Positions 1 to 38,162 of a stretch of DNA of 38,162 bases are shown piece by piece; position 1 is the stretch's first letter; every line of letters starts with the position of its first letter. Origin of the DNA: Bacteroidia bacterium (GTDB taxonomy: Bacteria; Bacteroidota; Bacteroidia; NS11-12g; UBA9320); assembly GCA_016779945.1 (NCBI GenBank), contig JADHMR010000009.1:1-38162 (forward strand), in the 5' to 3' direction. Both the position numbers and the translations under genes were made by a program. The notes below the pieces were generated by a model. It was not told the DNA's origin and ran no database searches. It saw only the letters and a program-made list of their open reading frames with translations.

Positions 1-400
1 TGTTGTACTTAAGCATTATCCCATCTATGAATTTAATAGGGATGTTTCCAGAGTGTTTTAACTCCTCTCTTAATTTATGCGCCAAGTTCTCTAAAGTCTT
101 CTTGTATGCTTTATTTAAAGGTTCATTTAGCTTAAGTGATATCAGTCTGTCAAACTCCTGTAGCTCTGGGCATTCTTTAGACTCTTCAAACTGGTAATTG
201 TTCTTAACTAAATGGTCGTACACCATCTTTGCTAACTGTTCTGTTGCTTTTAGGCGCTTGTTTTCAGGATAGTTATTTGGTTTATAGTCAATGCCTATCT
301 TCTTGGCATTAAATAGTCTGAAACGTTTCTTGTTTAGGTAAAAATCTATGTAGTACTTGCCATCATTCTTTTGGCAAATAGTTGGATATGTTAAATTCAT
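1..400 (-). CDS. Tyrosine recombinase/phage integrase-like N-terminal region (partial, continues left of window)
   Basis: Not in the ORF track. The reverse strand reads from ATG at 400: MNLTYPTICQKNDGKYYIDFYLNKKRFRLFNAKKIGIDYKPNNYPENKRLKATEQLAKMVYDHLVKNNYQFEE..., open to position 1. This resembles the N-terminal arm/SAM-like region of Bacteroidota integrases. It lies next to a tRNA remnant. Confidence 0.65.
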   Translation of the reverse strand, partial: MNLTYPTICQKNDGKYYIDFYLNKKRFRLFNAKKIGIDYKPNNYPENKRLKATEQLAKMVYDHLVKNNYQFEESKECPELQEFDRLISLKLNEPLNKAYKKTLENLAHKLREELKHSGNIPIKFIDGIMLKYN

Positions 401-419
401 CTCGGCACTTTTTCGGCAT

Positions 420-445
420 TAATTGAAAACTGTTATTTTCAATTA
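420..445. repeat. Perfect 10-bp inverted repeat, 6-nt spacer, between integrase start and tRNA remnant
   Basis: T AATTGAAAA CTGTTA TTTTCAATT A, read directly. Confidence 0.8.
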
Positions 446-481
446 CCTGTAAGTGCTTTAAAAGCAACACATTATGTGTCA

Positions 482-545
482 TTCAGTTGGTTAGAGCGCT
501 AGATTGTGGTTCTAGAGGTCGCCGGTTCGAGACCGGTCTTCCACC
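482..545 (+). pseudogene. 5'-truncated tRNA-His(GTG) copy (probable integration attachment site)
   Basis: D-loop, anticodon arm CTAGA-TTGTGGT-TCTAG (anticodon GTG), T-arm GCCGG-TTCGAGA-CCGGT and 3' acceptor CTTCCAC are present. The expected 5' acceptor partner (GTGGAAG) is absent; the sequence there is TTATGTG. Confidence 0.75.
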
Positions 546-551
546 CAACAA

Positions 552-581
552 AACCCTTCGACAAATCGAGGGGTTTTTTTT
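552..581 (+). terminator. Rho-independent terminator downstream of tRNA-His remnant
   Basis: AACCCTTCGA-CAAA-TCGAGGGGTT followed by a T-run. Confidence 0.75.
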
Positions 582-643
582 ACAACTTTTCTTTTTTGCT
601 GTTAGATTTTGTTTAACTTTACTTCAACTAAATTCTTATTATT

Positions 644-1141
644 ATGAAATATTTACAACTACTAATCTTTTTATTTATTGGCTCGTTCACATTTGCGCAG
701 TTTGGTATAAAGGCCAACTATACGTCATATAATCTTAAAGTATCAGCACAGGGCTTGAGCGTGTCTGAGACAGTTGATGGGTTTGGCATCGGATTAGATT
801 ATGCTTTTGAATTGGGTAAAACATCATTAATTGCAGGATTGAATGCTGATTTCCTTTCCGAAGATGGCGACAGTGAAACTGTTATAACCCCTTCTGCTGT
901 TATAAGATATCCAATTGGAGATTCCTTTGGGTTAAGAGGCGGACTAGCTCTTGTTAATTGGTCTGATGTAGAAGACCCAATCAAAGCCTCATTACTTCAT
1001 TTGCCAATTGGACTTGACGTTGGTGTTTCTGAAAAAATATCAATTATTGCCAATTACAGTATTGCTTTAGGAGACAGACTCGATGGTGAAGGAAAATTTA
1101 CAGACAACAATTTTAATATAGGGTTACATTATAGTTTTTGA
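644..1141 (+). CDS. Small outer-membrane beta-barrel (opacity-like) protein
   Basis: 165 aa, signal peptide MKYLQLLIFLFIGSFTFAQ, alternating beta-strand pattern, C-terminal aromatic (LHYSF). Confidence 0.75.
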   Translation: MKYLQLLIFLFIGSFTFAQFGIKANYTSYNLKVSAQGLSVSETVDGFGIGLDYAFELGKTSLIAGLNADFLSEDGDSETVITPSAVIRYPIGDSFGLRGGLALVNWSDVEDPIKASLLHLPIGLDVGVSEKISIIANYSIALGDRLDGEGKFTDNNFNIGLHYSF

Positions 1142-1170
1142 TTAAATCAAACGTAATTACAACAAAATAT

Positions 1171-1198
1171 AAACCCTCGAATTTTCGAGGGTTTTTTT
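1171..1198 (+). terminator. Rho-independent terminator
   Basis: AAACCCTCGA-ATTT-TCGAGGGTTTTTTT. Confidence 0.8.
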
Positions 1199-1233
1199 AT
1201 TTAAATCTATAAGTTGTTTTTTAAAACGTTAAC

Positions 1234-3636
1234 TTATTTTAAAAACCTTTCCAGCCATTGGTCTTGCTCCCAAATAAGATGAAAAATACTTTCTTTTGCA
1301 CGGTAGCCATGACTTTCTTTTGGCAACATAACAAGCCTAACCGTAGCGCCGAGTCCTTTTAGGGCATTAAAATATCGAATGCTTTGCATGGGGTAGGTTC
1401 CCGAGTTATTGTCTGCCTCTCCGTGCACCAATAACAGTGGCGTTTTCATTTTATCTGCATGCATAAACGGCGACATGGTGTAATACAATTCAGGAGTATC
1501 CCAGTAACTTCTTTCCTCGCTCTGAAAGCCAAAAGGAGTTAATGTTCGGTTATACGCGCCACTTCTTGCAATACCAGCAGCAAACAAATTTGTATGTGAA
1601 AGTAGGTTAGCAACCATAAATGCACCATAACTATGTCCTCCAACAGCAACCCTTTTTATATCAATATACCCAAGTTTATTAACAGCATCAATTGCTGCAG
1701 TTGCATTTGCAATCAATTGCTTTCGGAAAGAATCGTTAGGTTCATTATTTTCTATACCTACTATTGGAAATGACGCATTACTCAAGACTACATACCCTTT
1801 TGTTACCCAATATACAGGAGACCCCCATCTTAGATAAGTGAACTCATTTGGACTCTGAGTAGTTTGTGATGCGCTTGCTTTGTTTTTATACTCTCTAGGA
1901 TATGCCCAAAGTATCATGGGTAAATTTTTTGCAGTTTCAGGCGTGTATCCAACAGGCAGATATAGTGTCCCTGATAAATCTAAACCATCATCTCGCTTGT
2001 ATGTAATAACTTCTTTGTGCACCTCCTCCAAAACTTGATAAGGATTTGAAAAATTAGTCAGTTGTTGCAAAGAATCATTAGCAATGTTGTAGGAGTAAAA
2101 ATTAGGAAATTCGGTTTTAGACTCAAGTTTAATTAACATCTTACTTTTATGGGCATCAAAATCTAAAATTGTTTCTTTTTTGGTGGTATAACTAGAGCTA
2201 TAAATACGTTCACTCTCGTAAGTGTCTAAATTCATTTTATCTACAAATGGAAACTGTCCTTTTTCAGAATAACCATCGCCAGATAAAAATAAGCTCTCCT
2301 CTTTAATGGATAACACATTGGTTCCTAGGGCTCCTTTTTCAGTAATAAAATCTCCGGGGTCGCTGTAAATATCTTGATAATTCCGATCTGAAATAATTTT
2401 TCCTTCCCCTGATGGATTTGAGGGGTTGAAGACATATGTTTTTGTGTTTCTGCTATTCCACCACCTGTCAATAGCAACAGCAACTTTGTCATTTCCCCAC
2501 AAAATTCTTGAAAAACGATTTTTGGTTTTTATAATAGATCGTGCTCCTTTATCGAAAGGCGCCTCCCATTCAAAAACTTCATCTCTAAATTGGACTTCTC
2601 TTGAGGGGTCACCTTCGTCCAAAGCAACTACATAGTATAGCGAGGAGGGCTTGTCATTTCTCCAGCCAAAGTTTCTAGGCCCTTTTTGGGTCGACATAAA
2701 CCCTTTTGGTAATTCTTCAAGTAGTTGTTGCTCCAGTACTACTTTTATAGGCGTAGCTTTTTTACTGAATACTGTTGTTTTTGAAGCAAAACGTCTGTAG
2801 GGAACAATATATGAAAATGGCTTTTCCAACGTTGAGATGCTTACGTAATTCCCGTCAGGAGAAAAGCTAATGTTAGTGTACATGGCATTTGGTAAAAAAT
2901 CCTTAACGGTTCCATTTATGTTAACTTCTGCTAAATGAGAAATGGCAAGTTGTTCAAAATTGTGTTCGTCTGTTGGATTCTTGAGTAAGTCTTGATAGGT
3001 TCTGTTTTGCGCTTTTTTGCCGTTATTTTCTGAAATTGTAGGCCCTTGAGGAATATAAGTATTAGTGTCAATAATCGATAACCGTTTTTTGGGCAACATT
3101 TTGACTAAAAGCCTAGAGCTGTCTTTAAACCAATTTATAACATCGCCCAAGTTTGCGTTTACATTGGCTTGTGTGAGTTTTTTTATTTGGTGTGATTCAA
3201 TATCGATAACCCAAACCTCAACACCATTTTCAGTAGTATGTGTTAGCGCAATTTTTTTCTCATCGGGTGACCAATTGAAATTTGCTAGGCGAGGATTTTG
3301 AGGAAGGCCCTCTACTTGTAAGAGCTCTTTTTTTCCAACCAACTGTATTTTTACGTTATTGTAGTAGGTTGTTCGGCTACCAATATTTGTTCTTGGATTT
3401 ATCCGTAGCCCTGCTAGTCTCATTTCTGTTTCGGAAAGTTCTTGAATGCTTTTATATGTATCGGCATAACGGAAAACCATAACGGTTTTTTTCTCGTTGA
3501 TTAGAACTGATGGGGCTCTTTTGATGTCAAGTAGTGCTAACAACTCATCTGAAGGTGTTTTATAGCTAACGGAATCTTGACTAAATGAAAAAACTACATT
3601 TAAAAAAATAGTCAAGAAGAGGAAAGGGATTCTCAT
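1234..3636 (-). CDS. S9 family (prolyl oligopeptidase / glutamyl endopeptidase-like) secreted peptidase
   Basis: 800 aa, signal peptide, C-terminal alpha/beta hydrolase with GGHSYGAFM nucleophile elbow, HGEADNN and ESHGY. Confidence 0.88.
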   Translation of the reverse strand: MRIPFLFLTIFLNVVFSFSQDSVSYKTPSDELLALLDIKRAPSVLINEKKTVMVFRYADTYKSIQELSETEMRLAGLRINPRTNIGSRTTYYNNVKIQLVGKKELLQVEGLPQNPRLANFNWSPDEKKIALTHTTENGVEVWVIDIESHQIKKLTQANVNANLGDVINWFKDSSRLLVKMLPKKRLSIIDTNTYIPQGPTISENNGKKAQNRTYQDLLKNPTDEHNFEQLAISHLAEVNINGTVKDFLPNAMYTNISFSPDGNYVSISTLEKPFSYIVPYRRFASKTTVFSKKATPIKVVLEQQLLEELPKGFMSTQKGPRNFGWRNDKPSSLYYVVALDEGDPSREVQFRDEVFEWEAPFDKGARSIIKTKNRFSRILWGNDKVAVAIDRWWNSRNTKTYVFNPSNPSGEGKIISDRNYQDIYSDPGDFITEKGALGTNVLSIKEESLFLSGDGYSEKGQFPFVDKMNLDTYESERIYSSSYTTKKETILDFDAHKSKMLIKLESKTEFPNFYSYNIANDSLQQLTNFSNPYQVLEEVHKEVITYKRDDGLDLSGTLYLPVGYTPETAKNLPMILWAYPREYKNKASASQTTQSPNEFTYLRWGSPVYWVTKGYVVLSNASFPIVGIENNEPNDSFRKQLIANATAAIDAVNKLGYIDIKRVAVGGHSYGAFMVANLLSHTNLFAAGIARSGAYNRTLTPFGFQSEERSYWDTPELYYTMSPFMHADKMKTPLLLVHGEADNNSGTYPMQSIRYFNALKGLGATVRLVMLPKESHGYRAKESIFHLIWEQDQWLERFLK

Positions 3637-3705
3637 GCTTTGCGTGTTTAGGTGTGCTAAATTTATGAAAAACAGTACATTAGTATGATTTTAAATTAAA
3701 TAAAA

Positions 3706-6060
3706 ATGATGCGATCTTCTTTACCTCTTGTGTTTTTTTTCACGTGCACCTTACTTTTTGCTCAGAACGAAAAAAAAGTAAAGGAAAATGAATTAAAAAC
3801 TATTGATGAACTCGTTTCAGGAATGAAGCCTTCCGTAGGATTGCTAACAACCTACTTAAATATTAATAACACCCTTTATTTTGAACTTCAAGATAGTGTT
3901 TTAAACAAAGAATTATTAGTTGTTACACGAATGGCTCAATTACCCGGGAATTATTCTGGTTATCTAAATGCTGGTTCTAAAACATCAGAACGTGTAATTG
4001 TTTTTGAGAAAAAGGGCGAGAGTATTCTAATGAAACAATTGAGTTATTTAAATATTTCAAATAGTCTTGATCCCATCACACAAAGTGTACAAGAAAATAA
4101 TTATCCCCCCATTTTGGCAGCATTTAAAATTAAAAATTCTGATACTGGCCGTTACTTAATTGATGTTTCCTCCTATTTTATGGATGACTCCCCTGGATTC
4201 AATATAGTCAGAACATCTGATAGTGAAAAATTCAAGATTGGAGGTGTCGATAAGAAAAGGAGCTTCATTGATCAAGCCAACAGTTTTCCAAAAAACACAG
4301 AAATTTTGCATACGCTAACCTTTAGTGCCAAAAAACCTCCCGTTGGTAATTTATCGAAAACACTGAGTTTTCAAATAAACCACTCCATAATTGCTTTACC
4401 TGATGACCCAATGCAGGTGAGATATGAAGATAAGCGTGTAGGTTGGTTTACATTAAATAAAATTGACTACAGTTCAAGTGCGTTAAAATCCGACGATTAC
4501 AAAATTGTAAAGCGATGGCGTTTAGAGCCAAAAGACAAATCCAAATATCTAAATGGAGAACTTGTTGAACCCATAAAGCCAATTGTTTACTATTTAGATC
4601 CCGCAACTCCTCTAAAGTGGCGAAAATATTTTAAGATGGGTATTGAAGACTGGAATCAAGTCTTTGAAAAAGCAGGATTTAAAAATGCTATCATAGCAAA
4701 AGATCCACCCACTAAAGAAGAGGATCCTGAATTTAACCCTGAAGATATTAGGTATTCTACTGTTCGCTATGTTGCCTCAACAACTCGTAATGCTGTAGGA
4801 CCTAGCGTATCAGATCCACGTACTGGAGAAATTTTGGAAAGCGATATTATTTGGTATCACAATCACTTAAGATCCTACAGAAACAGGTATCTTTTAGAAA
4901 CCGGTGCAGCAAATTCTAAAGCAAGAGGGCTAAACACTCCTGAAGAAGAAATAGGGGAGATGATGCGAAGAGTGATTTCGCATGAAGTAGGACATGCATT
5001 AGGGCTTCCTCACAACATGAAAGCCAGCAGCGCTTACCCAGTTGATTCTCTAAGATCGGGAACATTTACGCAGAAATATGGCATTGCCACCACAATTATG
5101 GATTATGCCCGATACAATTATGTTGCACAACCCGAAGACAAAAATATTCGATTTATTAGAAAACTCGGGCCATATGATGATTATTCAATCGAATGGGGCT
5201 ATCGTTATTTTGATATGCCATCGAATGATGAACGTGAGGTTTTACGCAAAATGGTTGATGATAAATCATTAGACCCGATTTATATGTTTGGAGGTAGAGG
5301 TAATGATCCAAATGCACAAACGGAAAATATTGGAGACGACCCAGTAAAGGCCAGCAATTATGGAATTTCTAATCTTAAAATTGTAGCTCGTAATCTGATG
5401 CAGTGGACTGTTGAACCTAATGGAAATTATGACGACCTAAGCGAAATATATAATGAACTTTTAGGGGTTTACCGTAGGTACATATATCATGTGCTGAATC
5501 TTGTGGGTGGTATTTACAATACGCCTCACAACAATAATCAAGATGTAGCAGCTACATATGTAAATGTGCCGCTTTCAAAGCAAATGGAAGCGCTAAATTT
5601 TTTAGACGCAAATCTGTGGGATACTCAAGAATGGCTCTTTGCTGAGCAACTGGTATCTCAATTCAAAAACCAAGGCGCATTTGAAGATGTTAAAAATATC
5701 CAAAACACCGCTTTAAGTACCCTTTTGAATTCTAAAAAATTAAATGGACTACTTTCTTCAAATGCTACCTTGTCTGGAACTGGAATAGCAGTTGAAACAT
5801 TGATACGTCACCTGCATCAAACTATAATTGTAAGTACTGTCGCAAAAGATGATTTTCAAAAAAATCTACAACTTACTTTTGCGGAAAGGCTTAGGTCGTT
5901 AGTTAAAGACGAGACGTTACATCCAACTATTAAAGCCGAAATTGACTATATACTGAGTGAAACAAATCGTTTGGCGACTAAAAGATCAAAAAAGGCAACA
6001 TCAGAATTAAAGCCCCATTATCTCTATTTAGCTAAGTTGAGCGTCATAGAAACTTTGTAG
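3706..6060 (+). CDS. Zinc-dependent metalloprotease (DUF5117/DUF5118-type zincin)
   Basis: 784 aa, signal peptide, HEVGHALGLPHN zinc-binding motif. Confidence 0.85.
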   Translation: MMRSSLPLVFFFTCTLLFAQNEKKVKENELKTIDELVSGMKPSVGLLTTYLNINNTLYFELQDSVLNKELLVVTRMAQLPGNYSGYLNAGSKTSERVIVFEKKGESILMKQLSYLNISNSLDPITQSVQENNYPPILAAFKIKNSDTGRYLIDVSSYFMDDSPGFNIVRTSDSEKFKIGGVDKKRSFIDQANSFPKNTEILHTLTFSAKKPPVGNLSKTLSFQINHSIIALPDDPMQVRYEDKRVGWFTLNKIDYSSSALKSDDYKIVKRWRLEPKDKSKYLNGELVEPIKPIVYYLDPATPLKWRKYFKMGIEDWNQVFEKAGFKNAIIAKDPPTKEEDPEFNPEDIRYSTVRYVASTTRNAVGPSVSDPRTGEILESDIIWYHNHLRSYRNRYLLETGAANSKARGLNTPEEEIGEMMRRVISHEVGHALGLPHNMKASSAYPVDSLRSGTFTQKYGIATTIMDYARYNYVAQPEDKNIRFIRKLGPYDDYSIEWGYRYFDMPSNDEREVLRKMVDDKSLDPIYMFGGRGNDPNAQTENIGDDPVKASNYGISNLKIVARNLMQWTVEPNGNYDDLSEIYNELLGVYRRYIYHVLNLVGGIYNTPHNNNQDVAATYVNVPLSKQMEALNFLDANLWDTQEWLFAEQLVSQFKNQGAFEDVKNIQNTALSTLLNSKKLNGLLSSNATLSGTGIAVETLIRHLHQTIIVSTVAKDDFQKNLQLTFAERLRSLVKDETLHPTIKAEIDYILSETNRLATKRSKKATSELKPHYLYLAKLSVIETL

Positions 6061-6079
6061 GTTTTGAAAACTAGTACGT

Positions 6080-7102
6080 TTATTCTTTTAAGCTTAGTCT
6101 TTCCTCGCGGTTTACAATTTCCCATGCGGTATAAAACACAAGTCTAGTGCGTTTTTCTAGAAGGTCATATTCTATTTTTTCTACCGTATCGGAAGGCGCA
6201 TGGTAATCAGCGTGTGTGCCGTTAAAATAAAAAATAACAGGAATATCGTTTTTGGCAAAATTGTAATGATCGGAGCGGTAGTAGTATCGGTTTTGACGAT
6301 AGCGCCCACGCTCAAAAACTTCAGTTGTAGGGTCATTGTAGCGATAGTCTAACTCCAAATTCACATATTTTTTGTTCATAGCTTCTGAAACATCATGTAA
6401 GTCTTGTGAAAGGATGTCAGAACCTATAAGATACATATAGTTTGGGTTGTCTTCGTGCAAACTATCTATGCGTCCAATCATATCAATATTCAGGTTAGCT
6501 ACCGTATTTTCAAGTGGATATACGGGGTTGTCGGTGTAATACTTAGACCCTAAAAGTCCTTTTTCTTCCCCAGTAACGTGTAAAAACAGAATGGAACGTT
6601 TTGGGCGATGTCCTTGTTTAATAGCCTCTTGGAAAGCTTCTGCAATTTCCAAAATGGCAACACTGCCTGAGCCATCATCATCAGCACCATTGTTAACTTG
6701 TCCGTCAGCTTCTACACCAATGTGATCTAGGTGTGCCGTAATGACCAACAATTCTTCGGGCTTCTCACTACCTTCTATGTATGCCAAAACATTATTGCAA
6801 TCAATGGTTTTACTTTCTCTGTATGCATTAAGTTGCATGGGCATGAAGTAATCTCCGTTAGGCATACCACCTTTAATTCCTAGAGCTTCATATTCTCCTT
6901 TGAGGTAATTGATAGCTAAGGTTTCGCCTTCGGTTCCAGTTTCTCTCCCCATAAAATCATCAGAAGCATACGTATATAGATGTTCTTTTAGTTCTTTGGA
7001 AGTAATGGTGTTGCCAAACGCGGTAGGGGTAAATTCTATACTTTTTTGACTGGAGGCACAAGAGAATAAAATTGCACCGATAAGGATAAGAGTGTGTTTC
7101 AT
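6080..7102 (-). CDS. M28 family peptidase, lipoprotein
   Basis: ORF opens at 7165, but MKHTLILIGAILFSCASS (ATG at 7102) gives a lipobox start. Contains AHLDHIG, NNGADDDGSG, GEEKGLLGS and SDHYNF. Confidence 0.85.
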   Translation of the reverse strand: MKHTLILIGAILFSCASSQKSIEFTPTAFGNTITSKELKEHLYTYASDDFMGRETGTEGETLAINYLKGEYEALGIKGGMPNGDYFMPMQLNAYRESKTIDCNNVLAYIEGSEKPEELLVITAHLDHIGVEADGQVNNGADDDGSGSVAILEIAEAFQEAIKQGHRPKRSILFLHVTGEEKGLLGSKYYTDNPVYPLENTVANLNIDMIGRIDSLHEDNPNYMYLIGSDILSQDLHDVSEAMNKKYVNLELDYRYNDPTTEVFERGRYRQNRYYYRSDHYNFAKNDIPVIFYFNGTHADYHAPSDTVEKIEYDLLEKRTRLVFYTAWEIVNREERLSLKE

Positions 7103-7148
7103 GACAAAAATTATTATACTGCAATATAGTAGAAAATCCAAGAAAAGA

Positions 7149-7910
7149 TCACACCTGCTTAGCAATAAAATCCCACAAAAGAATCCGTTGTTCTAAGGCT
7201 TGTTTTGCAAATTCTGTAACCTCGTCCCAGTTTTTGGCGTTTGTTCCACATAGTTCATCCATCATTTGTAATGCCATAGGTCCATGTTCGTCACCGTCAA
7301 GTTCTATGTGTCGTTCAAGATAGTAAAGCAAGGTATCTACACTACTTTTTTGCTGGTTAGCTAATCCACGAACTAAAGCAACAAACAAATCTGGAATAAG
7401 GTCTTCTCTACCATAAGTAAAAACACCCGCAATCACATGCACAGGTGCTTGGGTAGCTGTTGTGAGTGAAAAACGAACAAACTCCTTAATTTCATTAGGG
7501 ATATCGGCATGTTCAACAGCATGTTGCCAGGAAGCTCCGTTTTGAATAGCCGATACTAAGCTAGCAATAGCAGTGGTGTCTGCTCCAATTTCTTCCATTG
7601 CCTGCAAGTAAAGTTCATAGTGACTTACAGGACGTCCAGTTGTGTCAACATCACTTTCTTCACCCCAAACGATTTCATTTATCAAGCGTCTGCTTGAAGG
7701 ATTTCCTACGGGAACCCAAGGAAGATCGGTGCAAGTAAGTTTTTGTTGTAAGGCTTTTACTAATGACATAAAATCCCATACCGCAAAAGCGTGGTACTTC
7801 ATGAACACGCTAATAGCTTCAACGGAATTTAGTTTTGAGTAAAGTGGATGATTTAATAGGGCCTCTCTGTAGGGTGCTAAAGTTTTCGTTAAATAATCTG
7901 TAGTTATCAT
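7149..7910 (-). CDS. DUF3050 family protein (heme-oxygenase-like helical fold)
   Basis: 253 aa; MKYHAFAVWDFMSLVKALQQKLT...WGEESDVD...YYLERHIELDGDEHGPMAL matches the recalled DUF3050 pattern. Confidence 0.75.
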   Translation of the reverse strand: MITTDYLTKTLAPYREALLNHPLYSKLNSVEAISVFMKYHAFAVWDFMSLVKALQQKLTCTDLPWVPVGNPSSRRLINEIVWGEESDVDTTGRPVSHYELYLQAMEEIGADTTAIASLVSAIQNGASWQHAVEHADIPNEIKEFVRFSLTTATQAPVHVIAGVFTYGREDLIPDLFVALVRGLANQQKSSVDTLLYYLERHIELDGDEHGPMALQMMDELCGTNAKNWDEVTEFAKQALEQRILLWDFIAKQV

Positions 7911-7927
7911 AAGCTATTTTTCAAAAA

Positions 7928-7935
7928 CAAATTTA
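7928..7935 (-). promoter_or_regulatory. Bacteroidota -7 element for the DUF3050 gene
   Basis: Minus-strand TAAATTTG (TAnnTTTG), 18 bp upstream of the start codon. Confidence 0.45.
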
Positions 7936-7981
7936 CCCAAAACCGTAGCAATTACCTTTAAGTATTTGTTATTTTTGAAAC

Positions 7982-8833
7982 ATGTCACGAGTTTATCTTA
8001 CTGAATGTCCTCGAGACGCAATGCAAGGCATAAAGGCTTTTATTCCTACCGCCACTAAGGTGCGTTATCTTCAGACTTTACTTCGTGTGGGATTCGATAT
8101 ATTGGATTTTGGCAGTTTTGTTTCACACAAGGCAGTGCCTCAAATGAGTGACACACATCAAGTAGTTCAGCAGCTAGACTTGAGTAATACCGCAACAAAG
8201 CTTTTGGCAATTGTAGCTAACGAGCGTGGTGCAGCAGATGCGCTAGCGTATCCTCAAATAGACTTTTTGGGGTATCCCTTTTCAATATCAGAAAATTTTC
8301 AAATGCGGAACACCAACAAAACTATCGAAGATTCAATAGATGTTTTGGAAAGAATTATTTCTCAAGTTACGAAAGCCAACAAGGAGCTTGTGGTGTATTT
8401 ATCAATGGGATTTGGTAATCCTTATGGCGATCCATGGAGTCCAGCGCTTGTAGCCGAATGGGTAGAAAAATTAGCACAGCGCGGAGTTGAACGCATTTCA
8501 TTATCAGATACAGTTGGTGTTGCCCAACCAAAAATTATATCATCGTTATTTGAGCATTTACTTCACTCGCACCCTCAAGTTTATTTTGGAGCTCACTTAC
8601 ACGCAAACCCAAATGAAGCCACGTCCAAAATTGAGGCTGCTTTTAATGGAGGCTGTCGTGCATTTGACAGCGCAATCCGCGGGTTGGGAGGTTGTCCCAT
8701 GGCTAAAGATGAACTTACAGGAAACGTTCCCACTGAAAAACTTATTTCTTTTTTGACTTCACGAAAGGCAGATTCTAACCTTAACCCCTTGCATTTTGAA
8801 TCTGCCTACAACGCATCTCTAGCATGGAGTTAA
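7982..8833 (+). CDS. Hydroxymethylglutaryl-CoA lyase
   Basis: 283 aa TIM barrel: ECPRDAMQG, DFGSFVS, SLSDTVGVA, GAHLHANP, GGCRAFDSAIRGLGGCPMA. Confidence 0.87.
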   Translation: MSRVYLTECPRDAMQGIKAFIPTATKVRYLQTLLRVGFDILDFGSFVSHKAVPQMSDTHQVVQQLDLSNTATKLLAIVANERGAADALAYPQIDFLGYPFSISENFQMRNTNKTIEDSIDVLERIISQVTKANKELVVYLSMGFGNPYGDPWSPALVAEWVEKLAQRGVERISLSDTVGVAQPKIISSLFEHLLHSHPQVYFGAHLHANPNEATSKIEAAFNGGCRAFDSAIRGLGGCPMAKDELTGNVPTEKLISFLTSRKADSNLNPLHFESAYNASLAWS

Positions 8834-8862
8834 TATCTTATTTAAAATAATTCCAAATAAAT

Positions 8863-8893
8863 TTTGTTGTAAGATATTCTGGCTTTAAATTTG
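8863..8893 (+). promoter_or_regulatory. Bacteroidota sigma-ABfr-type promoter for the porin/FMN-binding cluster
   Basis: TTTG-N19-TAAATTTG, exact match to TTTG/TAnnTTTG spacing, 32 bp upstream of ATG 8925. Confidence 0.7.
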
Positions 8894-8924
8894 CCTTAAT
8901 TTAAACCAGTCTAAATAAATATAA

Positions 8925-10052
8925 ATGAAAAACCTATTCCTGCTTCTATTTTTAATTGGAGTTGAGGTGTCTGCTCAAAATCAAAATTTTCAGAATAGTG
9001 CTATGCGTCAATTGTATAATCTTGCGAATACTGAAAACAGACTTACCTTGGGCGGTTATGGTGAAGTAAATTTTAATGGATATAATGGCAAATCTAACCA
9101 AATTGACGTAAAGCGATTAGTGCTGTTGTTTGCATATAAATTTGACGATAGGGTACAGTTCGTTACTGAAGTCGAATATGAACATGTTAAAGAGGTCTAT
9201 GTAGAGCAAGCCTTCTTGAACTATGCTATCAACACTAATGTAAATATTAGGGCCGGTCTTATGTTGGTGCCTATGGGGATTATAAACGAGTATCATGAGG
9301 CAACCACTTTTAATGGTGTAGAACGGCCGAGCTTAGACGGAAAGATTATTCCAACAACATGGCGCGAAATTGGAATAGGCGTTTCAGGAAAATCAAATGA
9401 ACTTTCATTTCGGTATCAACTGTATGCCATGAATGGTTTTGTTTCTTTTAATGAAGGTTATGTTTTACGAGGTACAGATGGCTTAAGAAAAGGGCGTCAA
9501 AAAGGTGCTGAGTCGGTAAATTCTGACATTAATCTTTCTGCAAAGATTGAGTACTATGGTCTTCCCAATATTCGTTTTGGTTTGGCTGCATATATGGGTA
9601 AAACACAAACCACTGAGATTGACAACCCTGTAACTCAGGTAGGACTCACTATGTTAGGTGCAGATTATCGGTATATAAAAGGACGGTTTAGTTCACGCGG
9701 ACAGTGGGCTCAATCTTCACTTAAGGATGTTGCTGCTTATAACGCAGCTGGCAATACCGATTTGGGATCGCAAATGGGGGGGTATTATTTAGAAGCGGCA
9801 TATAACTTGTTGCCACTAACCAATCGTCAACGTCTCGATTTTTTTGTTCGTTATGAAGATTTTGATACTCACAAAAAAACAGAAGGCACATTAGAAGCTA
9901 ACGCTGGATTTCATCGCAAAGAGACAACGACAGGGTTTTCATATCACATTGCTCCAGGAGCAGTTTTTAAAGCAGATTATCAACACAAAAAGACCGCAGC
10001 CCCTATTGATGCTGTAGCCCAATTCAATGTGGGCGTTGGTTTCTTTTTCTAA
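8925..10052 (+). CDS. Outer-membrane porin (phosphate-selective OprO/P-like beta-barrel)
   Basis: 375 aa, signal peptide, LGGYGEVNFNGY..., repeated amphipathic strands, terminal GVGFFF. Confidence 0.75.
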   Translation: MKNLFLLLFLIGVEVSAQNQNFQNSAMRQLYNLANTENRLTLGGYGEVNFNGYNGKSNQIDVKRLVLLFAYKFDDRVQFVTEVEYEHVKEVYVEQAFLNYAINTNVNIRAGLMLVPMGIINEYHEATTFNGVERPSLDGKIIPTTWREIGIGVSGKSNELSFRYQLYAMNGFVSFNEGYVLRGTDGLRKGRQKGAESVNSDINLSAKIEYYGLPNIRFGLAAYMGKTQTTEIDNPVTQVGLTMLGADYRYIKGRFSSRGQWAQSSLKDVAAYNAAGNTDLGSQMGGYYLEAAYNLLPLTNRQRLDFFVRYEDFDTHKKTEGTLEANAGFHRKETTTGFSYHIAPGAVFKADYQHKKTAAPIDAVAQFNVGVGFFF

Positions 10053-10061
10053 TTTTAGAAT

Positions 10062-10583
10062 ATGAAAATATTTTCTTTCTCGGCTTTATGGTTATCTACC
10101 TCGCTTGCTTTGGCTTCGGTTTTTGTGTTGCCCTTGAGTCAGAAAGCTGAAAAAGAAATAAATAAAACTTTTGATGTAACTCAAACGACCTTGAATCTGG
10201 TTTTAACTCAAGATTACGAAGGGATTGGGCATGAACATTTTTTTCGTGTACTTCATGAGGAAAAGTTGTTGGGGTATGCCTATTTTGGAGAAGCGCCAAG
10301 CAAAACGGATACGTTTGAATATTTGGTAGTTTTTGATGTGAATTTTAAAGTTAAAAAAACAAAAGTGTTAGTTTATAAAGAAGACTATGGCGGAGAAATT
10401 GGGAGTAAGCGTTGGCTCAAGCAGTTTACAGACAAAAGCCCCAAAAATAGATTTGAATACCGACAAAATATTGCTGCCATATCTGGAGCAACAATTTCAG
10501 TAAAATCAATGACAGAAGCCATGAATAATCTCATGATTTCATTAGATTCGTGGCGTAATAATGGAGAACCACATAAAAAATAA
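10062..10583 (+). CDS. FMN-binding domain protein (probable covalent flavinylation site)
   Basis: N-terminal hydrophobic anchor; SGATIS near the C-terminus fits the S/T-GAT flavinylation motif of FMN_bind proteins. Confidence 0.75.
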   Translation: MKIFSFSALWLSTSLALASVFVLPLSQKAEKEINKTFDVTQTTLNLVLTQDYEGIGHEHFFRVLHEEKLLGYAYFGEAPSKTDTFEYLVVFDVNFKVKKTKVLVYKEDYGGEIGSKRWLKQFTDKSPKNRFEYRQNIAAISGATISVKSMTEAMNNLMISLDSWRNNGEPHKK

Positions 10584-11070
10584 TTTTCGTCTTAGACAAT
10601 TGCCAAAATATGCTAAATTAGCTTGTGCTGTTTTTGTGCTTGCTTTGTCCGTTGGCTATTTCACTGGACTAGCATTTGTATTCCATACAGAAACTACTAC
10701 ACCCGTTGGTCTAGAGGAGAACTATAATGGAAACGATGATAATCTTGAGACAATGGAAATGAAATTTAAAAAAAGTCCACGTGAAATGTTGACGATAATA
10801 CACACACATGTGTTAAGTATTTCATTAATTTTTTTCACTTTGGGACTGCTCTTGTTTTTTTCTGAAGTTCCTAAAAGCGTAAAATCTTTTTTACTTGTTG
10901 AACCTTATATTTCAATTTTGTTAACCTTTGGTGGTATCTACTTGTTGTGGTGTGGATTTGGGTTTATGGCCTATGTCGTTCTTGTTTCGGGTGTGTTGAT
11001 GACCCTTTCTTATGTGATCTCAGTACTTTACATTGCAAAGGAGTTGTGGTTAGCCTCAGTAAGGTACTAG
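10561..11070 (+). CDS. Four-TM membrane protein of unknown function with His pair
   Basis: 169 aa, about four TM helices, MLTIIHTHVLSISLIFF. Overlaps the FMN-binding gene by 23 nt. Confidence 0.7.
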   Translation: MENHIKNNFRLRQLPKYAKLACAVFVLALSVGYFTGLAFVFHTETTTPVGLEENYNGNDDNLETMEMKFKKSPREMLTIIHTHVLSISLIFFTLGLLLFFSEVPKSVKSFLLVEPYISILLTFGGIYLLWCGFGFMAYVVLVSGVLMTLSYVISVLYIAKELWLASVRY

Positions 11071-11079
11071 TATTTTTTG

Positions 11080-11087
11080 TATATTTG
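11080..11087 (+). promoter_or_regulatory. -7 element (TATATTTG) for guaB
   Basis: Matches TAnnTTTG, 26 bp upstream of ATG; no clear -33 seen. Confidence 0.5.
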
Positions 11088-11113
11088 CATGCAACAATTT
11101 TTAATCCGTTGCC

Positions 11114-12586
11114 ATGCAGCCTCTTCCCTCTAAAATCAGTAGCTTAGGTCTTACGTACGATGATGTCCTTTTGGTTCCTGCTTTTTCTGAAATTCTCCCA
11201 CGAGATGTAAAAATTTCTTCAAAATTTTCGAGAAACATTACCCTCAATGTTCCAATTGTTTCTGCAGCGATGGATACGGTCACCGAAAGTCAAATGGCCA
11301 TTGCTATGGCACGTGAAGGTGGTATTGGTGTGTTACACAAAAACATGACTATCGCGGATCAAGCCGATAAGGTTAGAAAAGTAAAACGCTCAGAGTCTGG
11401 GTTAATTATTGACCCCGTTACGCTACCTACTACAGCACTTGTTAGTGATGCAAAAAAAATCATGCAAGAATACCGCATTGGGGGTATTCCAATTGTTAAC
11501 GATAACGAAATTCTTGTTGGAATTGTGACCAATCGTGATTTGCGATTCGAAAAAAATAACGCCAGACCAATATTGGAGGTAATGACATCTGAGCATCTTA
11601 TTACTGCAGAGGAGGGGATTTCTATGGCAGCTGCTGAAGAAGTACTGCAAGCTCATAAAATTGAGAAACTTCCCGTAGTTGATGCTAATAAAAAGCTCAT
11701 AGGGCTTATTACATTCCGTGATATTACTCGAGTATCCATTACCCCACAGGCAAATAAAGATTCTTATGGAAGATTGAGAGTTGCTGCGGCTGTAGGTGTT
11801 ACTTCTGATGTAATGGAGCGTGTTGCAGCCTTGGCAAAAGCAGGTGTAGATGCTGTAGTTGTTGATACAGCACATGGGCACACTAAAGGTGTTGTTAGCG
11901 TTTTAAAAGAAATCAAAAAGGCATATCCAGAAATTGATGTTGTTGTTGGAAATGTTGCTACTTCTGAAGCGGCTACATTTTTACTAGAGGCTGGTGCAGA
12001 TGGAATAAAAGTGGGAATAGGTCCAGGATCTATTTGTACAACGCGAATTATTGCTGGTGTGGGATACCCGCAATTGTCAGCAGTATTAGAAGTAGCATCA
12101 GTTTTAGCCAATACCAAAGTGCCCTTAATTGCAGATGGTGGTGTACGCTACACAGGGGATATTGTAAAAGCGATTGCTGCTGGGGCTGATTGCGTTATGT
12201 TAGGTTCTTTGCTTGCTGGAACTAAGGAGTCACCCGGCGAAACAGTAATTTATGAGGGTAGGAAATTTAAGACCTATCGTGGAATGGGCTCTGTAGAGGC
12301 AATGAAAAAGGGTAGTAAAGACCGTTATTTCCAAGATGTTGAAGACGACATTAAAAAATTAGTCCCTGAAGGAATTGTTGGGCGAGTCCCATATAAGGGT
12401 GACCTAAATGAAAGTATTCATCAATTTATTGGCGGATTGCGCGCTGGAATGGGCTACTGCGGATCAAAAGATATCCCTACACTCAAGCAAACGGCACGAT
12501 TTGTGCAAATTACTTCTTCGGGAATTAAAGAAAGCCACCCCCATAATGTGCAAATAATAAAAGAAGCCCCAAACTACTCTCGATAA
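11114..12586 (+). CDS. guaB: Inosine-5'-monophosphate dehydrogenase
   Basis: 490 aa, tandem CBS domains, GVGPGSICTTRIIAGVG active-site loop, GADCVMLGSLLAGT. Confidence 0.97.
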   Translation: MQPLPSKISSLGLTYDDVLLVPAFSEILPRDVKISSKFSRNITLNVPIVSAAMDTVTESQMAIAMAREGGIGVLHKNMTIADQADKVRKVKRSESGLIIDPVTLPTTALVSDAKKIMQEYRIGGIPIVNDNEILVGIVTNRDLRFEKNNARPILEVMTSEHLITAEEGISMAAAEEVLQAHKIEKLPVVDANKKLIGLITFRDITRVSITPQANKDSYGRLRVAAAVGVTSDVMERVAALAKAGVDAVVVDTAHGHTKGVVSVLKEIKKAYPEIDVVVGNVATSEAATFLLEAGADGIKVGIGPGSICTTRIIAGVGYPQLSAVLEVASVLANTKVPLIADGGVRYTGDIVKAIAAGADCVMLGSLLAGTKESPGETVIYEGRKFKTYRGMGSVEAMKKGSKDRYFQDVEDDIKKLVPEGIVGRVPYKGDLNESIHQFIGGLRAGMGYCGSKDIPTLKQTARFVQITSSGIKESHPHNVQIIKEAPNYSR

Positions 12587-12590
12587 ATAT

Positions 12591-13433
12591 ATGCGTTTAG
12601 CTCTATTATCTTTTTTAACTTTTTTAACTACCTGCCATCTTGATGAAAGTAATGCTGATCGCATGGTTGCTCGTGTCAATGACAAGTATCTGTATGTATC
12701 GGAGCTTGAGGAAAATCTAGGGAATAATCTTTCTACAACTGATAGCGCATTATTAGTACAAAACTATATCAATACTTGGGCAAAAGAGCAGTTATTATTG
12801 GACAAAGCAGTATTTAATCTCAATGCATCTGAACAAGAGTCATTAGAAGATTTGATACGACGCTACAGGAATGATTTGTTTATTAAAACGTATCAGGAAC
12901 ATTGGCTAAAGGCACGAGTGGATACGGTTGTATCTTTAGAGGAAATAACCTCATACTACAGTGAAAACAAGAAAAACTTTAAACTTCACAACGATCTTTT
13001 GCGAGGTAGATATATTGAATTATCAACTTCAAACTTTGACAGAAACAGTGTGCGCAATGCATTCCGTCGATTTAACATCGAGGATCGCACGTATTTAGAT
13101 TCAATTTCATTACAGTTTAACAGCTCATTTCTCAACGATACCATTTGGCTTAGACCTCGAGTATTTTTTGGACGCATCAATCGCCCAGCACCTGAAAATT
13201 ATGAGCGTTATTTAAAAAGTAACCGTTTTTTTGAAATTGAAGATTCATTAAACCTATATTTGGTGTTTGTTGAAGAAGTAAGACGACGAAATGAAGTTGC
13301 GCCTATATCGCATGTGCGCTCCACCTTAAAACAGATAATTCTTAACAAGCGGAAACTTGATATGATGCGTCAATTTGACCGCGATGTTTTGGATGAAGCT
13401 GTTAAAGACAATGTATTTGAACAATATGACTAA
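12591..13433 (+). CDS. SurA-like parvulin-family lipoprotein (divergent)
   Basis: 280 aa, lipobox-like LTTC, SurA N-domain-like ARVNDKYLYVSELEENL. Directly upstream of surA. Confidence 0.65.
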   Translation: MRLALLSFLTFLTTCHLDESNADRMVARVNDKYLYVSELEENLGNNLSTTDSALLVQNYINTWAKEQLLLDKAVFNLNASEQESLEDLIRRYRNDLFIKTYQEHWLKARVDTVVSLEEITSYYSENKKNFKLHNDLLRGRYIELSTSNFDRNSVRNAFRRFNIEDRTYLDSISLQFNSSFLNDTIWLRPRVFFGRINRPAPENYERYLKSNRFFEIEDSLNLYLVFVEEVRRRNEVAPISHVRSTLKQIILNKRKLDMMRQFDRDVLDEAVKDNVFEQYD

Positions 13434-14784
13434 ACGTATTTTAATTTTTTGTGTGTTGGTTTATTCCTTTTCTTGGGCACAACCCCAAACACAAACTAGG
13501 CTAAAAATTGATGGGGTTACTGCTGTTGTGGGAGACTATGTTATTCTGGACTCAGATATTGATAAGGCATATATTGATCTTCAGTCTCAAGGAGTTTCTA
13601 CCAAAGATATTACACGGTGTAGTTTATTGGGTAAGCTTATGGAGGACAAACTCTATGCACATCATGCAGAGCAAGATAGTATTGAGGTAAGTAACGATGA
13701 TATCAATAATTATGTGGAGCAAACGATTGATTATTTTGTACAGCAGCTAGGCGGAATTGATAAGGTACTTGAGTTTTACAATAAAAAAGACGAACAAAGT
13801 TTCAGAAGCGAGCTTTTTGAAGTTAACCGTATTCAGCAGTTATCTCAACGTATGCAAGCTAAAATTATCGAAGATATTGAGGTTACCCCAGATGAAGTAA
13901 AGGTCTTTTTTAATGCCATTCCTGAAGACGAACTACCTGTTTTTGGAGCAGAACTTGAAATTGCTCAAATCGTGATTGAGCCAAAAGTTAATGCTGAAGA
14001 AGAAAAAAGAATTATTGAGCAGTTAGAGTCTATGCGTAATGATGTTTTGGAAAATGGTTCGTCATTTTCCTCAAAAGCTATTTTGTATTCACAAGATCCT
14101 GGCTCACGTTCAAGAGGAGGACGCTACACATTAGACCGAAATCGTCCGCAAATGGTTAAAGAGTTTAGGGAACAGGCTTATCGTTTACAAGAAGGTGAAA
14201 TTTCACAACCTTTTAAAACCGACTTCGGCTGGCACATTGTAACAGTAGATAAAATACGAGGTCGACAAATTGATGTTCGCCACGTGTTGCTAACCCCACC
14301 AGTCTCAAATGTTGCTTTGGGTCAGGCTCAAAATGAACTCAAACTCATTAAAAAGCGGATTGAAGATGGCGAAATTAGTTTTGCCAATGCTGCCCGGGAG
14401 TTTTCTTATGACAAAATTACTCGTGCAAATGGCGGTGTGCTAATTAACCCTTCCACTGGCGATACTCGATTTGAGCTGACTAAACTTGATCCGGAATTGT
14501 ATAATCAAATATTAAAACTTAAGGACAACGAAATTTCTATTCCTATTTTGGAAGAAGACCGCTCAGGAAATAAAAAATATAAGATTGTTATGGTCACTAA
14601 CCGCTTTGATCAACACCAAGCCGACTATGTGCAAGATTATGCTCGAATTAAGGATTTAGCACTCAAAGAAAAACAGCTAAAAACTATCGAAAATTGGATG
14701 AGAGAGAAAATTGCAGACACCTATGTTAGTGTTAATACAACAAGTCAATCCTGCGATTTTGCTAACAATTGGCTGAAGAAGTAA
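13426..14784 (+). CDS. surA: Periplasmic peptidyl-prolyl isomerase SurA
   Basis: ATG at 13426 gives signal peptide MTKRILIFCVLVYSFSWAQ. Two parvulin domains (GGRYTLDRNRPQMVKEFREQAYRLQEGEISQPFKTDFGWHIV; ...REFSYDKITRANGGVL). Confidence 0.87.
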   Translation: MTKRILIFCVLVYSFSWAQPQTQTRLKIDGVTAVVGDYVILDSDIDKAYIDLQSQGVSTKDITRCSLLGKLMEDKLYAHHAEQDSIEVSNDDINNYVEQTIDYFVQQLGGIDKVLEFYNKKDEQSFRSELFEVNRIQQLSQRMQAKIIEDIEVTPDEVKVFFNAIPEDELPVFGAELEIAQIVIEPKVNAEEEKRIIEQLESMRNDVLENGSSFSSKAILYSQDPGSRSRGGRYTLDRNRPQMVKEFREQAYRLQEGEISQPFKTDFGWHIVTVDKIRGRQIDVRHVLLTPPVSNVALGQAQNELKLIKKRIEDGEISFANAAREFSYDKITRANGGVLINPSTGDTRFELTKLDPELYNQILKLKDNEISIPILEEDRSGNKKYKIVMVTNRFDQHQADYVQDYARIKDLALKEKQLKTIENWMREKIADTYVSVNTTSQSCDFANNWLKK

Positions 14785-14845
14785 AATCCTATTTTTAAGA
14801 CTAGGCAGTTCATCTTCAAATACGTAATTTTGTAAAAAAATTGCA

Positions 14846-17800
14846 ATGAATGTAGCACACAAGTTACTTTCTCTTCTTTTTTCAACTCGCCTTACAGCTC
14901 TCCTTTTTGTTACGTTTTCGGTTGCTATGGGAATTGGCACATTTGTAGAAAGTGCTCACGATACTGCCACTGCTCGTATATGGATTTATAATGCTTGGTG
15001 GTTTGAAGCTATGATGCTAATATTTGTAGCAAATTTTTTAGGCAACATTAAAAGATATCGTTTGTTGCGTTGGGAAAAGTGGCCATTACTATTGCTGCAC
15101 CTTTCGTGGATTTTAATTATTATTGGTGCAGGGATTACTCGCTATGTTGGTTACGAGGGTGTTATGCCTATAAGAGAAGGAGAATACTCATCTTCTTTCC
15201 TCTCTGAAAAAACCTATTTATCTGTTTTTATAGATGGAGAAATTAACGGTGAGCCTAGGCGTAAACTTTTAGAAAGCGATATGTTGTTTTCTGAAGCCGC
15301 CGACAATTCATTCTCTTGGAAAAATGATTTTAACAAGATTCCCTTTTCAGTTAATTATGTAAACTTTATTAAGGGTGCAGAGGAGACTTTAGTAGAAGAC
15401 TCTGTCGGAGATTTCTATCTTAAAATTGTGGAGGCGGGTGATGGTAATCGTCATGACCATTATTTAAAAATGGGGGAGGTTTCTAGCATTCACAATATTT
15501 TATTTGCGTTCAATGCTCCCACCGAGGGCGCAATCAACATTACTCTAGAAAGCGAAGCCTATACAATTCAATCCCCTTTTGAGGGAACATTTTTGCGAAT
15601 GGCAGACCAGAAGCAAGGAGAGCTACTTGCAAATTCTCCCCAACCTTTAATGCTTCGTACATTGTATACTGCCGCGGGTATGCAATTTGTGTTTCCGGAA
15701 CCCATAGTAAAGGGAACATATCAAATAGTACGTTCTGAAGATCAGGAAAATGCAATACAAGACGCACTTACGCTATCTTTAAATGTAAATGGAGATCAAA
15801 AAGAAGTTACAGTTCTTGGCGCAAAGGGAGTTTCGAACCCTCCAATACAGGTTTCTGTTGGCGGACTTGAATTTTGGGTAAAATACGGATCTAAAGAAAC
15901 TAACCTTCCGTTTTCTATTCGACTTAATGATTTTATAGCCGAAAAATATCCAGGAACTGAAAAAAGCTATAGCAGCTTTATGAGTAAAGTTACGGTTCTA
16001 GACGACCCTACCTTTGATTATGACATTTATATGAATCATATTTTAAACCACAAGGGATATCGTTTTTTTCAAGCTTCTTTTGACCCTGATGAAAAAGGCA
16101 CAGTGCTTTCTGTAAATCACGATGCTTTAGGTACTGCGGTTACGTATACAGGCTATTTTTTACTTTACATTGGTCTAATGGGCTTGTTGTTTTTTGGGAA
16201 AACTCGTTTCAAGAAACTTGCTAAAATGCTAGATGATCTTCGACAAAAAAAGCGTGCGTTAACGTTGTTCTTAATTTTGGGTAGTACTTTCGGTTTAGCA
16301 CAAGAACATCAACACAGTCAGCCTAAGTTTGACGTAGACTCTGTATTGTTAGCCCAATCTGTTGATGTGGCACAAGCTGCCAAATTTGGCACCTTAGTAA
16401 TTCAAGATGCAGGTGGTCGTATGAAGCCTGTCAATACTTTTGCCTCTGAATTGGTGCGCAAAGTAAGTAAGTCAGATTCTTACAAAACTCTTGATGCTAA
16501 TCAAGTGTTAGTTTCTATAGCACAAAATCCTTTATTGTGGTATCAAGTGCCTTTTGTGTATTTAAAGCGTGGAAATGATAGTTTACGTTCTCTAATTGGC
16601 GTAGATAAAAAAGCAAAATACGCTACGTTTGCAAACTTTTTTGACGAACTTGGAAATTACAAATTAGCCCCACAGCTAGAACGCGCGTACAAGTCTGTAA
16701 CACCTAATCAATTCCAAAAAGACTTTATTGAAACCGATAGAAAGGTAAATCTATTGTATGCAGCCCTCGAAGGGAAAGTATTGCGTGTTTTTCCAATTCC
16801 AAACGATTTAAATAACCGTTGGATTTCTCTTCCCGAAGTTCGTGAAACCAATTTTCAAGGAGTAGATTCGTTGTATGTAAATAATGTTATTCCCCTTTAT
16901 TTTTCATCCCTAAGACAAGGTAAAATATCGCAAGATTATACCCAAGCAGATCAACTTTTAGAAAGTTTAAAAGGCTTTCAACAAAAATATGGATCAGCTG
17001 TAATTCCTACTCAAAAACAAATTGAAGCAGAGGTTCTGTATAACAAATACGACATTTTTAAACGTTTGTTTAGCTGGTATATGTATTCGGGTACATTGCT
17101 GTTTTTTGTACTGATTGCACAAATGCTTTACGATGTTAGTGTGCTTCGTGGGGTGATTCGCTTTTTTGTAATTGTTATTTCATTTCTTTTCGTACTTCAT
17201 ACAGGGGGATTAGCGGCACGGTGGTATATTTCTGGCCATGCACCATGGAGCGATGCGTATGAGTCTATGATATATGTAGCATGGGCAACAATGGGTATGG
17301 GACTTGCTTTTGGTCGAAAATCTAACCTTACTATTGCCGCAACTGCTTTTGTTACGTCCATGATTTTAATGATTGCGCATTGGAACTGGATGGATCCTGA
17401 AATCGCAAACCTGGTACCAGTCTTAGATAGTTATTGGTTAATGATTCACGTAGCGGTTATTGTTGGAAGTTATGGCCCTTTTGCTTTGGGAATGATTTTG
17501 GGTATAATTTCACTTTTCTTAATGTTGATTACGTCTAAAAAAACAAAAGAAAAAATGCGTCTTCACGTTGCAGAATTGACAGTAGTTAATGAGCTTGCAT
17601 TAACCGTTGGGCTTATCATGCTTACCATTGGAAACTTTTTAGGTGGTCAATGGGCAAACGAAAGCTGGGGAAGATATTGGGGATGGGACCCTAAAGAAAC
17701 ATGGGCCTTGATTAGTATTTTGGTGTATGCGTTTGTATTACATATGCGTCTGGTTCCTGGGCTACGGAGCAAGTGGATATTTAGCTTGGCTTCGGTAGTG

Positions 17801-17977
17801 GCTTTTGCTAGCATTATGATGACGTATTTTGGAGTAAATTTCTACTTGACAGGCTTGCACTCATATGCTAGCGGAGACAAGGTTATTACCCCTAGTTTTG
17901 TGTATTATGCCATAGCTTTTGTAGCTTTACTTGGAATTGCTTCGTATGGAAAAGCAAAAAAATACTTTTCAAAATAG
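14846..17977 (+). CDS. ccsBA: Fused ResB/CcsA cytochrome c biogenesis (heme export/ligation) protein
   Basis: 1043 aa; ResB-like N-terminus; WWD domain WGRYWGWDPKETW and C-terminal TM helices of CcsA. Confidence 0.92.
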   Translation: MNVAHKLLSLLFSTRLTALLFVTFSVAMGIGTFVESAHDTATARIWIYNAWWFEAMMLIFVANFLGNIKRYRLLRWEKWPLLLLHLSWILIIIGAGITRYVGYEGVMPIREGEYSSSFLSEKTYLSVFIDGEINGEPRRKLLESDMLFSEAADNSFSWKNDFNKIPFSVNYVNFIKGAEETLVEDSVGDFYLKIVEAGDGNRHDHYLKMGEVSSIHNILFAFNAPTEGAINITLESEAYTIQSPFEGTFLRMADQKQGELLANSPQPLMLRTLYTAAGMQFVFPEPIVKGTYQIVRSEDQENAIQDALTLSLNVNGDQKEVTVLGAKGVSNPPIQVSVGGLEFWVKYGSKETNLPFSIRLNDFIAEKYPGTEKSYSSFMSKVTVLDDPTFDYDIYMNHILNHKGYRFFQASFDPDEKGTVLSVNHDALGTAVTYTGYFLLYIGLMGLLFFGKTRFKKLAKMLDDLRQKKRALTLFLILGSTFGLAQEHQHSQPKFDVDSVLLAQSVDVAQAAKFGTLVIQDAGGRMKPVNTFASELVRKVSKSDSYKTLDANQVLVSIAQNPLLWYQVPFVYLKRGNDSLRSLIGVDKKAKYATFANFFDELGNYKLAPQLERAYKSVTPNQFQKDFIETDRKVNLLYAALEGKVLRVFPIPNDLNNRWISLPEVRETNFQGVDSLYVNNVIPLYFSSLRQGKISQDYTQADQLLESLKGFQQKYGSAVIPTQKQIEAEVLYNKYDIFKRLFSWYMYSGTLLFFVLIAQMLYDVSVLRGVIRFFVIVISFLFVLHTGGLAARWYISGHAPWSDAYESMIYVAWATMGMGLAFGRKSNLTIAATAFVTSMILMIAHWNWMDPEIANLVPVLDSYWLMIHVAVIVGSYGPFALGMILGIISLFLMLITSKKTKEKMRLHVAELTVVNELALTVGLIMLTIGNFLGGQWANESWGRYWGWDPKETWALISILVYAFVLHMRLVPGLRSKWIFSLASVVAFASIMMTYFGVNFYLTGLHSYASGDKVITPSFVYYAIAFVALLGIASYGKAKKYFSK

Positions 17978-18167
17978 TATCCGTTGGTGGGTCTATTCTG
18001 TCTGTGGATTACTGCTAACAGGTGCCGGACTGAGTGTTTTGGGGGAAGCCATTATTGCTAAAAATAATGGTGAGGCATGGTTTTTGGTTGGTACTCTAGC
18101 GTTGATATTAGTAAATACAGGAATATGTTTGGTAGCAGGAGCCGTTATCCTTCGATTAAAGAAATAA
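17946..18167 (+). CDS. Small two-TM membrane protein, unknown function
   Basis: MEKQKNTFQNSIRWWVYSVCGLLLTGAG...; overlaps the end of ccsBA. Confidence 0.6.
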   Translation: MEKQKNTFQNSIRWWVYSVCGLLLTGAGLSVLGEAIIAKNNGEAWFLVGTLALILVNTGICLVAGAVILRLKK

Positions 18168-18778
18168 TTTTTATTTCATCCTTTTTAGGAGGCTTTCTTT
18201 TTGCACAAGAGAAAAAGGGGAGTGGCTCGTTTCCACTGCTAGAAAAACCCAAGCCTAACTATGGATTGCTAATTCCAGAAGAAAAAGTTGAAGATTTTTC
18301 ATTTTTAAATAAGCCAAAAGATAATAATCTTTCTATGACGGACAATGAGCGGTTTATAGATCCAGGAGCTAAATATTTAAAAAAGTTAAGCAAAGAGGGT
18401 TCTGTTTCTAAGGATACCTATTTGGGTGATGTTTATTTTGGGGACATATTTACTATATCTAAAAGTGCTCAAATTTTATTGCGTGATTTTGGGCAAGAAG
18501 ATGGAGACCGCGTTCGGGTATTTGTAAATGAAAAGGAAGTTATCTCTAATATTACCCTTAAAAACCAATTTTTCACCATAAATCTCCCACTAATAGATGG
18601 TTTTAATAAAATTGATTTTCAGGCACTTAATCAAGGAAAATTATATCCCAATACAGCAGAGTTGCGTATTTATGATGATTTTGGAGTTACGCTTGCTATG
18701 AATCAATGGAATTTGTCTACACGTGCTAAGGCAACTATAATAATTATAAAAGAGGGAGACAATCTTCGAAAAGAATAA
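18125..18778 (+). CDS. Secreted protein of unknown function, probable beta-sandwich
   Basis: Open frame; start at 18125 gives MFGSRSRYPSIKEIIFISSFLGGFLFAQ signal-like N-terminus; GDRVRVFVNEKEVISNITLKNQFFTINLPL. Confidence 0.6.
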   Translation: MFGSRSRYPSIKEIIFISSFLGGFLFAQEKKGSGSFPLLEKPKPNYGLLIPEEKVEDFSFLNKPKDNNLSMTDNERFIDPGAKYLKKLSKEGSVSKDTYLGDVYFGDIFTISKSAQILLRDFGQEDGDRVRVFVNEKEVISNITLKNQFFTINLPLIDGFNKIDFQALNQGKLYPNTAELRIYDDFGVTLAMNQWNLSTRAKATIIIIKEGDNLRKE

Positions 18779-19058
18779 CTCCTGAAAAAATATAGGAATT
18801 ACATATTAGTGTAGTTTTTAGTGCCTTTTAAGCTTTTTTAGAAAATGTGCTGAGTCCCCAGTATGCGTTAAGCTAATGGAACTTTTTGGTGCTTTAAGGG
18901 GTTGTTACTAATTAATTCACTTCTTTATCCTCTTATTTGAATTTACTGCTAGAAATAAAAAAATCTTTTTCAAACTTTCACCCTAAATTGCGGTCTAAGA
19001 AAATAGTTAATATTATTTTTAATTAGATTTTAAAATATTAGTTAAATTGTACTTGTAA

Positions 19059-20864
19059 ATGGCTTCATTAGTTGAATGCACACAGGTTTTAGACCGAAGG
19101 CTGACAAAACATTTGTTACGCCGTGCCTGCTTCCAATATTCTAAATCACAGTTAGATCAATTTACCGGTAAGACCCCAGCTGAGGTTATAAATTCTCTTT
19201 CAATTGCCAAATCTTTCTCTTGGGAATGGCCGAATGATCCAGTTACTACTGGCAATAATTCAAATTGTGCCAATACTCAAGATGGGTATTGGCTAAATGA
19301 TTCCAATTGGACCAATTTATCTTATCCTTGTAGACAACCCCCCAAAAGAGGCATGGTAACGGGTTGGTGGTGGTACAATGCCATCAAGCAAAACACCCTC
19401 ATTGACAAACTCACTTGGTTTTTGTTTACGACATTTACGGTATCCAAAGATGATGGGTCAGGAAAATCAGCCCATTTTTTTGATTACCTCAATCTGCTTC
19501 AATTTTACGCTGACAAAAGCGTAAAAGACCTAGCTAGAAAAATCACCTTTGACAACGCCATGCTTTATTACCTAGACAATGGTGATAACAACAATAATAA
19601 CCCCAATGAAAATTACGCTCGGGAGTTTTTGGAGCTTTTCACCATAGGTAAGGGTCCGCAAGTGGCAGAGGGTGATTATACCAATTATACTGAACACGAT
19701 GTGGTGCAGGCCGCCCGTGTCTTTTCAGGTATAAAATTTAAGCAAAACAGAGACAATCTTGATTTAGATATTGTCAAATTCCCACATTATCCCAACGGCA
19801 TCCCCATGGGTTACATTAATGTGAACAAACATGATTCTGGTGATAAAACCTTCAGCTATGCCTTTGGTAATCAAGTCGTCAATGGAGGGAGCACTGTTGA
19901 GGCTATAGAAACTGAGTTGGATGATTTTGTTGATATGATTTTTGATAAATTAGAAACTGCCAAAAACTACGTTCGCAAAATGTATCGCATGTATGTTCGG
20001 AGTGAATGGGATCATGAGGTTGAGAATGACATCATCACTCCTTTGGCACAACAACTTCATAATAACGGATACAACTTATTGGAGGTGCTTCAAACTCTAT
20101 TAAAATCAAAACACTTCTTTGATTTGGATGACAGTGATTCGACTAATGAAAATATTGGAGGGATTATTAAAAACCCACTACAGTTTTTTAATGAATTTAT
20201 CACTTTATTAGGAGTTGACATTCCCAACCCTAATGCACCTCAAATGGCTAAAGGATCAACAGATAAATCTAACGAAAACTATAGGTTTTATCTGTTTTGG
20301 TGGAATTTTTGCCATAATACTTTTTTTAGTTTCACTGGTATGAACTTATTTGCGCCATCTACAGTTGCAGGCTATCCAGGTGATTATCAATCACCTGCAT
20401 ATGACAGAGCTTGGTTTAACTCTAATAACATTGTTGCACGTTATAATACTATAATGTCAATAATTGGCAGTTCTTACAGCGACAACTATGGGAATGGGAA
20501 CAACCAAATTCAGGGCATCCAAACTACAAATTCTGGGAATTCATACTTTACTCGAATTTGGACCAATTTTGAAAGTATCAATTTCATTTCTAATAACATT
20601 TCTGATCCTGCAAATGCAGATAGTCTTGTTCAAGAACTTTCGGACTTACTTTATTGTGAAGCTATTGAATTCAACAGAATAACGTATTTCAAAAAATCAT
20701 TAATTCAAGATGGAGAGGTAAGTTACATTTGGTATGATGCTTGGTCAGCTTACACAAATCCAACTGATTTGACAGCTGCTGGAGATGCTGAAATATTTAT
20801 TAAGAACAGGCTTGATAATTTGCTCAAAAGAATGATCAATGCTGCAGAATTTCAGCTCATGTAA
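19059..20864 (+). CDS. DUF1800 family protein
   Basis: 601 aa; LLRRACF, NYAREFLELFTIGKG, DVVQAARVFSG. Paired with a DUF1501 gene. Confidence 0.87.
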   Translation: MASLVECTQVLDRRLTKHLLRRACFQYSKSQLDQFTGKTPAEVINSLSIAKSFSWEWPNDPVTTGNNSNCANTQDGYWLNDSNWTNLSYPCRQPPKRGMVTGWWWYNAIKQNTLIDKLTWFLFTTFTVSKDDGSGKSAHFFDYLNLLQFYADKSVKDLARKITFDNAMLYYLDNGDNNNNNPNENYAREFLELFTIGKGPQVAEGDYTNYTEHDVVQAARVFSGIKFKQNRDNLDLDIVKFPHYPNGIPMGYINVNKHDSGDKTFSYAFGNQVVNGGSTVEAIETELDDFVDMIFDKLETAKNYVRKMYRMYVRSEWDHEVENDIITPLAQQLHNNGYNLLEVLQTLLKSKHFFDLDDSDSTNENIGGIIKNPLQFFNEFITLLGVDIPNPNAPQMAKGSTDKSNENYRFYLFWWNFCHNTFFSFTGMNLFAPSTVAGYPGDYQSPAYDRAWFNSNNIVARYNTIMSIIGSSYSDNYGNGNNQIQGIQTTNSGNSYFTRIWTNFESINFISNNISDPANADSLVQELSDLLYCEAIEFNRITYFKKSLIQDGEVSYIWYDAWSAYTNPTDLTAAGDAEIFIKNRLDNLLKRMINAAEFQLM

Positions 20865-20873
20865 TTTTTAACT

Positions 20874-22526
20874 ATGAAAAGAAGATCTTTTGTTAAATTA
20901 ACCGCTTCTGCTTCTGCCTTGGGATTATTTCCTTCGGAGTTAGGTGCAGCGTTAAAATTGGCTAACACCACTTTAAATTGTGATGTTTCAAATCGAAAGC
21001 TTGTGCTTATTGAGCTCAAAGGCGGAAACGATGGTCTTAATACCCTAATTCCTTATAACAACTACGGGTATTATGCAGGGACTTTACGTCCAGACATACA
21101 TATTCCAGTTACTAACTATAATAATTTAGCTGTAGATATATCAAATAGCGGTTCAAACCAAGATTTGGTGTTTAACCCAGCACTTCTCAGCGGAGCCAAT
21201 GCGGGGTTTAAAGGGCTTTATCAGTCGGGTATGCTGCGGGTGTTACAGTCAGTGGGGTATCCTTCTGCCAACAAAAGCCACTTTGCCTCTATTGACCTGT
21301 GGGCTACGGGCAACGATGGAAACAGTTGGGCCAACGGCAAAGATAGTGGTTGGCTTGGCAGGTTTATGGAACAAGCCTACAGCAGTTTGTTACCCACTAA
21401 TTTCCCACTAGGAATTCAATTAGGCTCTAGCAACACTTGGTTGGGGTTTCATGCGGAGCATGAACACGGAATGGCACTCAATATTGAGGGGCAGAATTCT
21501 GAAAATTTTTACACTGTTCTCAGTGGTTTGGCAGGTCAAGCACCTAACAGTATTCCTCAAGGGACTCACTACGGAAGTGAATTGCAATATATCGTAGATA
21601 CAGATTCGGCAGCTAATACATATGCTGAGGCCATTGAACATTCATTCAACGCTAAGGGTTCAGAAAATTTGGTTTCCTATCCAGATACAGATCTTGCTGA
21701 CCAACTCAAAACCGTAGCACGATTAATTAGGGGTGGTATCGAGACAAAAATTTATATGGTAACTATTGGTGGCTTTGACACGCATAATGCACAGAATCAA
21801 GCTTCGGGCGACATCGATGGTAGACACACGGAACTTTTGACTCAACTATCTTCGGCAGTAGATGCTTTTATGGCAGATATTAATACTGATTCCATTGGTG
21901 ATGATGTTGTTGGGCTCACTTTTTCTGAGTTTGGACGCAAAGCTATGCAAAACGGAAACTTGGGGACAGATCATGGAGAAATTGCACCCATGTTTGTTTT
22001 TGGAAAAGCAGTTCAAGGAGGTGTTTCTGGTATAAATGTTGACCTTACAGAAGCTACTAGTAATAACAACTGGCAAATCAAAACAGTTCAACACGATTAC
22101 AGACAAGTATTTGCTACACTAATGCAAGACTTTTTGGGTGCTGAAAATACGATTATTGACAATGCTTTTTTTGACCAAACCAACAATGAAAGTTTTTCAG
22201 ATAAAAAAATCCATGAGATCATTAAAGCCTCTCATTCTGTGGATGCTAATTGTTACAGTTTAAAAAAAGATGCTTCTGGACTTCAGACATTCTGGGCAAC
22301 CTACCCCAATCCTGTTTATGACAAACTTTTCATCAATCCCCTCATTGCAAATTCCCAAGTAGCTTTTGCTTTTCACCAGACAAATGGTAAGCTTGTAAAA
22401 TCAGGCAGTTTAGATTTAGAGCATGGTTATGGAACTGTAGATATGACTTCATTTCCTAAAGGCATATATATTGTAACACTCCATGGACAAGAAATTAGTG
22501 AAACCAAAAAAATAATAAAAGCCTAA
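20874..22526 (+). CDS. DUF1501 family protein with twin-arginine-like N-terminus and T9SS type A sorting domain
   Basis: MKRRSFVKLTASASALGLF; ELKGGNDGLNTLIP; GGFDTH; FSEFGRKAMQNGNLGTDHG; C-terminal TYPNPVYDKLFI...FPKGIYIVTL...KKIIKA. Confidence 0.9.
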   Translation: MKRRSFVKLTASASALGLFPSELGAALKLANTTLNCDVSNRKLVLIELKGGNDGLNTLIPYNNYGYYAGTLRPDIHIPVTNYNNLAVDISNSGSNQDLVFNPALLSGANAGFKGLYQSGMLRVLQSVGYPSANKSHFASIDLWATGNDGNSWANGKDSGWLGRFMEQAYSSLLPTNFPLGIQLGSSNTWLGFHAEHEHGMALNIEGQNSENFYTVLSGLAGQAPNSIPQGTHYGSELQYIVDTDSAANTYAEAIEHSFNAKGSENLVSYPDTDLADQLKTVARLIRGGIETKIYMVTIGGFDTHNAQNQASGDIDGRHTELLTQLSSAVDAFMADINTDSIGDDVVGLTFSEFGRKAMQNGNLGTDHGEIAPMFVFGKAVQGGVSGINVDLTEATSNNNWQIKTVQHDYRQVFATLMQDFLGAENTIIDNAFFDQTNNESFSDKKIHEIIKASHSVDANCYSLKKDASGLQTFWATYPNPVYDKLFINPLIANSQVAFAFHQTNGKLVKSGSLDLEHGYGTVDMTSFPKGIYIVTLHGQEISETKKIIKA

Positions 22527-22582
22527 TTTTATTTTTAAACTAACCTTAATACTTAAAGAGATTGCCAGTATATTTACAGAAT

Positions 22583-23668
22583 ATGAAATACTATTTCTTA
22601 CTTTTACTTATTGCAATTGGCTGCCAACAAGCCCCTAAACAACCCCAAACAGACGGGCATAGTTGTACACCAACTCAAAGCCGTTTTTCTTCTGCAGTGA
22701 ATACAACTTCTCAAGAATCAACAGAATTCAATGAAGAGGGTATGGTGCTTATCCCTGCCGGCACTTTTTTTATGGGTGGAGATGACGATCAGGCTTGGCG
22801 AGATGAGTACCCAAAGCATGAGGTAGTGGTTGATTCCTTTTGGATGGATGTTCATGAGGTAACCAACGCGCAGTTTGCTGCTTTTGTAGAAGCCACAGGT
22901 TATGTAACCACCGCAGAAAAAGCTGTGGATTGGGAAGAAATAAAAAAAGAATTACCGCCCGGAACCCCAAAACCTGATGATAGTCAGTTGGCACCAGCAT
23001 CACTTGTTTTTGTACCTACAGATAAGCCTGTATCGCTTCGAGATGTAAGCCAATGGTGGCAATGGCGTCAAGGTGCCAACTGGAGACAACCTGAAGGCCC
23101 GTACAGCAGTATAGCTGGAAAAGAAAATCACCCTGTGGTGCATGTCAGTTGGTTTGATGCGGTGGCCTATTGCGAGTGGGCGGGCAAACGATTGCCTACA
23201 GAAGCCGAATGGGAGTATGCAAGCAGAGGCGGACTCAAAGACACAGTTTATGCATGGGGCAATGAAGATTTACGCTCTGGGAAATCCAAAGCCAATACAT
23301 GGGAAGGAGCTTTTCCCTACAGAAACGATGAAAGCGATGGCTTTTATGCTACAGCACCTGTCCAAAGCTATCAGGCAAACGGATATGGCCTCTATGATAT
23401 GGCAGGAAACGTATGGGAATGGTGCAATGACCTTTACCATGAGGACTACTATAAAACCTTAGCCGGTAAAACCTCCCACAACCCACAAGGGCCTGAGACA
23501 AGTTATGATCCAAACGAACCTTATGCGCTAAAGCGTGTAACAAGAGGAGGAAGTTTTTTGTGTCATGACAGTTATTGTAGCGGATATCGAAACAGCATGC
23601 GTATGAAAACAACCCCCGATTCGGGAAGTATGCATACTGGATTTAGAACTGTGATGTCTGCGCTTTGA
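22583..23668 (+). CDS. Formylglycine-generating enzyme (SUMF1/FGE-sulfatase) family lipoprotein
   Basis: Start at 22583 gives lipoprotein signal MKYYFLLLLIAIGCQQ; MVLIPAGTFFMGGDD, KRLPTEAEWEYASRGG, GNVWEWCND, RVTRGGSFLCHDSYCSGYRNSMRMKTTPDSGSMHTGFR. Confidence 0.9.
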   Translation: MKYYFLLLLIAIGCQQAPKQPQTDGHSCTPTQSRFSSAVNTTSQESTEFNEEGMVLIPAGTFFMGGDDDQAWRDEYPKHEVVVDSFWMDVHEVTNAQFAAFVEATGYVTTAEKAVDWEEIKKELPPGTPKPDDSQLAPASLVFVPTDKPVSLRDVSQWWQWRQGANWRQPEGPYSSIAGKENHPVVHVSWFDAVAYCEWAGKRLPTEAEWEYASRGGLKDTVYAWGNEDLRSGKSKANTWEGAFPYRNDESDGFYATAPVQSYQANGYGLYDMAGNVWEWCNDLYHEDYYKTLAGKTSHNPQGPETSYDPNEPYALKRVTRGGSFLCHDSYCSGYRNSMRMKTTPDSGSMHTGFRTVMSAL

Positions 23669-23790
23669 CTCATTTTAATATATTCATCTATTTAGATAGA
23701 TTGATTATTTATAAAGGTTTTGTCATGTTTTTTGATGTGTTTAAAGCCAAAAAGGAGAACCCATTCCTGTGAATCAATTCTACGATTGCG

Positions 23791-23864
23791 TGACCTCGGC
23801 AGGATTCAAACCTGCAACCTTCTGAGCCGTAATCAGATGCGCTATTCAGTTGCGCCACGAGGCC
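23791..23864 (-). tRNA. tRNA-Arg(ACG)
   Basis: Reverse strand GGCCTCG-TG-GCGC...GCGC-A-TCTGA-TTACGGC-TCAGA-AGGTT-GCAGG-TTTGAAT-CCTGC-CGAGGTC-A; all stems pair, with one G-T in the acceptor. Confidence 0.95.
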
Positions 23865-23875
23865 TTTTTCGGGTG

Positions 23876-23906
23876 CAAATATATCTTATTTTACTAAGTG
23901 AACAAA
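23876..23906 (-). promoter_or_regulatory. Promoter of tRNA-Arg
   Basis: Minus strand TTTG-N19-TATATTTG, exact Bacteroidota consensus, 12 bp from tRNA 5' end. Confidence 0.75.
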
Positions 23907-23960
23907 ACTATAAGGCTCGCTTTGTTACATATGTCCTCCACGCAATTAAAAGCATTTGAT

Positions 23961-24034
23961 TTTTGCTAACTTTTGCTAAATCTACTTGTTTTTTGGTAAG
24001 GCTTGGTAAGAGTAATTTATTGCCTTTTGCTAAT
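23961..24034 (+). repeat. Cluster of five TTTTGSTAAN decamers, four in exact 10-bp register
   Basis: TTTTGCTAAC 23961, TTTTGCTAAA 23971, TTTTGGTAAG 23991, GCTTGGTAAG 24001, TTTTGCTAAT 24025. Confidence 0.75.
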
Positions 24035-24107
24035 ACTCGAAATATAATTTTTTGCATATAGCAAAGGTACAAAACACTACAGACCGTATCTTCGTTAAAA
24101 ATTTGGT

Positions 24108-25040
24108 TTGAGTATACTTTATCTTTTTTGTGGACTTACGGTACTGCTTTTAGGTGGCGAGTGGACGCTAAGATCTGCAGTTGCTACTGCTGTGCGTTGG
24201 CGTGTGCCAAAAGTTGTTGTTGGTATGACAATAGTGTCGTTTGCAACATCTTTACCCGAACTTATTACAAGTATTCGTGCAGCAGTTGAAGGACACCCCG
24301 ATTTGTCTTTAAGTAACGTTGTAGGCTCAAACATTGCTAACTTGGGTTTTGTGCTGGGTATTATCCTTTTGTTCGGCCGTATCCAGGTTGAAAAAAGTTT
24401 TTATCGGTTCGACTGGCCCTTAGTTTTCGGTGTTTCGTTAATGCTCTTGTTTTTATTAAGCGATGGTGAAATAAGTTATTTTGATGGGGTATTATTGCTC
24501 TTGCTTTTGGCGCTGGTTATGGGTTATTTAATAAAATTCCAACCCCCTGTGGTTTTGGTTGAAGAATCCGCGCCTAAGGAAACCAAAACGTGGTTGTGGA
24601 TTATCTCTTTTGCAGGGCTTGGCTCTTTGGGTTTGGCTTTTGGTTCCCAGTGGTTGGTTCAGGGTGCTGTGGGGTTGGCACGTGCTTTTGATGTAAGTGA
24701 ACGAATTATAGGGATATCAATTGTGTCTATCGGCACAAGTTTACCAGAGTTAGTTGCTTCTGGCCTGGCATTGGCAAAAAAAGAACAAGGAATTTCAATT
24801 GGAAATTTGATTGGCTCAAACCTCTTTAACATTCTTACTGTATTGGGTATTACTGCCGTTATACACCCACTAAAGTTGATTGATCAACAATTATTGACGT
24901 TAGATATTTGGGTAATGATTGGGTTTTCGTTTTTGTTGTTGCCCTTAGTGTTATTCCCCACACGCTTACAACTTTCGTGGCGCAAAGGGCTTGTTTTATT
25001 GACGAGCTATTTTGTATACCTATCAATTACATTATTTTAA
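24108..25040 (+). CDS. Calcium/sodium antiporter (CaCA family)
   Basis: 310 aa; duplicated alpha-repeats SFATSLPELITSIRAAVEG...NVVGSNIANLGFVLG and SIGTSLPELVASGLAL...NLIGSNLFNILTVLG. TTG start. Confidence 0.9.
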   Translation: MSILYLFCGLTVLLLGGEWTLRSAVATAVRWRVPKVVVGMTIVSFATSLPELITSIRAAVEGHPDLSLSNVVGSNIANLGFVLGIILLFGRIQVEKSFYRFDWPLVFGVSLMLLFLLSDGEISYFDGVLLLLLLALVMGYLIKFQPPVVLVEESAPKETKTWLWIISFAGLGSLGLAFGSQWLVQGAVGLARAFDVSERIIGISIVSIGTSLPELVASGLALAKKEQGISIGNLIGSNLFNILTVLGITAVIHPLKLIDQQLLTLDIWVMIGFSFLLLPLVLFPTRLQLSWRKGLVLLTSYFVYLSITLF

Positions 25041-25041
25041 A

Positions 25042-25084
25042 AAAAAAACACTTGCCTTTTTATTAAAAATAGACAAGTGCTTTA
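25042..25084. terminator. Bidirectional rho-independent terminator between convergent genes
   Basis: AAAAACACTTGCC...GACAAGTGCTTT hairpin between stops at 25040 and 25107. Confidence 0.7.
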
Positions 25085-25106
25085 TATTTAATTAAATCAG
25101 CTATGC

Positions 25107-26114
25107 TTATATCTTCGCTGATTTTACGGTTTTGATAATACGTGCAGCAATCTTGTACGGATCTCCGTTAGAAGCAGGACGACGGTCTTCTAACCAACCT
25201 TTCCAGCCTTTTTCTACGGTCATAATCGGTATGCGAATTGAAGCGCCACGGTCAGAAACACCATAGCTAAATTCATTTATAGACTGTGTTTCGTGTTCAC
25301 CTGTAAGGCGCTGATCGTTGTATGCTCCATATACCTCAATGTGTTCTTTAACCACAGGACGGAAAGCTTCACAGATCTTCTCATATGTTTCTTTAGAACC
25401 GCAAGTTCTAAGAGTAGTGTTAGAAAAGTTAGCATGCATTCCTGACCCATTCCAGTCAGTAGCACCAAGAGGCTTCGGGTGATAATCAATAGCAAGACCA
25501 TAGTCTTCAGCCAAACGCTCTAAAAGATAACGCGCAATCCAAATTTGGTCTCCTGCCTCGGCAGCACCTTTAGCAAATATTTGAAATTCCCACTGTCCTG
25601 GAGCAACCTCGCCGTTAGTTCCTTCAACATTTAAACCAGCCTCTAAACAAATGTCTAGGTGGCGGTCCATAATTTCACGACCAAAAGAGTTTTTGGCGCC
25701 AACTGAACAGTAAAATTGCCCTTGTGGCGTTTGATCTTTTGGAAAGCCTAAGGGTAGATTTGTCTCGGGATCCCAAAGGAAATATTCCTGTTCAAATCCA
25801 AACCAAAAATCATCATCATCATCATCAATGGTAGCACGGCCATTTGATGGGTGTGCAGTACCGTCAGCATTTAAAACCTCTGTCATTACCAAGTATGCGT
25901 TGCTACGAACTGGGTCTGGGTAAATAGCAACAGGTTTTAACAAGCAGTCAGATGATCCTCCTTCGGCTTGTCTTGTCGAGCTACCATCAAAAGACCACAT
26001 GTCAACATCCTCAATTTTTCCTGAAAAGTCGCTCACTACTTTTGTTTTACTACGTAGATTGGCAGTCGGTAGATATCCGTCTAACCAAATGTATTCAAGT
26101 TTTGATTTATTCAT
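25107..26114 (-). CDS. Glutamine synthetase, type II (GSII, beta-grasp)
   Basis: 335 aa; EYIWLDGY, WSFDGSSTRQAEGGSSD, WFGFEQEYF, GTNGEVAPGQWEFQIF, GSGMHANFS, DRGASIRIP. Confidence 0.93.
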   Translation of the reverse strand: MNKSKLEYIWLDGYLPTANLRSKTKVVSDFSGKIEDVDMWSFDGSSTRQAEGGSSDCLLKPVAIYPDPVRSNAYLVMTEVLNADGTAHPSNGRATIDDDDDDFWFGFEQEYFLWDPETNLPLGFPKDQTPQGQFYCSVGAKNSFGREIMDRHLDICLEAGLNVEGTNGEVAPGQWEFQIFAKGAAEAGDQIWIARYLLERLAEDYGLAIDYHPKPLGATDWNGSGMHANFSNTTLRTCGSKETYEKICEAFRPVVKEHIEVYGAYNDQRLTGEHETQSINEFSYGVSDRGASIRIPIMTVEKGWKGWLEDRRPASNGDPYKIAARIIKTVKSAKI

Positions 26115-26135
26115 AATTTTTTAATAAGAGATACA

Positions 26136-26143
26136 CAAAAATA
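26136..26143 (-). promoter_or_regulatory. -7 element for GSII
   Basis: Minus-strand TATTTTTG (TAnnTTTG), 22 bp from the GSII start. Confidence 0.45.
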
Positions 26144-26152
26144 TAATTTTAA

Positions 26153-26176
26153 TGCACCCGTTGAACTTTGAGGGTA
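26153..26176. promoter_or_regulatory. Palindromic site A (ACCC-N12-GGGT)
   Basis: TGCACCCGTTGAACTTTGAGGGTA; 24-nt match frame with site B. Confidence 0.6.
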
Positions 26177-26205
26177 TTTTTTTATTAACGTATATATTAT
26201 TTTTA

Positions 26206-26229
26206 TACACCCCCTAATTTTGTGGGGTA
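26206..26229. promoter_or_regulatory. Palindromic site B (ACCC-N12-GGGT)
   Basis: TACACCCCCTAATTTTGTGGGGTA; same spacing as site A, start-to-start 53 bp. Confidence 0.6.
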
Positions 26230-26313
26230 TTTATTGTGAAAAAAATAAAAAATGAACGAATAACACGTAAAATCAAAATATTCTCTTTTTAATATTAGTC
26301 TATAGATTTAGTG

Positions 26314-26321
26314 TATATTTG
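26314..26321 (+). promoter_or_regulatory. -7 element (TATATTTG) for GSIII
   Basis: TAnnTTTG, 25 bp upstream of ATG 26347. Confidence 0.5.
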
Positions 26322-26346
26322 TTAACCACCTTAACACCTTAATATC

Positions 26347-28533
26347 ATGAACAAACTTCGCTTTCAAGCTATTCGGGATGCGGTGAATCGCCAACCGAAT
26401 ACATTCTACTCTGACCAAAAAAAATCAACCCTCTTTGCAAGTCATGTTTTTACTAAGAAGGCGATGCGTACTTTTCTTACAAAACAGGCTTACAGCGAAG
26501 TTGTAGAAGCCATTGAGAAGGGTTCTAAAATTAATCGTTCTGTAGCTGACCACGTTGCAGCTTCAATGAAAGATTGGGCAACTTCTATGGGTGCTACTCA
26601 TTATACGCATTGGTTTCAGCCATTAACTGGTGCTACCGCTGAAAAGCATGACGCCTTTTTTGATATAGATAGTAATGGTGATAGTTTAGAGTATTTTGAT
26701 GGTTCTCAACTAGTGCAACAAGAGCCAGACGCTTCAAGTTTTCCTAGTGGAGGGATTCGTAATACTTTTGAAGCAAGAGGCTATACCGCTTGGGATCCTT
26801 CTTCACCAGCTTTTATTTATGGGAGTACGCTTTGTATTCCTACAATTTTTGTTTCGTACACCGGTCAAGCTTTAGACAACAAAACCCCTTTGCTTAGAGC
26901 ATTGAGTGCTGTTGACCAAGCTGCAACTCAAGTGGCTAAGTTTTTTGATAAAAATGTAACTCATGTTCAAGCAACATTGGGTTGGGAGCAAGAGTATTTC
27001 TTGGTCGATAAAGCATTGGCTTCATCACGCCCTGATATTATGCTAACGGGTCGTACCCTTGTAGGACATAAGCCGCCAAAAGGACAGCAACTTGACGATC
27101 ACTATTTTGGTTCTATTCCTTCACGTGCAATCAATTTTATGCGCGAGTTAGAGTATGAGTCCATGAGGTTAGGCATTCCGGTTAAAACACGTCACAACGA
27201 AGTGGCACCCAACCAATTTGAATTGGCCCCTATTTTTGAAGAGGCAAATCTTGCCGTTGACCATAATGCCTTGCTTATGGATATCATGGGGAAGATTGCT
27301 AGTAAACATCATTTTAAAATTTTGTTACACGAAAAGCCCTTTTCTGGTATAAATGGTTCTGGGAAACACAATAACTGGTCGTTGCAAACTAATACAGGTG
27401 TAAATCTATTAAGCCCTGGAAAAACACCAATGAGTAATTTGCAATTTTTAACCTTTTTTATAACAACCATTAAAGCGGTTCAGAATTTTGAATCTTTGGT
27501 GCGCTCATCTGTTGCAAGTGCTGGGAATGATCATCGTTTGGGAGCTAATGAAGCACCACCAGCAATTATTTCGGTATTTATTGGTACTCAGCTTTCAAAA
27601 GTATTAGAGGACTTGAAACATGTTTCTAAAGGCAAACTTTCTCCACAAGAGAAAACGGATTTAAAGCTCAATGTTGTTGGTAAAATCCCTGATGTTCTAT
27701 TGGACAATACAGATAGAAACCGCACTTCGCCATTTGCCTTTACGGGAAATAAATTTGAATTTCGAGCAGTAGGGTCAAATCAAAACTGTGCTATTCCAAT
27801 GACGGTCCTTAATACCATAGTTGCCAAGCAGTTAAAAGACTTTAAGAATGAAGTTGATAAGCTCATCAAAACAAAAAAATTGAAAAAAGATGATGCAATT
27901 TTTAACGTGCTTCGTGAGTATGTCAAAACAACAAAAAATATTCTTTTCGATGGCGACGGTTACAGCGAGTCATGGCAAAAAGAAGCCTCACGACGCGGAT
28001 TATCTAACCTAAAAACTGCTCCAGAAGCACTTTCGGTTTGGGTTAAAGACACTGTTATTGAGTTATTTGATAGTATGGGGGTAATGAATCCCATTGAACA
28101 AAAAGCCCGTTATGAAATCCAGCTTGAGCAATACATCCAGTGTGTGGAAATAGAAAGTCTCGTGCTTGAAAATATTGTAAACAACCAAATTCTTCCTACT
28201 GCATTTAGGTATCAACATATGTTGATTGAAAATGTCAACGGATTAAAACAAATTTATGGCGATGATTTTTCAAAGCATGCTCCCGTTGCTATGGAAACTA
28301 TTGAAAAAATCAGTGCACTAAGCGGCTCTTTGACATCGTTTTGTTCGGCGCTTTCAAAAGCTAGGACAAAAGCAAATAGCATGAGCATTATAGAGGATAG
28401 CGCACAGATGTACGCTAAAAATGTTTTGCCATTATTTTTAAACATTCGTGAAGCTGCAGATGGACTGGAACTTATCGTTGATGATGCAACCTGGCCGCTG
28501 GCAAAATATCGCGAACTTTTATTCTTACGTTAA
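26347..28533 (+). CDS. glnN: Glutamine synthetase, type III
   Basis: 728 aa; GWEQEYFLVDK, RHNEVAPNQFELAPIFEEAN, NGSGKHNNWSL, SVASAGNDHRLGANEAPPAI, NRTSPFAFTGNKFEFRAVGSNQN. Confidence 0.95.
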   Translation: MNKLRFQAIRDAVNRQPNTFYSDQKKSTLFASHVFTKKAMRTFLTKQAYSEVVEAIEKGSKINRSVADHVAASMKDWATSMGATHYTHWFQPLTGATAEKHDAFFDIDSNGDSLEYFDGSQLVQQEPDASSFPSGGIRNTFEARGYTAWDPSSPAFIYGSTLCIPTIFVSYTGQALDNKTPLLRALSAVDQAATQVAKFFDKNVTHVQATLGWEQEYFLVDKALASSRPDIMLTGRTLVGHKPPKGQQLDDHYFGSIPSRAINFMRELEYESMRLGIPVKTRHNEVAPNQFELAPIFEEANLAVDHNALLMDIMGKIASKHHFKILLHEKPFSGINGSGKHNNWSLQTNTGVNLLSPGKTPMSNLQFLTFFITTIKAVQNFESLVRSSVASAGNDHRLGANEAPPAIISVFIGTQLSKVLEDLKHVSKGKLSPQEKTDLKLNVVGKIPDVLLDNTDRNRTSPFAFTGNKFEFRAVGSNQNCAIPMTVLNTIVAKQLKDFKNEVDKLIKTKKLKKDDAIFNVLREYVKTTKNILFDGDGYSESWQKEASRRGLSNLKTAPEALSVWVKDTVIELFDSMGVMNPIEQKARYEIQLEQYIQCVEIESLVLENIVNNQILPTAFRYQHMLIENVNGLKQIYGDDFSKHAPVAMETIEKISALSGSLTSFCSALSKARTKANSMSIIEDSAQMYAKNVLPLFLNIREAADGLELIVDDATWPLAKYRELLFLR

Positions 28534-28535
28534 CT

Positions 28536-29720
28536 ATGTCCAACAATCCTTTAAACGAGCGCTACCAAATGCGTGGCGTTTCTGCCGATAAAGAAGATGT
28601 ACACGCTGCAATTAAACATATAGATAAGGGGCTTTTCCCTAAAGCATTTTGTAAAATAGTACCCGACTATCTCACTCATGATGAAGATTATTGCCTTGTA
28701 ATGCACGCAGATGGGGCAGGAACGAAGTCTTCTTTGGCGTATATGTATTGGAAAAAAACAGGTGATTTGTCTGTTTGGAAAGGGATCGCTCAAGATGCAT
28801 TGATTATGAATCTTGACGATTTATTGTGTGTGGGTGCTGTTGATGATATCCTTATTTCCTCTACCATTGGACGCAATAAAAACCTAATTCCTGGTGAAGT
28901 CATTAAGGCATTAATTGAAGGGACTCAAGAATTGGTTGACGAACTCAATGCGCAAGGCATGAAACTTACCTTGACAGGTGGTGAGACAGCAGATGTTGGC
29001 GATTTGGTTCGTACCGTTATTGTTGACTCCACTGTTACCGCACGCCTTAAACGAGATGCTGTTATCGATAATGCAAACATTCAAGCTGGTGATGTTGTTG
29101 TAGGTTTGGCCTCTTTTGGGCAGGCAACTTATGAATCTCATTATAATGGCGGTATGGGGAGTAATGGACTTACTTCGGCTAGACACGATGTTTTTCACAA
29201 GTCTTTATCCATTGAGTTTCCTGAAAGTTTTGACCCACAAGTTCCCGAAAATTTGATTTATACAGGGTCTAAAAAATTATTGGATAGGGTAGAGGGTGTT
29301 CCCTTAGATGCTGGAAAATTAGTCCTTTCCCCAACGCGCACCTATGCTCCTGTAATGAAAACAATTCTTTCTGAGTTAGGTAGTGCTGCAATCCATGGGG
29401 CAGTTCATTGTAGCGGGGGTGCTCAAGCCAAAGTGCTTCATTTTATTGATAATGGACATATTATCAAGGATAACATGTTTCCAATACCACCCCTCTTTGA
29501 AATGATTCAAGCAGAGTCCAATACTGACTGGCGTGAAATGTATAAGGTTTTTAACATGGGACATCGTTTAGAATTATATGTATCTCCTAGGTACGCTGAA
29601 CAAATTATAAGTGTTGCAAATTCTTTTAATATCGATGCCCAAATTATTGGAAGAGTTGAAGAAAATCCAATTAAAAAACTTACATTAACAACGCCAAATG
29701 GAATTTTTGAGTATGCGTAA
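28536..29720 (+). CDS. purM: Phosphoribosylformylglycinamidine cyclo-ligase (AIR synthase)
   Basis: 394 aa; HADGAGTKSSLAYMYW, DALIMNLDDLLCVGA, LTGGETADVGDLVRT, HCSGGAQAK. Confidence 0.87.
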   Translation: MSNNPLNERYQMRGVSADKEDVHAAIKHIDKGLFPKAFCKIVPDYLTHDEDYCLVMHADGAGTKSSLAYMYWKKTGDLSVWKGIAQDALIMNLDDLLCVGAVDDILISSTIGRNKNLIPGEVIKALIEGTQELVDELNAQGMKLTLTGGETADVGDLVRTVIVDSTVTARLKRDAVIDNANIQAGDVVVGLASFGQATYESHYNGGMGSNGLTSARHDVFHKSLSIEFPESFDPQVPENLIYTGSKKLLDRVEGVPLDAGKLVLSPTRTYAPVMKTILSELGSAAIHGAVHCSGGAQAKVLHFIDNGHIIKDNMFPIPPLFEMIQAESNTDWREMYKVFNMGHRLELYVSPRYAEQIISVANSFNIDAQIIGRVEENPIKKLTLTTPNGIFEYA

Positions 29721-30312
29721 GCCATTGTATTGCTGTCTTCTTTTTATAGGGTTATTATCCTTTTCTCAACAAGGGGAAGACTTATTTACTTTACTTAATG
29801 AAGCTAATGATACGCCACAGCTATTGCCAGAGCGCATGTTGATAACGCAAAAGCTCCTTTGGGGGAACAAGGGGGTATTAAGAAAAATGGGTGTTGCACC
29901 ACTAAATATGGAGCAAAGACAGAAGGAATTAAAATTACGCCGCACAATGCTCACAACACATCAAGTGTTAGGGTACGCAACACTCGCGGCTATGATAGCA
30001 CAAGGAATTATTGGAGGAAAGTTATACAATGGAGATTATGAGCTTTATGACTTGCATAAGGACATGGCGACTGTAGTGAATGTAGGATATTTTACAACAG
30101 CCGGGCTATCTCTTTTTGCACCTCCGCCATTAATTAACAAAAAAATTAAAGGGTTTAGTTCTGCTAAGGCCCATAAAACTTTAGCAACAGTGCATTTGTC
30201 GGCAATGGTTGCCACAAACATTTATAAAGATAAAAACAAAAAAATTCACAAAGCAGCAGCATACACAGCTTTTGGAAGTTATGCTATGGCAGTTTTGGTT
30301 TTTAAGTTCTAA
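29713..30312 (+). CDS. Cytochrome b561-like multi-TM membrane protein (putative)
   Basis: Start at 29713 gives a signal-like N-terminus. His residues in or near TM helices: THQVLGYA, DLHKDMATV, KAHKTLATVHLSAM, KIHKAAAYTAFG. Immediately upstream of yceI-like gene. Confidence 0.55.
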   Translation: MRKPLYCCLLFIGLLSFSQQGEDLFTLLNEANDTPQLLPERMLITQKLLWGNKGVLRKMGVAPLNMEQRQKELKLRRTMLTTHQVLGYATLAAMIAQGIIGGKLYNGDYELYDLHKDMATVVNVGYFTTAGLSLFAPPPLINKKIKGFSSAKAHKTLATVHLSAMVATNIYKDKNKKIHKAAAYTAFGSYAMAVLVFKF

Positions 30313-30313
30313 T

Positions 30314-30847
30314 ATGAAAAAGACGGTTCTGTTATTTTTTTTTGCAAATGCCTTTTTACACGCGCAGCAGCTTCGAGTAGACACCTCTAAATCTTTTATT
30401 TCTTATGAAGCCTCTCACCCTGTGCATGATTGGTCTGGCACTTCAGAAGAGGTACAAGGTGTAGTTGTCGTTGAAGATAATGTGCCTTCTCGTATCGCTA
30501 TTGTTGCTTCTGTCGCCTCATTTAACTCCAAAAACAGTAACAGGGATGCACATGCAGTAGAAGTATTAGAGGCATTATTGTTTCCACAAGTTTCTTTTTA
30601 CTCCGATGCCATCACATTTGACGACAAGGAGCTTAAACTTTCAGGTGAATTGAATTTTCATGGAGTTCCCTTGCCACTTGACGTTTCCTCATATTGGACT
30701 TCAAATGAGGATCATTGGGTGTTGGAAGGAAATTTTGAGATCCAACCCTCACTGTTTGGTATTAAGCTTCCCTCTTTTATGTTGGTAAAAATGCGTGATC
30801 TTCTCAGTGTTCGCTTTCGGTTGGAGTTGCGTACCTTTGTGCCATAG
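30314..30847 (+). CDS. YceI-like (lipocalin-fold) periplasmic protein
   Basis: MKKTVLLFFFANAFLHAQ; SFISYEASHPVHDWSGTSEEVQG, VASFNSKNSNRDAHAVEVLEALLFPQVSF. Confidence 0.75.
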   Translation: MKKTVLLFFFANAFLHAQQLRVDTSKSFISYEASHPVHDWSGTSEEVQGVVVVEDNVPSRIAIVASVASFNSKNSNRDAHAVEVLEALLFPQVSFYSDAITFDDKELKLSGELNFHGVPLPLDVSSYWTSNEDHWVLEGNFEIQPSLFGIKLPSFMLVKMRDLLSVRFRLELRTFVP

Positions 30848-30850
30848 GTT

Positions 30851-31930
30851 ATGTTACAGGAAAAACTCGAAATTGTAAAACAGCGCTACAGTGAGGTTGC
30901 TGACCTTATTATTCAGCCTGATATTATTGCGGATCAAAAACGTTATGTTTCCCTAAATCGTGAATATAAGGAACTGAGTGCTTTGATGGAAAAACGATCG
31001 GAATACCTGACTGTTCTGAGCAATAAAAGCGAAGCACAAGAGCTCGTCTCAGTTGAAAAAGACCCCGAGATGTTAGTTATGGCAAAAGAAGAACTCGAAG
31101 AATCTTCCCAAAAGCTTACATCTCTAGAAGAGGAAATTCGTTTTATGTTGATTCCAAAAGACCCTGAAGATGCTAAAAATGTAATGATGGAATTACGTGC
31201 TGGAACAGGGGGTGATGAAGCAAGTATTTTTGCTGGAGACTTGTATCGAATGTATACCAAATACTGTGAAACCAAAGGCTGGAAGGTTAGTGTGGTTGAT
31301 ATGAGTGAGGGTACTTCAGGAGGGTTTAAAGAAATAATCCTTGAAGTTAGTGGTGAAAACGTTTACGGAACTCTTAAATTTGAATCAGGTGTACATCGTG
31401 TACAACGTGTGCCTCAAACCGAAACCCAAGGAAGGGTGCACACTTCTGCGGCTACTGTTATGGTGCTCCCTGAAGCTGAAGAGTTTGATGTTGAATTAGA
31501 TATGTCAGAGATTAGGATTGAGAGAACTACCTCAACCGGACCTGGTGGACAGTCTGTTAATACTACATATTCTGCTATTAAGTTACACCATGAACCTACT
31601 GGCATGATTGTAAGTTGTCAAGACCAAAAATCATCACACAAAAACTTAGAAAAGGCTTTGAAGGTGTTGCGTTCTAGATTGTATGACATGGAACTTGCCA
31701 AAAAGCAAGCTGCAGATTCTGAAAAGAGAAAAAGTATGGTTTCTTCTGGTGATCGTTCGGCAAAAATTAGAACCTATAACTACCCACAAGGACGCGTTAC
31801 AGATCATCGAATTGGACTAACATTGTACGATTTGCAGAACATTATCAACGGCGATATTCAAAAACTTATTGATGAAATGCAGTTGTATCAAAATACGGAA
31901 AAACTAAAATTTTCAGACGAACTTATTTGA
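30851..31930 (+). CDS. prfA: Peptide chain release factor 1
   Basis: 359 aa; [38 protein letters not shown] (GGQ), [15 protein letters not shown]. Confidence 0.96.
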
Positions 31931-31931
31931 C

Positions 31932-32747
31932 ATGACACATCAAGACCTGTTTGATCAAATACTACTTAAAAAATCTTTTCTTTGTTTGGGTTTAGACCCC
32001 GATATAGAAAAGATGCCTCCGCATATGGTGGCTGCTAGCTCGGACCCCCTTTACGATTTTTGTAAGACTATTGTTGACAATGTTCAACACTTATGTGTTG
32101 CAATTAAAATTAACACAGCCTTTTTTGAAGCATATGGAGTTCAAGGGTATGCATCTTTAGAAAGGCTTGTTACCTATGTAAATTCACATTACCCTGATCT
32201 TTTTACCATAGCTGATGCCAAGCGCGGCGATATCGGAAATACTTCTCTGCGTTACGCAAAAGCTTTTTTTGACGTATTGCCATTTGATGCCATAACTATT
32301 GCGCCCTATATGGGTAAAGATTCGGTCGAACCTTTTTTGACATATAGTGGTAAACACGCCATTTTATTGGCATTGACTTCAAATGAAGGTGCTTCTGATT
32401 TTCAACTAAAAGAAAATGACAAAAAAGAACTTTATAAAGAAGTCTTAACCACATCACAAACATGGGAAAATTCCCAAAGACTGATGTATGTGGTTGGTGC
32501 TACAAAAGCAGCGCACCTTAAGGAAATTCGAAAACTTGTACCAGATTCTTTTTTACTTGTTCCCGGTGTAGGTGCACAAGGAGGAAAGCTTGAAGATGTA
32601 TTTGTTAATGGGGCAAACAGTAAAGTGGGGTTATTGGTAAATTCTTCTCGTGGAATTTTATATGCTGGTAATGGTGAAGATTACTGCGATGAAGCCTTGA
32701 CAGCTGCTACGCAGCTACAGCAACAAATGGAAAAACTTTTAGGATAA
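31932..32747 (+). CDS. pyrF: Orotidine 5'-phosphate decarboxylase
   Basis: 271 aa; CLGLDPD, KINTAFFEAYG, DAKRGDIGNTSLRYA, PGVGAQGG, NSSRGI. Confidence 0.94.
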   Translation: MTHQDLFDQILLKKSFLCLGLDPDIEKMPPHMVAASSDPLYDFCKTIVDNVQHLCVAIKINTAFFEAYGVQGYASLERLVTYVNSHYPDLFTIADAKRGDIGNTSLRYAKAFFDVLPFDAITIAPYMGKDSVEPFLTYSGKHAILLALTSNEGASDFQLKENDKKELYKEVLTTSQTWENSQRLMYVVGATKAAHLKEIRKLVPDSFLLVPGVGAQGGKLEDVFVNGANSKVGLLVNSSRGILYAGNGEDYCDEALTAATQLQQQMEKLLG

Positions 32748-33526
32748 TGTTACACTATACGCGCTATCCAAATAAAACTTCTAAAGAATGGGTGACTTTT
32801 GTTCATGGAGCGGGGGGGAGTTCCTCTATTTGGTATAAACAAATACGAGCTTATACTCAGCACTACAACGTTTTACTACTTGATTTGCGCGGACATGGAA
32901 ATTCAAAACCATCACTATTGAATGCATTTGAAGAGCGTTATACTTTTGAAGTTATTGTGGCTGATATTATTGAAGTATTAGATTATGAAAAGATTGATAA
33001 ATCACATTTTGTAGGTATTTCATTAGGCACCATACTCATTCGGCAATTGGCAGAAAGCTATCCTCAACGCGTGCAAAGTATGATTATGGGCGGTGCAATA
33101 ATTAAGCTCAATCTTAGGTCGCAAATTTTGATGCGCTTTGGCAATGTGGTAAAGTCTATTATTCCGTATTTGTGGCTTTACCGTTTTTTTGCGTTCATCA
33201 TTATGCCAAAAAAAAATCATCGAGAATCTAGATTGCTTTTTGTGCGTGAAGCAAAAAAATTATATCATAAAGAATTTTTAAGATGGTACAAACTCACGTC
33301 AGAATTAAACCCATTGCTTCGTTTCTTCCGACAAGTAGATGTGGGGATCCCTACCTTATATATTATGGGTGAAGAGGATTATATGTTTTTGCCTAGTGTA
33401 CAAAAGCTTTCTTCAAATCAACCTTCAGCAACGTTGGCTGTAGTTCCGCAATGTGGTCATGTTGTCAACGTAGAGCAACCCATAGAATTTAATGCTGCTA
33501 CGCTAAAGTATCTGTCGGAATTGTAA
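32747..33526 (+). CDS. Alpha/beta hydrolase
   Basis: 259 aa; VHGAGGSSSIWYKQ, DLRGHGNS, FVGISLGT, CGHVVNVEQP. Confidence 0.87.
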   Translation: MLHYTRYPNKTSKEWVTFVHGAGGSSSIWYKQIRAYTQHYNVLLLDLRGHGNSKPSLLNAFEERYTFEVIVADIIEVLDYEKIDKSHFVGISLGTILIRQLAESYPQRVQSMIMGGAIIKLNLRSQILMRFGNVVKSIIPYLWLYRFFAFIIMPKKNHRESRLLFVREAKKLYHKEFLRWYKLTSELNPLLRFFRQVDVGIPTLYIMGEEDYMFLPSVQKLSSNQPSATLAVVPQCGHVVNVEQPIEFNAATLKYLSEL

Positions 33527-34381
33527 TTATGTAAAAATTACGGTTTTATTTCCGTACACCATTACCTTTTTAGCTGCATGCTGTTTGACGGCATTTGCCA
33601 AAACAATTTTCTCTAAATCACTTCCTTTGGCTATTAGTTGTGAAACACTATGGTTGTGTGAAACATGGGCTACACCTTGCTCGATAATCGGTCCAGCATC
33701 AAGCTCTTCTGTCACATAATGACTAGTGGCGCCAATGATTTTCACACCGCGTTCAAATGCAGAGTGATAAGGCTTTGCTCCTGGGAAAGCAGGTAAAAAT
33801 GAGTGATGGATGTTAATTATATTACTCTTGTAAACTTCGATAAGTTCTTCAGGTATTATTTGCATATATCGCGCTAATACAATAAAATCTACCTCGTGTT
33901 GATTCAATAATTTAAGCTGTTCTTGGGTTGCATTGGCTTTGGTTTCTTTTGTTACTGGAACATAATAGAATGGAATTTCAAATGCCTTAGCTATGGGAGC
34001 TAAATCAGGGTGATTACTTAAAATAAAAGGAATTTCAACGGCTAGCTCACCAGATTTATAACGTCCCAATAAATCGTAAAGGCAATGATCGTATTTGGAA
34101 ACAAATATTGCCATTTTTGGCTTGTATGCTATGGGTTGATGACTCCATGTCATTGTGAATTCACTAGCCGGCCCTTTTTCAAAGGCTTCAATAAAAGTTT
34201 CGTAGGGACAATTCTTTTCGTTAAGTTCGGCTTCTAAGCGCATAAAAAACGCACCCTTTTCTCTATCTACATATTGATCGATATATTGGATATTTCCGCT
34301 ATACTGATATACAAAAGAAGTAACATCAGCAATAATCCCTTTTTTATCGGGACATTGAATAACAAGCGTGATGGCATACAT
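33527..34381 (-). CDS. purU: Formyltetrahydrofolate deformylase
   Basis: 284 aa; N-terminal ACT domain, C-terminal formyltransferase domain LARYMQIIPEEL...INIHHSFLPAFPGAKPYHSAFERGVKIIGATSHYV. Confidence 0.95.
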   Translation of the reverse strand: MYAITLVIQCPDKKGIIADVTSFVYQYSGNIQYIDQYVDREKGAFFMRLEAELNEKNCPYETFIEAFEKGPASEFTMTWSHQPIAYKPKMAIFVSKYDHCLYDLLGRYKSGELAVEIPFILSNHPDLAPIAKAFEIPFYYVPVTKETKANATQEQLKLLNQHEVDFIVLARYMQIIPEELIEVYKSNIINIHHSFLPAFPGAKPYHSAFERGVKIIGATSHYVTEELDAGPIIEQGVAHVSHNHSVSQLIAKGSDLEKIVLANAVKQHAAKKVMVYGNKTVIFT

Positions 34382-34400
34382 GCGTTACATTATTAAGGTG

Positions 34401-34408
34401 CAAACATA
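34401..34408 (-). promoter_or_regulatory. -7 element for purU
   Basis: Minus-strand TATGTTTG (TAnnTTTG), 20 bp from start, abutting upstream terminator. Confidence 0.45.
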
Positions 34409-34410
34409 CA

Positions 34411-34457
34411 TAAAAAAAACCTCCGTCCATTCAATATATCGAAGGGAGCGGAGGTTT
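34411..34457 (-). terminator. Rho-independent terminator of the amt-glnB-amt operon
   Basis: Minus strand AAACCTCCG...CGGAGGTTTTTTTTA. Confidence 0.8.
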
Positions 34458-34485
34458 CAACACTCCTAATTAAACAAATAAATGT

Positions 34486-35724
34486 TTACTTTTCAAACAC
34501 ACTAAAGTCAGCATAAGCAGTCATTCCATGCTCTGCATCATCTAATCCATTAATTTCTTCTTCTTTGCTAACACGAAGACCAATAGTGGTCTTTACGATG
34601 AATACTATAATTAGGGTGCATATAACGCAGAAGGCTCCTACGATACCAACACCTGCAAGCTGAATCATAAATTGATCAAACCCTGCCATTTCACCAAATA
34701 GACCTACGGCAAGTGTTCCCCACATACCAGCAAATAGGTGAACTGCAATAGCTCCAACAGGGTCATCCAATTTCAATTTTTCTAATAATGATATAGCAAG
34801 TACAACAATAATACCTCCGATACCTCCAATAATCATGGCATCACCGGTAGACATTTGATCGGCACCCGCTGTGATGGCAACTAGCCCTCCAAGAACACCG
34901 TTCATAAACATGGTTATGTCATAGTTTTTATAAAGAATGTGAGAAAAAACACTAGCGATAACACCTCCTGCAGCAGCAGCCAAACTTGTAGTAACAAGCA
35001 CTAAAGATGTGGTTTCTGGGTCTGCAGAAAGAACAGATCCGCCATTAAACCCAAACCAGCCTAACCATAAAATTAGAACACCGCCTGCAGCAATTGGGAC
35101 GTTATGTCCAAAAATAGGGTTTGAAGTTCCGTCTGAATTAAACTTACCAATTCGAGCTCCTAAAAAGTAAATTACAATTAAAGCAGCCCAGCCACCAACA
35201 GAGTGTACAAGTGTTGATCCTGCAAAGTCATAGAAGCCCCAGTTACTCAAAAAGCCACCACCCCATTGCCAAGATCCTACAATTGGGTAAACAATGCCAA
35301 CGTACAATACTGCAATAAGCATAAAACTCTCAAGTTTAATACGCTCAGCCACAGCTCCTGAAATAATAGTAGCAGCAGTTGCAGCAAACATTCCCTGAAA
35401 TAAAAAGTCAGTCCACCATGTGTAACCACCATCTGCGTAAGCTGCAGTCATGCCTCCTTCGGGAGGTGCAATACCCCATCCAGCAAATTTGAAAAAGCCA
35501 ATAGCTCCTTCTTCAAATCCGGGATACATTAAGTTGAATCCAGCCAGAGCATATAATAACAGTCCAGCGGTTATGACAAAAAAGTTTTTAAATAATATGT
35601 TAACTGTGTTTTTTTGTCTTGTTAGTCCTGCCTCAAGGAATGAGAATCCCATGTGCATAAAAAATACGAGTGCTGTACAGATCATCATCCATACGTTATT
35701 TGCGGTAAATAATGCGCTATCCAT
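34486..35724 (-). CDS. amt: Ammonium transporter (copy 1)
   Basis: 412 aa; FLEAGLTRQKNTVNILFKNF, FDFAGSTLVHSVGGWAAL-like motif, AIAVHLFAGMWGTLAVG. Confidence 0.95.
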   Translation of the reverse strand: MDSALFTANNVWMMICTALVFFMHMGFSFLEAGLTRQKNTVNILFKNFFVITAGLLLYALAGFNLMYPGFEEGAIGFFKFAGWGIAPPEGGMTAAYADGGYTWWTDFLFQGMFAATAATIISGAVAERIKLESFMLIAVLYVGIVYPIVGSWQWGGGFLSNWGFYDFAGSTLVHSVGGWAALIVIYFLGARIGKFNSDGTSNPIFGHNVPIAAGGVLILWLGWFGFNGGSVLSADPETTSLVLVTTSLAAAAGGVIASVFSHILYKNYDITMFMNGVLGGLVAITAGADQMSTGDAMIIGGIGGIIVVLAISLLEKLKLDDPVGAIAVHLFAGMWGTLAVGLFGEMAGFDQFMIQLAGVGIVGAFCVICTLIIVFIVKTTIGLRVSKEEEINGLDDAEHGMTAYADFSVFEK

Positions 35725-35730
35725 TTTTGT

Positions 35731-36069
35731 TTAGTTTAAAGTTTCTCCTCCTTTTTCTCCGGTACGAATTCTGTAAGCCTCCTCAACAGGAAGTACAAAA
35801 ATTTTCCCATCTCCTACATTGCCCGTTCCTCCGGCTTCAATAATGGCTTGTATGGCAGGCTCTACAAAGTCATCGTTTACAACTATGGATAACATTCTGC
35901 GTTCTATGGCAGAAGTGTTGTAGGAAACGCCTCGATATACCCTACCTTTTTTTTCGTTTCCAATTCCTGTTACATCCCAATAGCTAAAGAATGTAACTCC
36001 TACATCATGTAGCTTTGATTTCACGCTTTCGTATTGCGCTTTTCGAATTAGTGCTTCTATTTTTTTCAT
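35731..36069 (-). CDS. glnB: Nitrogen regulatory protein P-II
   Basis: MKKIEALIRKAQYESVKSKLHDVG...GRVYRGVSY...GNVGDGKIFVLPVEEAYRIRTGEKG. Confidence 0.95.
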   Translation of the reverse strand: MKKIEALIRKAQYESVKSKLHDVGVTFFSYWDVTGIGNEKKGRVYRGVSYNTSAIERRMLSIVVNDDFVEPAIQAIIEAGGTGNVGDGKIFVLPVEEAYRIRTGEKGGETLN

Positions 36070-36100
36070 TTTATTTGTTATTAGAGAGAGTGATATAAAT

Positions 36101-36127
36101 GGGGATAGGCATTTAATGCCTATCCCC
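36101..36127. repeat. Perfect 11-bp-stem hairpin between amt and glnB
   Basis: GGGGATAGGCA-TTTAA-TGCCTATCCCC; not followed by a T-run on either strand. Confidence 0.85.
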
Positions 36128-36170
36128 AAATAATCTATTTATAATTGTTAATTATCATTAGGTTAAATTC

Positions 36171-37445
36171 TTATGGTAATAAATCACTATTAAATGCTTC
36201 TTCACCATGCTCAGTGATATCAAGACCTTTTCTTTCATCTTCTTCAGAAACACGAAGCCCGATAGTTTTCTTTAATGTGCCTAGCACAATTATTGAAGTG
36301 ATAACAGCCCATGCAGCATATGCAGCTACACCAATAGCTTGAACCCCAAGTTGTGAAGTACCACCTCCGTTAAATAGTCCAATTCCAGTGTTTCCATCAA
36401 CACCCCAAAGACCAATGACGAGCGTACCCCAAGCACCAACAACACCGTGCGCAGAAGCAGCACCAATGGCATCGTCAATTTTTAGCTTCTTCTCGATAAA
36501 TTCGATTGAGAATACAACAATAACACCACCTAGTAAGCCTGCAAAGAAACCGCCTTCAAAAGTCATGTTTCCACAACCTGCGGTGATAGCTACCAATCCG
36601 GCTACGGCTCCGTTAAGAGTTTGTGATAAACTAGGTTTTCCTAGGTAAACCCACGATGTGAAAAGAGCTCCTAATGCGCCAGCAGCAGCAGCAATATTGG
36701 TTACCATTACAACCGATGCAGCAGCAATAGAGTCTGCACCTCCCCAAGCAAGTTGAGAGCCACCGTTGAAACCAAACCATCCAAACCAAAGAATAAATAC
36801 ACCAAGTGTACCCAATAATAAGTTACTTCCTGGGATAGGATTGACTTTTCCATCAGTATATTTTCCAATACGAGGGCCAACCATCCAAGCAGCAACAAGT
36901 GCAGCCCATCCACCAACTGAGTGAACAATAGAAGAACCAGCAAAGTCAATGAAACCAAGGTCTGCTAACCAAGCACCGTCTCCGTACCATTGCCATCCAC
37001 CAGAAATTGGGTAAATAATAGCAGTAAGAAATAATGTAAAAATTATATAGGTGCTGTATTTAGTTCTTCCTGCAATAGCACCAGAAACAATTGTAGCAGC
37101 GGTAGCCGCAAAAACCGTTTGGAAGAAAACATCATGTGCTCCTACGCCTGGGTTAAACCAAAGATCACTGATAGAAATAAACCCGCTTGCATCTTTTGCC
37201 CCGTACATTAAACCGTAGCCTAATGCCCAAAAACTTAGTGTTCCTACGCTTATATCCATAAAGTTTTTCATGGCAATGTTTGCAGCGTTTTTGGCGCGAG
37301 TCATTCCAGATTCTAATAAGGTAAATCCTGCTTGCATTAAGAAAACAAGAATACCCGAAAGTAAAATCCACAAGATTGTAAAATCTTCATTAGCGTCAAC
37401 TGTTGTTGTGCTAATAATGTTAGGTAATGTTGTAAGTAATGACAT
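36171..37445 (-). CDS. amt: Ammonium transporter (copy 2)
   Basis: 424 aa; GFTLLESGMTRAKNAANIAMKNFMD, DFAGSSIVHSVGGWAAL, GAASAHGVVGAWGTL. Confidence 0.95.
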   Translation of the reverse strand: MSLLTTLPNIISTTTVDANEDFTILWILLSGILVFLMQAGFTLLESGMTRAKNAANIAMKNFMDISVGTLSFWALGYGLMYGAKDASGFISISDLWFNPGVGAHDVFFQTVFAATAATIVSGAIAGRTKYSTYIIFTLFLTAIIYPISGGWQWYGDGAWLADLGFIDFAGSSIVHSVGGWAALVAAWMVGPRIGKYTDGKVNPIPGSNLLLGTLGVFILWFGWFGFNGGSQLAWGGADSIAAASVVMVTNIAAAAGALGALFTSWVYLGKPSLSQTLNGAVAGLVAITAGCGNMTFEGGFFAGLLGGVIVVFSIEFIEKKLKIDDAIGAASAHGVVGAWGTLVIGLWGVDGNTGIGLFNGGGTSQLGVQAIGVAAYAAWAVITSIIVLGTLKKTIGLRVSEEDERKGLDITEHGEEAFNSDLLP

Positions 37446-37465
37446 AACTTATTTATTTAATTAAA

Positions 37466-38162
37466 CTAGAATGTGTAAATAGCAGCTACAATAAATGCAG
37501 TTAAACTATCAGTAGCACCATCTGCGTCAGCATAGTACTTACCAGACGCGCTGTCTATTCTGATTTCAGGTTTGAAAATCATATTTCCTGAAGTGTAACT
37601 TCCTGTCAATGTAAATGAAGTGTTGTCTCCTTTTTCAGCTATTGAGCCTATAGCTCCAAGACCATCGTCAGTAAATGCTTCAAATCTTCCTCCAAGTGCA
37701 AAAGCATCAGATAGTGTTAATTGTGGATATAGCGCAACCCCACTAAATTTAGCGCTGTCATCTTCGTATGAAGTAGCGTTAATACCCAAGAAAAAGCTTT
37801 CAGAAAGGTTGAAACCTCCAGTAAAGTCATACTGAGTAACACCATTCCCAGTAATAAAATTGATGTATTGTCCGTAAAGACCCAATTGTGCACCGAACAT
37901 ATAATCATCAGCAACAGGCTGAGATTCTGTGTAGTCTGTAGAATTTAATAGTCCTAGCATCAATGAAGCATCATCAGAAAGAGCGATGTCTGCCTTAATC
38001 CCTGTATGAGAGAAAGGTCCGTAAGAGAACATATATGAAGTAGAGTAGTTAAAATTCCCTACCGGCGAGATAACTTCGTAACCCAAAAAGGTGTTAAAGT
38101 TACCAAGAGTAAGGGTAAAGCTATCGCTTACGTTATAGTAAACGTACAATTGGTTAACGATA
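37466..38162 (-). CDS. Outer-membrane porin-like beta-barrel protein (5' end outside window)
   Basis: C-terminal part of a barrel, ...AFIVAAIYTF; frame stays open past 38149 (the track's initial M is a TTG), so the gene is truncated by the window. Confidence 0.8.
   Translation of the reverse strand, partial: IVNQLYVYYNVSDSFTLTLGNFNTFLGYEVISPVGNFNYSTSYMFSYGPFSHTGIKADIALSDDASLMLGLLNSTDYTESQPVADDYMFGAQLGLYGQYINFITGNGVTQYDFTGGFNLSESFFLGINATSYEDDSAKFSGVALYPQLTLSDAFALGGRFEAFTDDGLGAIGSIAEKGDNTSFTLTGSYTSGNMIFKPEIRIDSASGKYYADADGATDSLTAFIVAAIYTF

Follow-up and report, generated by a model that had tools for sequence, protein, structure and literature searches.

Paired ACCCC/GGGGT palindromes between divergent glutamine synthetase genes are likely operators of an ammonium-assimilation regulon in Bacteroidota

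Two palindromes, sites A and B, lie between divergent genes for type II and type III glutamine synthetase (GSII and GSIII) in the window, the whole 38,162-nucleotide stretch of DNA analysed here. We consider it likely that a single dimeric DNA-binding protein uses both as its operators and controls a conserved regulon of ammonium assimilation, a model that has no binding, expression or mutant data behind it. The first-pass annotation had described two 24-nt palindromes with starts 53 bp apart and suggested that they act as a pair of operators for a Bacteroidota nitrogen regulator not yet described. Both palindromes were found where it had placed them, and the suggestion is supported by footprinting and by the genes that carry the motif, with the identity of the binding protein and the choice between activation and repression unsettled. 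The features of the region are as follows.

25107 to 26114, minus strand: GSII gene, glutamine synthetase type II, 335 aa, a target (NCBIfam GlnII match of 377 bits, under the curated cut-off of 500).
26136 to 26143, minus strand: GSII −7 box, TATTTTTG, starting 32 nt after the start of site A in the minus-strand reading.
26153 to 26176, no strand assigned: site A, GSII-proximal, TGCACCCGTTGAACTTTGAGGGTA, conserved core 26156 to 26175, with aligned counterparts in GSII relatives (L002–L004 and others).
26206 to 26229, no strand assigned: site B, GSII-distal, TACACCCCCTAATTTTGTGGGGTA, conserved core 26209 to 26228, centre 53 bp from that of site A.
26314 to 26321, plus strand: GSIII −7 box, TATATTTG, 105 nt after the start of site B.
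26347 to 28533, plus strand: GSIII gene, glutamine synthetase type III, 728 aa, a target (weak GlnA family match; a full-length homolog in 56 of the 58 genomes searched; typed as III by length and homology).

The GSII −7 box and the end of site A are 12 bp apart, which puts site A at the −33 position, as had been proposed. Site B is indeed upstream of the GSIII promoter, but at 105 bp before the −7 box it does not adjoin that promoter in this genome. The outer TRCA that had been included in the motif is not conserved in relatives; alignment of their upstream regions gave a core of ACCCC and GGGGT separated by 9–11 mostly A/T-rich nucleotides, for a site length of 19–21 bp.

The pattern ACCC-N12-GGGT occurs three times in the window where 0.24 occurrences are expected, and none of 100 shuffles reached three. 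The third match, at 1173–1192 (AACCCTCGAATTTTCGAGGGTT), is a perfect hairpin between converging genes (z −5.3); it is a bidirectional terminator and not an operator. Over the whole of the window's own assembly the bare 8-base ACCC/GGGT pattern was not enriched (12 places versus 20 for the reversed control), which leaves conservation, context, and the arrangement and spacing of the sites as the evidence.

GSII was found on only two contigs of the nominal assembly and was absent from the other 107 genomes of its order (E ≤ 1e-80), the assembly holds a second GSIII on contig C90 that is 57% identical, and the window contig matches Flavobacteriaceae loci at 93–100% GSII identity. From these three observations we infer that the contig (1–38162) is probably a piece of a Flavobacteriaceae genome misbinned into the MAG of another order. 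The second GSII of the nominal assembly, on contig C136, has no operator.

Phylogenetic footprinting, the check put forward in the first-pass annotation, was carried out on GSII homologs collected by protein similarity (loci L001–L080) and revealed conservation across Flavobacteriaceae. Many GSII upstream regions of this family have a distal palindrome at about −110 to −140 and a second one about 53 bp nearer the gene, the latter often half-degenerate. The pair also precedes GSIII in four further families of the class (f20, f23, f37 and f42). The motif was absent from Cytophagales, Chitinophagia and the order-mates of the nominal assembly, as well as from the reduced-genome marine Flavobacteriaceae L005, L006, L009 and L010, and a majority of GSII regions in our pooled upstream set have no strong site. 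The motif at GSII is common but far from universal. One GSII upstream region (L016) has arms resembling TACATCC...GGATGTA at the operator position in place of ACCCC/GGGGT, possibly a shift of the operator sequence.

Genome searches identified the genes that carry the operator. A tandem pattern gave 178 matches in 201 Flavobacteriaceae genomes versus 41 for the reversed control, and 22 of the 30 tandem loci that were fetched sit before GSII/GSIII, gltB and/or a BBP2-type porin, P-II, or ald. A search for single strong sites, which covered 71 genomes, placed 21 of the first 30 loci before the genes of the regulon, now including amt. Matches inside coding sequence and ACCCCGA...TCGGGGT hairpins were excluded as chance occurrences or terminators. 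In the pooled upstream set, strong sites were found upstream of GSIII (52/60), gltB (26/26), the porin (20/23), ald (9/9), amt (13/18), P-II (20/34) and GSII (41/92). These fractions are not unbiased prevalences, since the set takes in many loci that were found by the motif; the GSII figure comes closest to one. For each well-sampled gene, sites were present in 45–100% of upstream regions across Flavobacteriaceae, with a shuffled expectation below 0.01 (<1%). A scan near gltB, amt and glnB (P-II), also proposed in the first-pass annotation, was positive, and one operator is common to the upstream regions of GS, GOGAT and Amt/P-II genes, as would be required of a nitrogen-assimilation regulon. 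No transcription-factor gene that might point to autoregulation was recognised beside the annotated sites. On this comparative evidence, the A/B pair is a real part of what appears to be a conserved switch marking the ammonium-assimilation genes of marine and other Bacteroidota.

A second target operon is present at the end of the window.

34486 to 38149, minus strand: amt, P-II, amt and BBP2 porin, the porin gene cut by the end of the window.

For this operon the operator array falls outside the window; it was read instead in G108, a near-identical strain, where it was looked up only after the model had been formed. It contains a full palindrome (L406:1251–1271) and a second site 52 bp further, with 16 bp from the GGGT half-site to TACTTTTG. 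The porin operon is apparently co-regulated with GS and GOGAT. The operon, with its two ammonium transporters and P-II, is headed by the BBP2-type porin.

The distance between sites was 51–54 bp, with a peak at 52.5–53 bp and further peaks at 105.5–107 (about 106) and 157–159 (about 158) bp, which are multiples of five helical turns. Because the tandem search pattern itself restricted the first distance, the spacing test was redone on loci fetched without a pairing criterion. There, too, extra half-sites clustered at ±52 bp, with little elsewhere. As 52.5 bp corresponds to five helical turns, bound dimers would face the same side of the DNA. In four gltB/porin loci (L156, L158, L162 and L165) the middle of the 53-bp spacer holds a conserved element rich in T and A, either (A)TTTTTATCA or its complement, which is perhaps a bend or the site of a third protein.

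The first-pass annotation had named as a refuting outcome that the palindromes act only as RNA hairpins, in the manner of terminators or attenuators. A single weak terminator-like call at 26212–26227 is all that speaks for such a role, and we regard it as very improbable. The sites lie upstream of the −7 boxes of GSII, porin and P-II, their stems are no more stable than those of shuffled sequences (z about −0.5, quite different from the genuine hairpin at 1173), and a five-turn spacing would be meaningless for RNA. The arms do not vary, and the inner positions pair no more than their base composition would give. With no stable hairpin with a covarying stem inside a transcript, this reading was rejected on folding, covariation and position relative to the −7 box. 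An Rfam search returned tRNAs only.

The position of the sites relative to the −7 box (TAnnTTTG) was used to infer the direction of the effect. The −7 box starts 36 nt after the proximal site in all 10 porin promoters, 35–37 nt after it in 8 of 9 P-II promoters, and 32–37 nt after it in 27 of the 44 GSII relatives scored (32 in the window). A TTG near −33 was seen in only 10 of 51 cases; windows of equal size from these sequences gave a background of 0.11. At GSII, porin and P-II, then, the proximal site mostly stands in place of a −33 element that is itself usually absent. An activator would be expected to bind with this geometry, and near-constant placement at three genes combined with the scarcity of −33 elements suggests promoters that need help rather than blocking; activation is inferred on these grounds. 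At gltB and GSIII the spacing from site to −7 box varies among relatives. In several GSIII promoters of other families (L383, L389 and L390) the proximal half-site starts 15–18 nt before the −7 box, inside the would-be −33/−7 spacer, and the ald site in G491 appears to overlap a possible −7 box; both arrangements are easier to read as repression. With the variable spacing at GSIII and gltB and this GSIII half-site, repression or mixed action remains possible. Without expression or mutant data we lean modestly towards activation and keep repression or mixed action as a lesser but serious possibility. In its full form the repressor alternative keeps the same regulon and operators and supposes that, in nitrogen excess, a cooperating pair of dimers blocks the promoter or loops it out, like GlnR at paired Bacillus sites. 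Paired, phased sites fit cooperative repression or looping, and site A covers the GSII −33 region as a repressor might; given how constant the placement is at promoters that seem to need help, we think this version rather unlikely.

In the activation model that we prefer, one dimeric protein would control GSII, GSIII, GOGAT, Amt/P-II, the porin and alanine dehydrogenase. Its dimers would sit five helical turns apart on the same DNA face, across the A/T-rich spacer, and their binding would probably be cooperative. At the promoters of GSII, the porin and P-II, whose site placement was observed directly, the proximal dimer would fill the place of the missing −33 element and recruit the housekeeping RNA polymerase at high nitrogen demand. 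Cooperativity, recruitment and the signal, like the protein itself, are inferences.

Low ammonium strongly induces amtB, glnK, glnN and gltBD in Prevotella ruminicola (PMC5552732). Formosa sp. Hel1_33_131 has an equivalent cluster, whose porin, ammonium transporters, P-II and GOGAT are co-induced only with glucose or laminarin and not with peptone alone (PMC6246565). The latter is as expected of a nitrogen-demand regulon, although the support is only indirect; Formosa upstream DNA was outside our analysis. In these papers nitrogen genes of Bacteroidota are shown to be co-regulated, with no regulator named (PMC5552732, PMC6246565). Both in the sea and in the gut, Bacteroidota degrade polysaccharides on a major scale. 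An operator with strict spacing makes the regulator of nitrogen assimilation in this phylum directly testable and offers a testable mechanism for the carbon–nitrogen coupling reported in bloom Formosa.

The protein that binds A and B remains unidentified; Lrp and MerR candidates were tested and are not supported. The MerR candidate is a short protein of GlnR size whose gene sits between those for an M23 peptidase and Der. Of 10 motif-bearing genomes, 9 have it intact and one has it frameshifted or split; in several genomes without the motif it is missing or truncated. MerR-family operators are often similar palindromes of 18–22 bp. However, 226 of the class's 247 genomes have the gene, those of an order with motif-free GSIII genes among them. 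Such a near-universal profile does not discriminate, so this candidate is neither supported nor excluded, and we rate it as improbable. The gene is truncated or frame-split in two marine flavobacterial MAGs (G192 C22, L320; G115 C4, L321 and L323).

Regulators of the Lrp/AsnC family bind A/T-centred palindromes, commonly in helically phased arrays, with ald and gltBD as classical targets, and in all these respects resemble the system described here. The gene for one such protein, Lrp1, is often a neighbour of yugP and in G127 lies near ald (a linkage seen in L338), and it is present in 9 of 10 motif-bearing genomes inspected. It is also present in motif-lacking genomes, and no match at E ≤ 1e-35 was found in G445, G416, G438, G535 and G512, which belong to other families and all have the GSIII pair, although a diverged ortholog could fall below the cut. 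Because its profile across genomes does not follow the motif, Lrp1 was set aside as a highly doubtful candidate; other Lrps are not excluded. A third Lrp-type gene, Lrp3, occurs in the GS/P-II neighbourhood of some genomes (L339 9744–10199; L340 9758–10201). As the regulator Lrp3 was rejected, being missing from the window's clade and having a profile that does not match the motif.

A search of the open-access literature, with subscription papers outside its scope, found no described operator of this kind. In Flavobacteriaceae and several more families of Bacteroidia, general nitrogen control could lie with an as yet undescribed protein that assembles along DNA over ACCCC/GGGGT palindromes in steps of five turns and falls outside the GlnR, NtcA, NtrC, AmtR and NrpR types, a proposal that we make tentatively. 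The first-pass annotation had noted that the motif resembles neither GlnR nor NtrC sites. NtrC of Proteobacteria acts at glnA from paired upstream sites with G/C-rich half-sites around an A/T core, much like the present ones, but no sigma-54 −24/−12 promoter (TGGYA-N6/7-TTGC) was found in 264 upstream regions, where TAnnTTTG boxes are present in its place. The NtrC/sigma-54 reading fails, as no such promoter accompanies the sites. NtcA, the CRP-family regulator of cyanobacteria, activates GS and GOGAT from sites immediately before the −10 element where a good −35 is lacking, and shares with our system its targets, the position of its site and the poor −35 promoters. Its sites are GTA-N8-TAC, however, and no CRP-type HTH protein was found in four motif-bearing genomes (G108, G109, G111 and G115, which may be incomplete), making a CRP/FNR regulator unlikely. 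GlnR and TnrA of Bacilli, which are of MerR type, likewise use palindromic operators, paired at some promoters, before glutamine synthetase and amt-glnK. The GlnR sequence TGTNA-N7-TNACA (PMC3412718) is not met by the ACCCC-N9..11-GGGGT core, and the operators described here differ further in their longer site of 19–21 bp, their fixed five-turn spacing, and a regulon that takes in GSII, GSIII, GOGAT, ald and the porin.
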